Assembly: GCF_030296575.1 (NCBI RefSeq)
Contig: NZ_AP027729.1
Span: forward strand, 744,001 to 808,000
DNA from: Paraoerskovia sediminicola
GTDB lineage: Bacteria > Actinomycetota > Actinomycetes > Actinomycetales > Cellulomonadaceae
Reading direction: 5' to 3'
Length of the DNA: 64,000 bases
The notes below the pieces were generated by a model. The model was given only the letters and a program-made list of their open reading frames with translations, was not told the DNA's origin and made no database searches. Shown piece by piece: positions 1-64,000 of this stretch. A program made the translations under genes and the position numbers. The stretch's first letter is position 1. Each line of letters starts with the position of its first letter.

Positions 1-216
1 CTGCGCGTCGAGCACTTCGGGGACATCGCCTGCCCCGTGCTGTTCGTCTCGGGCCGCAACGATCCGTTCGCCCGCCCGGAGGAGCTCGACGAGCACGTCG
101 CCGCGATCTCCGGACCGGTGTCGCGCGTGACCTTGCCCGGCGCCCACGACGTCAAGGGCAAGGACGCCGAGGTCGCGGCGGCCGTCCGCGACTGGCTCGT
201 CGGGCTCCGCGGCTGA
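1..216 (+). CDS. alpha/beta hydrolase, C-terminal fragment
   Basis: The window opens inside this gene, and only the last 71 residues are present. They contain a strand ending in SGRNDPF, which in alpha/beta hydrolases carries the acid residue. They also contain PGAHDVKG, where the His would be the catalytic histidine. This tail resembles the KANL3/Tex30-like hydrolases of actinobacteria, which end in a short GxHDxKxK-type segment. The fragment cannot show the nucleophile, so the substrate is unknown. It stops at a TGA about 70 bases before the next gene, which lies on the same strand. Confidence 0.65.
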   Translation: MRVEHFGDIACPVLFVSGRNDPFARPEELDEHVAAISGPVSRVTLPGAHDVKGKDAEVAAAVRDWLVGLRG

Positions 217-286
217 GGTGGTGAGCACCGGCGGCTCCGGACCGACCGGACCAGCACGGGGTGGCAGCGTGAGGCAGGGTGAGGAC

Positions 287-973
287 ATGACGCCGAGCCT
301 GACGAGCTTCGAGAGTCGCCCGTACCCGGGCCGGGTCCCGCCCTACCCGTACACGGTCCGCTCCGGTCACGTCGTCCGCCTCGCGTGGCCGCCGGAGGCG
401 GTGCAGCTCCCCGACTCCCCCGTGTCCCTCCTCACCTACGGGTCCAACGCGTGCCCCGGACGGCTGGCGGAGAAGTTCGGACACGAGGCCGACGGGATCG
501 TCGTCCTCCCCGCCGACCTGCACGGCACCCGCCGCGTCTTCGCCTGCTCGCCCTCTCGCGGGGCGCTCCCCTACACGCTGCGCGCCGACCCTCCGCACCG
601 CGAGGCCGTCCACGTCGTCGTCGTCCCTGGCCGCGTCGGGCACGCCCTCGACACCACCGAGGGGCGGGCGACCGAGCACTACGACCTCGCACGTCTCGAC
701 GACGCCGTCGTCCACCTCGGCGCGCACCGCTGGCAGCGCCCGCTGACGTACCTCGGCAAGGGCGAGCGCGGACCGGCCGAGCACCACGGACGCACGCTCG
801 ACGTCGACGGGTGGAGCACCGAGGCCGCCGAGAGCCTGATGAGCGAGCTGCGCGGCGACGACACCCGGCTGCCCCCGCACACCGTCGTCCCGCTCGACGT
901 CGCGCTCGCCGACGCCGTCGACGCCGGTGACCGCGCGCTGCTGGCAGCGCTCGCCCTACCCTCGGGGTCATGA
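287..973 (+). CDS. gamma-glutamylcyclotransferase-like (GGCT/AIG2 fold) protein
   Basis: This is a 228-residue protein of unknown substrate. The clue is LLTYGSNACPGRLAEKFG near residue 50. YGSN followed by an Arg about six residues on is the signature loop of the GGCT/AIG2-like fold, where it binds a gamma-glutamyl or related moiety. The rest of the sequence is weakly typical, so I call the fold rather than the reaction. I chose the ATG at 287 because GGGTGAGGAC lies just before it. An in-frame upstream GTG/ATG at 218 would add 23 residues of low-complexity Gly/Ser sequence. No frameshift is apparent. The next gene begins about 100 bases downstream on the same strand. Confidence 0.5.
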   Translation: MTPSLTSFESRPYPGRVPPYPYTVRSGHVVRLAWPPEAVQLPDSPVSLLTYGSNACPGRLAEKFGHEADGIVVLPADLHGTRRVFACSPSRGALPYTLRADPPHREAVHVVVVPGRVGHALDTTEGRATEHYDLARLDDAVVHLGAHRWQRPLTYLGKGERGPAEHHGRTLDVDGWSTEAAESLMSELRGDDTRLPPHTVVPLDVALADAVDAGDRALLAALALPSGS

Positions 974-1070
974 GGGACGACGCGCGGGCGCCGGACGCCG
1001 AGACCGACCTGCCCGATCTTGGGGACGGCCGGGAGCGCGCCGTACACACGACCGCGAAGGGCGACGCAGC

Positions 1071-2224
1071 ATGACCGCGATCGATGTCGGGCGCGTCCTG
1101 CTCGGGCTGGTCGTCCTGGTCGGCGGGGCCGAGCTCCTCGTGCGCGGAGCGACCGCCCTCGCGACCCGCTGGGGCATGAGCCCGCTCGTGATCGGGCTGA
1201 CCGTCGTGTCCGTCGGGACCTCGGCGCCCGAGCTCGCCGTCAGCACGGGAGCCGTCCTGAGCGGCGAGACCGACCTGGCCGTCGGGAACGTGGTCGGCTC
1301 CAACATCGCGAACATCCTGCTCGTCCTGGGGGTGTCGGCCCTCGTGCTGCCCCTGGTCGTCAGGGCCCAGCTCGTGCGGATCGACATCCCGGCGATGATC
1401 CTGCTGTCCGTCGCCCTGCTGCTGTGCGGCCTCGATGGCGCCATCACGACCTTCGACGCGCTGCTGCTCCTCGGGCTCATGGTGGCGCACTCCGCGGTGA
1501 CCCTGGTCCTGGGCAGGAGGAGCGGCTCGGCCGCCGACGGCGCCGCGGCGGGGGCCGAGGGCGTCGCCTCCCCGCGGGCGACGGAGAGACCGAGGCGTCC
1601 GGACCGTCGCGAGCACGCTCCCCGTGGGTCGACGCGCTCCTGGTCGTCGTCGGGATCGCGCTGCTCGTCGTCGGCGCCGAGCTCCTCGTGACCGGGGCCA
1701 GCAACATCGCGACCTCGCTCGGGGTCAGCGGACTGATCATCGGTCTCACCGTGGTCGCGATCGGGACCTCGCTGCCGGAGCTCGCCACGTCGGTGATCGC
1801 CGTGCTCCGAGGTCAGCGCGACCTCGCGGTGGGCAACGTCGTCGGGAGCTGCATCGCGAACATCGGGCTGGTCCTCGCGGTACCCGCGCTCCTCAGCGCC
1901 GACGGCATCCCGGTCCCCGACGCCGCCCTCGCCCTCGACATCCCGCTGATGGTCGCGGCCGCGGTGGCGCTCGCGCCGGTGGCGTTCACCGGGTTCACCG
2001 TGCAGCGGTGGGAGGGCGCGCTCTTCGTCGGGCTCTACGCCGCCTACATGACGACCGTGGTGCTCGACGCCGCCGGGCACGACGCCCTGTCCGGGTTCAC
2101 CTGGGTGATGACAGCGTTCGTGCTGCCCCTCGTCGTCCTCACGCTGGCGACGACGGTCGCCTACGACCTCGGGCGTCGCGCCGCCGCTCGGACGCCGACC
2201 ACGGATCCTAGGGTGAGCGAATGA
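1071..2224 (+). CDS. Na+/Ca2+ exchanger (CaCA) family antiporter, one apparent frameshift
   Basis: This is a membrane cation antiporter with the two homologous halves of the CaCA family. Each half carries an alpha repeat: GTSAPELAVS followed by VGNVVGSNIANI in the first, and GTSLPELATS followed by VGNVVGSCIANI in the second. The acidic residues in these repeats bind the cation. About ten membrane segments can be seen. The two halves are in different frames. The first is open to about 1690 and the second enters from about 1560, and one missing G in the run 1550-1554 (or nearby) joins them in the cytoplasmic loop. The ATG at 1071 follows GCGAAGGGCG. The stop overlaps the start of the next gene (ATGA), so the two are probably cotranscribed. 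Confidence 0.85.
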
Positions 2225-3113
2225 GCACGGAGAGCAGACCCACCCACGACGCCGACCGCGAGAACCGCCGCGACCGCGCCACCCCGCTGCGCGCGTTCGT
2301 CTGGTACGCGGTCGGGCTCGTCGCCGTCTACGCCGCCGGGTTCGTCCTCTTCTCGCCCCCGAGGGCGAGCTGCCGACGAACGCCCTGTTCTTCGTCCTCA
2401 TGGCCGCCCCCGCCGTCGGGGCCCTGTGCGCGCTGCTCTTCGGACGCGGACACATCCGGTGGGGCCGCCCCGGCTGGTGGCTCCTCGCGGGCCTGCTCCC
2501 GACGGTCGTCGCGCTCGCCGCGTTCCTGATCGCGAGCAGCGTCGGGTGGATCACCGAAGACGCCGGCGTGCTCACGACCGCCCTCATCGCGGCACCCCTG
2601 GCGATCGCGTCCGCCTGCACCTCGGCGCTCGGCGAGGAGATCGGGTGGCGAGGGTTCCTGTGGCCCGCGCTGCGCGAGCGCTGGGGGTTCCTCCTGACCG
2701 CCCTCGTCGTCATGGTCGTCTGGTGGCTCTACCACCTGCCGGCGATCCTGCTCGGGTGGTACGGCTCGATCGACGGCCTGCTCGCCTTCACGGTCGCGGT
2801 CGCCGGCATCTCGCTCTTCCTCGGGGTGCTCACCGACCGCTCGCGATCGCTCTGGCCGAGCGTGGTGGCCCACGGCGCCTGGAACGCTCTCGTCGCGACG
2901 AGCTTCGCCGTGACCGAGGACACGGGGACCGTCCCAGCCTTCGCCGGCAGCAGCGCGCTGCTCGGCGAGTTCGGCTGGCTCGCCGCCGTGTCGATGATCG
3001 CGCTCGGCGTCGTGGCCGCCGCGTGGCACCTGGCCCGCGGCGGCGGCGCGCGCCGACCGGTCGTGGCGTCGCCCGGCTCCGACACGACGACGGACGCCGC
3101 CGCCCCCGCCTGA
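2221..3113 (+). CDS. CAAX-type intramembrane protease (CPBP/Abi family), one apparent frameshift
   Basis: This is a polytopic membrane protein with the CPBP motifs: GEEIGWRGFL (motif 1, glutamates and Arg), WWLYHLP (motif 2, His) and VAHGAWNAL (motif 3, His and Asn). In this family these residues form an intramembrane glutamic protease site. Actinobacterial members are of unknown substrate. The N-terminal 45 residues are in one frame and the rest in another. Adding one C to the run 2356-2360 gives a continuous FSPPEGELPTNALFFVLMAA junction. The gene overlaps the stop of the CaCA gene by four bases. A bidirectional-looking hairpin at 3186-3217 follows. Confidence 0.85.
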
Positions 3114-3185
3114 ACCGAGGGACCAGCGGCGGCGCGTCAGGACGACGACGCCCCGCCCCCTGGTCGGACCGGAGCGAGATACGCG

Positions 3186-3217
3186 AGAAGCCCGGAACCT
3201 CACGGTTCCGGGCTTCT
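3186..3217. terminator. perfect hairpin terminator between convergent units
   Basis: A perfect 14-base inverted repeat (AGAAGCCCGGAACC, loop TCAC, then its complement) lies between the CAAX protease on the plus strand and the tRNA-Thr on the minus strand. It could end transcription from either side. There is no long T tract, as is usual in high-GC actinobacteria. Confidence 0.75.
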
Positions 3218-3222
3218 GAACG

Positions 3223-3295
3223 AGCCGCCTATCAGAATCGAACTGATGACCTATTCATTACGAGTGAATCGCTCTACCGACTGAGCTAAGGCGGC
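3223..3295 (-). tRNA. tRNA-Thr (anticodon CGT)
   Basis: Read on the minus strand, the molecule starts GCCGCCT and ends AGGCGGC plus a T discriminator, giving a seven-pair acceptor stem. The D arm is TAGCTCAGTCGGTAGAGC. The anticodon stem is ATTCA/TGAAT around the loop CTCGTAA, so the anticodon is CGT, reading the Thr codon ACG. The T arm has the TTCGATTC loop. CCA is not encoded. The gene lies downstream of the secreted peptidase, holB and tmk on the same strand. Confidence 0.95.
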
Positions 3296-3450
3296 GTGCG
3301 CGCTGCTGGACCGAAGGCCCCGCCGCAGCGAGCGAGCCAACTGTACCCAACGAGGGCACGAGACTCCAAAGCGAGACATCGTGAGGATCCCCACGCCCCA
3401 CGCGACCCGGAGAGCGCGCGGCCCGCGCCGGGCGAGGCCCGCGCGCGGCG

Positions 3451-5067
3451 TCAGCAGGTCGTGCCCACCTCGGGGACCGTCCCGTCGACGAGGAACGCGT
3501 CGACGGCGCCCGAGACGCAGTCGTTCGAGCTCCCGTACGCGGTGTGGCCCTCGCCCTCGTAGGTCAGCAGGGTCCCGGAGTCGAGGGTCCCGGCCAGGCT
3601 CTCCGCCCAGGCGTACGGGGTCGCGGGGTCGTTCGTCGTGCCCACCACGAGGATCGGCGGGGCACCGGCGGCGCTCGCGTCGAAGTCCTGCTCGACCTCG
3701 GGGACCGGCCAGTCCGCGCACGTGAGGCCGTCGTACGTGAAGAACTCGCCGACCGTCGGGGCCGCGGCCTCGATCTCCTCGGCCTGGGCGTCCATGAACG
3801 CCATGTCCGGGTTGCCGCTGTCGTCCAGGCAGTTGATCGCCCGGAACGCCTCCGCAGAGTTGTTCGCGAAGGTGCCGTCGGGGTTGCGGTCGTTGTAGAA
3901 GTCGGCGAGGTACAGGAACGTCGTGCCCTCGCCGGTCGTCGTGATCTCGTCGAGCGCCTGGGTCAGCAGCGGCCAGTTGCCCTGGCTGTAGAGCGGCAGG
4001 GCGATGCCGTAGAACATCAGCGTCTGCGTGAGGTCCCGGTCGGAGTCCGTCGGGAACGGCCGGTCGAGCGCCTCGTCGAGCAGGGTCCTGATCTGCTGCA
4101 TCCCGTCGTCGACGGAGCCGGTCAGCGGGCACTCGCCGCTCTGGCAGTCCTCGACGTAGGCGCGCAGGGCGTTCTCGAAGCCGACCGCCTGCTGCGCAGA
4201 GACGTCCGCCGAGCTCGTCGTCGGGTCGAGCGCACCGTCGAGGACGAGCCTGCCCACGCGCTCGGGGAAGAGGCCCGCGTAGGTCGCGCCCAGCTTGGTG
4301 CCGTACGAGAACCCGAGGTAGTCGAGCTCGTCCTCGCCGAGCGCCGAGCGCAGCATGTCCATGTCGCGGGCCGCGCTCTGCGTGTCGACGGTGGCGAGCT
4401 GCGGCCCGGTGTTCTCGGCACAGGCCTCGCCCCACGCCCGGAGCTCGGCCTGCGCGCCCTCGAGGCCCGCCTCCGTCTCCGGGAAGTCCTTCGACAGCGA
4501 CTCGTCCTTGCGGGCGTCGTCGAAGCAGACGATCGGGGAAGACGCACCGACGCCGCGGGGGTCGAAGCCGACGACGTCGTAGGCGTCGAGCACGGGCTCG
4601 CCGAACCGGCCCTCGGCCCCCTCGACGAACTCGATGCCGGAGGCTCCCGGACCACCGGGGTTCACCAGCAGGGAGCCCTCGCGGTCTCCGGACGCGGGGA
4701 GCTGCTTGAGCTCGAGATCCATGCTGCCGGACTCCGGCTCGTCCCACGAGATCGGCACGGCCACCGTCGCGCACTCGAAGCCGCCCTCGCAGCCGGACCA
4801 GTCGATCTGCTGCTCGTAGTACGACTCGAAGCCCTCGGGAGCGCCCGTCCCTGACGGCGCGCCCTCGCCCCCGTCACCCGGCGACTGCGGCGAGGCGGAC
4901 GTCGCCTCCGGCTCGGCCGACGGGTCCCCAGGTGTGCAGCCCGCGAGCACCGTCGCGATCACCGCGACACCTGCGACGGCCGCCCACGCGGTCGGGACGG
5001 CGGTCTTCGCGGGTCGCCACCTCGGGGTTCGGGACGGGCGCATCGAGCGGTGAGAGGGTGAGGTCAC
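3451..5067 (-). CDS. secreted lipoprotein tripeptidyl aminopeptidase-like alpha/beta hydrolase (S33 type)
   Basis: This is a 538-residue exported hydrolase. The N-terminus has a basic stretch, a hydrophobic helix and a lipobox ending VLAGC near residue 44, so it should be lipid-anchored outside the membrane. An acidic, Ser/Gly/Pro-rich linker follows. The catalytic core has the oxyanion segment NPGGPGASG, the nucleophile in GFSYGT near residue 253, an acid in the DPATPY segment and the His in GEGHTAY. This arrangement is typical of Streptomyces tripeptidyl aminopeptidases and their TAP-like C-terminal domain. The GTG at 5067 is used; an ATG at 5043 is an alternative that keeps the signal. It is followed by the tRNA and preceded by holB. 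Confidence 0.88.
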   Translation of the reverse strand: MTSPSHRSMRPSRTPRWRPAKTAVPTAWAAVAGVAVIATVLAGCTPGDPSAEPEATSASPQSPGDGGEGAPSGTGAPEGFESYYEQQIDWSGCEGGFECATVAVPISWDEPESGSMDLELKQLPASGDREGSLLVNPGGPGASGIEFVEGAEGRFGEPVLDAYDVVGFDPRGVGASSPIVCFDDARKDESLSKDFPETEAGLEGAQAELRAWGEACAENTGPQLATVDTQSAARDMDMLRSALGEDELDYLGFSYGTKLGATYAGLFPERVGRLVLDGALDPTTSSADVSAQQAVGFENALRAYVEDCQSGECPLTGSVDDGMQQIRTLLDEALDRPFPTDSDRDLTQTLMFYGIALPLYSQGNWPLLTQALDEITTTGEGTTFLYLADFYNDRNPDGTFANNSAEAFRAINCLDDSGNPDMAFMDAQAEEIEAAAPTVGEFFTYDGLTCADWPVPEVEQDFDASAAGAPPILVVGTTNDPATPYAWAESLAGTLDSGTLLTYEGEGHTAYGSSNDCVSGAVDAFLVDGTVPEVGTTC

Positions 5068-5123
5068 GGCGTAACCGTAGTCGGTCCTGCTGACCGCGCG
5101 CCGCGCGCTGACGGTGTCGCTGC

Positions 5124-6260
5124 TCAGCCCTGCGGGCGCAACGAGACCGCCATCGCCTCCACCGCCAGGAGCGGGGCGACGTTCGCGTCGAGCCTCTCCC
5201 GCGCCTGGCCGATCGCGTCCATGCGACGCAGGGTCTGCTGCGGCGTCGAGTCCTCAGCGATCACCCGCACCGTCGCCGACATGCCCTCGTTCACGAGGTC
5301 GACCTCACCGCCGAGCTGGACGACGAGCACGTCGCGGTAGAGCGACAGGAGGTCGAGCATCGCCCGGTCGAGCACGTCGCGCTGGAACCGGGTGGCTCGA
5401 CGCTTCTGGTCCCGCTCGAGCTCGGAGACCTGCGACCGCAGCCGCGGCGGCAACGTCTGGCCGGCCTCGGCGCCGAGCGCCCGCAGCAGCGCTGCCTTCT
5501 CCTGCGCGTCGCGCTCCTCGGTCGACGACCGCGCCTCGGCCTGGGCCACCGCGACGAGCCGACCGGCCGCTACCACGGCGTCCCCGACGCCGCGGATGCT
5601 CCGGGCGATCTCCAGCGTCTCGGTCCGCCGTGCGCGCGCGTCCGGGTCGCGCGCGAGGCGACGCGCGATGCCGATGTGGCTCTGGGCGGCGCGGGCGACC
5701 TCGAGCGCGGTCTCGGGGTCGACGGCGTCCCGGTCCTCGAGGAGGGCCGCGACGGCCTCGACGGGCGGGATCCGCAGGACCACGGAGCGGCAGCGGGAGC
5801 GGATCGTCGGCAGCACGTCCTGCGTGCTGGGGGCGCACAGGATCCAGACCGTGTGCGGCGGTGGCTCCTCGATGGACTTGAGGAGGACGTTCGTGGTGCG
5901 CTCGAGCATCCGGTCGGCGTCCTCGACCACGATGACCTGCCACCGACCGCCCGAGGGGCGCCGCGCGGCCTTGCCGACGAGGTCGCGCACCTCGTCGATG
6001 CCGATCGTGACCTTGTCCGTCGCGACCACCGTCAGGTCGGCGTGCGTGCCACCGAGGGTCGTCGTGCAGGCGGCGCAGTGCCCGCAGCCGCCCGCCTCGC
6101 ACTGCAGGGCGGCGGCAAAGGCGCGCGCCGCGACCGACCTCCCGGAGCCGGGAGGCCCCGTGAAGAGCCACGAGTGCGTCATCGAGCGCGGCTCGGCCAC
6201 CGCACCCTGGAGCACGTCGATCACGTGCTCCTGCCCGACCACGGAGTCCCAGACGCTCAC
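5124..6260 (-). CDS. holB: DNA polymerase III subunit delta' (clamp loader)
   Basis: This AAA+ subunit of the clamp loader works with the tau/gamma and delta subunits to load the sliding clamp. It has the P-loop-like GPPGSGRS, with Arg in place of the usual Lys, as is common in delta' proteins that do not hydrolyse ATP. It also has four zinc-ligand cysteines in CEAGGCGHCAAC, a VVEDADRM Walker B-like segment, and a sensor region around SIEEPPPHT. The GTG at 6260 is preceded by GGGAGGGGCG and overlaps the tmk stop (GTGA). This tmk-holB pairing is standard in actinobacteria. No frameshift is seen. Confidence 0.95.
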   Translation of the reverse strand: MSVWDSVVGQEHVIDVLQGAVAEPRSMTHSWLFTGPPGSGRSVAARAFAAALQCEAGGCGHCAACTTTLGGTHADLTVVATDKVTIGIDEVRDLVGKAARRPSGGRWQVIVVEDADRMLERTTNVLLKSIEEPPPHTVWILCAPSTQDVLPTIRSRCRSVVLRIPPVEAVAALLEDRDAVDPETALEVARAAQSHIGIARRLARDPDARARRTETLEIARSIRGVGDAVVAAGRLVAVAQAEARSSTEERDAQEKAALLRALGAEAGQTLPPRLRSQVSELERDQKRRATRFQRDVLDRAMLDLLSLYRDVLVVQLGGEVDLVNEGMSATVRVIAEDSTPQQTLRRMDAIGQARERLDANVAPLLAVEAMAVSLRPQG

Positions 6261-6990
6261 GAGCGCCCCTCCCGTCCGAGCACGGCCCCGGCGCCGTCGT
6301 GGTCGGTTCGCTGGTCGGTTCGCTGGTAGGCCCGGCGCTCGGCCACATGGCTGGCCTCCTCGACGACGGGAGTCAGGTCGAGCCGCGCCGCCAGGTCCAC
6401 ACGGATCTGGCTCTGCACGTCGTCGAGCCCGGCGGAGGCGTCGACCACGAGCCATCGTCCCGGCTCGGCCGCGGCCCGGGCGAGGAACACCTCGCGCGTG
6501 CGCCGGTGGAACTCGGACCCCGCACGCTCCAGCCGGTCGGGCGCCCCGGTGAGCCGGGCCGCTGCTGCGGCCGGGTCGAGGTCGAGCAGCACCGTCGCCG
6601 CGGGCATGAGGTCCTGGACCGCCCAGCGGTTGATGAGCTCGACGCTGTCGTCGCCGAGCCCCCGGCCGCCCGCCTGGTAGGCGATCGACGAGTCGAGGTA
6701 GCGGTCGGTGATCACCACGGCGCCGCGCTCGATCGCGGGCCGCACCAGCGTCGCGACGTGGTGCGCGCGGTCGGCGGCATAGAGCAGCGCCTCCGCTCTG
6801 GGGTCGACGTGGTCCCCGTGCAGGATCGCCTGCCGGAGCACGCGCCCGAGCTCGGTGCCCCCGGGCTCACGGGTGAGGACCACCTCGCGGCCTGTCACCT
6901 CGCCGATCCAGTCCCCGAGCAGCCGCGACTGGGTCGACTTGCCGACGCCGTCGCCCCCTCGAAGGAGATGAAGTACCCGGGTGCGTCCAC
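6257..6990 (-). CDS. tmk: thymidylate kinase, one apparent frameshift
   Basis: This enzyme phosphorylates dTMP to dTDP. It shows the FISFEG strand and P-loop GGDGVGKSTQ, the DRYLDSSIAYQ motif (DRY/H), and an RRTREVF lid region. The first dozen residues lie in another frame. Adding one C to the plus-strand run 6954-6958 gives FISFEGGDGVGKST, the family consensus, so the break is almost certainly a sequencing artefact. The GTG at 6990 has no Shine-Dalgarno sequence, but TATCGT lies nine bases upstream, which suggests a leaderless transcript. The gene is coupled to holB by a GTGA overlap. Confidence 0.93.
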
Positions 6991-7034
6991 GCGCCAACGA
7001 TAGCCGCGGCGTCCGACAGCAGATCGTGAACCTC

Positions 7035-7063
7035 TAGTGAAAGTCTTCACATTTGGGTATCCT
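7035..7063 (+). promoter_or_regulatory. candidate promoter with a small palindrome for the PNPOx-like gene
   Basis: TAGTGA (7035-7040) and TATCCT (7058-7063) are separated by 17 bases, a plausible -35/-10 pair. A short inverted repeat, GTGAA-AGTC-TTCAC (7037-7050), overlaps the -35 side and could be an operator. The gene starts at 7138, leaving a leader of about 70 bases. Confidence 0.4.
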
Positions 7064-7137
7064 GAGGTCCCGCACCCGGGCGGGGCGCGTCGAGCGACCG
7101 AGGCGCGACCGAGGCGTGACCCAGACGGAGGACGATC

Positions 7138-7599
7138 ATGGACGGGACGAAAGCCGTAGACAGCCGCAGCACCGGCAGACACTCTCTCGCGTACGGCGAG
7201 TCCGAAGCCGGCACGGGGTTCCGCGCGCTCACCGAAGACGAGTCGTACGCGCTGGTCGCGACGCAGGAGATCGGGCGCCTCGCGGTCAGCGCCGCAGGGT
7301 TCGTCGACATCTTCCCGGTCAACTTCGCGCTCGACGGCAAGGCGGTCGTCCTGCGCACCGCCGAGGGCAGCAAGCTGCTCGAGATCACGATCAACGAGCG
7401 CGTGGCCTTCGAGTGCGACGCCTGGGACGAGCAGACGGCACGCAGCGTGGTCATCAAGGGCCGGGCACGACGCCTGGACCGTGACGAGGACATCGAGCAC
7501 GCCGCGACGCTCGGCCTGCACCCGTGGTCGTCGACCCCGAAGACCATCTGGATCCGCATCGAGCCCGAGCACGTGACCGGGCGCGAGCTCCTGAGGTAG
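7138..7599 (+). CDS. pyridoxamine 5'-phosphate oxidase-like flavin/F420-binding protein
   Basis: This is a 153-residue single-domain protein of the split-barrel flavin-binding superfamily. The IGRLAVS strand, the DIFPVNFALDGKAVVLRT barrel core and the final PEHVTGREL segment match the small PNPOx-like proteins of actinobacteria. Their cofactor can be FMN, F420 or haem, and the sequence alone does not decide. The ATG is preceded by ACGGAGGACG. The gene stands alone, divergent from tmk and about 120 bases from the HAD gene. A candidate promoter with a palindrome lies upstream. Confidence 0.8.
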   Translation: MDGTKAVDSRSTGRHSLAYGESEAGTGFRALTEDESYALVATQEIGRLAVSAAGFVDIFPVNFALDGKAVVLRTAEGSKLLEITINERVAFECDAWDEQTARSVVIKGRARRLDRDEDIEHAATLGLHPWSSTPKTIWIRIEPEHVTGRELLR

Positions 7600-7718
7600 C
7601 AGGAGAGCCGCGCTGCGAGGGCGCTGCGACGGCGCGGCAGCGACGCGCGGGGAGCGCGTCAGGGAGCGCACTGCACCACGCTGCCGGACGACGTCCCGAC
7701 GTTCCGTAGGCTCGTGCC

Positions 7719-8531
7719 ATGCCCGTGGACCAGACCCCGCCCGCCGCGACCGAGCACCCCGGTCCCGTCACGCTCGGCGCGCTCGCCGGCCGCACGTTCG
7801 CCGCCGTGCTCTTCGACCTCGACGGGACCCTCGTGGACTCGGTCCCGGCCGTCGAGCGCAGCTGGCGGCGGTGGGCCGCCGAGCACGACGTGCCCGGCGC
7901 CGACGACTTCGCCATCCCGCACGGGGTCCCGGCGCGGCAGACCGTGGAGAGCCTGGTCCCTGCCGACCAGGTCGAGGCAGCGACCGCCCGCATCGCCGAG
8001 CTCGAGCTCGAGGACGAGGACGGCGTCACCGCGATCCCGGGCGCCGCCGACGCCCTCACCGCCCTGGGCGACGCGCGGGCCGCGATCGTCACGTCCTCCA
8101 CGCGGGAGCTCGCGGCCCAGCGGTTCCGGGCGTCGGGGATCACCCGCCCCGCGCACGTCGTGACCGCGGACGACATCACGCGCGGCAAGCCCGACCCCGA
8201 GCCCTACCTGCGCGGCGCCGCTGCCCTCGGCGTGGCCGCGGCGGACTGCCTCGTGGTCGAGGACGCGCCCGCCGGGCTCACCGCCGGACGCGCTGCCGGG
8301 TGCGCGACGCTCGCCGTGCTCGGCACCCACACGGCGGACCAGCTGGACGCAGACGCCGTCGTCGCCGGGCTCGCCTCGGTCCGCCTCGTCGTCGGCCCCG
8401 CTGGGGTCACGGTCCTCCCCGCTGACCGGCCGGGGACCGACCGAGCAGGGACCGACCGAGGGACGGCGTCCCGCTACTCCCCGGGTAGACGACCCCGACC
8501 TGGCGCCGCACCTCGTCCATCGTGCGCATGA
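7719..8531 (+). CDS. HAD-family hydrolase (sugar-phosphatase type)
   Basis: This cytosolic phosphatase of the beta-phosphoglucomutase/DOG1-like HAD branch has four motifs. These are FDLDGTLVDS (motif I, nucleophile and acid Asp), VTSSTRE (motif II), the Lys of RGKPDPEPYL (motif III), and VVEDAPAGL (motif IV). The substrate is probably a small sugar phosphate or polyol phosphate. As read, the gene runs to 8531 and overlaps the convergent oxidoreductase. A single extra C in the CTCC run near 8417 would end it at 8425, matching the loss pattern seen throughout the window. The last 35 residues may therefore be artefactual. TAGGCT lies seven bases before the ATG, suggesting a leaderless start. Confidence 0.85.
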   Translation: MPVDQTPPAATEHPGPVTLGALAGRTFAAVLFDLDGTLVDSVPAVERSWRRWAAEHDVPGADDFAIPHGVPARQTVESLVPADQVEAATARIAELELEDEDGVTAIPGAADALTALGDARAAIVTSSTRELAAQRFRASGITRPAHVVTADDITRGKPDPEPYLRGAAALGVAAADCLVVEDAPAGLTAGRAAGCATLAVLGTHTADQLDADAVVAGLASVRLVVGPAGVTVLPADRPGTDRAGTDRGTASRYSPGRRPRPGAAPRPSCA

Positions 8532-9504
8532 CCGCGAGCGTGTCGTCCCAGGTCATGCGCGGGCTCTCGGTGAGGCCGGCCGCGACGCACCGGGCGACCT
8601 CGGCGGCCTGGTACTCCTTGCCCTCCCCGTCGAAGCCCGAGTACGACCAGGACGAGCCGTCGTCGCGCACCACGCGGAAGCTCGTCGGCGTGTAGAACCA
8701 GCCGTCGACCTCGATCCGGCCCTGCGAGCCCGTGATCACGGCGCCGTTCGCGCCGATCGCCCAGAGGCTCGTCTGGAGCGTCGACTGGGCGCGCGGGCCG
8801 TGCGAGAGCACCATGCTGATCTGCCCGTCGACCCCGGTCTCCGTGAGAGCGCCCACCGCCACGGTCGCGTCCGGCGCGCCGAGGATGTCGTGCGCGAAGG
8901 ACACGGGGTAGACGCCGAGGTCGAGGAGAGCGCCCCCGGCGAGCGCCGGGTCGTAGAGGCGGTGGGTCGCGTCGAGCGGGAAGTTCTGGCCGTGGGCGGC
9001 GCTGACGTTCACGACGTCGCCGATCTCGCCGCGCGCGATCGCTGCCCGCAGCGCAGCGACGTGGGGCAGGAACCGGGTCCACATCGCCTCCATGACGAAG
9101 GCCCCCGCGTCACGGGCCGCGTCGAGCACCTCGCGCGCCTCCGCCTCGTTGCGCGTGAACGCCTTCTCGACGAGCACGTGCTTGCCCGCGGCGATCGCGA
9201 GGAGCGCGTGCTCCCGGTGGTGCGAGTGCGGCGAGGCGACGTAGACGACGTCGACGTCCGGGTCCGCGACCAGGTCCTCGTAGCTCCCGTGCGCGGTGGC
9301 GCCAGGGGCGTGCTCGTCCGCGAACGCCTGCGCCTTGGCCCGGTCGCGCGAGCCGACGGCCACGACGGTGGACCGGGTGCCGCGGCGCACCGAGCCCGTG
9401 AACACCTGGGCGATCCCGCCTGCGCCGAGGACGCCCCACCGCACGGCGGGGGCCTCCCGCGGGTCGGGGGCGGCACCGAGCAGATCGTCCTGAGCAGCAG
9501 TCAT
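8474..9504 (-). CDS. Gfo/Idh/MocA family oxidoreductase, copy 1
   Basis: This is an NAD(P)-dependent sugar or polyol dehydrogenase-like protein of about 343 residues. It has the Rossmann motif GVLGAGGIAQVF at the N-terminus, then the AHGSYEDLVADPDVDVVYVAS segment. The lysine motif reads VEKAF instead of the usual EKP. The DLGVYPV segment of the C-terminal domain follows. The frame runs past the natural end. One missing base in the plus-strand C run 8479-8482 separates YPG from a stop at 8474, exactly where the neighbouring paralogue ends with YPGE. It lies tail-to-tail with the HAD gene and just downstream of its paralogue. Confidence 0.85.
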
Positions 9505-9546
9505 GGCCTCACCGTAGCGCTGCCGCGACCGCCGCCCGCAGCGGTC

Positions 9547-10571
9547 TCACTCCCCGGGGTAGACGACCCCGAGCTGCTCCCGGGCGAGGTCGAGCACCCG
9601 CATCAGGTCGAGCGTCTCCTGCCAGGGCATGCGGGCGGACTCGACCGCACCCGCCGCCAGGCAGCGGGCGACCTCGGCGGCCTCGTACTGCTTGCCGTCC
9701 GGCGCGAAGCCGTCGAACTCCTTGCGACCGCCGTCGGCCCACTCGACCGTGAAGGTCGTCGGGCCGAAGGCGTGCTCGGCGATCCGGATGCTGCCGGACG
9801 TCCCGCCGATCGTGAACGTGGCCGGGGTCGGCGTCCGCACCGACGTGCTGAGCGTGGCGGACGCCCGGTCCCCGTAGCGCAGGACGACGGTCGCCTGCGC
9901 GTCGACCCCGGTCTCGGTGAGGTAGCCCGTCGCGACGACGTCCTCCGGGGCGCCGAGCAGGTCCATCGCGAACGCGATCGGGTACACCCCGATGTCGAGG
10001 AGCCCGCCGCCCGCGAGCGCCGGGTCGAAGATCCTCGACGACGGGTCGTACGGGAACGCGGCCTCGTAGCTGCCGGACACCGCGACCACCTCGCCGATCT
10101 CGCCGCGCGCGACGAGGGTGCGGATCGCCGCGACGTGCGGCAGGTGCCGGGTCTTCATGGCCTCCATGACGAACACCCCGGCGTCGCGGGCCGCGTCGAG
10201 GACCTCGACGGCCTCCGCACGGTTGCGGGTGAACGCCTTCTCGACGAGCAGGGGCTTGCCGGCCGCGATCCCGAGCAGCGCGTGCTCGTGGTGGTGCGAG
10301 TGCGGCGTCGCGACGTAGACCGCGTCCACGTCGGGGTCGGCCACGAGGTCCGCGTAGCTCCCGTGCGCGGTCGCCCCGGGCGCGTGCTGCTCGGCGAACG
10401 CCGCGGCCTTGCCGACGTCGCGCGAGCCCACCGCCACGACGCTCGACGCCGTGCTCTCGCGGACGGCGTCCGAGAACGAGCCGGCGATGCGGCCGGCCCC
10501 GAGGACCCCCAGCGGATCGCCGGCGCGTCCATGGGGTCGGGCACTGCGTCGAGCACGGAGACGATCGTCAT
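9547..10571 (-). CDS. Gfo/Idh/MocA family oxidoreductase, copy 2, one apparent frameshift
   Basis: This is a paralogue of the preceding oxidoreductase, similar along its whole length: HAPGATAHGSYADLVADPDV, VEKAFTRN, FDPALAGGGLLDIGVYP and a shared VVYPGE terminus. It is probably a dehydrogenase for a sugar or cyclitol. The first 22 residues are in another frame. Adding one C to the run 10506-10510 restores WGVLGAGRIAGSFSD, a normal Rossmann loop. The ATG at 10571 has TATGGA a short distance upstream, so a leaderless or short-leader message is likely. The two genes are separated by about 40 bases and probably form one unit. Confidence 0.85.
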
Positions 10572-10684
10572 GGGACCGACGCTAGTCCATAGCGTGGAGC
10601 ACGGACCCGGGTGAAGATGGGCACCGGCCGACACCCGCCGCACCGATGGCGGACGGGTCCGGGCCCGACGGCAGAGGAGCCCGC

Positions 10685-11407
10685 ATGTCCACCCGCGCGT
10701 CCGCACGCGACCTCGTCAAGGTCTACGGTCAGGGCGACACGCGCGTCCGCGCGCTCGACGGCGTCGACGTCGACCTCGACTCGGCGCACCTGACGGCGAT
10801 CATGGGCCCCTCCGGGTCGGGCAAGTCGACGCTGATGCACTGCATGGCCGGGCTCGACAGCGCGACGTCGGGCACCGTCGTCGTGGACGGGCAGGACATC
10901 AGCCGCATGAGCCAGCGCCGGCTCACGGCGCTGCGGCGCACCCGCATCGGGTTCGTGTTCCAGTCGTACAACCTCGTGCCGACCCTGACGGCGGAGGAGA
11001 ACATCACCCTCCCCCTGGACATCGCGCGCAAGCCCGTCGACCGGGAGTGGTTCGACGAGGTGGTGGGCGCCGTCGGGCTCGCGGACCGCCTGCACCACCG
11101 GCCCGCCGAGCTCTCGGGCGGCCAGCAGCAGCGCGTCGCCTGCGCCCGAGCGCTCGTCTCCCGCCCGTCCGTCGTCTTCGCCGACGAACCCACCGGGAAC
11201 CTCGACTCGCACTCGTCGGGCGAGGTGCTCGCGTTCCTGCGGCGCTCGGTCGACGAGCTGGGCCAGACCGTCGTGATGGTCACGCACGACCCGCGGGCGG
11301 CGTCCTACGCCCACCGCGTCCTGTTCCTGGCCGACGGGCGCATCGCCGGCGACCTCGCGGCACCCTCCCAGCAGGACGTCCTCGACGCCCTCGGCGCGCT
11401 CACGTGA
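10685..11407 (+). CDS. ABC transporter ATP-binding protein (MacB/LolD type)
   Basis: This 240-residue ATPase carries the Walker A GPSGSGKST, the Q-loop region FVFQSYNLVPTLTAEEN typical of the MacB/LolD/FtsE group, the signature LSGGQQQR, Walker B VVFADEPTGNLDS and the switch His in VTHD. It should energise the FtsX-like permease encoded next. The ATG at 10685 is chosen because GCAGAGGAGC precedes it. The stop overlaps the permease GTG by a few bases (GTGA). Likely roles are export of a lipophilic compound or peptide, or a mechanotransmission function. Nothing in the sequence picks between them. Confidence 0.92.
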   Translation: MSTRASARDLVKVYGQGDTRVRALDGVDVDLDSAHLTAIMGPSGSGKSTLMHCMAGLDSATSGTVVVDGQDISRMSQRRLTALRRTRIGFVFQSYNLVPTLTAEENITLPLDIARKPVDREWFDEVVGAVGLADRLHHRPAELSGGQQQRVACARALVSRPSVVFADEPTGNLDSHSSGEVLAFLRRSVDELGQTVVMVTHDPRAASYAHRVLFLADGRIAGDLAAPSQQDVLDALGALT

Positions 11408-14070
11408 TCCGGGTCGCGCTGCGCGGGGTGCGCGCGCACCTCGTGCGGTTCGTCCTGTCGGTCCTCGCCGTCACGCTGGGGGTCGCGTTCGTCACGGGCG
11501 CGTTCGCGTTCCGCTCCATGCTCTCGTCGACGTTCGACGACATCATCGCCACCACCCTCGTCGGGGACGCGTACGTCCGCGGGTCCGAGCCCGCCCCCGA
11601 CGCACCCACCCAGGGCGGCTCGGGCTCGACCGGGTTCGGCAGCCCCCGCACCCCGATCCCCCTCGACCTCGTCGACGACGTCCAGGCGGTGGACGGCGTC
11701 GCGCGCGCCGCGGCGGACGTCGCCGGCACCGTCGTGCTCGTCGGCGCGGACGGCACCGCCGTGATCACCACCGGCCCCCGAGCACGGCCTTCGCCGTGAG
11801 CCCGCAGGACCCCGGGCTGAGCCTGTCCTCGGGCGCCTGGCCGCAGGGACGCGACCAGATCGTCCTCGAGGACTCCGCAGCGACGACCGCCGGGCTCACG
11901 ACCGGGGACACCACGCAGGTCGTGCTCGGCGACGGGCCGCGCGACGTGACCGTCGTCGGGACCTTCTCGATCGAGGCCTCTGCGGCGGGCGCGATCCTCG
12001 TCGGCCTCGACGAACCGACGGCCGTCGAGGCCTTCGCACCGGACGGGACGGTCTCGACGATCGCCGTGTACGGCGAGCCGGGCGTCGAGGAAGCCGATCT
12101 CGCGGATCGCGTCGCGCAGGTGCTCCCCGCCGACGCCGAGGCCGTGACCGGGGACCAGGCCCGCGACGAGGCGAGCGAGAGCGTCGAGCAGATCCTCGGG
12201 TTCGTGGAGACGTTCCTGCTGATCTTCGCGGCGATCTCGCTGTTCGTCGGCGCGTTCATCATCACCAACACCTTCACGATGTCGGTGCGCGAGCGGATGC
12301 GCGAGCTCGCCCTCCTGCGGGCCCTCGGGGCCTCGCCCCAGCAGGTGTTCCGGTCGATCCTCGCGCAGGCCGTGGCGGTCGGGATCCTCGGCGCCGCGGC
12401 CGGGATCGTCGCGGGCGCCGGGCTCGTCGCCCTGATCCAGCGGGTCCTCGCCGCGCAGGGCATGGAGTTCGCCGGGAGCGTGCCCCTCGGCCCGGCACAG
12501 CTCACCGTCGCGATCGCCGGCGGGGTCGGCGTGAGCCTCGCCGCGGCTGCCGTCCCCGCCCGGCGGGCCGCCACCGTGCCTCCGGTGCAGGCCATGCGGG
12601 ACGACGTCCGCCCCGAACGCGGGGTCGGCCTGCGCGCGGTCCTCGGGCTCGCCGTCGGCGCGGTCGGAGCGGGCCTCCTCGTCCTCGCCGCCCAGCTCGG
12701 CTCCGCCGCGAGCGACACACCCACCGGATGGGCGTTCGTCGACGGGCTCGACCCCCGATGGCTGCTGGGCGCGGGCGCCGCGGCCACGCTCGCCGGGGCC
12801 CTCGTCGTGTCCCCCGCGCTCGCCCGACCCGTGCTCCGGGTCGTCGGATGGCCGGTGGTCGTCGCCCTGCGCCCCCTGGGGCGGCTCGCCACGGGCAACG
12901 TCACCCGCAACCCCCGACGCACCGCGAACACCGCCGGGGCGCTGATGATCGGGATGGCGCTCGTCAGCGTCACCGGGGTCATCGCCGCCTCGACGGACGC
13001 GTCGGTGCGGTCCATCGTCGACACCGAGATGAGCGCCGACTTCCTCGTCGACTCGGCCAACTTCGCCGTGCCGCAGGACGCCGCTCAGGCCGTCGCCGAG
13101 GTGCCTGGGGTGGAGCGCACCGACGTGGTCGAGCTGGGCGCGGTGGACGTCGATACGCCCGGCGGGTCCGGGGACGGGTCGGACGACGAGGGCGGGTCGG
13201 GCGATGGCACCGCGTCCGACGGCGGCGCAGCGTCGGACGACGAGGCCGATCCGGACTCGGCCTCCGCCGCCGGGGTCTCCCCGGGTTCTTCTCCGCCGCC
13301 CTCGACGTGGTGGTCGTCGACGGGGACCCGGACGCGGCGCTCGCCGAGGGGCGCGCCGTCGTCCGACGCCTGCCCGCGCGGGAGCGGGGTGGGAGGTCGG
13401 GGACGCGGTGACCCTCTCCGGGGTCGACACGACGATCGGCGCCGTCATCGACTCGCAGGTCGTCAGCACCGACGTCGTGCTCGACGAGGCGACGTTCGCC
13501 GAGGCCGTGCCGGCCGCGCAGCGAACACTGCGCGTCGTGTACGTGACGGCGTCGCCCGGGACCGACCTCGACGCCCTGCGCGCCGACCTCACCGACGTCG
13601 TGCGCCCGTACGTCGTCCTGTCCGTGCTCGACCCGGAGCAGGTCGCGTCGTCGTTCGCCGAGCAGGTCACGCAGGTGCTGAGCATCCTCTACGCGCTGCT
13701 GGCGCTGTCGATCGTCATCGCCCTGCTGGGCATCGTCAACACGCTCGCCCTGTCCGTGATCGAGCGCACCCGCGAGATCGGGCTCCTGCGCGCGGTCGGG
13801 CTCGGGCGGCTGCAGCTCGCCGGGATCATCGCGATCGAGTCCGTGCTGATCTCCGTCTACGGCACCGCGCTGGGCGTCGCCGTCGGCATCGGGATCGGCG
13901 CCGCGCTGCCCGGCGTGCTCTCCTCCGAGGGCCTCACGACCCTCGCGGTGCCCTGGGACCAGGTGCTCGCGGTGCTCGGCGCGGCCGTCGCGATCGGGCT
14001 GGTCGCGAGCATCTGGCCCGCGGTGCGCGCCGCGCGCCTGCCCGTGCTCGACGCCGTCACCGTCGACTGA
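11404..14070 (+). CDS. FtsX/MacB-like ABC permease, three apparent frameshifts
   Basis: This is one permease of about 890 residues with two FtsX domains, read in four frame segments. The N-terminal membrane anchor is followed by an extracytoplasmic domain and the first set of three helices (IFAAISLFVGAFIITNTFTMSVRERMRE). A central region follows (ATGNVTRNPRRTANTAGALMIG), then a second extracytoplasmic domain and a second helix set ending VRAARLPVLDAVTVD. Breaks repaired by one added base each lie at 11775-11779 (C run), 13279-13285 (CCCCGGG) and 13386-13389 (G run). The joins restore GPPSTAFAVSPQD, AAGVSPGFFSAALD and RGWEVGDAVTLSG. The region around 13150-13260 adds a Gly/Asp-rich insert. It is cotranscribed with the ATPase. 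Confidence 0.88.
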
Positions 14071-14082
14071 CCGCTGCCGCTG

Positions 14083-16890
14083 CTAGCCGGCGCTCTTCTT
14101 CGCCGCCGGCTTCTTGGCGGCGGGCTTCTTCGCAGCGGGCTTCTTGGCCGGGGCCTTCTTCTTCGCCGCCGGCTTCTTCTTGGGGCCCTGGGCCCGCTTC
14201 TCGGCGAGCAGCTCGAACGCGCGCTCCGGGGTCACCGAGTCGGGCGTCAGCTCGCGCGGCAGGGTCCGGTTGGTCTCGCCGTCCGTGATGTACGCACCGA
14301 ACCGTCCGTCCTTGATGACGACGGGCTTGTCGGTCTCGGGGTCCTGGCCGAGCTCGCGCAGCGGCGGCGCCGCCGTGCGGCCACGCCCGCGCTTCGGCTG
14401 CTTGTAGAGCTCGATCGCCTCGTCGAGGGTGACCGTGAACATCGCGTCCTCGCTCGGGAGCGTGCGCGAGTCGGTGCCCTTCTTCAGGTAGGGCCCGTAG
14501 CGGCCGTTCTGCGCCGTGATCTCGTCGCCCGACTCGGGGTCGGTCCCGACCACGCGGGGCAGCGAGAGGATCTTCAGCGCGTCGTCGATCGTCACCGTCT
14601 CCAGCGACATCGTCGACAGCAGCGACCCCGTACGGGGCTTCGGCTGCGCCGCCTTGGCCTTCTTCTGCGCCGCGGCCGAGAGGGACGTGTCGATCGGCGG
14701 GAGGTCGAGCACCTCGGTGACGTACGGACCGTAGCGACCGGCCTTGGCGATGATCGTGCGGCCCGTCTCCGGGTCCGTGCCGAGCTCCTTGCCGTCGTCC
14801 GCGCCCGCGGCGATGAGCTCACGCGCCTTGGCGACCGTCAGCTCGTCGGGCGCGACGTCGTCCGGCACGGAGGCGCGCGGCGGGTTCTCGCCCTCCTTGA
14901 CCTCGGTCGAGAGGTCCTCGACGTACGGGCCGTAGCGGCCGACGCGCAGTTGCAGGCCCTCGCCGAGCGGGATCGAGTTGATCCCGCGGGCGTCGATGTC
15001 ACCCATGCCCTCGATGAGGCCGCGCAGCCCGCCGGTCTCGCGCGTGTTGCTCTCGTCGCCCCGGTAGAACGTGCTCAGCCACTCGACCCGGTCCTTGCGG
15101 CCGGCGGCGATCTCGTCGAGGTCCGCCTCCATGCCGGCCGTGAAGTCGTAGTCGATGAGCCGCCCGAAGTGCTCCTCCAGCAGCCGGACCACGGCGAACG
15201 CGACCCAGCTCGGCACGAGCGCCTGCCCGCGGGACAGGACGTACCCGCGGTCCATGATCGTCGAGATCGTCGACGCGTAGGTCGAGGGTCGCCCGATGCC
15301 GAGCTCCTCGAGAGCCTTGACGATGCTCGCCTCCGTGTAGCGCGGCGGCGCGGACGTCGAGTGACCGTCGGCCGAGAGCTCGTCGCCCGTCAGCGCGTCG
15401 CCCTCCGCCATCTGCGGCAGCCGGGCGTCCTTGCCGTCGCCCTTGCCCTTGCCGGCGGTGTCGATCGAGTCCTCGGCGTACCGGTCGGCGTCGGACGACT
15501 CCTCGTAGGCCGCGAGGAACCCGCGGAACGTGATCACGGTGCCGGACGCCGCGAAGACCGCGTCCCCGAGCGCGTCCCGGCCGTCGGTCGCCGCGACCGC
15601 GCCCACGAGCCGGACGGACGCCGTGGAGCCCTTCGCGTCGGACATCTGCGACGCGACCGTGCGCTTCCAGATCAGCTCGTACAGCCGGAACTGGTCGCCG
15701 CTGATCTCGCGGGCCACCTGGGCGGGCGTGCGGAACGAGTCCCCGGCGGGGCGGATCGCCTCGTGGGCCTCCTGCGCGCCCTTGCTCTTGTTCGCGTAGA
15801 CGCGCGGCTTCTGCGGCAGGTAGTCGGCACCGTAGAGCTCCGCGGCCTGACGGCGGGCGGCGTCGGTCGCCTCGCCGGACAGCGCCGGCGAGTCGGTACG
15901 CATGTAGGTGATGTACCCGTTCTCGTACAGCGCCTGGGCGGTCCGCATCGCCTGCCGCGAGGACATGCGGAGCTTGCGGCTCGCCTCCTGCTGCAGCGTG
16001 GACGTGGTGAACGGCGCTGCCGGACGGCGCGTGTACGGCTTGGTCTCGAGGCTCCGGACGGCGAAGCTCGCCTCGGCGAGACCCGCCACCACGGCCTGGG
16101 CGGTCGCCCCGTCGAGGTGGGCGACGCCCTTGGCCGACGCCTTGAGCTGCCCTCGGTCGTCGAAGTCGCGACCGGCCGCGACGCGGGTGCCGTCGAGCTC
16201 GACGAGCCGCGCGCCGAACGCCTTGCCCGCGTCGTCGTGGCTGCGGTCGGCGAGCTCGAACGTGCCCGTCACGTCCCAGTACTCGGCGGCGACGAACGCC
16301 ATGCGCTCGCGCTCGCGCTCCACGACGAGCCGGGTCGCGACCGACTGGACGCGCCCGGCCGAGAGTCCCTGCCGGACCTTGCGCCACAGGACCGGCGACA
16401 CCTCGTACCCGTAGAGGCGGTCGAGGATGCGGCGGGTCTCCTGGGCGTCGACGAGGTCGGTGTCCAGCTCGCGGGTGTTCTCGAGGGCGCGGGCGATCGC
16501 CTCGCGGGTGATCTCGTGGAACACCATGCGCTTGACGGGGACCTTGGGCTTGAGCGCCTCGATGAGGTGCCACGCGATGGCCTCGCCCTCGCGGTCCTCA
16601 TCGGTAGCGAGGTAGAGCTCGTCGGCCTCCTTGAGCGCCCGTCGGAGCTCGGTGACCTTCTTCTTCTTGTCGCCGTACACCTCGTAGTACGGGTCGAAGC
16701 CGTTGTCGACGTCGACCGCGAACTTCTTGTACGGGCCCTTCTTCATCTCCGCCGGCAGCTCGGACGGCTGGGGGAGGTCACGGATGTGCCCGACGCTCGC
16801 CTCGACCTCGTAGTCGTCGCCGAGATAGCCCTGGATCTTGCGCGCCTTGGTGGGCGACTCGACGATCACGAGCTTGCGTCCTGCGGACAT
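14083..16890 (-). CDS. topA: DNA topoisomerase I
   Basis: This type IA topoisomerase relaxes negative supercoils. The Toprim domain starts KLVIVESPTKA and includes the DEDREGEAIAWH metal site. The active-site Tyr lies in GYITYMRTDS near residue 327. Instead of zinc fingers the C-terminus carries repeated GRYGPY-type domains (VGRYGPYVED, AGRYGPYVTE, NGRYGPYLKK, DGRFGAYIT), as in mycobacterial and Streptomyces enzymes. It ends in a Lys/Ala/Pro tail with repeated PAAKK units, which in relatives binds DNA and aids processivity. The ATG at 16890 (MSAGRKLV) is preferred over an ATG six codons upstream. It is intact, unlike many neighbours, and is convergent with the ABC permease 12 bases away. Confidence 0.96.
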   Translation of the reverse strand: MSAGRKLVIVESPTKARKIQGYLGDDYEVEASVGHIRDLPQPSELPAEMKKGPYKKFAVDVDNGFDPYYEVYGDKKKKVTELRRALKEADELYLATDEDREGEAIAWHLIEALKPKVPVKRMVFHEITREAIARALENTRELDTDLVDAQETRRILDRLYGYEVSPVLWRKVRQGLSAGRVQSVATRLVVERERERMAFVAAEYWDVTGTFELADRSHDDAGKAFGARLVELDGTRVAAGRDFDDRGQLKASAKGVAHLDGATAQAVVAGLAEASFAVRSLETKPYTRRPAAPFTTSTLQQEASRKLRMSSRQAMRTAQALYENGYITYMRTDSPALSGEATDAARRQAAELYGADYLPQKPRVYANKSKGAQEAHEAIRPAGDSFRTPAQVAREISGDQFRLYELIWKRTVASQMSDAKGSTASVRLVGAVAATDGRDALGDAVFAASGTVITFRGFLAAYEESSDADRYAEDSIDTAGKGKGDGKDARLPQMAEGDALTGDELSADGHSTSAPPRYTEASIVKALEELGIGRPSTYASTISTIMDRGYVLSRGQALVPSWVAFAVVRLLEEHFGRLIDYDFTAGMEADLDEIAAGRKDRVEWLSTFYRGDESNTRETGGLRGLIEGMGDIDARGINSIPLGEGLQLRVGRYGPYVEDLSTEVKEGENPPRASVPDDVAPDELTVAKARELIAAGADDGKELGTDPETGRTIIAKAGRYGPYVTEVLDLPPIDTSLSAAAQKKAKAAQPKPRTGSLLSTMSLETVTIDDALKILSLPRVVGTDPESGDEITAQNGRYGPYLKKGTDSRTLPSEDAMFTVTLDEAIELYKQPKRGRGRTAAPPLRELGQDPETDKPVVIKDGRFGAYITDGETNRTLPRELTPDSVTPERAFELLAEKRAQGPKKKPAAKKKAPAKKPAAKKPAAKKPAAKKSAG

Positions 16891-17012
16891 CCGTACCTGC
16901 TTCCTCAAGTCGTCCGGCGCACCGGTGGCGCGCGGCAGTCAATGACGTTACGCCACACCTGCAAGTGGTGAGGTCCTCCGGCTGCGTGGTCTGTGGAGGG
17001 ACGGTGGAGAGT

Positions 17013-17978
17013 TCACGCGCGAGGCGCGACGCCCGACGGCGGCCCGACGGTCCCCGGCACGGGCACCCGCGGGCAGGCGGTCGCCTGCCGCAGGACCAGC
17101 ATCACGCCGAAGGTCAGGAGAGCGGTCGCGACGACCGCGGAGGCGCCCGCGAAGTACGCCGTCACGGTCGGGCGAGCGGCGTCCGTCGACACGAGCACCT
17201 GCTCGGCGCCCCACCAGGCGACCGCTCCCGCGACGGCGGCGCCGAGCCACAGCAGGCAGCCCGTCGCCCAGGACGCCGGCCCGACGACGCCCCGGTGCTC
17301 GGGCGCCGGGTCGAGCCCGGACCGAGGGGTGAACGCCAGCACCACGCAGCCCCACGCGAGGACCACGAGGGCGGCGGCGATCGCGTCGCTCGGCCGGTGC
17401 CACTGGGCCACGAGGGTCGAGACCCCCATCGCCACCGTGTAGGCGGCGCCCAGCAGCGCGACGAGCGGCCGCGCGCCCCGCGGCACGGCGATGAGCAGGG
17501 CGACCGCCACCGACGCGGCGACGGTCGTGTGACCCGACGGCAGCGCGTTCTCGTACGTGAAGCCGCCGATCAGGTTGTCCCGGTGGAACACCTGGTGCTT
17601 GAGCAGCTGGGTCGTGACGTTCGCGCCGCCGACGAGCACGGCCACCTGGACCGCGAGGCCCCAGCGCCGGCGGATCAGCGCGACCACCATCGCGGCGCCC
17701 AGCCCGGCGACGACGAAGGTGACCGAGACGACGTCGAGCACCGGCTCCGCGAACGACCACAGCCGACCCTGCCCGTACGTCGCCCCGTCGAAGGCCATCT
17801 GGTCGAGCCGCTGGCCCGCGTAGGTGTCGACGAGCAGCCGCCACGTCACCCAGACGAGGACGAGGGACATGAGCCCGACGGCGCCCGCGACGACGCGGGG
17901 CGCCAGGCGGACGACCGCACCGCTCGGCGCAACGACGGGCCGCGCGCTCGGTGCGGGACCACTGCCGGCGGCGCTCAC
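17013..17978 (-). CDS. PAP2-superfamily membrane phosphatase
   Basis: This is a polytopic membrane protein with the PAP2 phosphatase motifs: KHQVFHRDN (motif 1), LPSGHTT (motif 2, catalytic His) and STLVAQWHRPSDA (motif 3, nucleophile His and Asp). It probably dephosphorylates a lipid pyrophosphate or phosphatidate on the outer face. I use the GTG at 17978 because CCGAGAGGCGG precedes it. A GTG at 18029 in frame would add 17 residues. The upstream region holds four copies of a 10-base repeat and a strong hairpin. No partner gene is obvious, since topA upstream on the strand map is a housekeeping gene. Confidence 0.88.
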   Translation of the reverse strand: MSAAGSGPAPSARPVVAPSGAVVRLAPRVVAGAVGLMSLVLVWVTWRLLVDTYAGQRLDQMAFDGATYGQGRLWSFAEPVLDVVSVTFVVAGLGAAMVVALIRRRWGLAVQVAVLVGGANVTTQLLKHQVFHRDNLIGGFTYENALPSGHTTVAASVAVALLIAVPRGARPLVALLGAAYTVAMGVSTLVAQWHRPSDAIAAALVVLAWGCVVLAFTPRSGLDPAPEHRGVVGPASWATGCLLWLGAAVAGAVAWWGAEQVLVSTDAARPTVTAYFAGASAVVATALLTFGVMLVLRQATACPRVPVPGTVGPPSGVAPRA

Positions 17979-18063
17979 TGGGCACCGCCTCTCGGGCTGC
18001 AGGTGGTCATAGGGAGAACGGTAGGCCACGGGACCGACCCTCCGGTCACCGCGCGTCGCCGTC

Positions 18064-18103
18064 GGTCACCGACGGTCACCGACGGTCACCGACGGTCACG
18101 GAC
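18064..18103. repeat. 10-base tandem repeat, four copies
   Basis: Three exact copies of GGTCACCGAC and a fourth, GGTCACGGAC, run head to tail. They lie between the PAP2 gene start and the hairpin that ends the Opp operon. Copy number at such sites often varies between strains. The repeat sits about 85 bases upstream of the PAP2 start, where it could affect its promoter. Confidence 0.9.
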
Positions 18104-18108
18104 GAAGA

Positions 18109-18149
18109 CCTGCCCGGGGTGCCGGACGTCGTCCGGCACCCCGGGCAGG
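18109..18149. terminator. strong hairpin terminator after the Opp-type operon
   Basis: A perfect 19-base inverted repeat (starting CCTGCCCGGGGTGCCGGAC) with a three-base GTC loop lies 30 bases beyond the stop of the last importer gene on the minus strand. It is the longest perfect stem seen in the window and should end that operon. Confidence 0.85.
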
Positions 18150-18178
18150 ACCGTTGCCCCTCCGGCGCTGTCGTGGGG

Positions 18179-19278
<1,100 letters not shown>

Positions 19279-19282
<4 letters not shown>

Positions 19283-20277
19283 GTGCGGTCCTCCTTGGCC
19301 TCGTAGACGACCGGCGTGAAGCCGATCCGCGGGCGGATCCCGCGGCGGCGCAGCGAGCGGGCGTGCAGGCCCGTGCTCCGCAGCCTCGGGTTGACGAACT
19401 CGTCGATGCCGAAGTTGATGAGGGTCAGCGCCATGCCGAGCAGGGCGATGCACAGACCCGCCGGGACGAACCACCACCACGCTCCACGCTGGAGCGCGAG
19501 GTTGTTCTGCGCCCAGAAGAGGATCGTGCCCCAGTTCCAGTCGCTGACCGGGGTGATGCCGATGAACGACAGGGTGACCTGCGAGAGCACCGCGAAGGTG
19601 ACCGTGCCGACGAACCCTGCCGCGATGATCGCGGTGAGGTTCGGGAGCACCTCGACGAGGATGAGGCGCCAGCTGCGCTCCCCGTTCGCCCGCGCGGCCT
19701 CGACGAAGTCGCGTCGCCTCAGCGACAGCGTCTGGGCGCGCAGCACGCGTGCGCCCCAGGCCCATCCGGTCGCGGCGATCACGAGTGCGACGGTGACCCC
19801 GCCCGCGGTCGGCAGCTGGCCGGCGATGATGATGATCAGCGGGAGCTGCGGGATCACGAGGAAGACGTTCGACAGCGCCGAGAGCGTCTCGTCGCCGATC
19901 CCGCCGATGAAGCCCGCGGTCACACCGACCACGACCCCGACGATGGTCGCCCCGATCCCGGCGATGAACCCGACGACCATGACGCCCCGGGTGCCGACGA
20001 TGATCTGCGACAGGATGTCGCGCCCCAGGTGGTCGGTGCCGAACCAGTGGGTCGACGACGGCGCCTGCAGCAGGTCCTTCGACACGTCGCCGGCGCCGTA
20101 GGGAGCGATCCACGGCCCGATGATCGCGAGGATCGCGAAGAAGGCGAGGATGCCGAGGCCGGTCATCGCCTTGGAGTTGCGGAGGAAGAGGAACTTCTGC
20201 GGCTTGTTCTTCTTCTTCGGCGCGGTGCTGCTCACGACCTCGGCGGCCGGAGTCTCGAGCGTGGTGTCCGTGGCCAT
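19279..20277 (-). CDS. Opp/Dpp-type ABC importer permease (DppC-like)
   Basis: This is a 332-residue inner-membrane permease with six predicted helices and an N-terminal cytoplasmic tail. The EAA-type coupling loop is RRDFVEAARANGER. The sequence GTDHLGRDILSQIIVGTR is the hallmark of DppC/OppC subunits. It pairs with the DppB-like permease encoded one base upstream. The start ATG follows GGAGGGCTGAC. No frameshift is present. Confidence 0.93.
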
Positions 20278-20278
20278 G

Positions 20279-21259
20279 TCAGCCCTCCTGCCGGGTACGG
20301 GGATCGAGCGCCGCGTAGACGAAGTCCGCGATGATGTTCGCGCCCAGGACCGACAGCGTGATCACGAGGAAGCACCCCTGCATCAACGGGTAGTCCTGCG
20401 ACGACACGGCCTGGAACAGCGTGAATCCGATGCCCTGGTAGGAGAAGACCATCTCCATGATCAGGGTGCCGCCCACGATGAACCCGAGCGACAGCGCGAA
20501 GCTCGACACCTGCGGAAGGATCGCGTTGCGCGCCGCGTAGCCGAAGACGACCGTGCGCTCCTTGAGGCCCTTGGCCTGCGCCACCGTGACGTAGTCCTCG
20601 GACGAGACGGTGACCATCATGTTGCGCATCCCGAGGATCCAGCCCGCGATCGAGGACAGGATCACCGTGAGCGCCGGCAGGGTCCCGTAGTAGATCACCG
20701 AGCGGATGAACTCCCACGAGAACTCCGGCACCAGGCCGCGGTCGTAGCTGCCGCTGGACGGGAACCAGCCGAGCCAGACCGCGAACACGGCGATCGCGAT
20801 GAGACCGAGCCAGAAGTACGGGACCGCCGAGAAGAACGTGGTCACCGGGAGCAGGCCGTCGGCCCACGTCCCGCGACGCCAGCCGATGCCCATCCCGAGG
20901 AGGGTGCCGATCGTGAAGGCGATGATCGTCGAGACCCCGACGAGGCCGATCGTCCACGGGAGCGTCTGGCGGACGATGTCGATCACGGGCGTCGGGAAGA
21001 ACGTGAAGGACAGCCCGAGGTCGCCCTGGAACAGCAGCTTCCAGTACTCCACGTACTGCTGCCAGATGTTCATGTCCTTGTCGAGCCCGAAGAGGATGCG
21101 GATCGAGTTGGCGGCGTTCGAGTCGATCCGGCCCTGCATGCGCCCGATCAGGGCGATCACGGGGTCGCCGGGCATCATGCGCGGGATCAGGAAGTTGATG
21201 GTCACGGCCGCCCAGGCCGTGAGCGCGTAGAACGCGATGCGTCGCGCGAAGAACTTCAT
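20279..21259 (-). CDS. Opp/Dpp-type ABC importer permease (DppB-like)
   Basis: This is a 326-residue permease beginning with a membrane helix and the [10 protein letters not shown] segment typical of DppB/OppB. The coupling motif is [17 protein letters not shown], and the C-terminal helices include [16 protein letters not shown]. It forms the heterodimeric channel with the next gene product. The ATG at 21259 overlaps the stop of the OppF-like ATPase gene (ATGA), consistent with translational coupling. Confidence 0.93.
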
Positions 21260-22401
21260 CGGGCCGCCTCCTCGGAGTCGTGCGCAGCCGCGGACGCTGC
21301 GACCGTGGGCCGCTCGCCGTACGCGTCGAGGACGGAGCCGAGCTCGGGACGGTCAGGACGGTCGGAGTATCCCCAGCAGGCCGCCTTGCGGCCCTCGCCC
21401 ACGTCCATGAGCGGCGGGAGCTCGGTGCGGCACAGGTCGGTGGCGAACGGGCACCGGGGGTTGAAGCGGCATCCCGGGGGCGGGGTCACGAGGCTCGGCG
21501 CCTCGCCGCGCGCTCCGCGCGCCCGCGCCTCCATGTCGTCCGGGTCCGGCGCGGAGCCGATGAGCAGCTGCGTGTACGGGTGCTTCGGGTCCTGCGTGAC
21601 GGACTCGCTGTCGCCGCTCTCGACGACCCGGCCGGCGTACATCACGAGCGTCTTGTCGGCGAAGTACCGCGCGGATGCGATGTCGTGCGTGATGTAGAGG
21701 ATCGCGATGCCCAGACGGTCCCGGAGGTCGCGCAGGAGGTTGAGGATCCCGAGCCGGATCGACACGTCGAGCATCGAGATCGGCTCGTCGGCCAGCAGGA
21801 CGTCAGGGTCCGCGGCGAGCGCGCGTGCGATCGCGACGCGCTGCCGCTGCCCGCCCGAGAGCTCGTGGGGGTACTTGTCGACGTAGCGGTCGACGGGCGT
21901 GAGGTGCACGCGGTCGAGCAGCTCGTCGAGCGCCGCCTCCATCTCGGCGCCCTTGAGGTTGCCGCGGTGGATCCGGATGCTGCGGGTCAGGTGGTAGCGC
22001 ACCGTGTGCACCGGGTTCAGCGACCCGAAGGGGTCCTGGAAGATCATCTGCACGCGCTTGACGTACCGACGGAAGCTCTTGCGGCCGCGGGCGGTCGCGT
22101 CCTCGCCGTCGAGCAGGATCTGCCCGGCCGTCGTCGGCATGAGCTGCGCCAGGAGCCTCGCGATCGTGGACTTGCCCGATCCGGACTCACCGACGAGCGC
22201 GACCACGCGACCGGCGTAGAGCTCGAGGTCCACGTCGTCGACGGCGTGGACGACCTTGTCGGACCGGAAGCCGCGCACGGGGAAGTGCTTGCGCATCTTC
22301 ACGGCGCGCAGCACGGGCCGGGCGTCGCCCTCCGTGTCGTGGGGATCGCCGGCGCGACGCGAGGCCGCGTCGGTGGCTGTGGGCGGGGTGGGCATTGACA
22401 T
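21256..22401 (-). CDS. oligopeptide/oligosaccharide ABC importer ATPase (OppF type)
   Basis: This is the second ATPase of the importer, about 381 residues. It has Walker [10 protein letters not shown], signature LSGGQRQR, Walker [14 protein letters not shown] and switch YITHD. The C-terminal Opp region is [18 protein letters not shown]. Three adjacent starts are possible (GTG 22404, ATG 22401, ATG 22395) after CTCAGGTG. The gene is separated from the upstream binding-protein gene by a 197-base gap with a strong hairpin. That should leave the binding protein in excess over the membrane complex, a common arrangement. Confidence 0.92.
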
Positions 22402-22512
22402 CACCTGAGATCTGACGGTCCGAGCCCGCTCGTGCGAGCGGGTCGGCGCGCGTGCGTCGCGCGGGGCAGGGGGTCGTGGCAGGTGCTCGGCGGGCGGGCC
22501 GTCGAGCTGCCG

Positions 22513-22552
22513 TCCGGGGTGACGGCGCGAGCGTGCGCGCCGTCACCCCGGA
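22513..22552. terminator. intra-operon hairpin between binding protein and ATPase genes
   Basis: A perfect 17-base stem (TCCGGGGTGACGGCGCG, loop AGCGTG, then its complement) lies 50 bases after the binding-protein stop on the minus strand. As partial terminator or RNA-stabilising stem it would raise the level of the binding protein relative to the transporter genes beyond. Confidence 0.75.
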
Positions 22553-22601
22553 GCGGCCCCGGACCGGTCGTCAGACCGGGCCGGGACCGCCGGGCAGAGC
22601 A

Positions 22602-24302
22602 TCAGCCCTCGTCGTTGACCTGCAGCTTCATGACGATCTGCGCGGCCTGCGAACCGGTCGGCTGCGGCTGGTTGTACGGGTCGTCCTCCGACGGCCAGCC
22701 GGTGTAGTTCAGCGACGAGTACTGCGCGGTCGCGGGGCGCGACCAGATGGCGAGCGCCGGGACCTCGTCGACGAAGACCTGCTGGACGGTGTTGAGAGCC
22801 TCGGTGCGCTCCGCGTCGTCCGTGGTCGACGCGTAGGTCTCGAGGGCCTTCGTGACGTCGTCGTTCTGGAAACGACCGAAGTTCCAGTTCGCCGGCTCGC
22901 CGAGGGGCTGGTACTGCGCGCCGTCCATGATGTTCGCGTACATGTCCCACGGGGTCGCGCCACCGTCGGTCCAGTGCAGCGTGGCGTCGAAGTTGCCGAG
23001 CGGGATCGTGTCGGCGAACCAGCCGTCCTGGTTCGTCGGGTTGACCGTCGCCTCGACACCGAGGGTCGCGGCAGCGTTCTTGATGAGGTCGAGCGCGGTC
23101 AGGTAGTCGTTCCACCCGGCCGGGTTGATGAGCTCGAAGGTGACGTCCTCACCGTCCGGGTCGACGAGCTTGTCGCCCACGCCCGTGTAGCCGGCGTCCT
23201 CGAGGATCTTCTTGGCCCCGTCGAGGTCCACCGCGAACTCGTCGGTGATGTCGGGGTTGAGGAAGTCCTGACCCGCGGGCATCGGCATGCCGGTGACGCT
23301 GGTGAGCGCCGGGTTGACGCCCGACGTCGCGATGTCGACGAGCTCCTGGCGGTCGACCACCATGTTGAGCGCCTTGCGGAAGGCCAGGTCGTCGAACGGC
23401 TTCTCCTCGTTGTTGAGGAACAGCGCGTCGATGCCCAGGCCGGCGGCGGCGTACTGGTGGTAGTGGTCGGGGTCCTGCGCGATGTAGACGTTCTCGTAGT
23501 CCGCGATGAACGTCCAGCCCCACTGTGCCTCACCGGTGGTGAGGGCGGTCGTGAGGGCGTTGTTGTCCGTGTAGGACGAGTAGCGGATCTCGGGGACCGC
23601 GGGCGTGCCGCCCCAGTAGTTCTCGTTGGCGACGACGGTCGCGGCCTGCGGCGTCCACGACTTGAGCGTCATGGGGCCGGTACCGATCGGGTCGGTGTTC
23701 TCGAAGGTCGTCGGGTCGTCGACGTCCTTCCAGATGTGCTCGGGGACGACCAGGAGGTCGGCGAGCTTGGCCTGGTTGACGAACTGCGGGGCCTCGAAGG
23801 AGACGGTGACCGAGTCGCCGTCGACCGTGACGTCCTTGTAGGGCAGCGCGGCGGTGTTGAGCGCCTCGTTGTCCTTGCGCAGGTTGATCGAGAACGCGAT
23901 GTCGTCGACCGTCATGTCCTCACCGTCGGACCACTGCACACCGGCGTGCGGCGTGATGACGGCCTCGGTGAAGTCCTCGTTCCACTCGATGCTGTCGGCG
24001 AGCCACGGGAGCGGGTCGTCCGAGGGCTTGGCGTCGTTGAGCATCATCAGCGGCTCGTAGATCACGAACGCGTAGCCGAGCGAGAGGGCGGACGAACCGG
24101 TCGCGAACGGGCTCTGGTTCTCGGTCTGCGTGCCGTTCGGCATGCCGACGGTCAGGACCTCGCCCTGCGCGGTCTCGCCGGACGAGCTGGAGCTCTCCTC
24201 GGTCGTCGAACCTTCGTCGGTGTCGCCCGAGGTGCAGCCTGCGGCCACGAGGGCCAGGGATGCGGCGCCGACAGCGATCGCACTGAGCTTACGGATTCTC
24301 AC
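22602..24302 (-). CDS. ABC importer substrate-binding lipoprotein (SBP_bac_5 family)
   Basis: This is a 566-residue extracellular binding protein. The signal ends in a LVAAGC lipobox with Cys at residue 23, followed by an acidic, Ser-rich linker. The mature part has the family hallmarks NLRKDNEALNTAALPYKDV and LAFRKALNMVVDRQELV, and a long aromatic-rich C-terminal lobe. The family binds peptides but also oligosaccharides. The gene sits directly after the GH3 glycosidase and before the membrane components, so beta-linked oligosaccharides are my favoured ligand (inference). The GTG at 24302 has a strong AAGGAGGCACTT ribosome-binding site. Confidence 0.92.
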   Translation of the reverse strand: MRIRKLSAIAVGAASLALVAAGCTSGDTDEGSTTEESSSSSGETAQGEVLTVGMPNGTQTENQSPFATGSSALSLGYAFVIYEPLMMLNDAKPSDDPLPWLADSIEWNEDFTEAVITPHAGVQWSDGEDMTVDDIAFSINLRKDNEALNTAALPYKDVTVDGDSVTVSFEAPQFVNQAKLADLLVVPEHIWKDVDDPTTFENTDPIGTGPMTLKSWTPQAATVVANENYWGGTPAVPEIRYSSYTDNNALTTALTTGEAQWGWTFIADYENVYIAQDPDHYHQYAAAGLGIDALFLNNEEKPFDDLAFRKALNMVVDRQELVDIATSGVNPALTSVTGMPMPAGQDFLNPDITDEFAVDLDGAKKILEDAGYTGVGDKLVDPDGEDVTFELINPAGWNDYLTALDLIKNAAATLGVEATVNPTNQDGWFADTIPLGNFDATLHWTDGGATPWDMYANIMDGAQYQPLGEPANWNFGRFQNDDVTKALETYASTTDDAERTEALNTVQQVFVDEVPALAIWSRPATAQYSSLNYTGWPSEDDPYNQPQPTGSQAAQIVMKLQVNDEG

Positions 24303-24320
24303 AAGTGCCTCCTTGCACGG

Positions 24321-24346
24321 TCCGGCGTCACGGGCGTGACGCCGGA
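24321..24346. terminator. short hairpin between GH3 and binding-protein genes
   Basis: An 11-base perfect stem (TCCGGCGTCAC, loop GGGC, then its complement) lies between the end of the GH3 gene and the ribosome-binding site of the binding-protein gene. It may act as an attenuator or as a stabilising stem after RNA processing. Confidence 0.55.
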
Positions 24347-24351
24347 GGGTT

Positions 24352-26916
24352 CTACTTCGGGGTGGGGGTGTTGCTGTCTTCCTGCGGGTCGAGCGGCACC
24401 ACGGCGTCGAGCCGCAGGTCGCCCACCGAACGGCCTACGCGCAGCGCGTAGTCGCCCGGGGTGTGGCCCACCGGTGCGTACCGGTGTCCCAGATCTGGAA
24501 CGCGCGCCGCGGGATGCGGACGTGCGCGGTGACCGTCTCGCCGGCAGCGGCGTCGACGGTGGTGAATCCCCCAGCCAGCGGCTCGGGCGGTCGTGGGGGC
24601 GCCGGGCGCCTCGAGGTAGGCCTGGACGACCTCGCGCCCGGACCGGGCCCCGGAGTTCGTCACGGTCACCGACACCGTGACCGCGTCCTCGTCGGTGGCC
24701 GTCGTGAGCGAGTCGTAGGACCAGGTCGTCCAGCCGAGCCCGTGGCCGAAGGGCGCCGCAGGGTCGAGCCCGTCCCGGACCCAGGCGCGGTAGCCGACGT
24801 GGACGCCCTCCGTGTAGTCGACGATGCCCTTGACCGGGATCGCGTCGGGGACCGGGACGTCGGCAGCCCTCGCCGGCAGCGTCCACGGGAGCCGACCCGA
24901 CGGCTCGGTGGAACCTCCGAGGACGTCCGCGACGGCGCCGCCGCCCTCCTGCCCCGGCAGCCAGCCCCACACGACCGTGGCCGCGTCGTCCAGCCAGGGC
25001 AGGAGCACGGGTGCCCCGGCGTTCACGACGACGACGGTCCTCGGGTTGGCGTCGAGCACGCGCCTCACGAGCTCGTCCTGGTTTCCGGGGAGCGCGAGCG
25101 ACGGACGGTCGTAGCCCTCGGACTCGACCTCCTCGGTCGTACCGACGACGACGACGGCCACGTCGGCCGCGGCGGCCGCGGCGACGGCCTCGGCGAGCTC
25201 GTCCTCGGCCGACGGGCCAGGGAGCGCGTGCACCAGCTCGGCCCGGGTGAACACGCCGTAGCCGACGGTGTGGACGACCTGCAGGTCCGCCTCGAGCCGC
25301 ACCACCCGGGGCGCGCCCTCGGCGACCTCGATCTCGACGGTGCTCGCGAGCGGGTGGTTGTGGCCGGAGCTGAGGACGATGCCGACGTCGACGACCGTGT
25401 CACCGGTCGACACCCGGACCCCGTCGACCCGGACGTCGTGGACGCCGACGGTCCCGACGCCGAGGCTGTGCACCCCGGGCTCGCTGAGCAGCACGTCCGC
25501 GGAGAGCCGGAGCACGACCGCGTCGGTGCGGATCTCGTGCCGCCAACCGTCCCAGGGCTGGGCCGCGAGGTCGTCGAGCACGGTCCCGTCCTCGGCGAGC
25601 AGCTCGATCCGCACACCGCTCCCGCCGGACACGGGGTCGGTGCACGCGGCCGCGACGTCGAGCAGCGGCGGGTTCTTGCGTGGACGGGCTCCGGCGTGCA
25701 GCGTCAGCTCGGACCCCGGGAGCGCGGCGCGCAGCTCCTGAGCGAGGTCCGTGACGTGGTCGGGGACCACGAACGACGAACCACCGCCCTGGAGGAAGAG
25801 ATCGACGGCGCCGGGCCCGATCAGCGCGACCCGGCCCGTCGATCCCTCGCCGACCCCCTGCGTCGGCGAGTCCGTGAGCGGGAGGAGCCCCGCGTCGTCC
25901 TTCAGCACGACCATCGAGCGGGCCGTGAGCTCGCGCAGGTAGGCCGCCGACGCCCGCGTGGTCCCGAACTCGGGGAACTCGCCGTCGGTCGGCTCGCCGG
26001 GTGCAGAACCGTCGAGGCGCAGCGCCCCCACGCGGACGGCGAGCCGCAGCAGCCGCTCGACCTTGTCGTCGAGCTCGTGCTCGGCGACGTCACCCGCGAG
26101 GACCGCCGCGTGCAGGCCTTCGCCCCAGACGCCGTCCGGCCCAGGCATCTGCAGGTCCAGACCGCCGCGGACCGCCCCGACGACCGACTTCGTCGCGACC
26201 CAGTCGCTGACGACGACGCCGTCGAAACCCCACTCACCCTTGAGGACCCCGGTCGTCAGGGGTCGGTGCTCGAGGGCGGGGCCGGCGAACCGGCCGTCGT
26301 CGACCCCGCTGTAGGCGCCCATGACGCTCCACGCGTCGGCGTCCTTGACGAGGCGCTCGAACGGGGCGAGGTAGACCTCGCGCAGCGTGCGCTCGTCGAC
26401 GCGCGCCACGTAGCGCGTGCGGTCGGTCTCGGAGTCGTTGGCGACGTAGTGCTTGACGCACATCCCGACGCCGCGCTCCTGCGCCGCCCGGACCAGCGCG
26501 ACGGCGATCTCCGCCGTCAGCACCGGGTCCTCGGAGAAGCACTCGAAGTGGCGGCCGCCGACCGGCGTGCGCTGGATGTTGACCTGCGGGGCGAGCACCA
26601 TGTCCACCCCGTGCCGGCGCGCCTCGGCGGCGAAGAGCTCGCCGGCCCGGCGCGTCAGGTCGAGGTCCCAGGTCGCCGCGAGGGCGCTGGGCGCGGGGAA
26701 CATCGCCGAGGTCTTGACCCCGGAGTCCTCGGTGCCGCGGACGCCCACGGGGCCGTCCGACATGATCATCGGGCGCAGGCCGATGCGCGGCACGCCCCGC
26801 GTGGCCCACATGCCGGCGCCGACGACGAGGCCGACCTTCTCCTCGAGGGTCAGCTCGCCGACGAGCGTCTCCAGCTCCAGACCTCTGTCGGTCGGGGCCG
26901 TGGTCTCCAGTGACAC
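24352..26916 (-). CDS. GH3 family beta-glucosidase, three compensating single-base losses
   Basis: This is an intracellular (no signal peptide) glycoside hydrolase of 854 residues as read. The N-terminal barrel contains KHYVANDSETDR and the nucleophile Asp in VVVSDWVA near residue 237. An insert of PA14-like type follows (around residues 430-560), then the alpha/beta sandwich (VVVVGTTEEVESEGYDR) and a C-terminal fibronectin III-like domain. Between about 24482 and 24600 the protein reads as nonsense. One base missing at each of 24481-24482, 24568-24572 and 24585-24587 restores PSRWLGGFTTVDAAAGETV and FQIWDTGYAPVGH. Three losses cancel, so the frame still looks open. The GTG at 26916 leads the importer operon under the TetR operators. 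Confidence 0.9.
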   Translation of the reverse strand: MSLETTAPTDRGLELETLVGELTLEEKVGLVVGAGMWATRGVPRIGLRPMIMSDGPVGVRGTEDSGVKTSAMFPAPSALAATWDLDLTRRAGELFAAEARRHGVDMVLAPQVNIQRTPVGGRHFECFSEDPVLTAEIAVALVRAAQERGVGMCVKHYVANDSETDRTRYVARVDERTLREVYLAPFERLVKDADAWSVMGAYSGVDDGRFAGPALEHRPLTTGVLKGEWGFDGVVVSDWVATKSVVGAVRGGLDLQMPGPDGVWGEGLHAAVLAGDVAEHELDDKVERLLRLAVRVGALRLDGSAPGEPTDGEFPEFGTTRASAAYLRELTARSMVVLKDDAGLLPLTDSPTQGVGEGSTGRVALIGPGAVDLFLQGGGSSFVVPDHVTDLAQELRAALPGSELTLHAGARPRKNPPLLDVAAACTDPVSGGSGVRIELLAEDGTVLDDLAAQPWDGWRHEIRTDAVVLRLSADVLLSEPGVHSLGVGTVGVHDVRVDGVRVSTGDTVVDVGIVLSSGHNHPLASTVEIEVAEGAPRVVRLEADLQVVHTVGYGVFTRAELVHALPGPSAEDELAEAVAAAAAADVAVVVVGTTEEVESEGYDRPSLALPGNQDELVRRVLDANPRTVVVVNAGAPVLLPWLDDAATVVWGWLPGQEGGGAVADVLGGSTEPSGRLPWTLPARAADVPVPDAIPVKGIVDYTEGVHVGYRAWVRDGLDPAAPFGHGLGWTTWSYDSLTTATDEDAVTVSVTVTNSGARSGREVVQAYLEAPGAPTTARAAGWGIHHRRRRCRRDGHRARPHPAARVPDLGHRYAPVGHTPGDYALRVGRSVGDLRLDAVVPLDPQEDSNTPTPK

Positions 26917-26983
26917 GCGAGCTCCAGTTCAACGTCGTTGGTGATGCCGGTCGATCGGGTCCTGCGGTAGTTCGGACGGACCG

Positions 26984-27003
26984 CTTACTGACTTGTCAGT
27001 AAG
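26984..27003. promoter_or_regulatory. palindromic operator 1 for the adjacent TetR regulator
   Basis: CTTACTGAC-TT-GTCAGTAAG has perfect nine-base arms. It lies 68 bases upstream of the GH3 start and 73 bases upstream of the TetR start. The size and AT-richness in a GC-rich context fit a TetR-family operator. A possible GH3-operon -10 (TAGATG, complement of 27016-27021) would place the site just after the transcription start as a roadblock. Confidence 0.8.
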
Positions 27004-27028
27004 TGACCGTGGACACATCTAAACACAC

Positions 27029-27046
27029 TTACTGACGGGTTAGTAA
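27029..27046. promoter_or_regulatory. palindromic operator 2 for the adjacent TetR regulator
   Basis: TTACTGAC-GG-GTTAGTAA matches operator 1 with one mismatch between its arms. Its centre is 44 bases from the centre of operator 1, about four helical turns. It overlaps the presumed -35 region of the TetR gene (TATGGT at 27064-27069 would be the -10). Binding here should therefore repress the regulator itself. Confidence 0.78.
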
Positions 27047-27075
27047 CTCCCGAGAGGTCACAGTATGGTTGCGAC

Positions 27076-27960
27076 ATGAGCGAAGTGATCGTCACGGGCG
27101 ACGAGGCCCGATCCGGAGCCCGGACCAGCGGCACGGCACGTGCCCGCAAGCCGCGCAAGGCCACCGCGGAGCGCCGTGAGGAGATCCTGCGGGCCGCGAT
27201 GCGCACGTTCGGCTCGAAGGGCTACCACAACGGTTCGCTCTCCGAGGTGGCCGAGCAGGTCGGCATCACGCACGCGGGCGTGCTCCACCACTTCGGCTCC
27301 AAGGACCAGCTGCTCATCGCCGTGCTGGAGTTCCGCGACCGCGAGGACGTCGAGCACCTCGAGGGCCAGCACATCCCGGGCGGCATCGAGCTGTTCCGTC
27401 ACCTCGTGCGCACCGCCGCGATGAACGCCAACCGCCGCGGCATCGTCCAGACCTACACCGTCATCACCGCGGAGTCGGTCACCGACGACCACCCCGCCGG
27501 CCCGTGGGTGACCCGTCGCTTCGCCGGCCTGCGCGACGACCTCGCCAACGCGTTCCGGGAGATCCTGCGCGGGTCCGCCGACGCACCGGAGGACCCCTCC
27601 CGCCCGGCGCAGTCCGACGCGGCCCTCGACGTCGCCGCCAGCACGATCATCGGCGTGATGGACGGGCTGCAGACGCAGTGGCTCCTCGACCCGGAGGCCG
27701 TCGACCTCGCGGGCACCTCGGGATTCGCCATCGAGGCGATCGTCAACGCGGTCCTCGAAGGGGACGACCGGGCCCGCCCGCTCGAGCCGCTGGGCCCCCG
27801 CTCATGCCCCCCGGCAGCCACACCGCCCCGCCCGCTGCCGAGTCCTGACCGACCGGCACGCCCGCACGCGTGCCGTGCCGCGCCCGTCCGCCCGTCCACA
27901 GGTGACGCACAGGTGCAGCACAGGCGCACCGGAGCCCGCCGCGCCAGACTGACGGCGTGA
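27076..27960 (+). CDS. TetR-family transcriptional regulator of the GH3/importer operon
   Basis: This is a DNA-binding repressor with an N-terminal TetR helix-turn-helix (RREEILRAAMRTFGSKGYHNGSL, then VAEQVGITHAGVLHHFGSK) at about residues 33-80. The ligand-binding helical domain follows. It is divergent from the GH3 operon, with two matching palindromes in the gap, so it very likely represses that operon and itself. As read it has 294 residues, but the last 60 are Pro/Arg-rich and run into the next gene. One extra C in the run 27795-27799 would give LGPPLMPPGSHTAPPAAES and a stop at 27848. TATGGT six bases before the ATG suggests a leaderless message. Confidence 0.88.
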   Translation: MSEVIVTGDEARSGARTSGTARARKPRKATAERREEILRAAMRTFGSKGYHNGSLSEVAEQVGITHAGVLHHFGSKDQLLIAVLEFRDREDVEHLEGQHIPGGIELFRHLVRTAAMNANRRGIVQTYTVITAESVTDDHPAGPWVTRRFAGLRDDLANAFREILRGSADAPEDPSRPAQSDAALDVAASTIIGVMDGLQTQWLLDPEAVDLAGTSGFAIEAIVNAVLEGDDRARPLEPLGPRSCPPAATPPRPLPSPDRPARPHACRAAPVRPSTGDAQVQHRRTGARRARLTA

Positions 27961-28727
27961 CGAACCCCCATGCAGCGCCCGACCCCCAGCACACCGCGAC
28001 CAGCACCCCCGAGGCGCTCACCCGCCCGGACGGGTCCCCGGTACGGGTGCTCGTGGTCGACGACGAGCCGAACCTGGCGGAGCTCCTCACCTCGGCGCTG
28101 CGGTACGAGGGCTGGGACGTGTCCACGGCGCTCGACGGGCAGTCCGCGATCCGGACCGCCCGGGAGGTGTCCCCCGACGTCATCGTCCTCGACGTCATGC
28201 TCCCCGACCTCGACGGCCTCTCCGTGCTCCGCCGGGTGCGCAGCGTCCAGCCGGACGTCCCCGTCCTGTTCCTCACGGCCCGCGACGCCGTCGAGGACCG
28301 CGTCGCCGGCCTGACCGCGGGCGGCGACGACTACGTGACGAAGCCGTTCAGCCTCGAGGAGGTCGTGGCTCGCCTCCGCGGCCTGATGCGCCGAGCCGGG
28401 GCCACGGCTCGCGCGGGGGCGACCCTCGTCGTCGGCGACCTCACCCTCGACGAGGAGTCGCACGAGGTCGCCCGCGCCGGCACGCAGATCTCGCTCACCG
28501 CGACGGAGTTCGAGCTGCTGCGGTACCTGATGCGCAACGCGCGCCGGGTGCTCTCGAAGCCACAGATCCTGGACCGGGTGTGGAACTACGACTTCGGCGG
28601 CCAGGCGAACATCGTCGAGCTGTACATCTCGTACCTGCGCCGCAAGATCGACGCGGGCCGCGAGCCGATGATCCATACCCTGCGCGGGGTCGGGTACGTC
28701 CTGAAGCCCGCCGCCGAGGCCGGATGA
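27957..28727 (+). CDS. OmpR-family response regulator
   Basis: This is a 256-residue two-component response regulator. The receiver domain has the acidic pair in VVDDEPN, the phospho-acceptor Asp in VLDVMLPD near residue 79, the conserved Thr/Ala in FLTARD and the Lys in VTKPFSL. The C-terminal winged helix has TATEFELLRYLMRNA and ELYISYLRRKID...RGVGYVL. The GTG at 27957 is used. The stop overlaps the kinase ATG (ATGA). It resembles the TcrA/PrrA/MprA group. The stimulus and targets are not visible from the sequence. Confidence 0.93.
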   Translation: MTNPHAAPDPQHTATSTPEALTRPDGSPVRVLVVDDEPNLAELLTSALRYEGWDVSTALDGQSAIRTAREVSPDVIVLDVMLPDLDGLSVLRRVRSVQPDVPVLFLTARDAVEDRVAGLTAGGDDYVTKPFSLEEVVARLRGLMRRAGATARAGATLVVGDLTLDEESHEVARAGTQISLTATEFELLRYLMRNARRVLSKPQILDRVWNYDFGGQANIVELYISYLRRKIDAGREPMIHTLRGVGYVLKPAAEAG

Positions 28728-30364
28728 GCGCCTCCGCACCCCGGACGGGGCGGCCCGGGCGGCCACTCACGCTGCGGCGGCGCCTGGTCGTCGTGGTCGT
28801 CGTCGTCCTGGTGGCGTTCTCCGCCGCGCTCGGGACGACGTCGGCCCTCGCCCTGCGGTCGAGCCTGGTCTCCCAGCTCGACGCCGCCCTGCAGAGCGCG
28901 AGCCAGCGCACCGAACGGTTCCGCGACGACCCGCCCCTGCCCGCCGACGAGCAGGGACTCGGGCCCGCCGACGAGCGCGCGGGCGACAGCGGGACCGGCG
29001 GGACCGGCGACGACCTCCGGCCGGAGCCGATCCCCGGTGACCAGGTCGACCCACCTCCGGGGCAGTCGGCCGGGACGATCAACATCGTCCGGTCGGGCAC
29101 CGGCGAGGTCGCGGCCGCGGGCTACGTCGACGAGGCGGGCGACTGGCAGCCGTTGACGGGCGAGCAGTCGGACGCGTTCGCGAGCGTGCCGGACGACGGC
29201 GCCGTCCACGTCGTCGACGTCCCCGGGCTCGGGAGCTACCGGACCGTGGCCCAGGAGCGACCGGACGGGTCGTCGTCGGTCACCGCGATGAGCACGGCGG
29301 AGCTCGACCACACCGTCAGCAGGTTCGTCGTCGTCGAGCTCTCGCTGGCGCTGGTCGGGATCGTCGCGGCAGGTGCGCTCGGCGCGTGGCTCGTGCGGCG
29401 GTCGCTGCGCCCTCTCGACGCCGTCGCGGACGCCGCCACCGCGGTCTCCGAGCTCCCGCTCGACCGCGGCGAGGTCGCCGAGATCCCGCGGGTCGACGCC
29501 TCGCTCGCCGACGACCGCACCGAAGTAGGTCGCGTCGGCGCCGCCCTCAACCGCATGCTCGGGCACGTCGAGTCCTCCCTGACCGCGCGGCACGACTCCG
29601 AGACGCAGGTCCGGCAGTTCGTCGCGGACGCCTCGCACGAGCTGCGCACCCCGCTGGCGTCGATCCGCGGGTATGCGGAGCTCGTGCGCCGGTCGCCGGA
29701 CGAGGTCCCGGAGGGGACGAGGCGCTCGCTCGACCGCATCGAGTCGGAGTCCGTGCGCATGGGCGCGCTCGTCGAGGACCTGCTGCTGCTGGCGCGGCTC
29801 GACGCCGGCCGCGCGCTCGAGCGTGTACCGGTCGACCTCGCAGCGCTGGCCGTCGACGCGGTCATGGACGGCCACGCCGCCGGCCCGGACCATGTGTGGG
29901 AGCTCGACCTGCCCGAGCCCGACCGTGAACCCGACCGTGAGCCCGACCGTGAGGGTGGCGCCTCGGAGGGCGACCACGAGGTCGGCGACGGAGGGCTCGA
30001 CGTCCTCGGCGACGAGGCGCGGCTCCGGCAGGTCTTCACGAACCTGGTGGGCAACGCCCGCGTCCACACGCCCGCGGGGACGCGGGTCGTCGTCGGCCTC
30101 CGCCCCGAGGAGGCGTGCGTGGTCCTCACGGTGTCGGACGACGGCCCGGGAGTCCCCGAGTCCCTCGCGCCCTCGCTGTTCCAGCGGTTCTCCCGCGGCG
30201 ACTCGGCGCGCAACCGCGTGAGCGGCTCCACGGGGCTGGGCCTCGCGATCGCGGACGCCGTCGCCCACGCGCACGGCGGGAGCATCGCCGTCCGATCCCC
30301 CGGGGACCTGGCGTCGAAGGGCCGGCCCGGCACGACGTTCGAGGTCACGCTGCCGCGCGAGTAG
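28724..30364 (+). CDS. sensor histidine kinase
   Basis: This is a 546-residue membrane sensor kinase, the partner of the preceding regulator. A transmembrane helix lies at about residues 18-42, followed by an extracytoplasmic region of about 160 residues and a second helix near 205-225. A HAMP domain, the H-box FVADASHELRTPLASIRGY (phospho-accepting His near residue 305) and the ATPase domain (FTNLVGNARVHTP, DDGPGVP, GSTGLGLAI) complete it. An unusual DREPDREPDRE stretch, encoded by tandem repeats at about 29925-29952, sits before the N-box. The ATG overlaps the regulator's stop. Confidence 0.93.
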   Translation: MSASAPRTGRPGRPLTLRRRLVVVVVVVLVAFSAALGTTSALALRSSLVSQLDAALQSASQRTERFRDDPPLPADEQGLGPADERAGDSGTGGTGDDLRPEPIPGDQVDPPPGQSAGTINIVRSGTGEVAAAGYVDEAGDWQPLTGEQSDAFASVPDDGAVHVVDVPGLGSYRTVAQERPDGSSSVTAMSTAELDHTVSRFVVVELSLALVGIVAAGALGAWLVRRSLRPLDAVADAATAVSELPLDRGEVAEIPRVDASLADDRTEVGRVGAALNRMLGHVESSLTARHDSETQVRQFVADASHELRTPLASIRGYAELVRRSPDEVPEGTRRSLDRIESESVRMGALVEDLLLLARLDAGRALERVPVDLAALAVDAVMDGHAAGPDHVWELDLPEPDREPDREPDREGGASEGDHEVGDGGLDVLGDEARLRQVFTNLVGNARVHTPAGTRVVVGLRPEEACVVLTVSDDGPGVPESLAPSLFQRFSRGDSARNRVSGSTGLGLAIADAVAHAHGGSIAVRSPGDLASKGRPGTTFEVTLPRE

Positions 30365-30415
30365 CGGTCGCGAGGCGGTCTCCGACCGACCGGGGTGCGG
30401 CTATCGCTGGGCCGG

Positions 30416-30913
30416 TCAGGCCTGGCGACCTTGCCGAGCCATCGAGCGCGCGGCCCGTCGCATCATCGACTGGACGATCGGGCCGTGAGCGAGCTGGACC
30501 GGGGCGAAGTAGGCACGTCCTCGCCATCCGTGCAGCCGCACCGCCGTGGTCACGCGCACCAGCCGCGCGGAGCCGTCCACCGCGACGCCGCACCGGAAGT
30601 CCAGGTGATCGTCGTCCGCGACGATCAGCGCCTCCTCACCCTCGACGCGGGCGACATCGAAGACGCCGGACTCGCCGGGAGGCACGCCGATGAGCGGCGC
30701 GAGCGCCTGCCGCAGGACGAACGCGCCACGCACCCAGACCGGGGCTGCGCGGACGTCGAAGATCGCGCGCGCCCACGCTGCCGGGTCCACGGGGGCGCCG
30801 TCGGGCAAGGGCACGAGGGCGACGTCCGCGAAGTCCGGGCGCGGGACGTCGTCGAGCGCGAGGGACGAGAAGCACGGCGTCGTACTCGATGCCGGCGAGG
30901 GTGCTGGGCTCAT
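30416..30913 (-). CDS. DUF2867 domain protein
   Basis: This is a protein of about 165 residues matching the DUF2867 family of small soluble proteins. The hydrophobic core segments ALAPLIGVPPGESGVFDVARVE, HLDFRCGVAVD and the closing YFAPVQLAHGPIVQSMMRRAARSM are typical. The function of the family is not established. The ATG at 30913 follows GAGAAAGGTCCCCG. An upstream ATG in frame would start inside the operator and is unlikely. It is divergent from a TetR gene and shares a palindrome-rich gap with it, so it is likely that regulator's target. Confidence 0.8.
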   Translation of the reverse strand: MSPAPSPASSTTPCFSSLALDDVPRPDFADVALVPLPDGAPVDPAAWARAIFDVRAAPVWVRGAFVLRQALAPLIGVPPGESGVFDVARVEGEEALIVADDDHLDFRCGVAVDGSARLVRVTTAVRLHGWRGRAYFAPVQLAHGPIVQSMMRRAARSMARQGRQA

Positions 30914-30943
30914 CGGGGACCTTTCTCCACGGTTCCGTACGCC

Positions 30944-30971
30944 ACCGTACGGATATCTGTACGGTACCGTA
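30944..30971. promoter_or_regulatory. overlapping palindromic operator between DUF2867 and TetR genes
   Basis: ACCGTACGGAT/ATCTGTACGGT (30944-30965) is a 22-base palindrome with one mismatch. It is followed by the perfect 12-base TACGGTACCGTA (30960-30971). A further half-site, TCCGTAC, lies at 30935. The array ends seven bases before the TetR ATG and overlaps its presumed -10 (TACCGT), so binding would block both divergent genes. Confidence 0.78.
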
Positions 30972-30977
30972 TGGATC

Positions 30978-31612
30978 ATGTCCCCCGCAGCCCGACGCGA
31001 CGCCTCGGCGTGGGTCGACGCCGCCTACGACGCCTTCGCGTCGGCCGGCCTCGAGGCGGTCAAGGTCGAACCGGTCGCCCGAGCGCTGGGCGCCACGAAG
31101 GGCTCCTTCTACTGGCACTTCACCGATCGGCAGGCCCTCGTCGACGCGGTGCTCGCCCGCTGGGAGACCGAGACGGAGGAGATCATCTCGGAGGTCGAGG
31201 CGGCCCCCGGCGGACCGACGGAACAGCTCGCCACGCTCTTCGCCGCCGTCACCCGGCGCCGCTCCCCCGGGTGGGCGAGCAGCTCCTCTACGCCCAGGCC
31301 GAGCTCCCCGGGGTCGGCGAGACCCTGACCCGGGTCACCGAACGGCGGCTCGACGTCGTCACGCGCCTGCTGACGTCCGCGGGCTTCACGCCCGACGAGG
31401 CCCGTGCACGCGCGACCATCGCTCTCGCCACGGTCGTCGGTGCCGAACAGCTGGCGCTCGCCACACCGGCCCTCGTCCCGACCGGCGCCGACGCACGACG
31501 GGTGCGGGAGCTCAGCCTCGCCATGGTCGTCGGCCGCACCGCGCCGACCGCACCGGGGTCAGGACGCGCGGAGGAACCCGTCGCGGACGAGATCGCGGAC
31601 GGCGGGCAGTAG
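30978..31612 (+). CDS. TetR-family regulator, one apparent frameshift
   Basis: This is a small TetR-type regulator of about 211 residues. The helix-turn-helix reads AAYDAFASAGLEAVKVEPVARALGATKGSFYWHFTDR at the N-terminus, a very typical start. The C-terminal half (VGEQLLYAQAELPGVGETLTRV onward) is in another frame. One missing C in 31264-31268 gives a clean SPRVGEQLL junction. The ATG lies directly after the operator array, and no Shine-Dalgarno sequence is present, so the message is probably leaderless. The 3' end overlaps the end of the convergent methyltransferase gene by about 50 bases. The likely target is the divergent DUF2867 gene. Confidence 0.82.
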
Positions 31613-33207
31613 CTCCGCAGCGAGCTCGTCGGCGCGCACCTCGAACAGCGACGCGAGCGCGCCGACGATCTGCCCGACGCTGAGCTCGCCGTCACACACG
31701 CCGACGAGCGCGGCGAGCGGCGACGACGCGTGGACCCCCGACCGAGTCCGCCGCCCTGCCGGATCACGACGACGTTCGGGTCGCTCTGCCCGGGCGCGTG
31801 GAACCGCTCCTCGCTCACGTCGGCCGCGACCACGAGGCGGGCCTCGGCGAGCGCCGCGTCGGTGCGGCCACGGAGCCAGTCGTGCGCCGCGAGGGACGCG
31901 GCGACGTGCCCGCCGAGCGGCTGGTGCACCGCGCCCGAGTGCTCCTCGAGGCGACGCAGCCGTGCCGCCTCCGGGACGCCCTGGGCCTCGGGCGGCCGGC
32001 GCAGCGTCACGATCCCGAAGCCGATGCCCTCGACGTCGCGCGTCGCGAAGTCGTCGAGCCACGCCCCGTAGGCGGACGCCCAGGCCGCCGGCTCGCGCTC
32101 GGGAGTCGTGCCCCCGTCCCGGATCCACGTCTCCGCGTACTCGGCGGGGTCCTGGACCTCACGCTGGATCACCCACCCGTCGAGCCCCGACTCGTCCAGC
32201 CAGCGCCCCACCCGCTCGGTCCACGGTTCGCCCCGGCGGTGCTCCCAGTTGCCCAGCATCTGGGCGACGCCGCCCGGCGCGAGCACCGCGCCCACCCCCG
32301 TGACGAGGTCGCGGACGACGTCGTCACCCGCGCGGCCCCCGTCCCGGTACTCGTACTCCGGGATCCCCGCGGCGGCGTCCGCCGACGACCCGGACCCCGA
32401 CCGCCGGGGCGTGATGACGAACGGCGGGTTGCTCACGACGAGGTCGAACCGCTCGCCGGCGACCGGGTCGAGCATCGACCCCTCGCGCAGGTCCAACCGG
32501 TCCTCGTCGAGGCCGGCCAGCGCCCGGTTGAACGCCGCGAACGCCAGCGCCCGGCGCGAGATGTCGGTACCGACCACGGCCCGTGCGTGCCGGGAGGCGT
32601 GCAACGCCTGGATGCCGCACCCCGTCCCGAGGTCGAGCACCCGGTCCACCGGCTCACGGACCGTGACCTGGGCCAGGGTCGTCGAGGCACCGCCCGCGCC
32701 GAGGACGTGGTCACCCGCGAGCCGCCGACCGGTGGCGAGCTCGCCGAGGTCGGAGGCCAGCCACCAGGACACCTCGCCCGCGGCGTCCGCGGCGGCGTAC
32801 GGACGCAGGTCGATCGCGGCCCGCACCGCGTCGTCGGCGCCCTGACCGGCGCGGCGGACGAGGCCGAGGCGCACCGCGCCGTCCACGCCGACGGACGGCA
32901 GCGCCCGACCGAGGACGGACGCGGGGACCTCGCCCCCGAGCAGGAACAGCGTGGAGAGTGCGGCGACGGCCTCACGGGGGCGGGCGTCGTTCGCGCCGAG
33001 CACGTCGGCGAGCACCCGTCGCGCCGGCACGGTCTGCTCGCGGTGCAGCGCGGCGGCCGCGACGGGGCCGAGCAGCCCCTCCACCCCGTCGACGGTGAAG
33101 TCGGCACCGACCAGGTCGGCGCGCAGCGCGGCGACGGTGCCGGCAGCGCTACCTGGCCCGGCGGGTCCGGGAGTGTCGACGGACGGGACGTTCGAGGGCT
33201 CGGTCAC
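31559..33207 (-). CDS. class I SAM-dependent methyltransferase (small-domain type), one apparent frameshift
   Basis: This is a protein of about 549 residues. A helical N-terminal domain of the kind found in actinobacterial methyltransferases is followed by the SAM fold: VLDLGTGCGIQALHAS (motif I), VVGTDISRRALAFAAFN and the catalytic loop VVSNPPFVITP. NPPF marks enzymes that methylate an amide or exocyclic amino nitrogen, so a protein glutamine or nucleic-acid base is the likely acceptor. A C-terminal region with VCDGELSVGQIVGALASLFEV ends at 31559. It is reached by adding one C to 31735-31739. The GTG start overlaps the stop of the acyltransferase gene (GTGA), so it may ride at the end of that operon without a related function. 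Confidence 0.85.
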
Positions 33208-35053
33208 GCACCGATTCTCCCCCGGCCGGGTGTCCCGCTGCTGCCTGAGGGGGCGAGGGCGCCGAGGTCCAGGAGCGGATCGGGGCGGTGGACGCCGCGG
33301 GGTCGGTACCCGAGGTCGTCGGCCCGGTCGATCAGGTCGGCCGCGTACCAGGCGAGCGCCAGCCACATCTCGGTGCCCTGGAGCGTGGGCTCCAGGCCCG
33401 GAGCGAACGGGAGGCCCCGACCCGGGACCCACGCACCGGTGGCGAGGTCGAGGACGTGCGCGGCGACGTCGGCCACCTCGCCGCTCCGGTGGTCCGGGTC
33501 GACGCGTCGGGACCACCACAGGAGCTGGACGACGTCGAGCGCGTCGCAGGCGGTCCATGTCCCGCGTCGTAGCTCGGCGGCACGTCGGAGCACGGCGTCC
33601 ACGAGGGCGCGCGGCCTGCCGACGGGCAGCCCCCACAGGTGCAGCGTGCCGCGCAGGGCCCGGTAGGCGCCGTTGACGGGCTCGCGCAGTCCGTCGCGCG
33701 CGGTGCCCCACAGCCCTGTGCCCGCGCTCTGGCGCGTGGCGAGCCAGCCGACGACCGCCTCTGCCGCGGCGGACCGCTCACCGCCCGCGAGCATCGCCCA
33801 GGTGAGCGCGGAGCCGACCGCGTCGACGTGCGCACCGGCCCCCACGCGCCCGAGTCCCACGGCAGCCGGTCCAGGAGCGCCAGCAGGTCCCCCGGGGCGG
33901 CACCGACGATCGCCGCGACCGGGTGCGCGGGCCGGGCACCGAGGAGGTCCAGCGCGTGGCCGACGCAGAGCACGTGGTACGCCTGGTCGTCGCGCGGCAG
34001 CGACCCGTGGGTCGTCCCCGTCCGCCCGGGGACAGCGGCAGCAGCGCCGACGGATCCGGCGGCTTCGGCGGCTCGACGGACGCCGCTCCCGAGCTCGGGC
34101 ACGAGCCCCGTCGCCGGGTCCTGCCACCCCTGCAGGAGCGCCACGTGCTCCGTACGGGACAGCGGCGACGGAGCCGCTCGGGCGATGAGGTCGGCGAGCT
34201 CGACCGCGTCGCAGTGTGCGCGCACCGTCGCGGCCGAGCCCGGCCCGTCGTGGAAGGCGCCGTCGCGCCACGCCGCGTCGAGGATCGCAGGGACGTCCGC
34301 GCGTGCACGCTCCCCCAGGTCACGCACGCCGATCCGGGACGGCCGGCCCGAGGCCCGCCGTCCGCTCCCGCTCGGTCCGCCGGTCGCCGTCGACCCGGCG
34401 ACCCCGCTGCGGCCGGGCCGCCGGTCGCGGACGACGCGGGCCGGGTTCCCGACGACGACCGCCCAGTCGGGCACGTCCCGGGTGACGACGGAACCGGCAC
34501 CGACCACCGCGTGCGACCCGACGGTGACGCCGTCACGGACGACGACGTGCGCACCGATCCACACGTCGTCCCCGACGGTGATGCCCTGGCTGCGCAACGG
34601 CTGGCGGAACATCTCGGTGTCCGGGTCGTCGAAGGTGTGGTCGAAGCCGAGGATCGACGTCCCCGCACCGATGCGCACCGCCCGGCCGAGCCGCACCCTC
34701 CCGCGCACGGTCACCCGGACGTTCACGGAGCAGTCCGCGCCGACGACGACGTCGCCGCCGACGTGCGCGTCCGCCGCGACGTAGCTGCGGTCACCGAGCT
34801 CGAACCGCTCGGCCCGGACCGCGGCGCGGGACGAGACGACGCACCCCTGCCCGATCACGTGCCCACGGTCGCGCAGCGCAGCGAGCCGTGCGCCCTGCTC
34901 CGCCTTCTGCGCGTCGGTCGCGAGCTCGTCCCACGCCCACACCTCGACGTCGGCGACAGCGTGGTCGTGGCGCGGACGCGACGCTCCCGCGGCACCGACG
35001 ACCGGGGCGCCGTCCTCGTCGAACGGCCCCGCGGCGTCCGGCACCCGCGTCAC
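33204..35053 (-). CDS. acyltransferase (left-handed beta-helix) fused to an alpha/alpha-toroid-like domain, one apparent frameshift
   Basis: This is a protein of about 617 residues with two parts. The first 220 residues are a hexapeptide-repeat acyltransferase (GCVVSSRAAVRAERFELGD, GADCSVNVRVTVRGRVRLG, GFDHTFDD, DDVWIGAHVVVRDGVTVGS, AVVVGNPARVV), like sugar O-acetyltransferases. The rest is helical, with repeated Trp/Gly-containing segments (DDQAYHVLCVGHALDLLGA, RLPWDSGAWGAGAHVDAVGSALTW, GYRPRGVHRPDP). It resembles the alpha/alpha toroid of glycoside-processing enzymes. One missing C in 33839-33843 separates the two frames. The GTG overlaps the stop of the DUF624 gene. The context suggests deacylation or acylation of an imported sugar, which is inference. 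Confidence 0.75.
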
Positions 35054-35754
35054 GCGGCCTCGGCGCTGCCCGGGAGCCGCTCCACGGCGAACCGACCGTT
35101 CGCCCACACCACGTAGAGCAGCGGCGCGGCCGCGAGCCCGATCGCGACCGCAGGCTGCGCGGCGAACAGGGCGAAGAGCAGCCCGGCCGAGAACAACGAG
35201 AGCGCCGTCAGGTACCAGCGGCGCAGCGCGAGGTACGGGGCGACCCGCAGCACGTCGCGCAGACGCAGGTCCGGCCGCTCGGCGGCGACCACGACGAGCA
35301 CGGGGACCGTCGCGACGACCAGGGCGATCAGGACGGCGAGGACCGGGATCGCCACCGCCCCGACCTGCATGCCCCAGACGGCGCGGACGTCGACCCCGAG
35401 GACGACGAGGGCGCCGACGACGACGGCACCGACGGCCAGCGAGCGACGGAACCCGGCACGCCAGGCCGCGGCGAAGGTGCGCACGACCGTGGTGCTGCCC
35501 TCCTGCGAGAACGCCCGGTACACGGCGCACACCGCCGTCAGGGTCGGGAACGCGAACGGCGCCGCGAGCGCCAGCAGCAGCCACGAGCGTGTCGGGTCGG
35601 TCGTCACGAGGAGGACGACGAACGGCAGCGAGCCGACGAGCAGCAGCAGGTTCGTCATCAGCCCGACGTACGCGACCCCGAACACGGTCTCGAGCGCGCC
35701 GTGGGTGAGGAACCTCCGGCGCGGCGCCCGGGCGGCGGTGACCACGGCGCTCAT
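35050..35754 (-). CDS. DUF624 (YesL-like) membrane protein
   Basis: This is a 234-residue membrane protein with five or six predicted helices. The N-terminal MTNLLLLVGSLPFVVLLV and the TLTAVCAVYRAF segment match DUF624. Genes of this family are nearly always found beside CUT1-type sugar importers and polysaccharide lyases, for example yesL in the rhamnogalacturonan cluster of Bacillus. The biochemical role is unknown. It overlaps the upstream permease stop and the downstream acyltransferase start by four bases each, so it is tightly coupled in the operon. Confidence 0.85.
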   Translation of the reverse strand: MSAVVTAARAPRRRFLTHGALETVFGVAYVGLMTNLLLLVGSLPFVVLLVTTDPTRSWLLLALAAPFAFPTLTAVCAVYRAFSQEGSTTVVRTFAAAWRAGFRRSLAVGAVVVGALVVLGVDVRAVWGMQVGAVAIPVLAVLIALVVATVPVLVVVAAERPDLRLRDVLRVAPYLALRRWYLTALSLFSAGLLFALFAAQPAVAIGLAAAPLLYVVWANGRFAVERLPGSAEAA

Positions 35755-36653
35755 CCCTTCAGCCCGCTCGTCGCGATGCCCTCGATGAAGTAGCGCTGAC
35801 CTGCGAGGAAGATGATCGCGATCGGCAGCACCGAGATCACCGACCCGGTCATGATGAGCGCGTAGTCGGCGTTGTACTGGCCGATGAACGTCTTGAGCCC
35901 GAGCTGCAGCGTCCAGAGGTCGGGGCTGCGCAGGTAGATCAGGGGCCCGAGGTAGTCGTTCCACGTGTTCGTGAAGGTGATGAGCGTGAGGCTCGCGATC
36001 GCGGGGACGGACAGCGGGATCATGATGCGCCGCCAGATCCCGTACTCGGAGAGCCCGTCGATGCGTGCCGCCTCGCTGAGCTCCTCCGGCACCGTCTCGA
36101 AGAACTGCTTCATGAGGAACACGCCGAACGCCCCGAACGTCTGCAGCGCGAGGATCGCCCACAGGGTGTTCGACAGGCCGATCTTCGACAGCATGACGAA
36201 CTGCGGGATCATGTACGCCTGCCACGGGACGGCGATCGTCGCCACGTAGATCAGGAACAGCGCGTCGCGGCCGGCGAAGCGGACCTTCGAGAACCCGTAC
36301 GCCGCGAAGCTGCCCGTGAGCACCTGGAGGAACGTGACGCTCACGGACAGGATCAGCGTGTTCTTGATCCACGTCGTCATGTCCGACTTCTGCCAGATCT
36401 CGACGTAGTTGTTCCAGACGAAGGGGTCGGGGATCCACTGGATCGGGACCGTGAACACGTCGTTGTTGGTCTTCAACGACGAGATGACCATCCAGACGAA
36501 CGGGAGCAGGACCGCGGCGGCCGCGAGGGCCAGCACGACGTAGAGCACGCCGCGGCCTGCGCGCTTCGCCGGGGTGGGCCGACGCGGGCCGCGCACGACC
36601 GGCCCGCCCTCGATCTGCGACACCGGGAGGGTCGCTGCGGTGGTGGCGCTCAT
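35751..36653 (-). CDS. sugar ABC importer permease (CUT1, MalG-like)
   Basis: This is a 300-residue permease with six helices. The coupling loop is EELSEAARIDGLSEYGIWRRIMIPLSVPAI, the EAA motif of MalG-type subunits. The C-terminal GQRYFIEGIATSGLKG is also typical (consensus GAVKG or GLKG). It pairs with the MalF-like permease upstream, and both interface with an MsiK-type shared ATPase, since no ATPase gene is present in the cluster. It is coupled to its neighbours by ATGA overlaps on both sides. Confidence 0.92.
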   Translation of the reverse strand: MSATTAATLPVSQIEGGPVVRGPRRPTPAKRAGRGVLYVVLALAAAAVLLPFVWMVISSLKTNNDVFTVPIQWIPDPFVWNNYVEIWQKSDMTTWIKNTLILSVSVTFLQVLTGSFAAYGFSKVRFAGRDALFLIYVATIAVPWQAYMIPQFVMLSKIGLSNTLWAILALQTFGAFGVFLMKQFFETVPEELSEAARIDGLSEYGIWRRIMIPLSVPAIASLTLITFTNTWNDYLGPLIYLRSPDLWTLQLGLKTFIGQYNADYALIMTGSVISVLPIAIIFLAGQRYFIEGIATSGLKG

Positions 36654-37578
36654 CGGGACTGCCTCCTGTTCACGGCGAACTGCACGATGGTGACGGCGAT
36701 GCAGATGAAGAACAGCGCGACGGACACCGCTGACGCATAGCCGAACTGGTTCTCGACGAACCCCTTCTCGTAGATGTACTGCGAGAGCACGAGCGTCGAC
36801 TGGCCGGGGCCGCCGTCCGTCATCAGCAGGATCAGGTCGAAGACCTTGAGGCTGCCGATGGTGAGGATCACCGTGATGAAGAACGTGGTCGGCCGCAGGG
36901 ACGGGAGCGTGATGCTCCAGAACCGCTGCCACGCGTTGGCGCCGTCCATGCGTCCGGCCTCGTAGAGCTCGCGCGGGATCGTCTGGAGGCCCGCGAGGAA
37001 GAGGAGCATGTAGTAGCCCATCTCCCGCCACACGCCGACGATGATCACCGCGGGCATCGACCACGCGGCGGACGTCGTCCACCCCGGGGGTTGTCGACGC
37101 CGAAGAACCGCAGGAGCTGGTTGATCGGGCCGAAGTCGGGGCTGAACAGCATGTTCCACACGACGGCGATGGCGACCATCGACGTGATGTAGGGGAAGAA
37201 GGCCGCGGTCCGGAAGAACGCGACGCCCTTGAGCTTCTGGTTGAGGAGCAGCGCGAGCCCGAGGGACGCCATGAGGGTCAGCGGGATGTGCAGGCCGGAG
37301 TAGTACAGGGTGTTGAGCAGCGCCCTGCGGAAGCTGTTGTCCTCGAAGAGCCTCGTGAAGTTGTCGAGACCGACCCACGGGGCCGCGCCGAACGCGTTCC
37401 AGCTCGTGAACGACAGGTAGAAGAGGGCGATCACGGGGATCAGGGTGAGCGTCCCGAAGCCGAGGAAGTTCGGCAGGATGAACGTCCACCCGATGAAGTT
37501 GTTGCGTCGCCGCAGCCGGGTTCCCGGCTTGCTCCGACGGTGTGCGGTCGAGGGTGTCTCGACGGACGTCGTCGCCAT
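36650..37578 (-). CDS. sugar ABC importer permease (CUT1, MalF-like), one apparent frameshift
   Basis: This is a permease of about 309 residues beginning with a cytoplasmic tail and IGWTFILPNFLGFGTLTLIPVIALFYLSF. The coupling motif is PRELYEAGRMDGANAWQRFWSITLPSLRPT. The two halves lie in different frames. One missing base in the plus-strand G run 37086-37090 restores VDNPPGWTTSAAWSMPAV. The ATG at 37578 follows CAGGAGCGCCCC. A 112-base gap with a hairpin separates it from the binding-protein gene upstream. Confidence 0.9.
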
Positions 37579-37609
37579 GGGGCGCTCCTGTCGATCAGTG
37601 GATGGGGCG

Positions 37610-37671
37610 GGGTCCGGCGCGACGGCGACCGCTCGGCGCGCTCGGCGCGCTCGGCGCGTCACGCCGGACCC
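37610..37671. repeat. stem enclosing a 9-base triple repeat between binding protein and permease genes
   Basis: Ten-base arms GGGTCCGGCG and CGCCGGACCC enclose a loop holding three exact head-to-tail copies of CTCGGCGCG (37632-37658). It lies just after the binding-protein stop on the minus strand, where a partial terminator or RNA-protecting stem is often found in such operons. Confidence 0.6.
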
Positions 37672-37690
37672 AGGTGCAGCGGAGGCTGCG

Positions 37691-38995
37691 TCAGCCGATG
37701 TCGGCCTCGCTCTTGGCGCGGTCCTGCGCCTCGGCGATGGCGTCGTCGATCGACGAGGTCCCGGACATGATCGCGGAGTGCATGTCCCCGAGGATCGCCT
37801 GCACCGTCGCGACGTTCGGCGCGACCGGGTTCTCCGGAGCCGTCTCGTGGGTGGCGAACGTGAACTTCGACAGGTCGTCGCCCGGCACGCCGTCGACGGC
37901 GAAGTACGCGTCGACCACCGAGTCGGCCTGGTACGCCGGGGTGATGCCGATCTCCGCGAGCGCGGCGGCCGCGTCCGCCCCACCGATGAACGAGAGGAAC
38001 TTCTTCGCGGCGTCGGCCTTCGACTCGTCGATCGCCGGGTTGATCCCGACACCGGTCGGGTCACCGAAGGTCACGGGGTTGTCGGTCGTGCTCGCGTCGA
38101 GCTGCGGCGCCGGGGCGATGCCCCACGCGAACTCGTCCGCGTCGCCGCTCTCCACCTGGGCGAGGAGCGTGGCCACGTACCAGCTGCCCATGAGCATCAT
38201 GGCGGTCTTCTGGGTACCGAACTGGGCCTGGTAGCTGAGGCTGTTGGTGGTGGCGGTGCCGTAGTCGACCTGGGCGCCGGAGTCCTGGAGGTCGACGGCC
38301 TTCTCGTAGTACGGCTTGAAGTACGCGTAGTCGCCGCTCAGGATGTCGCCGTCAGGGCTCTGCGAGTTCGCGAACCCCTGCAGGGTGGACTGCCACGTGT
38401 GCTCGTAGGTGCCGTCCACGCCGTCGCCGAGGGCCCCGTCGAGCTCCTTCGCCGTCGCGACGTAGTCGTCCCAGGTCCACGAGCCGTCCGGGGCGTCGAC
38501 GCCGGCCTCGTCGAACAGGTCCTGGTTGTAGTAGAGGTACCAGGAGTCCTGGCGGTACGGGACCGCGTACGTGACGCCGTCCACCTCGTACGCCTCGACG
38601 CCCTTGGTGTCGTCGTCGAACCCGCCCGCGACGTCGGAGACGTCCATGAGCTGGCCGCCGCCCTGGTACGTGGTGAACCCCGCGAGGGTCTTCTGCGCGT
38701 ACATGTCGGGTGCGCTGCCTGCGGCGAGGTCGGCAGTCATCTGCGTGTCGTAGTCGTCGGCGCTGTACTCCTGGAGCTCGACGGTGATGTCGGGCTCCGC
38801 CTCGTGGAACGCGTCGGCGAGCACCTGGAACTCGGGCGTGGTCGACAGGCTCCACCCCGCGAGCGTGAGCTCGACCGGGCCGTCGGCCGCGGCGTCGCCG
38901 TCCCCGCCGCCCGAGTCCCCGTCGCCGCTGCAGCCGGCGAGCACGAGCGATGCCGCTGCTGCCAGGCCGACCGCCGTGGTCAGTGAGCGCTTCAT
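37691..38995 (-). CDS. sugar ABC importer substrate-binding lipoprotein (CUT1)
   Basis: This is a 434-residue extracellular solute-binding protein (SBP_bac_1 type). The signal ends in LVLAGCSG, giving a lipid-anchored Cys at residue 22. The mature N-terminus is Gly/Asp-rich, followed by VELTLAGWS, DLAAGSAPDMYAQ, GVTYAVPYRQDSWYLYYNQDLFDEAGVDAP and a long C-terminal lobe. Aromatic residues suited to sugar stacking are common. The ATG at 38995 (20 codons inside the longest frame) has an AAAGGAGATATC ribosome-binding site. The ligand is probably an oligosaccharide released from a uronic acid-containing polymer, judging by the lyase-like neighbour. Confidence 0.92.
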   Translation of the reverse strand: MKRSLTTAVGLAAAASLVLAGCSGDGDSGGGDGDAAADGPVELTLAGWSLSTTPEFQVLADAFHEAEPDITVELQEYSADDYDTQMTADLAAGSAPDMYAQKTLAGFTTYQGGGQLMDVSDVAGGFDDDTKGVEAYEVDGVTYAVPYRQDSWYLYYNQDLFDEAGVDAPDGSWTWDDYVATAKELDGALGDGVDGTYEHTWQSTLQGFANSQSPDGDILSGDYAYFKPYYEKAVDLQDSGAQVDYGTATTNSLSYQAQFGTQKTAMMLMGSWYVATLLAQVESGDADEFAWGIAPAPQLDASTTDNPVTFGDPTGVGINPAIDESKADAAKKFLSFIGGADAAAALAEIGITPAYQADSVVDAYFAVDGVPGDDLSKFTFATHETAPENPVAPNVATVQAILGDMHSAIMSGTSSIDDAIAEAQDRAKSEADIG

Positions 38996-39090
38996 GTCGA
39001 TATCTCCTTTGAAATCGCCGACCCGGGGCCCGGGCCGTGCCGTCCACCGGGTCACCTGGTCGGCGTCCGGCGTCGTTCGTGGTGGTGCGT

Positions 39091-41063
39091 CTACGTGGTC
39101 GTGCTGGTCCTCGTGCCGTCCGGCCAGACGACGTCGGCCACGGGCCGGTCCTCAGGCCCGCCGAGCGTGCAGGTCACCGTGAGGTCCGCGGCGACCTGCG
39201 GCTGCTCGGCGACGTCTCGTCGGAGCTCGATCAGGACGGCGGACCACTCCCCGGCAGCGCCGGGAAGGCCATCGCCGGGACCGCAGCGGCGTCGCCGAAC
39301 GGGCTGCCGTCGGAGCGACCGAGCACCTCGGGTCGCCCCGCGCCGAGGACGGAGACCACCGTCGAGCGCAGCGCGCCGGCTGCGGCCGCGGCCTGCCGGT
39401 CGCCGGACGTCGTCCCGACCTCGTCGGGCTCGCCGGCCACGGGCCAACCGCTGATCCGGAGCTCGGGGGTCGTGCCGGGCTCGGCGCCCTCGATGCCCTC
39501 GATGCGCTCGACCCGCACGAGCCGGAGCTCCCAGGGTCCGCGCAGCAGCGACACCACGCGGAGGTCCCCGGCCGCTCGAGGGGTTCCGGTGCGCCCGGAC
39601 CCGTGGTCGTGGCCGGCGGGTTCGACGTCGAGCCAGTGCGCGGAGACGTCGGACGCCGCCACGGCGACCGCCGCCGCGCTCCCGTCGTCCGGCCGGTCGA
39701 CCCGTGCCTGCAGGCAGCGCATCCCGGCGCGGTGCGTGGCGCGGCCGTGGGCGTCCAGCAGGACCACCGACTGGTCCGACGGGTCCGTCGTCGACGCCTC
39801 GTCGATCAGCGGGAAGGTCGCCGTCGAGTAGCCGATCCGTGCGTAGAGCGGCGAGTCGCCGACGAGGTCGCCCTCGTGGGCGTGGTCGGTCCCGTGGTTG
39901 GCGATGCGGACGACGCCGTCGGCCCGGGTGCCGCTGACGACCCAGCCCGCGGGGCCCACGGCGCGGAGGGCGTCGCCCTCCTCGACGGGGAGCGCGGCGT
40001 CGGGCGCCGTCCACACGGGGTGCTCGGCGGGCAGCGCTATGCCGAGCATGCCCTTGGCCGCCCAGTACGGGGAGCCGGTGCCCGAGTAGGTCTGGGCGAT
40101 GCCGCGCCACGGACGGTGCAGCCCGAGGGTGAGCAGCCCGTCGCCGTCGGGCGAGCCGCGCTGCGCGAAGTGGTCGACGATCCCGGTGCCGGCACGACGC
40201 AGCAGCCCCGGGGCCGTGCTCGGCACCTCGGCGATCGCGCCGGCCCAGAACGGCGCCGCCGCCGCGAACTTGTAGGTGAGGCTGCGTCCCTGGAGCAGCG
40301 GGCCGCCGTCCGCCCCCACGAGGTGGACCGCGTCGAGCAGGAACCGGTCCAGGCGCGCGACGTCGTCGACCGCCCGGCCCGGCGCGAGGTCCGCGGTGAG
40401 CTCCGCCGCGCCCTGCATGCGCGACCAGAGCACCGGGTAGAGGTGCATCGCCCACCCGACGTAGTGGTCGAACGACCGCTCCTCCCCGTCGGAGAACCAG
40501 CCGTCGCCGCGGTAGTAGGAGTCGTGCTTCGCGAGGTCGTCGGCGATGTCGTCGGCGGACCAGTGCCCGCCGACCGACCGCAGGAACGTCTCGACCGTGA
40601 CGCGGAACCAGAGCCAGTTGTTGCGCGGGTACGTCGTGTCGCCGACGACCTCGGCGAGGTAGTCGACGACCTGCTCCTGGACGAGCGGTGCCAACCGGTC
40701 CCAGATCAGGGGGCGCGTCATGTCGAGGATCAGGGCGAGGGAGGCCGCCTCGACCTTGGCCTGCCCGTGCTCGCTCGGCCGGACCCAGCGCTCGGCGGAG
40801 TGCGGGTCGGTGCCCGCCGCGAAGCCCTCGGCGTACCACTCGGCGAGACCGTCGGGGTCGGCGTCGGGCTCGCCTGCGAGGCGGAACCCGGCGAGCAGGA
40901 GCGTGCGGGCGAAGCCCTCGAGGCCGTCGACGTCCGTGCCGTAGCCTCCGGGCGCGCCGGGGAGCGTGATCCGGGCGTGCCCCGGGGAGCCGTAGGGGCG
41001 CGCGGCCCGGAGCATCGTGTCGGCGAGCGCCACCATCTCGGTGCGCGTGCGGACCCGGGTCAT
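39091..41063 (-). CDS. DUF2264 family protein (putative polysaccharide-processing enzyme), one apparent frameshift
   Basis: This is a protein of about 658 residues, mostly DUF2264. Motifs such as EVVGDTTYPRNNWLWFRVTVETFL, HYVGWAMHLYP, GRSLTYKFAAAAPFWA and GTGSPYWAAKGML are typical of the family. The family is predicted to have an alpha/alpha toroid and is found in polysaccharide-utilisation loci. Its reaction is not firmly established. The last 52 residues (GEWSAVLIELRRD onward) are reached by adding one base to the plus-strand C run 39249-39252. There is no signal peptide, so it acts inside the cell. The ATG at 41063 overlaps the dehydrogenase stop (ATGA). Confidence 0.82.
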
Positions 41064-42097
41064 GCGCTCACGTCCAGGTGCTCGCGGGTCACCGGGGCCA
41101 GCGGGGCCTCCCCGGCGATCCAGCGCTCGAGCTCGTCGAGCGCGTGGTCGCTCATGCGGCGGGTCTCGGACCCGAGGGAGCCGGCGATGTGCGGGGTCAC
41201 CATCACGTTCGACCGGGTGTGGAGCGGGGAGGCCGCCGGCAGCGGCTCGGGGTCCGTGACGTCGAGGATCGCGTCGATGCGACCGCTCGCGCACTCGGCC
41301 TCGAGGGCCGCGGTGTCCACGAGCGACCCGCGCGCCGTGTTGATCAGCGTGGCGCCGTCGGGCATCGCCGCGAGCTCCGCCGCACCGATCATGCGGTACG
41401 TCGACGGGAGCGCCGGGGCGTGCAGCGAGACGATGTCGCTGCGGCGCACGAGCTCGTCGAGCTCGACGAGCTCGGCGCCCAGCGATGCGACCTCGGCGGC
41501 GTCCACGGTCGGGTCGGCGACGAGCACCGCACCGGTCTCGAGGATCCGCAGCAGGTCGAGCACCTTGCGCCCGATGCGCGAGAGGCCCACGAGACCCACG
41601 GTGCGGCCGCGGTTCGAGAGCTCGCCCTGCTCGCCGGCGACCGACCAGCCGCGCCCGGCGGTCCCCGAGTCGGCGGCGATGAACGGCGCCTTCTTCCCGG
41701 CGAGGATGATCGCGGCGAGCGTGAACTCGGCGACCGGGCGCGCGTTCTCGTCGGCCGCGGAGGTCACGAGGAGCCCGTGGTCCCACGTCCGGTCGGGGAG
41801 CACCCCGCGGACGGTGCCGGCGCAGTGCAGCACCGCGCGCAGCCTCGGCGCCCGGGCCAGCCGCTCCGCGGTCAGTGCCGGAGCACCCCACGAGGTGAGG
41901 ACGACGTCGGCCTGCGCGAGGAGGGCGATCGCCTGGGGCGAGTCGAGCTCGCTGATGCACACGGGGTCGGTGGTCTGCGCGAGACCGGCGAGCCGGTCGA
42001 GCTGCTCGGCGTGGAACTGGAGATCGAACGTACGGCGGTCCATCAGGAGGAGCGCCGTCGGCCGGTCGCTACGGGTGCCGCTCGGGGCGTCGTCCAC
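41060..42097 (-). CDS. D-isomer-specific 2-hydroxyacid dehydrogenase
   Basis: This is a 345-residue NAD-dependent dehydrogenase. The nucleotide site reads GLVGLSRIGRKV, where the middle Gly of GxGxxG is Ser. The catalytic set is Arg in NTARGSLVD, Glu in DVTDPEPLP and His in TPHIAGSLG. It may act on a 2-keto or 2-hydroxy acid formed during uronate breakdown. It leads a minus-strand operon of eight genes. The GTG at 42097 follows CGAGGAAGGCAGGCCC. A good minus-strand promoter lies at 42181-42210. Confidence 0.88.
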   Translation of the reverse strand: MDDAPSGTRSDRPTALLLMDRRTFDLQFHAEQLDRLAGLAQTTDPVCISELDSPQAIALLAQADVVLTSWGAPALTAERLARAPRLRAVLHCAGTVRGVLPDRTWDHGLLVTSAADENARPVAEFTLAAIILAGKKAPFIAADSGTAGRGWSVAGEQGELSNRGRTVGLVGLSRIGRKVLDLLRILETGAVLVADPTVDAAEVASLGAELVELDELVRRSDIVSLHAPALPSTYRMIGAAELAAMPDGATLINTARGSLVDTAALEAECASGRIDAILDVTDPEPLPAASPLHTRSNVMVTPHIAGSLGSETRRMSDHALDELERWIAGEAPLAPVTREHLDVSA

Positions 42098-42149
42098 GGG
42101 CCTGCCTTCCTCGTCGAAGTTCGGGCCTGTTCGTTCAGGCCCCGCAGGA

Positions 42150-42246
42150 CGATCATCAGTGATCGAAACCGTCCGGTGCCTAGTTAAACGTGCAGGATCG
42201 AAACGGTCAAGACGGGAATGATGCTAAGATTCGATCAGAAACGATC
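42150..42246. promoter_or_regulatory. divergent control region with repeated CGATC/GAAAC elements
   Basis: CGATCA-TCAG-TGATCG (42150-42165) is an inverted repeat. GATCGAAAC occurs at 42161-42169 and 42196-42204, and GAAACGATC at 42238-42246. They lie between the dehydrogenase (minus) and lyase (plus) starts. They are candidate operators for the hybrid regulator encoded at 44221. The second copy sits inside the spacer of the minus promoter, and the third lies just after the plus-strand TAAGAT (42225-42230). Confidence 0.65.
42181..42210 (-). promoter_or_regulatory. candidate sigma70-type promoter for the dehydrogenase/importer operon
   Basis: On the minus strand, TTGACC (42205-42210) and TAACTA (42181-42186) are separated by 18 bases, a good match to a housekeeping promoter. 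Its spacer includes one GATCGAAAC element, so a repressor bound there would block RNA polymerase. Confidence 0.6.
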
Positions 42247-42271
42247 ATCCACCGCTCGACGAGGAGCCCCC

Positions 42272-44224
42272 GTGCGTGAGACGCCACCGACGGACCCTGG
42301 CAGGCACCCGGTCCGAGCCCGCAGCAGCGCCCTCCCGGCGATCCACGTGCCGCCCCGCGCCGGTTCGGCCGACGCGACGAGCCACCGGACCAGCGAGGCG
42401 CCGCAGCGCGCCGACCTCCTCGACCGTCTGCTCGCGCAGGCCGACGCCGAGCGCGGCACCCCGTGGCCGCAGCCGCTCGCCCACCAGTACGCCCGGTTCG
42501 TCCGCGACGGCGACCGCGAGGAGTACCAGGACGTCGTCTTCGCCCGTGAGCAGCGGCTCTCGCGCGCGGTCGTCGCGGCGCTGGCCGACCCGACCGCGGC
42601 GCGCGTCGACGAGGTCGCCGACGGCGTCGTGCTCCTGTGCGAGCAGAGCTCGTGGTGCTGGCCGGCGCACGACGACGCGTCCCACGACCGCGGCACCGTC
42701 GTCCCCTCGGTGACCGAACCCGTCCTCGATCTCGGCGCCGGAGAGGTCGCCGCGCAGCTCGGGTGGATCGACCACGTGCTGGGTGACCGCCTCGACGAGG
42801 TCGCCCCCGGCGTCCGGGAGCGCCTGCGCCACGAGGTGCGCGGCCGGGTCGTCGACCCGTTCCTCGAGCGGACCGACTGGTGGTGGCTGTCGCCGCCGCT
42901 CATCAACTGGACCGCGTGGATCCACGGGAACGTCCTCGTCGCGGGGCTCGCCACGGTCGAGGAGCCCGAGGTCCGCGCACACCTCGTGGACCGCGTGGCC
43001 GCGGGGATCGACGCGTATGTCGCGTCGCTGCCGGACGACGGCGCGATCGACGAGGGGTACGGGTACTGGTGGCAGGGGGCGTGCCGCGCGCTCGAGGCGC
43101 TCGAGGTCCTCGACCACGCGACCGGCTGCACGCCCGACGCCGCGGCTCGACCCGGGCTGCGGGCCCTCGTCGAGTTCCCGCACCGCATGCACCTCGGCGG
43201 GGCCTGGTTCGTCGGGTTCGCCGACGGGAGCGCGCGGCCCTCGCCGGACCAGCCGTGGGACGTCGTCCAGCGGTGGGCACGCCGGCTCGGGGCGGTCGAC
43301 GCCGAGCGGCACGCGACCGCGATGCACGAGCTCGCCGAGCGGACCGCGGCGGACGGCCCCCGGCCGGCGACCGACATGCAGGGCCGACAGCTCGGGCTCG
43401 GCCGGCTGCTGCGGGCCCTCGCGCACCCCTGGGACGACGCCGCCTCCCTCGGGACGGGTGCACCGCTCGTCGCCGACGTGTGGCTCGCCGGGACCCAGGT
43501 CGGCCTCGCCCGGCAGTCCGCCGGCACCACGGACGGTGTCGCCTTCGCCGTCAAGGGCGGCCACAACGCCGAGTCCCACAACCACTGCGACGTCGGGTCG
43601 GTGATCGTCGCGCTCGACGGCGTGCCCGTCGTCGTCGACCCGGGCCGCCCCACGTACACGGCCCAGACCTTCGGGCCGGACAGGTACTCGATCTGGACCA
43701 TGCAGAGCTCGTGGCACTCCGTCCCGGAGCCCTTCGGCACCCCGCAGGGCACGGGACCCGGGCTCCGCGCCCGCTCCGCCGGGCTCGACGTGTCGGACGA
43801 CGGCGCGACGGCCCGCGTCGACCTCACCGACGCGTACCCCGTGGAGGGGCTGAACGGCCTCGCGCGGACGGTGCACCTCGACCGGCCGGACGGCCGGGTC
43901 GTGGTCGACGACGCCTGGGAGGCCGACACGCCGGCGGTCGAGGGGCCGGACGGGACGGTCGTCGTCCACCACGTGCTCGCCGGCGAGGTCGACACGACGA
44001 CGCCCGGCCGCGCCGTCGTCACGCCCGTCGCAGGGACGCGGCGCGCGCTGCTCACCTGGGACCCGGCGACCACACGGGCCCGCACGACCGGACGGCCGCT
44101 CGACGACCCGCTACTCTCCGAGATCTGGGGCGACCACCTCACGCGCCTGACCCTCGAACCCGTCGAACCCGCGAGGGTCCGCAGAAGCGGTCACCTCACC
44201 CTCACCGTGGAGGTGCACCCATGA
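42272..44224 (+). CDS. heparinase II/III-like polysaccharide lyase
   Basis: This is a protein of about 650 residues. The N-terminal 350 residues form a helical toroid with Trp-rich segments (TDWWWLSPPLINWTAWIHGN and EGYGYWWQGA). The C-terminal half is a beta-sandwich with the family hallmark GGHNAESHNHCDVGSVIVALDGVPVVVDPG, which includes metal- and substrate-binding His residues. Known relatives cleave heparin, alginate or other uronic-acid polymers by beta-elimination. There is no signal peptide, so the substrate would be an imported oligomer. The GTG at 42272 follows GAGGAG. The longer frame from 42218 would begin inside the control region. The stop overlaps the regulator ATG. Confidence 0.82.
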   Translation: MRETPPTDPGRHPVRARSSALPAIHVPPRAGSADATSHRTSEAPQRADLLDRLLAQADAERGTPWPQPLAHQYARFVRDGDREEYQDVVFAREQRLSRAVVAALADPTAARVDEVADGVVLLCEQSSWCWPAHDDASHDRGTVVPSVTEPVLDLGAGEVAAQLGWIDHVLGDRLDEVAPGVRERLRHEVRGRVVDPFLERTDWWWLSPPLINWTAWIHGNVLVAGLATVEEPEVRAHLVDRVAAGIDAYVASLPDDGAIDEGYGYWWQGACRALEALEVLDHATGCTPDAAARPGLRALVEFPHRMHLGGAWFVGFADGSARPSPDQPWDVVQRWARRLGAVDAERHATAMHELAERTAADGPRPATDMQGRQLGLGRLLRALAHPWDDAASLGTGAPLVADVWLAGTQVGLARQSAGTTDGVAFAVKGGHNAESHNHCDVGSVIVALDGVPVVVDPGRPTYTAQTFGPDRYSIWTMQSSWHSVPEPFGTPQGTGPGLRARSAGLDVSDDGATARVDLTDAYPVEGLNGLARTVHLDRPDGRVVVDDAWEADTPAVEGPDGTVVVHHVLAGEVDTTTPGRAVVTPVAGTRRALLTWDPATTRARTTGRPLDDPLLSEIWGDHLTRLTLEPVEPARVRRSGHLTLTVEVHP

Positions 44225-45375
44225 CGTCGCCCGTTCTGCCGACCACCCGGCGCGACCAGCTCCTGGCCGCCTTGCGCGAGGACGGGACGGTTCGTGTCAG
44301 CGACATCTCCCGCCGGCTCGGGGTCACCCCCGTGACGATCCGTCGGGACATCACGCAGCTCGCCGCCGAAGGGCTGGTGCGCCGGGTCCACGGTGGCGCG
44401 ACGCTCGTCCCGGGCACCGACGCGGGTGGGAACGACCCCGCGTCCCCGGCGACGGGATCACCGACGGTCGAGACGTCGTCGGGCACGCTGCCCGGCGACA
44501 CGCCGGAGCAGGCACGACCCACCCGGACGCTCGGCATGGTCGTCCCGTCGCTCGACTACTACTGGCCCGGCGTCCTCCAGGGCGCCCGCGAGACCGCGAC
44601 GGCCCTCGGTGTCCGGCTCGTCCTCAGCGGCTCGTCCTACGACGTCGACGTCGACCGCCGGCAGATCGCCCGGCTCGCGGAGTCGGTCGGGGTGGACGGC
44701 CTGCTCGTGGCGCCGAGCCTCCGGGCACCGGGCGGCGACGCCCTGCTGGCGTGGATCCAGTCGCTCGACCTGCCCGTGGTGCTCGTGGAGCGCAGCGCGA
44801 CCCGGCCACCCAACCAGGCGCCGATGGAGTCGGTCGTCAGCGACCACGCGCTCGGCGCGAGCATGGCGGTGCACCACCTGGCCGGGCTCGGGCACCGACG
44901 CGTAGGGCTCGTCGCATCGGGAGAGAGCCCGACGTCGCGCCCGGTGCGGGCCGGCTGGTCGCAGGCGTGCGAGGACCTCGGGCTGACCCGCGACGGCACC
45001 CCGGACCTCGACTCCGTGGACTACTCGCACCCGGACTGGCAGCAGGCTGCCGACCGAGCGCTCGATGCGTGCCTGGAGTCGGGGACCCACGCGCTCCTCG
45101 TCCACTCGGACCCGGAGGCCATCGCCCTGACCGAGCGTGCGCAGGAACGCGGGATCAGCGTGCCGGACGACCTGTCGATCGTCGCCTACGACGACGAGGT
45201 CGCCGGGCTGTCGAGCCCGCGCGTCACGGCAGTACGCCCGCCCCGCCGCACCATCGGCCGCGCGGCGGTCGAGCTGCTGCACCGACGGCTGGACGACCCG
45301 GGGCGGCCCGTGCACCGGGTCACCGTGAGCCCCGAGCTGTACGTGCGGGAGTCGACGGCGCCGCCGCCCGCCTGA
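44221..45375 (+). CDS. DeoR-type HTH / LacI-type sensor hybrid transcriptional regulator
   Basis: This is a 384-residue regulator. The first 65 residues are a DeoR-type winged helix: RRDQLLAALREDGTVRVSDISRRLGVTPVTIRRDI, then EGLVRRVHGGA. A 50-residue Ser/Thr/Pro linker leads to a LacI/periplasmic-binding-type sensor domain: TLGMVVPSLDYYWPGVLQGARETA, SVGVDGLLVAPS, HLAGLGHRRVGLVASG, VPDDLSIVAYDDEVAGLSSPRVTAVRPP. The combination differs from a true LacI protein (lambda-type HTH) and from a true DeoR protein (sugar-isomerase-like sensor). It is translationally coupled to the lyase gene and probably controls the divergent region at 42150-42246, responding to a sugar. Confidence 0.88.
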   Translation: MTSPVLPTTRRDQLLAALREDGTVRVSDISRRLGVTPVTIRRDITQLAAEGLVRRVHGGATLVPGTDAGGNDPASPATGSPTVETSSGTLPGDTPEQARPTRTLGMVVPSLDYYWPGVLQGARETATALGVRLVLSGSSYDVDVDRRQIARLAESVGVDGLLVAPSLRAPGGDALLAWIQSLDLPVVLVERSATRPPNQAPMESVVSDHALGASMAVHHLAGLGHRRVGLVASGESPTSRPVRAGWSQACEDLGLTRDGTPDLDSVDYSHPDWQQAADRALDACLESGTHALLVHSDPEAIALTERAQERGISVPDDLSIVAYDDEVAGLSSPRVTAVRPPRRTIGRAAVELLHRRLDDPGRPVHRVTVSPELYVRESTAPPPA

Positions 45376-45420
45376 GCCCCACGGACGTCGATCGCCTGAT
45401 TCCCGCCGTCGCCGCTCGGA

Positions 45421-45473
45421 CGGCGCTCGGGCGGCGCTCGGGCGGCGCTCGGACAGCACGGACAGTGCCGTCC
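45421..45473. terminator. 11-base triple repeat followed by a hairpin between convergent genes
   Basis: Three copies of CGGCGCTCGGG (45421-45453, last base differs) run into an imperfect hairpin, GGACAGCAC-GGACA-GTGCCGTCC (45451-45473, one mismatch). It lies between the regulator on the plus strand and hppA on the minus strand and probably serves as their shared terminator. Confidence 0.6.
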
Positions 45474-45489
45474 TGGCCGACCTCGGCCG

Positions 45490-47778
45490 TCAGACGACGG
45501 CGTCCGCCTCGATCTCGGCCTCCTGCTCGCGGTCGACGCGCGATGCACGGAGCCGGGAGAAGATCACGGCCCCGAACGCGATGCCGGCCGCCACGACGGC
45601 GATGCCGATGCGCAGCACGGTGTTCGCGTCCTCGGGTGCGCTCATCAGGACGACGGCCGGGGCGATCAGCACGGAGACGAGGTTCATCACCTTGATCAGC
45701 GGGTTGATGGCAGGGCCCGCGGTGTCCTTGAACGGGTCGCCCACGGTGTCGCCGATGATCGTCGCCTCGTGCGCCGGCGACCCCTTGCCGCCGTACGCAC
45801 CGTCCTCGACGATCTTCTTCGCGTTGTCCCAGGCACCGCCGGAGTTGGCGAGGAACACCGCCATGAGCACGCCGGCGCCGATCGCCCCGGCGAGGAACCC
45901 GGCGAGCGGGCCGACGCCGAGGCCGAACCCGACAGCGATCGGCGCGAACGCCGCGAGGAGGCCCGGCGTCGCGAGCTCCCGCAGCGAGTCGCGGGTGCAG
46001 ATGTCGACGACCCGCCCGTACTCGGGGCGCTCCTCGTAGGTCATGATCCCGGGGTGCTCGCGGAACTGGCGACGCACCTCGTAGACGATCGCCCCGGCCG
46101 CGCGGGTCACGGCGTCGACGGCGAGCCCGGAGAACAGGAACACGGTCGCCGCTCCGAGGATCACGCCGACCAGGGTCACCGGGCTGATGATCTCGTAGGT
46201 GAGCATCGACGTGACGAGCCCGGTGCCCACGGTCTCGACCTCGGCGAGCGCCCCCTCGACGGCGTCCGCGTACGAGCCGAACAGCGCCGTGGCCGCGAGC
46301 ACGGCCGTGGCGATCGCGATGCCCTTGGTGATGGCCTTCGTGGTGTTGCCGACGGCGTCGAGGTCCGTGAGGATCTGGGCGCCCTCCTCGTCCACCTCGC
46401 CGGACATCTCGGCGATGCCCTGTGCGTTGTCGGAGACGGGGCCGAAGGTGTCCATCGCGACGATCACGCCGACCGTCGTCAGCAGCCCGCAGCCGGCGAG
46501 CGCGATGAGGAACAGCGACAGCCAGATCGAGCCGCCCGCGAGGAGGAACACCCCGCAGATCGCCGCCGCGATGATGCCGGCGGTGTACACGGCCGACTCG
46601 AACCCGACGCCGATGCCGGAGAGGACGACGGTGGCCGCTCCCGTCCGCGACGTGGCGGCGACGTGGAGGGTGGGCTTCGAGGTGGTGCCGGTGAAGTAGC
46701 CGGTGACGGCGAGGATGATGCCGGCGAGCACGACGCCGATGACGACGGCGAGGCTCGCGACGACCCTCGGGTCGGCCTTGACGTCGCCCAGGTCGGCGGT
46801 ACCGGAGAGCTCGGAGAACGACGACGGCAGGTAGACGAACGCGGCGATCGCGGCGAGGACCGCGCCGATCAGGGCGGAGACGTAGAAGCCGCGGTAGATC
46901 GCGGTCAGCCCGCTCTCCTGCCCCTTGACCCGGGTGATGAAGACGCCGAGCACGGCGACGAGCGCACCGACCGCGGTGACGACGAGCGGGAACACCAGGC
47001 CCTGCTCCCCCATGACGGCCTTGCCGAGGATCAGCGCGGCGACCAGCGTCACGGCGTAGGACTCGAAGAGGTCAGCGGCCATGCCGGCGCAGTCGCCCAC
47101 GTTGTCGCCGACGTTGTCCGCGATCGTTGCCGCGTTGCGCGGGTCGTCCTCCGGGATGCCCTGCTCGACCTTGCCGACCAGGTCCGCGCCGACGTCCGCC
47201 GCCTTGGTGAAGATGCCGCCGCCGACCCGCATGAACATGGCCAGGAGCGCGGCGCCGAACCCGAAGCCCTCGAGGACCGACGGCGCATCGCCCTGGTAGA
47301 TGAGCACGACGCCTGCGGCGCCGAGCAGCCCGAGGCCGACGACCGACATGCCGACGACGCCGCCCGTGCGGAACGCGATGCGCGCGCCCTCGGTGCGGCC
47401 GCCCGGCCGGGTCGCCGCCGCGGCGACGCGGACGTTCGCGCGCACGGCGAGCCACATCCCGAGGTACCCGATGCACGCCGAGAAGCCGGCGCCGACGAGG
47501 AACGCCACGGAACGCCCGACGCGGACACCGCCGTCCCCCGGCAGCAGGAACAGGAGCCCGAAGACGATCACCGCGAACAGCGCGAGGGTGCGGAACTGCC
47601 GGTTCAGGTACGCCGAGGCGCCCTCCTGCACCGCCTGCCCGATGTCCCGCATCTTCTCGGTCCCGTTCGGTGCCGCGAGGACCTGGCGCCGCAGCACCAG
47701 CGCGAACACGAGGGACACGACAGCGATCGCTGCGATGACAGCGACGATCGTCATGCTGGTGGAGCCGAGCTCGAGCAT
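45490..47778 (-). CDS. hppA: K+-independent membrane H+-translocating pyrophosphatase
   Basis: This is a 762-residue integral membrane pump that hydrolyses pyrophosphate to move protons. The substrate site is seen in DNVGDNVGDCAGMAADLFESY, GGGIFTKAADVGADLVGK and GDTVGDPFKDTAGPAINPLIK. The segment GNTTKAITKG near residue 478 has Lys where K+-dependent enzymes have Ala, which marks the K+-independent class. About 16 helices are predicted. The ATG at 47778 follows CGAGGAGGACGG. TATGGT (complement of 47871-47876) is a possible -10. No frameshift is present. Confidence 0.96.
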   Translation of the reverse strand: MLELGSTSMTIVAVIAAIAVVSLVFALVLRRQVLAAPNGTEKMRDIGQAVQEGASAYLNRQFRTLALFAVIVFGLLFLLPGDGGVRVGRSVAFLVGAGFSACIGYLGMWLAVRANVRVAAAATRPGGRTEGARIAFRTGGVVGMSVVGLGLLGAAGVVLIYQGDAPSVLEGFGFGAALLAMFMRVGGGIFTKAADVGADLVGKVEQGIPEDDPRNAATIADNVGDNVGDCAGMAADLFESYAVTLVAALILGKAVMGEQGLVFPLVVTAVGALVAVLGVFITRVKGQESGLTAIYRGFYVSALIGAVLAAIAAFVYLPSSFSELSGTADLGDVKADPRVVASLAVVIGVVLAGIILAVTGYFTGTTSKPTLHVAATSRTGAATVVLSGIGVGFESAVYTAGIIAAAICGVFLLAGGSIWLSLFLIALAGCGLLTTVGVIVAMDTFGPVSDNAQGIAEMSGEVDEEGAQILTDLDAVGNTTKAITKGIAIATAVLAATALFGSYADAVEGALAEVETVGTGLVTSMLTYEIISPVTLVGVILGAATVFLFSGLAVDAVTRAAGAIVYEVRRQFREHPGIMTYEERPEYGRVVDICTRDSLRELATPGLLAAFAPIAVGFGLGVGPLAGFLAGAIGAGVLMAVFLANSGGAWDNAKKIVEDGAYGGKGSPAHEATIIGDTVGDPFKDTAGPAINPLIKVMNLVSVLIAPAVVLMSAPEDANTVLRIGIAVVAAGIAFGAVIFSRLRASRVDREQEAEIEADAVV

Positions 47779-47950
47779 CCGTCCTCCTCGACGACTGCGA
47801 TGTGCACCCGGCCTGCGCCGACGCGCCGAGCCGGAGGCGTGCGCCGGCCACGCTGCCGACGCACGCCGTGACCATACCCGGAACGTGACCTGCGCCACGA
47901 ACGGAACGGGGGCCTCACCAGGATCGTCACCGGAACGAGACCCGGGCGGG

Positions 47951-48334
47951 TCAGAGCTCGAACGGCTCCGGCTCCGGCGGGTGCACCCCGGACAGGACGC
48001 AGAACTCGAGCCCGGCGGGGTCCGCGAGCACCACCCACGACACGTCGTCGCCCTGACCGATGTCGACCCGGCGCGCGCCGAGCGACTCGAGCCGGGCGAC
48101 CTCCTCGTCCCGCGTCGTCCCGACGGACGACAGGTCGAGGTGGATCGGGGTCTTGGCGCTCTTCACGTCGTCGGACCGCAGCAGCAGGATCGTCGGCACC
48201 CCGGGCGCCCCGGTGAGCTCGACGCCCTCCTCGTCACGGTCCGTCACCCGGTACCCGAGCGCCGCGGCCCAGAACTCGGCCGAGGCCTCGGGGTCGGGGC
48301 AGTCCAGGCAGATCTCACGCAGTCGCAGTCCCAT
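47951..48334 (-). CDS. VOC (glyoxalase/bleomycin-resistance) superfamily protein
   Basis: This is a 127-residue single-domain protein with paired beta-alpha-beta-beta-beta modules. The first runs ICLDCPDPEASAEFWAAALGYRV and the second HLDLSSVGTTRDEEVARLESLGARRV, ending with DPAGLEFCVL. It is close to the glyoxalase-like domain proteins common in actinobacteria, whose substrates are mostly unknown. The ATG at 48334 lacks a Shine-Dalgarno sequence. The gene is divergent from the ThrE-like gene with about 90 bases between them. Confidence 0.85.
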   Translation of the reverse strand: MGLRLREICLDCPDPEASAEFWAAALGYRVTDRDEEGVELTGAPGVPTILLLRSDDVKSAKTPIHLDLSSVGTTRDEEVARLESLGARRVDIGQGDDVSWVVLADPAGLEFCVLSGVHPPEPEPFEL

Positions 48335-48423
48335 GCGCGAGAAAGTAGTCCCGCGCGTCGATGCTCGCTCGCCGTCACAGCCGTCCCCGCGACCCGACCG
48401 GGCCCGTCCGTCAGAATGTCCCC

Positions 48424-49692
48424 GTGCCCACACAACCCGACGACGACGAGATCGAGCTGATCCGCCGCTCCGGCGTCGCCCTGCGCGCCGGCCGCCTGAG
48501 CCTGTCGGCCGGGACGGGCTCCTACCGGGTCAAGGCCTCCATGTCGCGGGTCGCGCGCGCCGTCGGCATCGACCGGCACACGGCGCACGTGACGCTCACG
48601 GAGATCACGGCGACCTCCCACCAGGGGCCGAGCTTCCGCACCGAGGTCACCGAGGTCCGCACGGTGGGCGTGAACACCGACCGGCTCAACGAGCTCGAAC
48701 GCCTCGCCCAGCGCCTCGAGGAGCGCGGCCACGCGTCGACCGTCGACGAGGTCGCGCACGAGCTCGACCGCATCCAGAACAAGCCCCCGCTGTACCCCGT
48801 CGCGCTGAACGCGCTGTGGGCCGCGATGGCGTGCGCCGGCTTCGCGTTCCTCAACAACGGCGGCTGGCTCGAGGTCGTCGGCGTGTTCTTCGGCGCAGGG
48901 TTCGGCCAGGCCCTGCGCCGCGTGCTGATCCACCGCGGCTGGAACCAGTTCGGCGTCACGATGTACGCCGCCACCCTGGCGTGCCTGACGTACGTCGTGT
49001 TCCTCCTGGCGGCCCAGGGGCTCGGCGCCGACGCCGCGAGCCACGAGGCCGGCTACACGTCCGCCGTCCTGTTCCTCATCCCCGGGTTCCCCCTGGTCAC
49101 GGGGGCGCTCGACCTGGCCAAGCTCGACTTCTCCGCCGGCGTCGCGCGCCTCACCTACGCGTTGATGATCCTCACGTCGGCGGCGCTCGCGGTGTGGGCC
49201 GTCTCCGGGGTGGCGGGCCTCGACCCGGTCCCGAGCGACCCGCTCCCCCTGAGCACGGGCGTGCTCTGGGGCCTGCGGATCCTCGCCAGCTTCGTCGCCG
49301 CCCTCGGCTTCGCCCTGATGTTCAACAGCCCGTGGCGCATGGCGCTCGCGGCAGGGTGGATCGGGGCGGTCGCGAACGCCGTCCGACTCGCGCTCGTCGA
49401 CGGCCACCTGCCCGTCCAGGCCGCCGCGGCGATCGCCGCGCTGCTGGTGGGGCTGATCACGGCGTACGTCGCCCCACGCCTGAACTTCCCCCGGATCACC
49501 ACGTCCGTGCCCGCCGTCGTCATCATGATCCCGGGCTCCGCCGCCTACCGGGCGATCTTCCACCTCTCCAACGGGGAGACGACGGAGGCCCTCGCCTACG
49601 GCGTCGAGGCGGGCCTGGTGATCGCGGCGCTCGCGATCGGCCTCGCCTTCGCGCGCATGCTCACCGACAAGGAGTGGGCGTTCGAGCGATAG
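48424..49692 (+). CDS. threonine/serine exporter (ThrE) family protein
   Basis: This is a 422-residue membrane protein with the ThrE architecture. The cytoplasmic N-terminal domain carries the RAGRLSLSAGTGSYRVKASMSRVARAVGI region and an EVTEVRTVGVNTDRLNEL segment. Ten predicted helices follow in two blocks. The signature HRGWNQFGVTMYAATLA and the C-terminal VPAVVIMIPGSAAYRAIFH agree with the family. It probably exports threonine, serine or related amino acids. I use the GTG at 48424, with CAGAAT six bases upstream as a leaderless -10. The frame is open back to an ATG at 48361. Confidence 0.85.
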   Translation: MPTQPDDDEIELIRRSGVALRAGRLSLSAGTGSYRVKASMSRVARAVGIDRHTAHVTLTEITATSHQGPSFRTEVTEVRTVGVNTDRLNELERLAQRLEERGHASTVDEVAHELDRIQNKPPLYPVALNALWAAMACAGFAFLNNGGWLEVVGVFFGAGFGQALRRVLIHRGWNQFGVTMYAATLACLTYVVFLLAAQGLGADAASHEAGYTSAVLFLIPGFPLVTGALDLAKLDFSAGVARLTYALMILTSAALAVWAVSGVAGLDPVPSDPLPLSTGVLWGLRILASFVAALGFALMFNSPWRMALAAGWIGAVANAVRLALVDGHLPVQAAAAIAALLVGLITAYVAPRLNFPRITTSVPAVVIMIPGSAAYRAIFHLSNGETTEALAYGVEAGLVIAALAIGLAFARMLTDKEWAFER

Positions 49693-49693
49693 C

Positions 49694-50635
49694 TCAGGCC
49701 GTGACGCCGATGCGCCGCGGCAGCCCGGCCTCGAGCGCGAACCGGGGCCGGTGGGCGCCGGCGGGCCGCTCGCCCCGCACCGCCTGCGCGACGACGTCCG
49801 GCTCGATCAGCGGGAACAGGTGCCCGTGGCGGCGGAACGCCCACACGTCCGCGCCCGACCGGACCGCGAGGTCCCGCTGGTCCCGCAGGAACGACGTGCC
49901 CGCGAGCGCCTGCATCGCGACGAGGTGCAGCGGCGGTCGAACGAGGCCCGTGAGCCGGTCGGGGCTCTGCGCCCACAGCTCGCCGACCGCACGCTCGTGC
50001 GCCCAGCTGTGCGTGAACTGCCCCCAGAGCCCCGGCCACTGGGCGACGTCGCCGTACCTGGCCCGCACCTCGTCGTCCGACATCGTGTCCGCGACGCCGC
50101 CCACGGTGCGGAAGCCGAGCTGGCGCGCGGCGCCGCCGACGACGTCGGGCGCCCCCTCGGGGATCGCCCACCGCGCGAACCGGTCCAGGTGCCCGTCCGG
50201 GTGGAGCACCGGGTAGTTCTTGCCGAACGGCGTGGTCGGGTCGAGCATCACGAGGTCGGCCACCTCGTCGGGGTGGCGCAGCGTCCACTCGAGCGCGGTC
50301 AGACCGCCGGCCGAGTGGCCGATCACCCCGAGCCGCTCGCCGTCGCGGATACCGAGCTCACGGCGGATGGCGTGGACCGGGCCCGTGATCGGCACGTTCC
50401 AGGCGTCGAGCACCCTGACCTGGTCGGCGATCCCGTCCCGGCGCAGGACCTCGACGAGCTGGTCGTAGTCGGACGGCGCGAGGGCCAGTCCGGGCAGGAT
50501 CACCCAGCTCGTCGGCAGGTCGGGCGACGACTGTGGAGACGGCTCGGGCGACGACTGTGGTGAGAGGTCGGGTGACGACTGAGGTGGGAGGTCGGGTGAC
50601 GACTGTGGTCGGCCGGTAGCGGCGGCGTCGGTCAT
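49694..50635 (-). CDS. alpha/beta hydrolase with N-terminal PQSSPDL repeats
   Basis: This is a 313-residue hydrolase. The nucleophile is Ser in GHSAGG near residue 106. Asp in MLDPTTPF and the terminal His in RRHGHLFPL complete a plausible set. The first 42 residues are not hydrolase-like. They are four copies of an eight-residue unit, PQSSPDLx, encoded by a 24-base tandem repeat. The substrate is unknown. It is convergent with the ThrE-like gene, separated by a single base, and divergent from the aminopeptidase gene. Confidence 0.82.
   Translation of the reverse strand: MTDAAATGRPQSSPDLPPQSSPDLSPQSSPEPSPQSSPDLPTSWVILPGLALAPSDYDQLVEVLRRDGIADQVRVLDAWNVPITGPVHAIRRELGIRDGERLGVIGHSAGGLTALEWTLRHPDEVADLVMLDPTTPFGKNYPVLHPDGHLDRFARWAIPEGAPDVVGGAARQLGFRTVGGVADTMSDDEVRARYGDVAQWPGLWGQFTHSWAHERAVGELWAQSPDRLTGLVRPPLHLVAMQALAGTSFLRDQRDLAVRSGADVWAFRRHGHLFPLIEPDVVAQAVRGERPAGAHRPRFALEAGLPRRIGVTA
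50513..50608. repeat. 24-base tandem repeat, four copies, coding
   Basis: Four 24-base units (boundaries 50513, 50537, 50561, 50585) share GTCGGGYGACGACTG. They encode PQSSPDLx on the minus strand near the start of the hydrolase gene. The unit is a multiple of three, so changes in copy number keep the frame. Confidence 0.92.
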
Positions 50636-50773
50636 GGTCCTGAAACTACCCCCGCCCGGCCGAACCGGGGGTCATGTTCGATCCTGGCCTCGGGACCGCG
50701 CCGAACCACCGGTTCGAGAGGACCGAAGCACCGGTTCGGCGGAGGTGGGAGCCCGGGTGGCAGGATCGACCGC

Positions 50774-52357
50774 ATGACCGACACGCCTGTCACCCCGACC
50801 TCGCAGACCGCGCAGACCACGCAGACCACGCACGCCGCGTCCCCGCACGACCCGCAGCCCCCGGACGTCGCGCACGCTTCGCAGACCCGGACCTCGCCGG
50901 CCACGGCTGCCCCGGCGGACGCGACGGCCAGGGCGCACGAGCACGTCGCCGACCTCGCCCGGTTCGTCCAGGCCTCCCCGTCGTCGTTCCACGCGGCGCA
51001 GGAGGTCGCCCGGCGCGCCGAGGCAGCAGGGTTCGTGCGGCTGGACGAGGCCGACGCCTGGCCGGCGAACCGGCCCGCAGAGCAGGGCGCGTCCGGCGGG
51101 TCCGGTCGCACCGAGGGGTCGGACGCCGTCCCGGACCCCGTGGACGTCGGCGCACCCGGGCGCTACGTCGTCGTCCGCGACGGCGCGGTCGTCGCGTGGG
51201 TCGTGCCCCCGGGTGCGACGCCCACGACAGGGTTCACGATCCTCGGCGCGCACACGGACTCCCCCGGCTTCAAGCTCAAGCCTCGGCCGACGACCGGGCG
51301 CGCAGGCTGGTGGCAGGCGGGCGTCGAGGTCTACGGCGGACCGCTCCTGAACTCGTGGCTCGACCGTGAGCTGGAGCTCGCGGGCCGCGTGGTCGTGCGC
51401 ACCACCGACGACGAGCAGGGCACCGAGCGCACCGCAGACGCCGGCACCGGCACAGGCACAGGCACCAAGGAGCACCTGGTCCGCACCGGCCCGCTGCTGC
51501 GCCTGCCGCAGCTCGCGATCCACCTGGACCGGGGCGTCAACGACGGCCTGACCCTGGACAAGCAGAAGCACACGCAGCCCGTCTGGGGTCTCGGCGACCT
51601 GGCGGAGGCCGATCTCGTCGCCGAGCTCGCCGCGACCGTCGGCGCCACGGGGGCCGACGTGCTCGGCTACGACGTCACCGTCGCCGACACCCAGGAGCCG
51701 CGGACGTTCGGCGCCGGCCAGGGGCTCTTCGCCTCCGGGCGGCTCGACAACCTCCTGTCGGTCCACGCCGGTCTCGTCGCGCTGCTGGAGCATGCCGAGC
51801 ACGTCGCGGCCGGCAGCGAGGGCGCCCCGCGGGTCGCCGTGCTCGCCGCGTTCGACCACGAGGAGATCGGCAGCGCGAGCCGCTCCGGCGCCGCCGGACC
51901 GTTCCTGGAGGACGTGCTGAACCGCGTGAGCGCCGGGCTGGGCGCGAGCACGGAGGACCGTGCCCGCGCGCTGGCCGCCTCGCTCTGCGTCTCGAGCGAC
52001 GTGGGGCACTCGGTCCACCCCAACTACACCGAGCGCCACGACCCGGCGAACCAGCCCCTCGCGGGGCAGGGGCCGATCCTCAAGATCAACGCCAACCAGC
52101 GCTACGCGACGGACGCGGTCGGCGCGGCGGCCTGGGCGGCCGCGTGCGCGACGGCGGGCGTGCCGTCGCAGGAGTTCGTCTCGAACAACGCCCTGCCGTG
52201 CGGCTCGACGATCGGCCCGATCACCGCGACGCGGCTCGGGATCCGCACGGTCGACGTCGGCGTGCCGATCCTGTCGATGCACTCCGCGCGCGAGATGTGC
52301 GCGGTCGAGGACCCCTGGTACCTGTCGCGGGCCGTCCGCGCGGCCTTCGCCGGCTGA
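50774..52357 (+). CDS. M18 family metallo-aminopeptidase
   Basis: This is a 527-residue di-zinc aminopeptidase of the ApeB/aspartyl aminopeptidase family. Metal and catalytic residues are seen in GAHTDSPGFKLK (His, Asp), SGRLDNLLS (Asp), FDHEEIGS (Glu-Glu), SSDVGHSVHPNY and LSMHSAREM (His). The N-terminal 50 residues are a Thr/Gln/Ala/Pro-rich tail not found in most relatives, and a GTGTGTG stretch interrupts the fold near residue 225. A start further inside the frame is possible. It is followed three bases later by the mycothiol-dependent isomerase-family gene. Confidence 0.93.
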   Translation: MTDTPVTPTSQTAQTTQTTHAASPHDPQPPDVAHASQTRTSPATAAPADATARAHEHVADLARFVQASPSSFHAAQEVARRAEAAGFVRLDEADAWPANRPAEQGASGGSGRTEGSDAVPDPVDVGAPGRYVVVRDGAVVAWVVPPGATPTTGFTILGAHTDSPGFKLKPRPTTGRAGWWQAGVEVYGGPLLNSWLDRELELAGRVVVRTTDDEQGTERTADAGTGTGTGTKEHLVRTGPLLRLPQLAIHLDRGVNDGLTLDKQKHTQPVWGLGDLAEADLVAELAATVGATGADVLGYDVTVADTQEPRTFGAGQGLFASGRLDNLLSVHAGLVALLEHAEHVAAGSEGAPRVAVLAAFDHEEIGSASRSGAAGPFLEDVLNRVSAGLGASTEDRARALAASLCVSSDVGHSVHPNYTERHDPANQPLAGQGPILKINANQRYATDAVGAAAWAAACATAGVPSQEFVSNNALPCGSTIGPITATRLGIRTVDVGVPILSMHSAREMCAVEDPWYLSRAVRAAFAG

Positions 52358-52359
52358 CC

Positions 52360-53037
52360 GTGCGCGCCACCTCGGCCGCGCTCTGGGAGACCGTCCACGC
52401 GGAGCGACGACATCTCGTGGCGGACCTCGCAGGTCTGGACGAGGACGAGTGGGCCACGCCGTCCCTGTGCCCGGGGTGGGACGTCCACGACGTCGTCGCG
52501 CACCTGGTCGACACGGCTCGCACCGGTCGCCTGGCCTTCGTCCGCGAGATGCTGCGAGCACGACTGGACTTCGACCGCGCGAACGAGACCGGGATCGCCC
52601 GGGAGCGGCGGGAGGATCCCCGCGAGACCGTCGCCGCGCTCCAATCGGTCGCCGACCTGACCCGGACGCCGCCGGCGAACCTCGCGACGCGCCTGGTCGA
52701 GGCGATCGTGCACGGCGAGGACGTCCGACGGCCGCTGGGCATCGTCCGCCGCTACCCCGAGGCCGCGGTCGCCCAGGCGCTCGGGTACCAGCGGCGCACA
52801 GCGGTGTCGTTCGGCGGAGGGCGCGAACGGGCCGCGGGCCTTCGGCTCGTCGACCGGACGACGGGGGCGACGTGGTTCGACGGCACGGGCGCGGGCCTGT
52901 CCGTCGAGGCCGACGCGCTCGACCTCCTGCTCGCGGTGTCAGGCCGCCCGGTCGCGCCGGAGCGCCTCGAGGGGCCCGGGGCCTCTCACCTCGTGCGGGC
53001 GTCGCCCTCGGGCCGGGACGACCCCGAACAGCGGTGA
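52360..53037 (+). CDS. mycothiol-dependent maleylpyruvate isomerase-family protein
   Basis: This is a 225-residue protein with the DinB-like four-helix N-terminal domain (ALWETVHAERRHLVADLAGLDEDEWATPSLCPGWDVHDVVAHLVDTA). The segment PSLCPGWDVHDVVAHL carries the metal-binding His of the family. Members use mycothiol as cofactor for isomerisation or detoxification. The exact reaction is unknown. The GTG at 52360 follows the aminopeptidase stop by two bases, so the two are cotranscribed. The presence of a mycothiol enzyme supports the actinobacterial origin. Confidence 0.85.
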   Translation: MRATSAALWETVHAERRHLVADLAGLDEDEWATPSLCPGWDVHDVVAHLVDTARTGRLAFVREMLRARLDFDRANETGIARERREDPRETVAALQSVADLTRTPPANLATRLVEAIVHGEDVRRPLGIVRRYPEAAVAQALGYQRRTAVSFGGGRERAAGLRLVDRTTGATWFDGTGAGLSVEADALDLLLAVSGRPVAPERLEGPGASHLVRASPSGRDDPEQR

Positions 53038-53103
53038 GGCGACCCGCGAGGCCTGACGCGCGAACGCCACCTTTGGGCTCCTGCCTGCACGGCCGCGGTT
53101 CCG

Positions 53104-53175
53104 CTGGTCCTCGGCGAGCGCGAACCTCTGGTCCTCGGCGAGCGCGAACCTCTAGTCCTCGGCGAGCGCGATCCG
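53104..53175. repeat. 24-base tandem repeat duplicating the 3' end of hemD
   Basis: Two identical units of 24 bases (53104-53127 and 53128-53151, CTGGTCCTCGGCGAGCGCGA plus ACCT) lie next to a third, diverged unit (53152-53175). The third unit is the end of the hemD coding sequence. On the minus strand the extra units would read RFALAEDQ in frame, beyond the stop. Confidence 0.93.
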
Positions 53176-54301
53176 GTAGCCGCGCTTGACGACGGTCTTG
53201 ACGAGCGCGCGGTCGCCGACGGCCTCCCGCAGCCGCGCGACCGCGACCTCTGCGGCGTGCGGGTCGCTGGACGCCCCCGGGAGGGCCTCGAGCACGTCGT
53301 CGCGGCTCACGACGTCGCCCTCGGCGGCCGCGAGGACCCGCAGGACCTCGAGCCCGCTCGGTGAGAGGGGAGCACGCGCCCGTCCAGCACGGCGACGCGG
53401 GAGCGGATCTGCAGGCGCCCGGCCACCGTGCTGAGCGCGACCGTGTCGGCGTGCTCGTAGTGGGCCACGAGCGTGCGCACGAGCGCCCCGAGCCGGCCGC
53501 GCTCGGGCTGGAGCGTCGTGACGCCCCGGTGCTCGAGCGGCTTGGCGGTGATGGGTCCGACGGCCGCGGCGACCATCGCGCCCGAGCGGAAGCGTCCGAC
53601 GACGGACCGGAGCAGCCCTTGCTCCTCGACCGCGCGCATCCATGCCTCGGCGCCGGGCGCGGACGTGAAGACCACGGCGTCGATCTCACCGGTCGCGGCG
53701 GCCTCGACCGAGGTCGAGAGCGCGACCGGGTCCGGCGGTGGGCCCCAGCGGTAGACGACCAGGCTCGAGACCTGGGCGCCCCCTCGGCGAAGACGACGTC
53801 GAGCCCGTCGGCCCCGGCGCCGTGGTGCTGGACGGCGATCTTGAGCCCGCGCACCCCCTCACCGAGCAGGACGTCGGCGATCTCCCCGGAGGTCTCGGAC
53901 TCCGCGACCCAGTCGGCGGTCAGCCCGGCCGCCTGGATGGCGCCTCGCGCCTTGGGTCCGCGGGCGACGATCCGGGAGGCGTCGAGCACCTCGAGCAGCG
54001 GGTCGGCGAGCCCGTGGGCGTCGGCGGCCTCGACCCACGCGCGGAACCCGATGCCCGTGGTGACCACGACGACGTCGGGCGGATCCTCGATGAGCGCCCT
54101 GGTGCCCTCGATCAGCGCGACGTCGTCGACGTGCGGCACCATGCTCAGGGCGGGCGCGTGCACCGTGTCCGCGCCACGGCGCTCCAGGGCCGAGCGCAGC
54201 TCTGCGGAGCGCCGGTCGGCGGTCACGAGGACGGTGCAGCCGGCCATCACCTGGCCGAGCGCGGGTGCTACGGGTCGAGCGGCCGTCCGATCCTCAGCCA
54301 C
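53152..54301 (-). CDS. hemD: uroporphyrinogen-III synthase fused to a winged-helix DNA-binding domain, two apparent frameshifts
   Basis: This is a protein of about 384 residues. The first 270 are HemD-like (TADRRSAELRSALERRGADTVHAPALSM, VVVTTGIGFRAWVEAA, GLKIAVQHHGAGADGLDVVFAEGGAQVS, VVFTSAPGAEAWM). They would cyclise hydroxymethylbilane to uroporphyrinogen III for sirohaem. The C-terminal 90 residues are an OmpR-type winged helix (PLSPSGLEVLRVLAAAEGDVVSRDDVLEALPG, AEVAVARLREAV, KRGYRIAL). Such fusions are known, for example Rv0260c. Breaks at 53779-53783 (C run) and 53367-53370 (G run) are each repaired by one base. The GTG overlaps the end of cysG. It closes the nitrate operon. Confidence 0.85.
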
Positions 54302-55639
54302 GCACACCCTCCAGCAGGTCGTCGGCAGCGACGTCACCGATGACGATCACGGCCGGCGAGCGCACGCCGACGTTCTCGGCCGTGCGCACCACCGCGTCCA
54401 GCCGGGACCGCGTGACACGCTGCTGCGGCGTCGAGCCGTTCTCGACGACCGCCACGGGGGTGTCGGGTGCGGCACCCGAGGCGACGAGCTGCCCGACGAT
54501 GGTGCCGAGCACCGAGACCCCCATGAGGATCACCAGGGTAGCCGCCCGGTCGCGCACGCAGGCCAGCGAGGCCGCGTCCAGCCCTTCGTGGCCGCTCGTG
54601 ACGTGGAACGAGGCGACCGTGCCGCGGTGGGTCACGGGGATGCCCGCGAGCGCCGGGACCGAGAGCGAGCTGCTGATGCCGGGCACGACCTCGACGGGGA
54701 CCCCCGCCTCGCGGCACGCGACGACCTCCTCGCCGCCGCGGCCGAACACGAACGGGTCGCCGCCCTTGAGACGCACGACGCGGCGTCCGCGCTGGGCCTG
54801 CTCGACGAGGATCGCGTTGATCTCGTGCTGCGGCACCGCGTGGTTGCCGGGCACCTTGCCGACGTCGATGACCTCGACGCCGGCGGCGAGCTGGTCCAGG
54901 ACCTCGGTCGGCCCGAGGCGGTCGGCGACCACCACGTCGGCCTCGGCGAGCTCGCGGCGCCCGCGCACGGTCAGCAGGTCGACCGCTCCGGGGCCGCCGC
55001 CGACGAGCACGACGCGGCCGGGGCCGGGGCGGTGGCGGCGCTGATCGGCCTCGCCGGAGCGCAGCAGCTCGGCGATCGCGTCGCGCACGGCGACCGTGCG
55101 CCGCGGGTCCGGCGTGCGCCGGGTTCCTGCAGAGGGCCGGGTCGCAGCCGCCGGCTCGTGCGCGGCGCGGGTCGCCGATCCTTGACCGGAGGGCTCCGGG
55201 AGGCCGTCGATGCCTGCGTCGTGGGCCCGCACGTCGGTGACGACGCCCACCAGAACGTCGCCGCTGCGGGTCGTCGCCGGGGTCCGGGCGCTGCCCTGGT
55301 CGGCGGCGCCCGCGTTCACGCAGAACAGCCGCCGTGCGTCGGCCCAGCGGACGAGATCGGCGTTCGTCGCGGAGTCGTCGGTCGCCGCGTGCACGAGCCA
55401 CGCGCCGTCGAGGTCGTCGGCGCGGACCTCGCGCTGCGCCCAGGTGACGCGTCCACCGGCGACCGACCGGACGTCGTCCGACGCGAGCAGGTCGACCATG
55501 TCCTCGCACACCCACGGTGCGACGACGCGCACCAGGGCGCCGTCGTCGACCAGCGCGGCTGCACGCCGCGCGGCGACCGGGCCTCCCCGGCGACGAGCAC
55601 CGGGCGACCGGCGACCTCGACGCCGAGGAGCGTCGTCAC
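54294..55639 (-). CDS. cysG: sirohaem synthase-like uroporphyrinogen-III C-methyltransferase with CysG N-domain, one apparent frameshift
   Basis: This is a protein of about 449 residues. The N-terminal part (LVAGGGPVAARRAAALVDDGALVRVVAPWV) is the NAD-binding precorrin-2 dehydrogenase domain. The C-terminal part is the methyltransferase (VVLVGGGPGAVDLLTVRG, VVADRLGPTEVLDQL, VVRLKGGDPFVFGRGGEE, VPGISSSLSVPALAGIPVTHRG). It turns uroporphyrinogen III into precorrin-2 and on toward sirohaem, the cofactor of NirB. The first 20 residues are joined by adding one base to the plus-strand C run 55585-55588. The GTG overlaps the nirD stop (GTGA). Confidence 0.9.
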
Positions 55640-56154
55640 TTCACGTCCTGCGCCGCGTCGTCCGCCACCGCGGGAGCGTCCGGACCGTCGGCGGCGCCGC
55701 CGGACCCGGCCGGGTCGAGCACGACGTCCGGCAGCACGGCGGGTCGCGCCACGGGCTCGACGAGCACGACGCCGTCGCGCACCTCGACCGGGTGCACGCG
55801 CAGCCGCGGCTCGTGCCCGGCGACCGGCTCGTACCCGGCGCGCTCAAGGCACTCCCCGGTGTGCAGCGAGTACACCTGCTTGTACATGGGGCCGGCGACC
55901 GTGGGCTCGCCCGAGCGGGTGCCCACGATGCCCCGGGACATCACGTTCGCCCCGCTGAACGGGTCGACCTGCTGCACGGCGTGGACCGACCCGTCCGCGA
56001 GCCTGAAGAGCGCCACCTGCACCGTGCCCAGCAGCGCAGCAGCACCGCGCTCGACCGGGAGGTCCCGGGCGAGGCACACGCGCACGGCGGCGTCGGTGAT
56101 GCCGCTCGTGCGGCTCCCGGGGGTCGCGTGCTGAGCTGTCGTCTCGGCGCTCAT
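55636..56154 (-). CDS. nirD: assimilatory nitrite reductase small subunit
   Basis: This is a 172-residue Rieske-like-fold protein. The segments CLARDLPVERGAAALL, ALFRLADGSVHAVQQVDPFSGANVMSRGIVG and GPMYKQVYSLHTGECLE match NirD. As in other NirD proteins, the Rieske Cys/His ligands are absent. It forms the NADH-nitrite reductase with NirB. The C-terminal 45 residues are an Ala/Asp/Pro-rich extension. The ATG overlaps the nirB stop (ATGA). Confidence 0.92.
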   Translation of the reverse strand: MSAETTAQHATPGSRTSGITDAAVRVCLARDLPVERGAAALLGTVQVALFRLADGSVHAVQQVDPFSGANVMSRGIVGTRSGEPTVAGPMYKQVYSLHTGECLERAGYEPVAGHEPRLRVHPVEVRDGVVLVEPVARPAVLPDVVLDPAGSGGAADGPDAPAVADDAAQDVK

Positions 56155-58827
56155 CGGCGCACCTCCAGGGTGGGACCGGCGATGAGCGGCGCGCCGAGCG
56201 AGTCCGCCCCGGCTGCCTTCTCGTCGGCGTTGGCGGGTCGGATCTGGCCGCGCTCGGCGACGTACGCGAGGTCGGGGTCGGCGGTCTTGGGGGCGTTCAC
56301 GAACGACCCGAACCGCTGCAGCTTGACCGGGTCCTCGAGCACGGCGCGCCACTCGTCCTCGTACGCGTCGACGTGCTTCGCCATGGCGGCGTCGAGGTCG
56401 GCACAGATGCCGAGCGAGTCCTCCATGATCACCTGGCGCACGCCCTCGATGCCGCCCTCGACGTCCTCGACCCACGGCGCCGTGCGCTGCAGGCGGTCGG
56501 CGGTGCGGATGTAGTACATGAGGAACCTGTCGATGGTCCGCAGCAGCTCCTCGCTGGTCAGGTCCTCGGCGAACAGCTGGGCGTGGCGCGGCGTGAACCC
56601 GCCGTTGCCCCCGACGTACATGTTCCAGCCCTTGTCGGTCGCGATGACGCCGACGTCCTTGCCGCGGGCCTCGGCGCACTCGCGGGCGCAGCCGGAGACA
56701 CCGAGCTTGATCTTGTGGGGTGAGCGCAGCCCGCGGTACCGCAGCTCGAGCTCGACGGCCATGCCCACCGAGTCCTGGACGCCGTAGCGGCACCACGTCG
56801 ACCCGACGCAGGACTTCACCGTGCGCAGGGACTTGCCGTACGCGTGCCCCGACTCGAAGCCGTGCTCGACGAGGCGCCGCCAGATGTCGGGCAGCTGCTC
56901 GATCCGGGCGCCGAACATGTCGATCCGCTGGCCGCCGGTGATCTTCGTGTAGAGGCCGAAGTCCTTCGCGACCTGCCCGATGACGAGCAGCCCGTCCGGG
57001 GTGATCTCGCCGCCGGCGATGCGCGGGACGACCGAGTAGGTGCCGTCCTTCTGCATGTTCGCCATGACGTGGTCGTTCGTGTCCTGGAGCGTGGCCTGCT
57101 CGCCCTCGAGGATGTGCCCGTTGCCGAGCGACGCGAGGATCGACGCGACGGTCGGCTTGCAGATGTCGCAGCCGCGCCCGGGGCCGGCGGGGCTCGACGA
57201 GACGGCGCCCTCGACGGGCTCGGGGGCGTGGCCGAACCGCTCGATGATCTCGCTGAACGTGTGCAGGTCGGCGACGCGGACGGCGTCGAAGAGCTGGGCG
57301 CGGGACATGTCGAAGTGCTCGCAGAGCGCGGTCGAGACCTCGATGCCGGCCTTCTCGAGCTCGGTCGTCGTGATCTTCTTGACCAGCGGGAGGCACGAGC
57401 CGCAGCTCGTCCCGGCCTTGGTGCAGGCCTTGACGCCCGGCAGGTCGGTGCAGCCGTGCTCGGTGACCGCGGCGCGGATCGTGCCGGCGGAGACGTTGTT
57501 GCAGGAGCAGACGCCCGCGTCGTCCGGCAGGTCGAGCTGCGGGGCTCCCCGCCCGACCCCTCGGGGAGCAGGAACGCTCCCGGGTCGCCCGGCAGCTCGC
57601 TGCCCACCATCGGTCGCAGCGACGCGAACGGCGTCGCGTCACCGACGAACACGCCGCCCAGGAGGGTGCGGGCGTCGTCCGACAGGACGAGCTTCTTGTA
57701 GACCCCGGCGACGGGGTCGGCGTAGACGAGCTCCATCGCCCCCTCCGTGCGGGCGAACGCGTCGCCGAAGCTGGCGACGTCGACGCCCTGGAGCTTGAGC
57801 TTGGTCGCCGTGTCGGCGCCGGGGAACGTCGCCTCGCCACCGAGAAGGCGGTCGGCGACGACCTCGGCCATCGCGTAGCCCGGCGCGACCAGGCCGATGC
57901 AGCGGCCCTCGATGCATGCCACCTCGCCGACGGCCCAGACGTTCTCGTCCGACGTCTTGCACGCGAGGTCGACGACCACGCCGCCGCGCTCGCCGATCTC
58001 GAGGCCGGTCTCGCGGGCGAGCTCGTCGCGGGGGCGCACACCGGTCGCCACCACGACGATGTCGACGGGGAGCTTGCCGCCGTCCTTGAAGTCGAGCCGC
58101 GAGACGCGGCCGGACGTCCGGTCGGCGCGCATCCGGTCGGTCACGGAGTCGCAGCGGACCGCGATGCCCATGTCGTTGATGAGGCGCTTGAGCGCCTGCC
58201 CGCCACCGAGGTCGATCTGCGCGTCCATCAGGTGCGTGCCGAACTGGATCACCGTCGCCTGGGCGCCGAGCGCCTTGAGGGCGCCCGCGGCCTCGAGGCC
58301 GAGCAGACCACCGCCGATGACGGCGCCGCGGACGGGGCGGTCGAACGCGTCGCCCTCGCGGCTGCGCCGGACCTCCTCGACCCAGCCGCGCAGCGCCGCG
58401 ACGTCGTCGACCGTGCGGTACACGAACACGCCGGGCAGCTCGTGGCCGGGGATCGGCGGCATGAACGCGTACGAGCCGGTCGCGACGGCGAGCTGGTCGT
58501 AGTCCCACACCCGGCCCAGCCGGTCGGTGACCTGCTTGGCGTCGCGGTCGATCGTGTCGACCTTGCAGTCGCGGTGCAGCGTGACCCGGGGGTCGTCCCA
58601 CATCGCCGGGTCGCCGAGCACGAGCTCCTCGGGGTCGCGCGCCGAGAAGTACGACGTGAGGGCGACGCGGTCGTACGGGAGCCGGGGCTCCTCGGCGAAG
58701 ACCGAGATGCTCCAGGTCCCCGCGGTGTCCCGCTCGAGCAGGGCCTCGACGAGGCGCTGGGCGACCATGCCGCCGCCGACGACGACCAGGTGCTGGGGGA
58801 GCTCTGGAGCTCGGGTGCTGTGGTCAT
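56151..58827 (-). CDS. nirB: assimilatory nitrite reductase large subunit, two apparent frameshifts
   Basis: This is an NAD(P)H-dependent nitrite reductase of about 893 residues that reduces nitrite to ammonium. It has an FAD-binding domain (VVVGGGMVAQRLVEAL), an NADH site (AVIGGGLLGLEAAGALKALG), a BFD-like [2Fe-2S] domain (VCSCNNVSAGTIRAAV), and a sirohaem/[4Fe-4S] C-terminal domain with CVGSTWCRYGVQDS and SGCARECAEARGKD. The three frame segments are joined by one base at 58795-58799 (G run) and one at 57547-57550 (C run). The ATG at 58827 begins 11 bases after the upstream stop. It is the core of the operon. Confidence 0.93.
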
Positions 58828-58837
58828 GGCGTCGACG

Positions 58838-60658
58838 CTACGAACCCGGCGTTTCGGCACCGTGCGTCGCCAGTTTCGGCTCCGTAAGGCTTTTCTCACC
58901 AGCGGTGCCGGACGACGGTGAGAAGTCCGCGCGCCCCTCGCCCTGGTCCGGTGCGCCCGCCGCCGCGCCGACCGTGCTCGCGTCCTCGCCGGGCTCCCCG
59001 GCTGGTCCGGCTCGCCCGGCTCGATCGAGGAGAGCCAGTCGAGCACGCCGCACACCGTCTCCTTGCAACCGCCGCAGCCGCTCGTCGCGCGGGTCGCCGC
59101 GGCCACGTCGTCGACCGAGCGCGCACCGGCGTGCCAGCAGTCCGAGATCTCCCCTTGCTCACCCCGTTGCACCGGCACACGGTCGCCGAGTCGGGCATCG
59201 TCGAGGGCGACGTGGCGGGCGCCGCGGTCGGCATGACCGAGGTCAGGAGCAGGTGCGCCGGGTCGGCCGGGACCGGGGTGCGACGCGTGTAGGTCGCGGT
59301 CAGGTCGGCACCGACCCGCGCGTCCCCGACGCACGTCGCGCCGACGAGCAGCCCGTCGGCGACGACGACCTCGACGTACCGGCCCGCGGCCGGGTCCGCC
59401 AGCGTCACGGAGCGGTGGGCCGGGTCCGGGGTGCGCCGCGCCCCGCACACGCCCATCGTCACCACCGGGACCTCGCCCTTGACCTTGACGACGTCCGTTC
59501 CGCGGGAGGAGATGCCCGCGTCACCGGGGGCGCGCGAGACCAGCGGCGCACCGAGGCGCGCCGCCATGCTCGGCCGGCCCTGGGTGCCCGGGATGCGCAG
59601 GTGGACCCGCGGCGCCTCGGCGGCGGGCGCGTCCTGGGCGGCCCCGTCGTCGATCGCGTCCGCGCCTCGGGGGCCTCGGTCGGCTCCTGCCGCACCACCA
59701 GCGAGACGAGGTGCTGGGCGAGGCGACGGGACTGGTCCCACCCCTCGGCGACGAGCCCCTGGGAGCCCTCCGGGGGCTGCGCGCAGTCCCCGATGGCGAA
59801 GATCTGCGGGTCGTCGGTCGACAGGTCGTGGCCGACCACCACGCCGCGCTCGACGGCGAGGCCCGCCTGGGCCGCGATCTGCGTCTCCGGGACCGTGCCG
59901 CACGCGAGGACCACGAGATCGGCGTCGACGATCTCGCCGGGAGCGTTGGTGCGACCGTCGAGACGCACGCCCGAGACCCGTCCGTCCTCGTCCCCGACCA
60001 GGACCTGGCTGGGCCGGGCACCGGTGCGACAGGTGACGCCGAGACCGGCGAGCTCGCCGGCGAGGACGCCACCCGCACCGTCGTCGAGCTGGCGCTCCAT
60101 GAGGGCGTCTGCCCCGTGGACGAGCGTCACGGGGACGCCGCGGCGCGCGAGCCCCAACGCGGCCTCGACCCCGAGCACACCACCACCGACGACCACGGCG
60201 CTGCGGGCGTTCATGCTCGCCGCGACGATCTCGCGTGCGTCGTCGAGCGTGCGCAGCGCGTGCACACCGCCCGGCAGCGGGGCGAGGCCGGGGACGTCGG
60301 GGACGCGGGCGGCGGACCCGGTCGCGAGGACGAGGGCGTCGTACGGGTGCAGCGAACCGTCGTCCGTCATCACGCAGCGCGCGTCGCGGTCGATCCCGAC
60401 GACGGCCGCACCCCGACGCACCGCGGTGTGCGCCGCCTGCTGCGAGGGGAGCGTGATCGTGGCGACGTCGGCGCGGCCGGCGACCACGTCGCTGAGCAGC
60501 ACCCGGTTGTACGGCTCGTACTCCTCGGCCCCGAGGACGGTGATCTCGAAGGAGTCGCCGTCACGCTGCAGCAGGTCGTCGACGAACCGGGAGCCGACCA
60601 TCCCGTTGCCGACGACGATCACGCGCGACCGGACACGGGACTGCGTTCGGACGTTCAT
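58838..60658 (-). CDS. FAD-dependent nitrate-assimilation electron-transfer protein with BFD [2Fe-2S] domain, three apparent frameshifts
   Basis: This is a protein of about 608 residues. The N-terminal 400 residues are a NirB/NasB-like FAD/NAD(P)H oxidoreductase (VIVVGNGMVGSRFVDDLL, VVVGGGVLGVEAALGLARRG, IFAIGDCAQPPEGSQGLVAEG). A middle domain follows (VTMGVCGARRTPDPAHRSVTL). A BFD [2Fe-2S] domain (VCRCNGVSKGEISDCW, SGCGGCKETVCGVLDWL) comes next, then a short acidic tail. Breaks lie at 59669-59673, 59151-59154 and 58996-58999. It should pass electrons from NAD(P)H to the nitrate reductase encoded upstream, with which it overlaps (ATGA). Confidence 0.87.
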
Positions 60659-63011
60659 GCGGTGACCTCCTGGTCGAGGCGGGGGCCCGACGACGCGCCG
60701 GGCTGCCTGTGATCGGGTGGGGTTTCGGCGCGGCCGGGCACCGTGCTCCCGGTCGTGCTCCCGGCGGGGGCTGCGGGCGCCGGGGGCGCCGGAGGCGCCG
60801 CAGTGACCGACACCGCGCAGACCTTGAACTCGGGCATGCCGGAGATCGGGTCGGTCGCGTCCGTCGTGATGCGGTTGACGCTGCCCTCCCCGCTCCAGTG
60901 GAACGGCATGAAGACGGTGTCGGCCCGGATCTTGTCGGTCCACCGCGCGGCCGCGTGGATCACGCCACGCGCGGACTCGAGCCGCGCCCGGCCGCCGTCC
61001 TCGATGCCGAGCCGGAACCCGAGGAGGGGTGGATCTCGACGAACGGGTCCGGGACCGCCTTCTCGAGCTCGGCGACGCGGTGCGTCTGCGCGCCGGACTG
61101 GTAGTGCTGCAGCACCCGGCCGGTGACCAGGTAGAGCGGGGCGTCGGCGCGGACGTCGTCGCTCGGCCCGACGTGGTCGACCACCACCATCCGGGCCCGG
61201 CCGTCCGGCGTCGGGAACCCGTCGAGGAACATGCGCGGGGTCCCCGGGTGCTGGGCCGTGCCCGGCGGCGCGGCCGCACCGGCCGCCGGGACGGGCCAGA
61301 AGTACCCGGGACCTGCGGCGTCCTCGTCGGCGTCGAGCACCTCGTGGCTGAGGCCGCTGTAGTCGGCGGGCCCGCCGGCCGAGGCCCGGGCGAGCTCGTC
61401 GAAGACCGCCGCGGGGTCGGTCCCCATGAGGTGCGCGGGCGAGCCGAGGCGGGCGGCCAGCTGCGCGAGGATCCACAGCTCGGAGCGCACCTCGCCGGGT
61501 GCGTCGACCGCCTGACGACGTCGGATCACCCGCCCCTCGAGGGAGGTCATGGTGCCCTCCTCCTCCGCCCACTGGGTGACGGGGAGGACGACGTCCGCGA
61601 GCCGGGCGGTCTCGGACGGCACCACGTCGCACACGACGAGCAGGTCGAGCGCGGCGATGCGCTCGCGGACGTGGTCGGCGTTGGGCGCCGAGACGACGAC
61701 GTTGGAGCCGTGGACCATCAGGGCCCGCGGGCCGCCGTCCCGGCCGAGGGAGTCGAGGAGCTGGACGGCGGGCTTGCCGGGACCGGGGATCGTCGCGGGG
61801 TCGACGCCCCACACGCCGGCCACGTGCTCGCGCGTCGCCGGGTCGTCGATCTTCCGGTAGCCGGGCAGCTGGTCGGACTTCTGGCCGTGCTCGCGGCCGC
61901 CCTGGCCGTTGCCCTGGCCGGTGATCGCGCCGTAGCCGCTGCCGCGCCGGCCCGGGAGACCGAGGGCGAGGGCGAGGTTGATCGCGGCGGTGACGGTCGC
62001 CGTCCCCTGCGACGACTGCTCGACGCCGCGGCCCGTCAGGACGTAGGCGCCCGTCCCGCCGCGCGACGGGGAGGCCGCGGCGAGGAGGCGAGCGGTGCTC
62101 CGCAGGTCGTCCGCGGGGACGCCGCACACGGTCTCCGCGCGCTCGGGCCACCACGCCGCGACCGACCGGGTGACGTCGTCGGCGCCGGACGTCCGCTCCT
62201 CGAGGTAGTCGGTGTCCGCGAGCCCCTCGGCCATGATCACGTGGAGCAGCGCGAGCAGGACCACCAGGTCGGTCCCGGGGACGGGGGCCAGGTGCCGGCC
62301 CGCGCCGTCCTCGGTGAGCTGCGCGGTGACGCTCAGCCGCGGGTCGACGACGACGAGGCCGCCCGCGGACCGCGCACCGGCGAGGTGCAGCACGGACGGC
62401 GGCATCGTCTCGGCGACGTTGCTCCCGAGCAGCAGCACGGCCTGGGCACCGCCCAGGTCCGCGAGCGGAAAAGGGAGCCCGCGGTCGACGCCGAAGGCCC
62501 GGTTGCCGCCCGCGGCCGCGCTGGCCATGCAGAAGCGGCCGTTGTAGTCGATGTTCGGCGTGCGCAGGACCGTGCGCGCGAACTTGCCGAGCATGTACGC
62601 CTTCTCGTTCGTCAGGCCGCCGCCACCGAAGATCGCGAGGGCCTCGGGGCCGCTCTCGGCGGCGATCCGGGCCAGGCCGCCGGCGACGACGTCGAGCGCC
62701 TCGTCCCACGTCGCGCGGGCGAGCTCGCCGTCCGCGCCCCGGACCAGGGGCACCGTCAGCCGGTCGCCGGTCGTGAGCACGCTCGCGCTCGTCCAGCCCT
62801 TCTGGCACAGCCCGCCGCGGTTCGTGGGGAACTCACGCGGGGCGACGGTCAGGCGAGGTCGCGCGCCGGCGTCCGGCACCCCACCCCCACCGTCGGGGGA
62901 CGTCGGGACGGGCGTCAACGCCATGCCGCACTGCAGCGCGCAGTACGGGCAGTGCGACCTGACGGCCGGCCCGGTCGTCGCGGGCTGGCTCGTCGTGCTC
63001 GGCGCGCTCAT
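60655..63011 (-). CDS. assimilatory nitrate reductase catalytic subunit (molybdopterin), one apparent frameshift
   Basis: This is a Mo-bis-MGD oxidoreductase of about 785 residues that reduces nitrate to nitrite in the cytoplasm. The N-terminal [4Fe-4S] site is CPYCALQCGM with a fourth Cys in RGGLCQKGW. Cofactor-binding segments include GGGGLTNEKAYMLGKFAR, NGRFCMASAAAG and GYGAITGQGNGQGGREHG. The C-terminal MGD-binding domain (GRVLQHYQSGAQTHRV, then DPISGMPEFKVCAV) is joined by one base at 61026-61029. The ATG at 63011 follows CGGAGGCAGGG. A GTG at 63128 in frame would add 39 residues of Thr/Ala-rich sequence. No signal peptide fits an assimilatory role. Confidence 0.92.
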
Positions 63012-63129
63012 GGTGGTCCCTGCCTCCGGTGTGGTGCGGAGCCCTGCGGTGCGGAGCTCGGCGGTGGGGAGCACGCCGACCGACGCGCCCGCGAGGGGCG
63101 CGCCGGTCGGCGTCCGGTGGTCGGTCACG

Positions 63130-64000
63130 TCAGACCTTCGCTGCGCCCATGACCGAGCTGCCGCGCAGGTACACGGACCAGCAGACGACGGCCATGACCA
63201 CGTAGACGCCGATGAAGACGACCAGCGCCGGGATGATCGAACCGCCCAGCGTGTTCGAGGCCGCGAACCCGCGGGGGATCAGGAACCCGCCGAACGCGCC
63301 CACCGAGCCGGCGATGCCGATGCACCCGGCCGCCGCCTTCGCCGCGGCAGAGCGGGCCGCCCTGACCGCGCCGTCGTCCTGGCCGGCCGTGCGCCGGCCG
63401 GCGGTCGTCCGGAAGACCGCGGGGATCATCCGGTAGACCGAGCCGTTGCCGATGCCCGTCGCGACGAACAGGAACATGAACGACCCGAAGAAGAGCCAGA
63501 AGCTGTCCGTGCGGATCGCCTGGATCGCGCCGACCGCGCCGATCCCCATCGCGGCGTACGACCAGATCGTGATGCGGGCCCCGCCGAGCCGGTCGGCGAG
63601 GATCCCGCCGAGGGGGCGGGTGACGGAGCCGACGAGCGCGCCCATGAAGGCGATCGACAGCGCCATCTCCGGGAACTCGTTCTTCAGCAGCAGCGGGAAC
63701 GCGCCGGCGTAGCCGATGAACGAGCCGAAGGTCCCGATGTAGAGGAACGAGATGATCCAGGTGTGCTTGTCGCGGACGGCGACGCCCCAGGCGCGCGGGT
63801 CGGCCTTCGCCGTCCCGAGGTTGTCCATGAAGCGCCACGCGAGGAACGCGGCGAGCAGGATGAACGGGATCATCATCAGGCCGGCGCGCTCCAGCGCCAC
63901 GCCGGCGCCGACCGCGATGACGATCGGGACCGCGAACTGGACCGCCGCCGAGCCGATGTTGCCGCCCGCCGCGTTGAGGCCGAGCGCCTTGCCCTTCTCC
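63130..64000 (-). CDS. narK: nitrate/nitrite transporter (MFS, NarK type), 5' part outside the window
   Basis: This is the C-terminal 289 residues of a major facilitator of the nitrate/nitrite porter family. The segment EKGKALGLNAAGGNIGSAAVQFAVP carries the Gly-rich nitrate signature (N-A-A-G-G-N-x-G). A second Gly-rich stretch (GCIGIAGSVGAFGGFLIPRG) is also typical. The cytoplasmic MFS loop reads GGILADRLGG. It is the first visible gene of the nitrate operon and ends just before the nitrate reductase. The start and the operon promoter lie outside the window. Confidence 0.93.
   Translation of the reverse strand, partial: EKGKALGLNAAGGNIGSAAVQFAVPIVIAVGAGVALERAGLMMIPFILLAAFLAWRFMDNLGTAKADPRAWGVAVRDKHTWIISFLYIGTFGSFIGYAGAFPLLLKNEFPEMALSIAFMGALVGSVTRPLGGILADRLGGARITIWSYAAMGIGAVGAIQAIRTDSFWLFFGSFMFLFVATGIGNGSVYRMIPAVFRTTAGRRTAGQDDGAVRAARSAAAKAAAGCIGIAGSVGAFGGFLIPRGFAASNTLGGSIIPALVVFIGVYVVMAVVCWSVYLRGSSVMGAAKV

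Follow-up and report, generated by a model that had tools for sequence, protein, structure and literature searches.

What controls a beta-glucosidase operon whose importer genes carry the family signatures of peptide transport, and what does that importer carry? The question is raised by an intergenic region of Paraoerskovia sediminicola, which we studied as part of a 64,000-nucleotide stretch of DNA, referred to here as the window (assembly GCF_030296575.1, contig NZ_AP027729.1, positions 744,001 to 808,000; coordinates are those of the window unless a locus is named). Two 18-base palindromes, O1 and O2 in Table 1, lie inside the 159 bases that separate the start of a GH3 gene (26916) from the start of a divergent TetR gene (27076). 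Their centres are 44 bases apart, and O2 differs from O1 at one arm base and at both spacer bases. The preliminary description of this DNA had spoken of two near-identical palindromes at this distance, separating a TetR gene from a GH3 gene and five Opp-type importer genes. The term near-identical is fair and the Pfam families bear out the gene content, with one small correction: the first palindrome begins at 26985, one base after the start given there (26984).

Table 1. Genes, operators and candidate promoter elements of the tetR/gh3-opp region, in window coordinates.
Feature	Position	Strand	Basis and remarks
OppD-like ATPase	18179..19282	−	Pfam ABC_tran+oligo_HPY; start is an ATG inside a longer ORF
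OppC-like permease	19279..20277	−	Pfam BPD_transp_1+OppC_N
OppB-like permease	20279..21259	−	Pfam BPD_transp_1
OppF-like ATPase	21256..22404	−	Pfam ABC_tran+oligo_HPY
Family-5 solute-binding lipoprotein (SBP), oligosaccharide-binder type	22602..24302	−	Pfam SBP_bac_5; sequence and fold matches
GH3 beta-glucosidase gene (gh3)	24352..26916	−	Pfam Glyco_hydro_3; NF052330
Operator O1	26985..27002	.	TTACTGACTTGTCAGTAA; perfect (0 mismatches); gh3-proximal, extra copy
Candidate gh3 −10 box	27018..27023	−	TTTAGA on the bottom strand; suggested by the conserved stretch; weak
Operator O2	27029..27046	.	TTACTGACGGGTTAGTAA; 1 mismatch; tetR-proximal
Candidate −10 box of a leaderless tetR promoter	27064..27069	+	TATGGT; 17 bp after O2, 6 bp before the ATG
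TetR-family repressor gene, BgrT-type (tetR)	27076..27960	+	Pfam TetR_N; tree

No match to the motif at up to three mismatches occurred in 100 dinucleotide shuffles of the window, and elsewhere in the genome assembly (3.5 Mb in 2 contigs, completeness 87.6%) there is one further match within that limit, a three-mismatch one far away. Apart from this match, the genome search that had been proposed at the outset confines the palindromes to the tetR/gh3 spot. Together with the count over 1.54 Mb given below, these searches rule out a chance palindrome. Rfam at gathering scores returned no RNA element between 16900 and 28000.

Conservation of the motif beside orthologous TetR/GH3 pairs had been named as one of the points on which the operator reading could fail, and it holds in every pair we could define. 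Matches to the TetR protein at E 1e-20 or better, distant paralogues included, are present in 119 of 150 genomes of the same family. From a search with an alignment of 20 relatives we took the best 80 of 451 confirmed loci, making 81 with the window; they include Cellulomonas, Cellulosimicrobium, Oerskovia, Promicromonospora, Isoptericola, Luteimicrobium, Sediminihabitans, Sanguibacter and Paraoerskovia, and also Demequina, Leifsonia, one Pseudonocardia and some metagenome-assembled genomes. We define a TetR/GH3 divergon as a locus in which the nearest recognised gene across from tetR is a divergent GH3 gene within 700 bases. By this definition 56 of the 81 loci are divergons, and TTACTnACnnGTnAGTAA is found between the two genes at no more than one mismatch in all 56. 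The SBP gene takes the place of GH3 in 11 loci, six with the site at up to one mismatch and five with it only at two mismatches; among the remaining 14, which have no recognised GH3 or SBP neighbour, five have the site and nine do not, and these nine are all of the motif-less loci. Across 1,539,289 bases, every one of the 76 sites at up to one mismatch lies about 460 bases or less from tetR, and a site was present in none of 4050 resampled upstream stretches. The 56 tetR-proximal sites are invariant at 13 of 18 positions and have A at position 3 in 51 cases; variation is seen at positions 6 and 13 and in both spacer bases. In a smaller first set, for which we allowed up to four mismatches to the strict pattern, the site was in the locus for 25 of 30 TetR genes (window included) and missing from five.

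Could the palindromes instead serve another regulator, for example a paralogous TetR, with the targets of the adjacent TetR lying elsewhere? An order-wide search at up to one mismatch finds the motif in 26 of 396 genomes, and of the 25 motif loci besides the window's own, 13 have a TetR homologue no further than 1.5 kb away and the other 12 have none in that range, so the motif alone is not diagnostic. Five of these 12, loci L188–L192, all from another family of the order (f19), carry identical TTACTGACnnGTCAGTAA palindromes with GH3 and SBP matches absent over 14–16 kb; in L188 the palindrome is flanked by an FAD-dependent oxidoreductase gene and by a gene for which no Pfam family exceeds its cut-off. 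Perhaps another regulator shares the same site there; a further f19 locus, L055, is a TetR/GH3 divergon with the site. For the divergons themselves, however, we regard a foreign regulator as very unlikely. The palindromes accompany the adjacent gene pair without exception, the motif is missing only from loci in which neither GH3 nor SBP is recognised as a neighbour (though five other such loci have it), and the paralogous TetR of the same genome has no such site nearby. The palindromes behave as putative operators of the adjacent TetR, with support about as good as sequence can give.

The twin arrangement of the window turns out to be the exception: 47 of the 56 divergons have a single site and nine have two. 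The doubled loci form two groups. The first consists of the window, L059 and L060, with spacings of 44, 46 and 44, the latter two being the closest of the 80 named relatives by TetR identity. The second consists of six Cellulomonas loci (L076, L082, L086, L094, L102 and L104, with spacings of 67, 43, 43, 56, 55 and 56 respectively), in which the stretch between the sites resembles, by eye, a repeat of the tetR promoter; for this reason the doubling has probably arisen separately. In the window it is O2 whose surroundings resemble those of the site in single-site relatives. The prevalence of single sites would fit a model in which O2 alone works and O1 is a duplicate that arose by chance or has no function, but the doubling is kept at 44–46 bp in the two closest named relatives and occurs in another layout in the six Cellulomonas loci, and we consider an idle O1 improbable.

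The intergenic regions also suggest where the promoters lie. A TATNNT-type box is found 13–17 bases after the tetR-proximal operator in 51 of the 56, and in 50 of those 51 the ATG follows 6–8 bases after the box, a spacing that would correspond to a leaderless transcript. On the gh3 side, the operator in relatives is flanked by a conserved stretch of the AACCACAC type, with [ACG]CACA within the adjoining 10 bases in 43 of 56 loci, and this stretch may hold the gh3 −10. Because a scan with the sigma-70 consensus found no promoter, the promoters are read from conservation only. Placed in this way, O2 would cover both of them and O1 would lie just downstream of the gh3 start.

The target genes are conserved in the same manner. 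All five Opp genes are present, in the arrangement TetR/GH3-SBP-OppF-B-C-D, in 50 of the 56 divergons; five of the six incomplete loci hit the end of the available DNA, and the sixth (L124) is without an SBP match. The order is different in some of the loci where the SBP gene adjoins tetR: there a GH3 of lower similarity (30–39% identical) stands at the far end (for example L112, L113, L119, L132, L134 and L138). Accidental neighbours are ruled out by the conserved gene order. The GH3 protein reaches 1394.4 bits against NF052330, the beta-D-glucosidase equivalog of the Celf0468 type (cut-off 1300); of the operon GH3s of four relatives, those of L078, L059 and L096 pass and that of L066 falls just under, at 1283.3. 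By eye, no signal peptide is seen in GH3.

In this assembly there are three breaks in the gh3 reading frame close to its 3′ end: to obtain a C-terminal domain like that of relatives (24400–24620, minus strand), one must pass through all three frames and return to the first, which looks like small assembly indels rather than biology. The corresponding frame is intact in L059 and in a Cellulomonas fimi strain. The TetR frame (27790–27960, plus strand) lacks the stop of its relatives and is some 50 residues longer, reaching into the beginning of the response regulator gene that follows; possibly this is another indel. Elsewhere in the window a CUT1-type permease gene (36650–38064, minus strand) is apparently split between two frames, judging by eye from the ORF list.

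What the importer carries is best judged from its binding protein. By Pfam the system has the composition of an Opp-type importer, with a family-5 SBP, two OppBC permeases and two OppDF ATPases, and the permeases and ATPases match the Opp/Dpp/Nik families, as would be expected if it were a true peptide or metal-chelate transporter merely co-regulated with GH3. The best solved matches of the SBP are, however, Vibrio chitin-oligosaccharide binders and, from Thermotoga, TM1223, TM1226 and proteins that bind cellobiose (E 4e-54 to 4e-28), whereas the peptide binders AppA (2e-17) and DppA (7e-12) match more weakly. Its predicted structure (mean pLDDT 88.9) gives the same order in Foldseek, where ranks 1–17 are all saccharide binders and the first peptide binder appears at rank 18. 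The Thermotoga and Vibrio binders are its closest solved relatives, at 21–25% identity to the model; tmCBP, the Thermotoga cellobiose/beta-glucan binder (PMC3850815), is an oligosaccharide-binding protein of family 5, like the SBP here, and the mannoside binders TM1223 and TM1226 and the Vibrio proteins are family-5 SBPs too. None of the five transporter genes reached an NCBIfam cut-off among the matches listed, which for the two ATPases are the best 25 of 189 and the best 25 of 187. A second SBP match was not found in the 3.5-Mb assembly at E 1e-10. Sequence and predicted fold place the SBP in the saccharide-binding subgroup; we think a peptide or nickel importer very unlikely, and a sugar is very probably what this peptide-type system takes up.

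The regulator belongs to the TetR family (TetR_N 54.9 bits, cut-off 24), and its closest described counterparts appear to be the BgrT regulators. These were predicted in 2016 (Khoroshkin et al., PMC4746261) as TetR-family regulators, mainly of Bifidobacterium but also of other Actinobacteria, that lie beside beta-glucoside or beta-galactoside genes and have 18–22 nt palindromes as sites; their specificities are called predicted in that account. Our tree has 64 rows, namely the 20 rows of the TetR alignment (window included) and 44 others, the latter being the 49 TetR_N matches of genomes G000, G349 and G472 minus the window's own and four; the 31 TetR_N matches of G044 lie outside its scope. 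A clade of 33 rows stands apart from the other 31 with support 98/97, and it consists of the 20 alignment rows, a second TetR of the same genome and 12 TetRs of the two Bifidobacterium-like genomes G349 and G472. The tree carries warnings for long branches (those of rows outside the clade) and joins, and for unusual residue composition in seven rows; five of the seven belong to the 12 bifidobacterial rows of the 33-row clade. We take family f4 of the order to be Bifidobacterium-like from a 16S primer that matches 14 of 16 f4 entries at up to one mismatch and none of 3 others. In 24 of 33 f4 genomes the TetR alignment finds matches at 1e-8, some only in the HTH part.

The regulator thus shares one branch with bifidobacterial regulators beside glycoside genes, the comparison being with Bifidobacterium-like genomes. 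It also lies beside beta-glucoside/galactoside hydrolase and transporter genes, and an 18-nt palindrome stands upstream in all 56 divergons. Because the clade includes Bifidobacterium-like TetRs that resemble published BgrT, control of a glycoside operon by a TetR belongs to a described kind. All six of the bifidobacterial TetR loci L149–L154 have a divergent GH3 gene, and three have a related palindrome at up to three mismatches, for example TTACTAACCGGTCGGTAA; operator sequences were compared with Bifidobacterium-like genomes only. The preliminary description had seen a departure from known systems in a TetR and a peptide-type importer serving a glycoside. The SBP makes a sugar importer very probable, and BgrT as set out in PMC4746261 removes the departure as far as the TetR is concerned: the window has in common with it the TetR family, hydrolase and transporter neighbours, a local regulon and a palindrome in the 18–22 nt range. 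The two differ in their transporters, which are MFS proteins and the ABC set bglUVW in section 11 of that paper and a five-gene Opp-type importer with a family-5 SBP here.

A paralogous locus of the same genome (L185:8740–12888, at about 920.7–924.9 kb of contig C1) combines a BgrT-clade TetR gene with a divergent MFS sugar transporter gene and then GH3, and so resembles the published BgrT set. No copy of the window operator was found at this locus, and an inverted-repeat search of its promoter gave no operator-like arm pair; the promoter holds TACCGACCAGGTGGTA, a near-palindrome of the TACC/GGTA type that is similar by eye to the bifidobacterial type. In the Bifidobacterium-like genome G349, one TetR (L173:16115–16807), with 42% identity to that of the window, falls among the cellulomonad rows of the tree and has TTACTGACTCATCAGCAA near its gene; a transfer between lineages is possible.

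The TetR model (mean pLDDT 88.7) matches many TetR folds, among them FadR, TM1030, TtgR and MtrR, and does not narrow the ligand. TetR pockets usually take greasy ligands, and the inducer may therefore not be a plain sugar. In an alternative reading, regulator and operon are as described here and the substrates are plant heterosides, the TetR sensing the glycoside or its freed aglycone, not cellobiose-type oligosaccharides. TetR folds such as TtgR bind aromatics, and TtgR with quercetin is at rank 21 for the TetR model. Among solved structures the GH3 matches 7pjj best (547 bits); PMC9426481 gives this as BcpE2, which it presents as promiscuous, with activity on the plant heterosides it tested, and scores as negative on cellobiose. 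The GH3 nevertheless passes a different equivalog, the beta-D-glucosidase of the Celf0468 type, and the SBP resembles oligosaccharide binders; we regard heterosides as the rather less likely substrates.

From the observed sites, genes, conservation, family placement and SBP resemblance we infer how TetR binding, the sign of the regulation, the promoters, the ligand and the transported sugar may fit together, and we are fairly confident in the resulting model as a whole: a BgrT-type TetR represses the gh3-SBP-oppFBCD operon and its own gene, and a beta-glucoside relieves this repression. Without inducer, a TetR dimer (or a pair of dimers) would bind O2, over the back-to-back promoters, and O1, and would block RNA polymerase in both directions. 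A beta-glucoside that enters the cell, or its product, would bind the C-terminal domain of TetR, which would then leave the DNA. The derepressed cell would make the Opp-type importer, by which a beta-linked oligosaccharide or glucoside would be taken in whole, and the cytoplasmic GH3 beta-glucosidase, by which glucose would be split off. The GusR/UidR system of E. coli, as described in PMC9881133, also has a TetR-type repressor of a glycoside operon, operators O1 and O2, and relief by the glycoside, as proposed here; being a glucuronide system it differs in glycoside, hydrolase and transporter. UidR chain 6ayi matches the window's TetR in the HTH part only, at E 7e-5.

More tentatively, and with less than even confidence, we suggest that throughout the clade the BgrT-type TetR of the divergon senses a plant glucoside or its aglycone, that the Opp-type importer takes glucosides or beta-oligoglucans whole, and that one operator serving two promoters has been doubled in two ways to tighten the switch. 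A TetR/Opp divergon of this plant-glucoside form is not described in the literature searched. Among the matches listed, an open-literature search found no paper describing the tetR/gh3-opp locus; a search on TetR studies in Cellulomonas gave none by title among the matches listed, although the BgrT paper is one of them, and with the literal motif the matches listed concern other subjects by title. The Bradyrhizobium TetR treated in PMC5017801 concerns another gene cluster.

The kind of system is known; what is new is the pairing of a BgrT-type regulator with a probable sugar importer of the Opp type, the sequence of the operator in these genera, and the putative arrangement of the promoters. 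A defined operator, a likely regulator and a target operon recur together across Cellulomonas-like actinobacteria and some neighbours, and the TetR-type beta-glucoside switch is extended from MFS and ABC partners to Opp-type importers, whose family names suggest peptide or nickel transport where the evidence points to sugar. Once its ligand is established, the repressor with its 18-bp site could serve as a beta-glucoside sensor.

The cellobiose system of Streptomyces relies on CebR, a LacI-family regulator with the 14-bp box TGGGAGCGCTCCCA, and on a CUT1 importer. It shares with the window the actinobacterial control of beta-glucoside uptake and of a beta-glucosidase, and differs from it in the components: TetR and Opp-type genes here, LacI and CUT1 there. 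The exact CebR box was not found in the 3.5-Mb assembly, and at up to two mismatches the pattern gave 23 matches against 67 for the backward control pattern, so CebR sites in general are indistinguishable from noise. Elsewhere in the same genome (L244:4945–5002; C1:2502444–2502501), a gene for a GH9/CBM2 cellulase has at its start two palindromes that resemble the CebR box, with one and two mismatches, at a spacing of 44 bp. The CelD_N domain of that gene falls into two frames, which again points to assembly indels.
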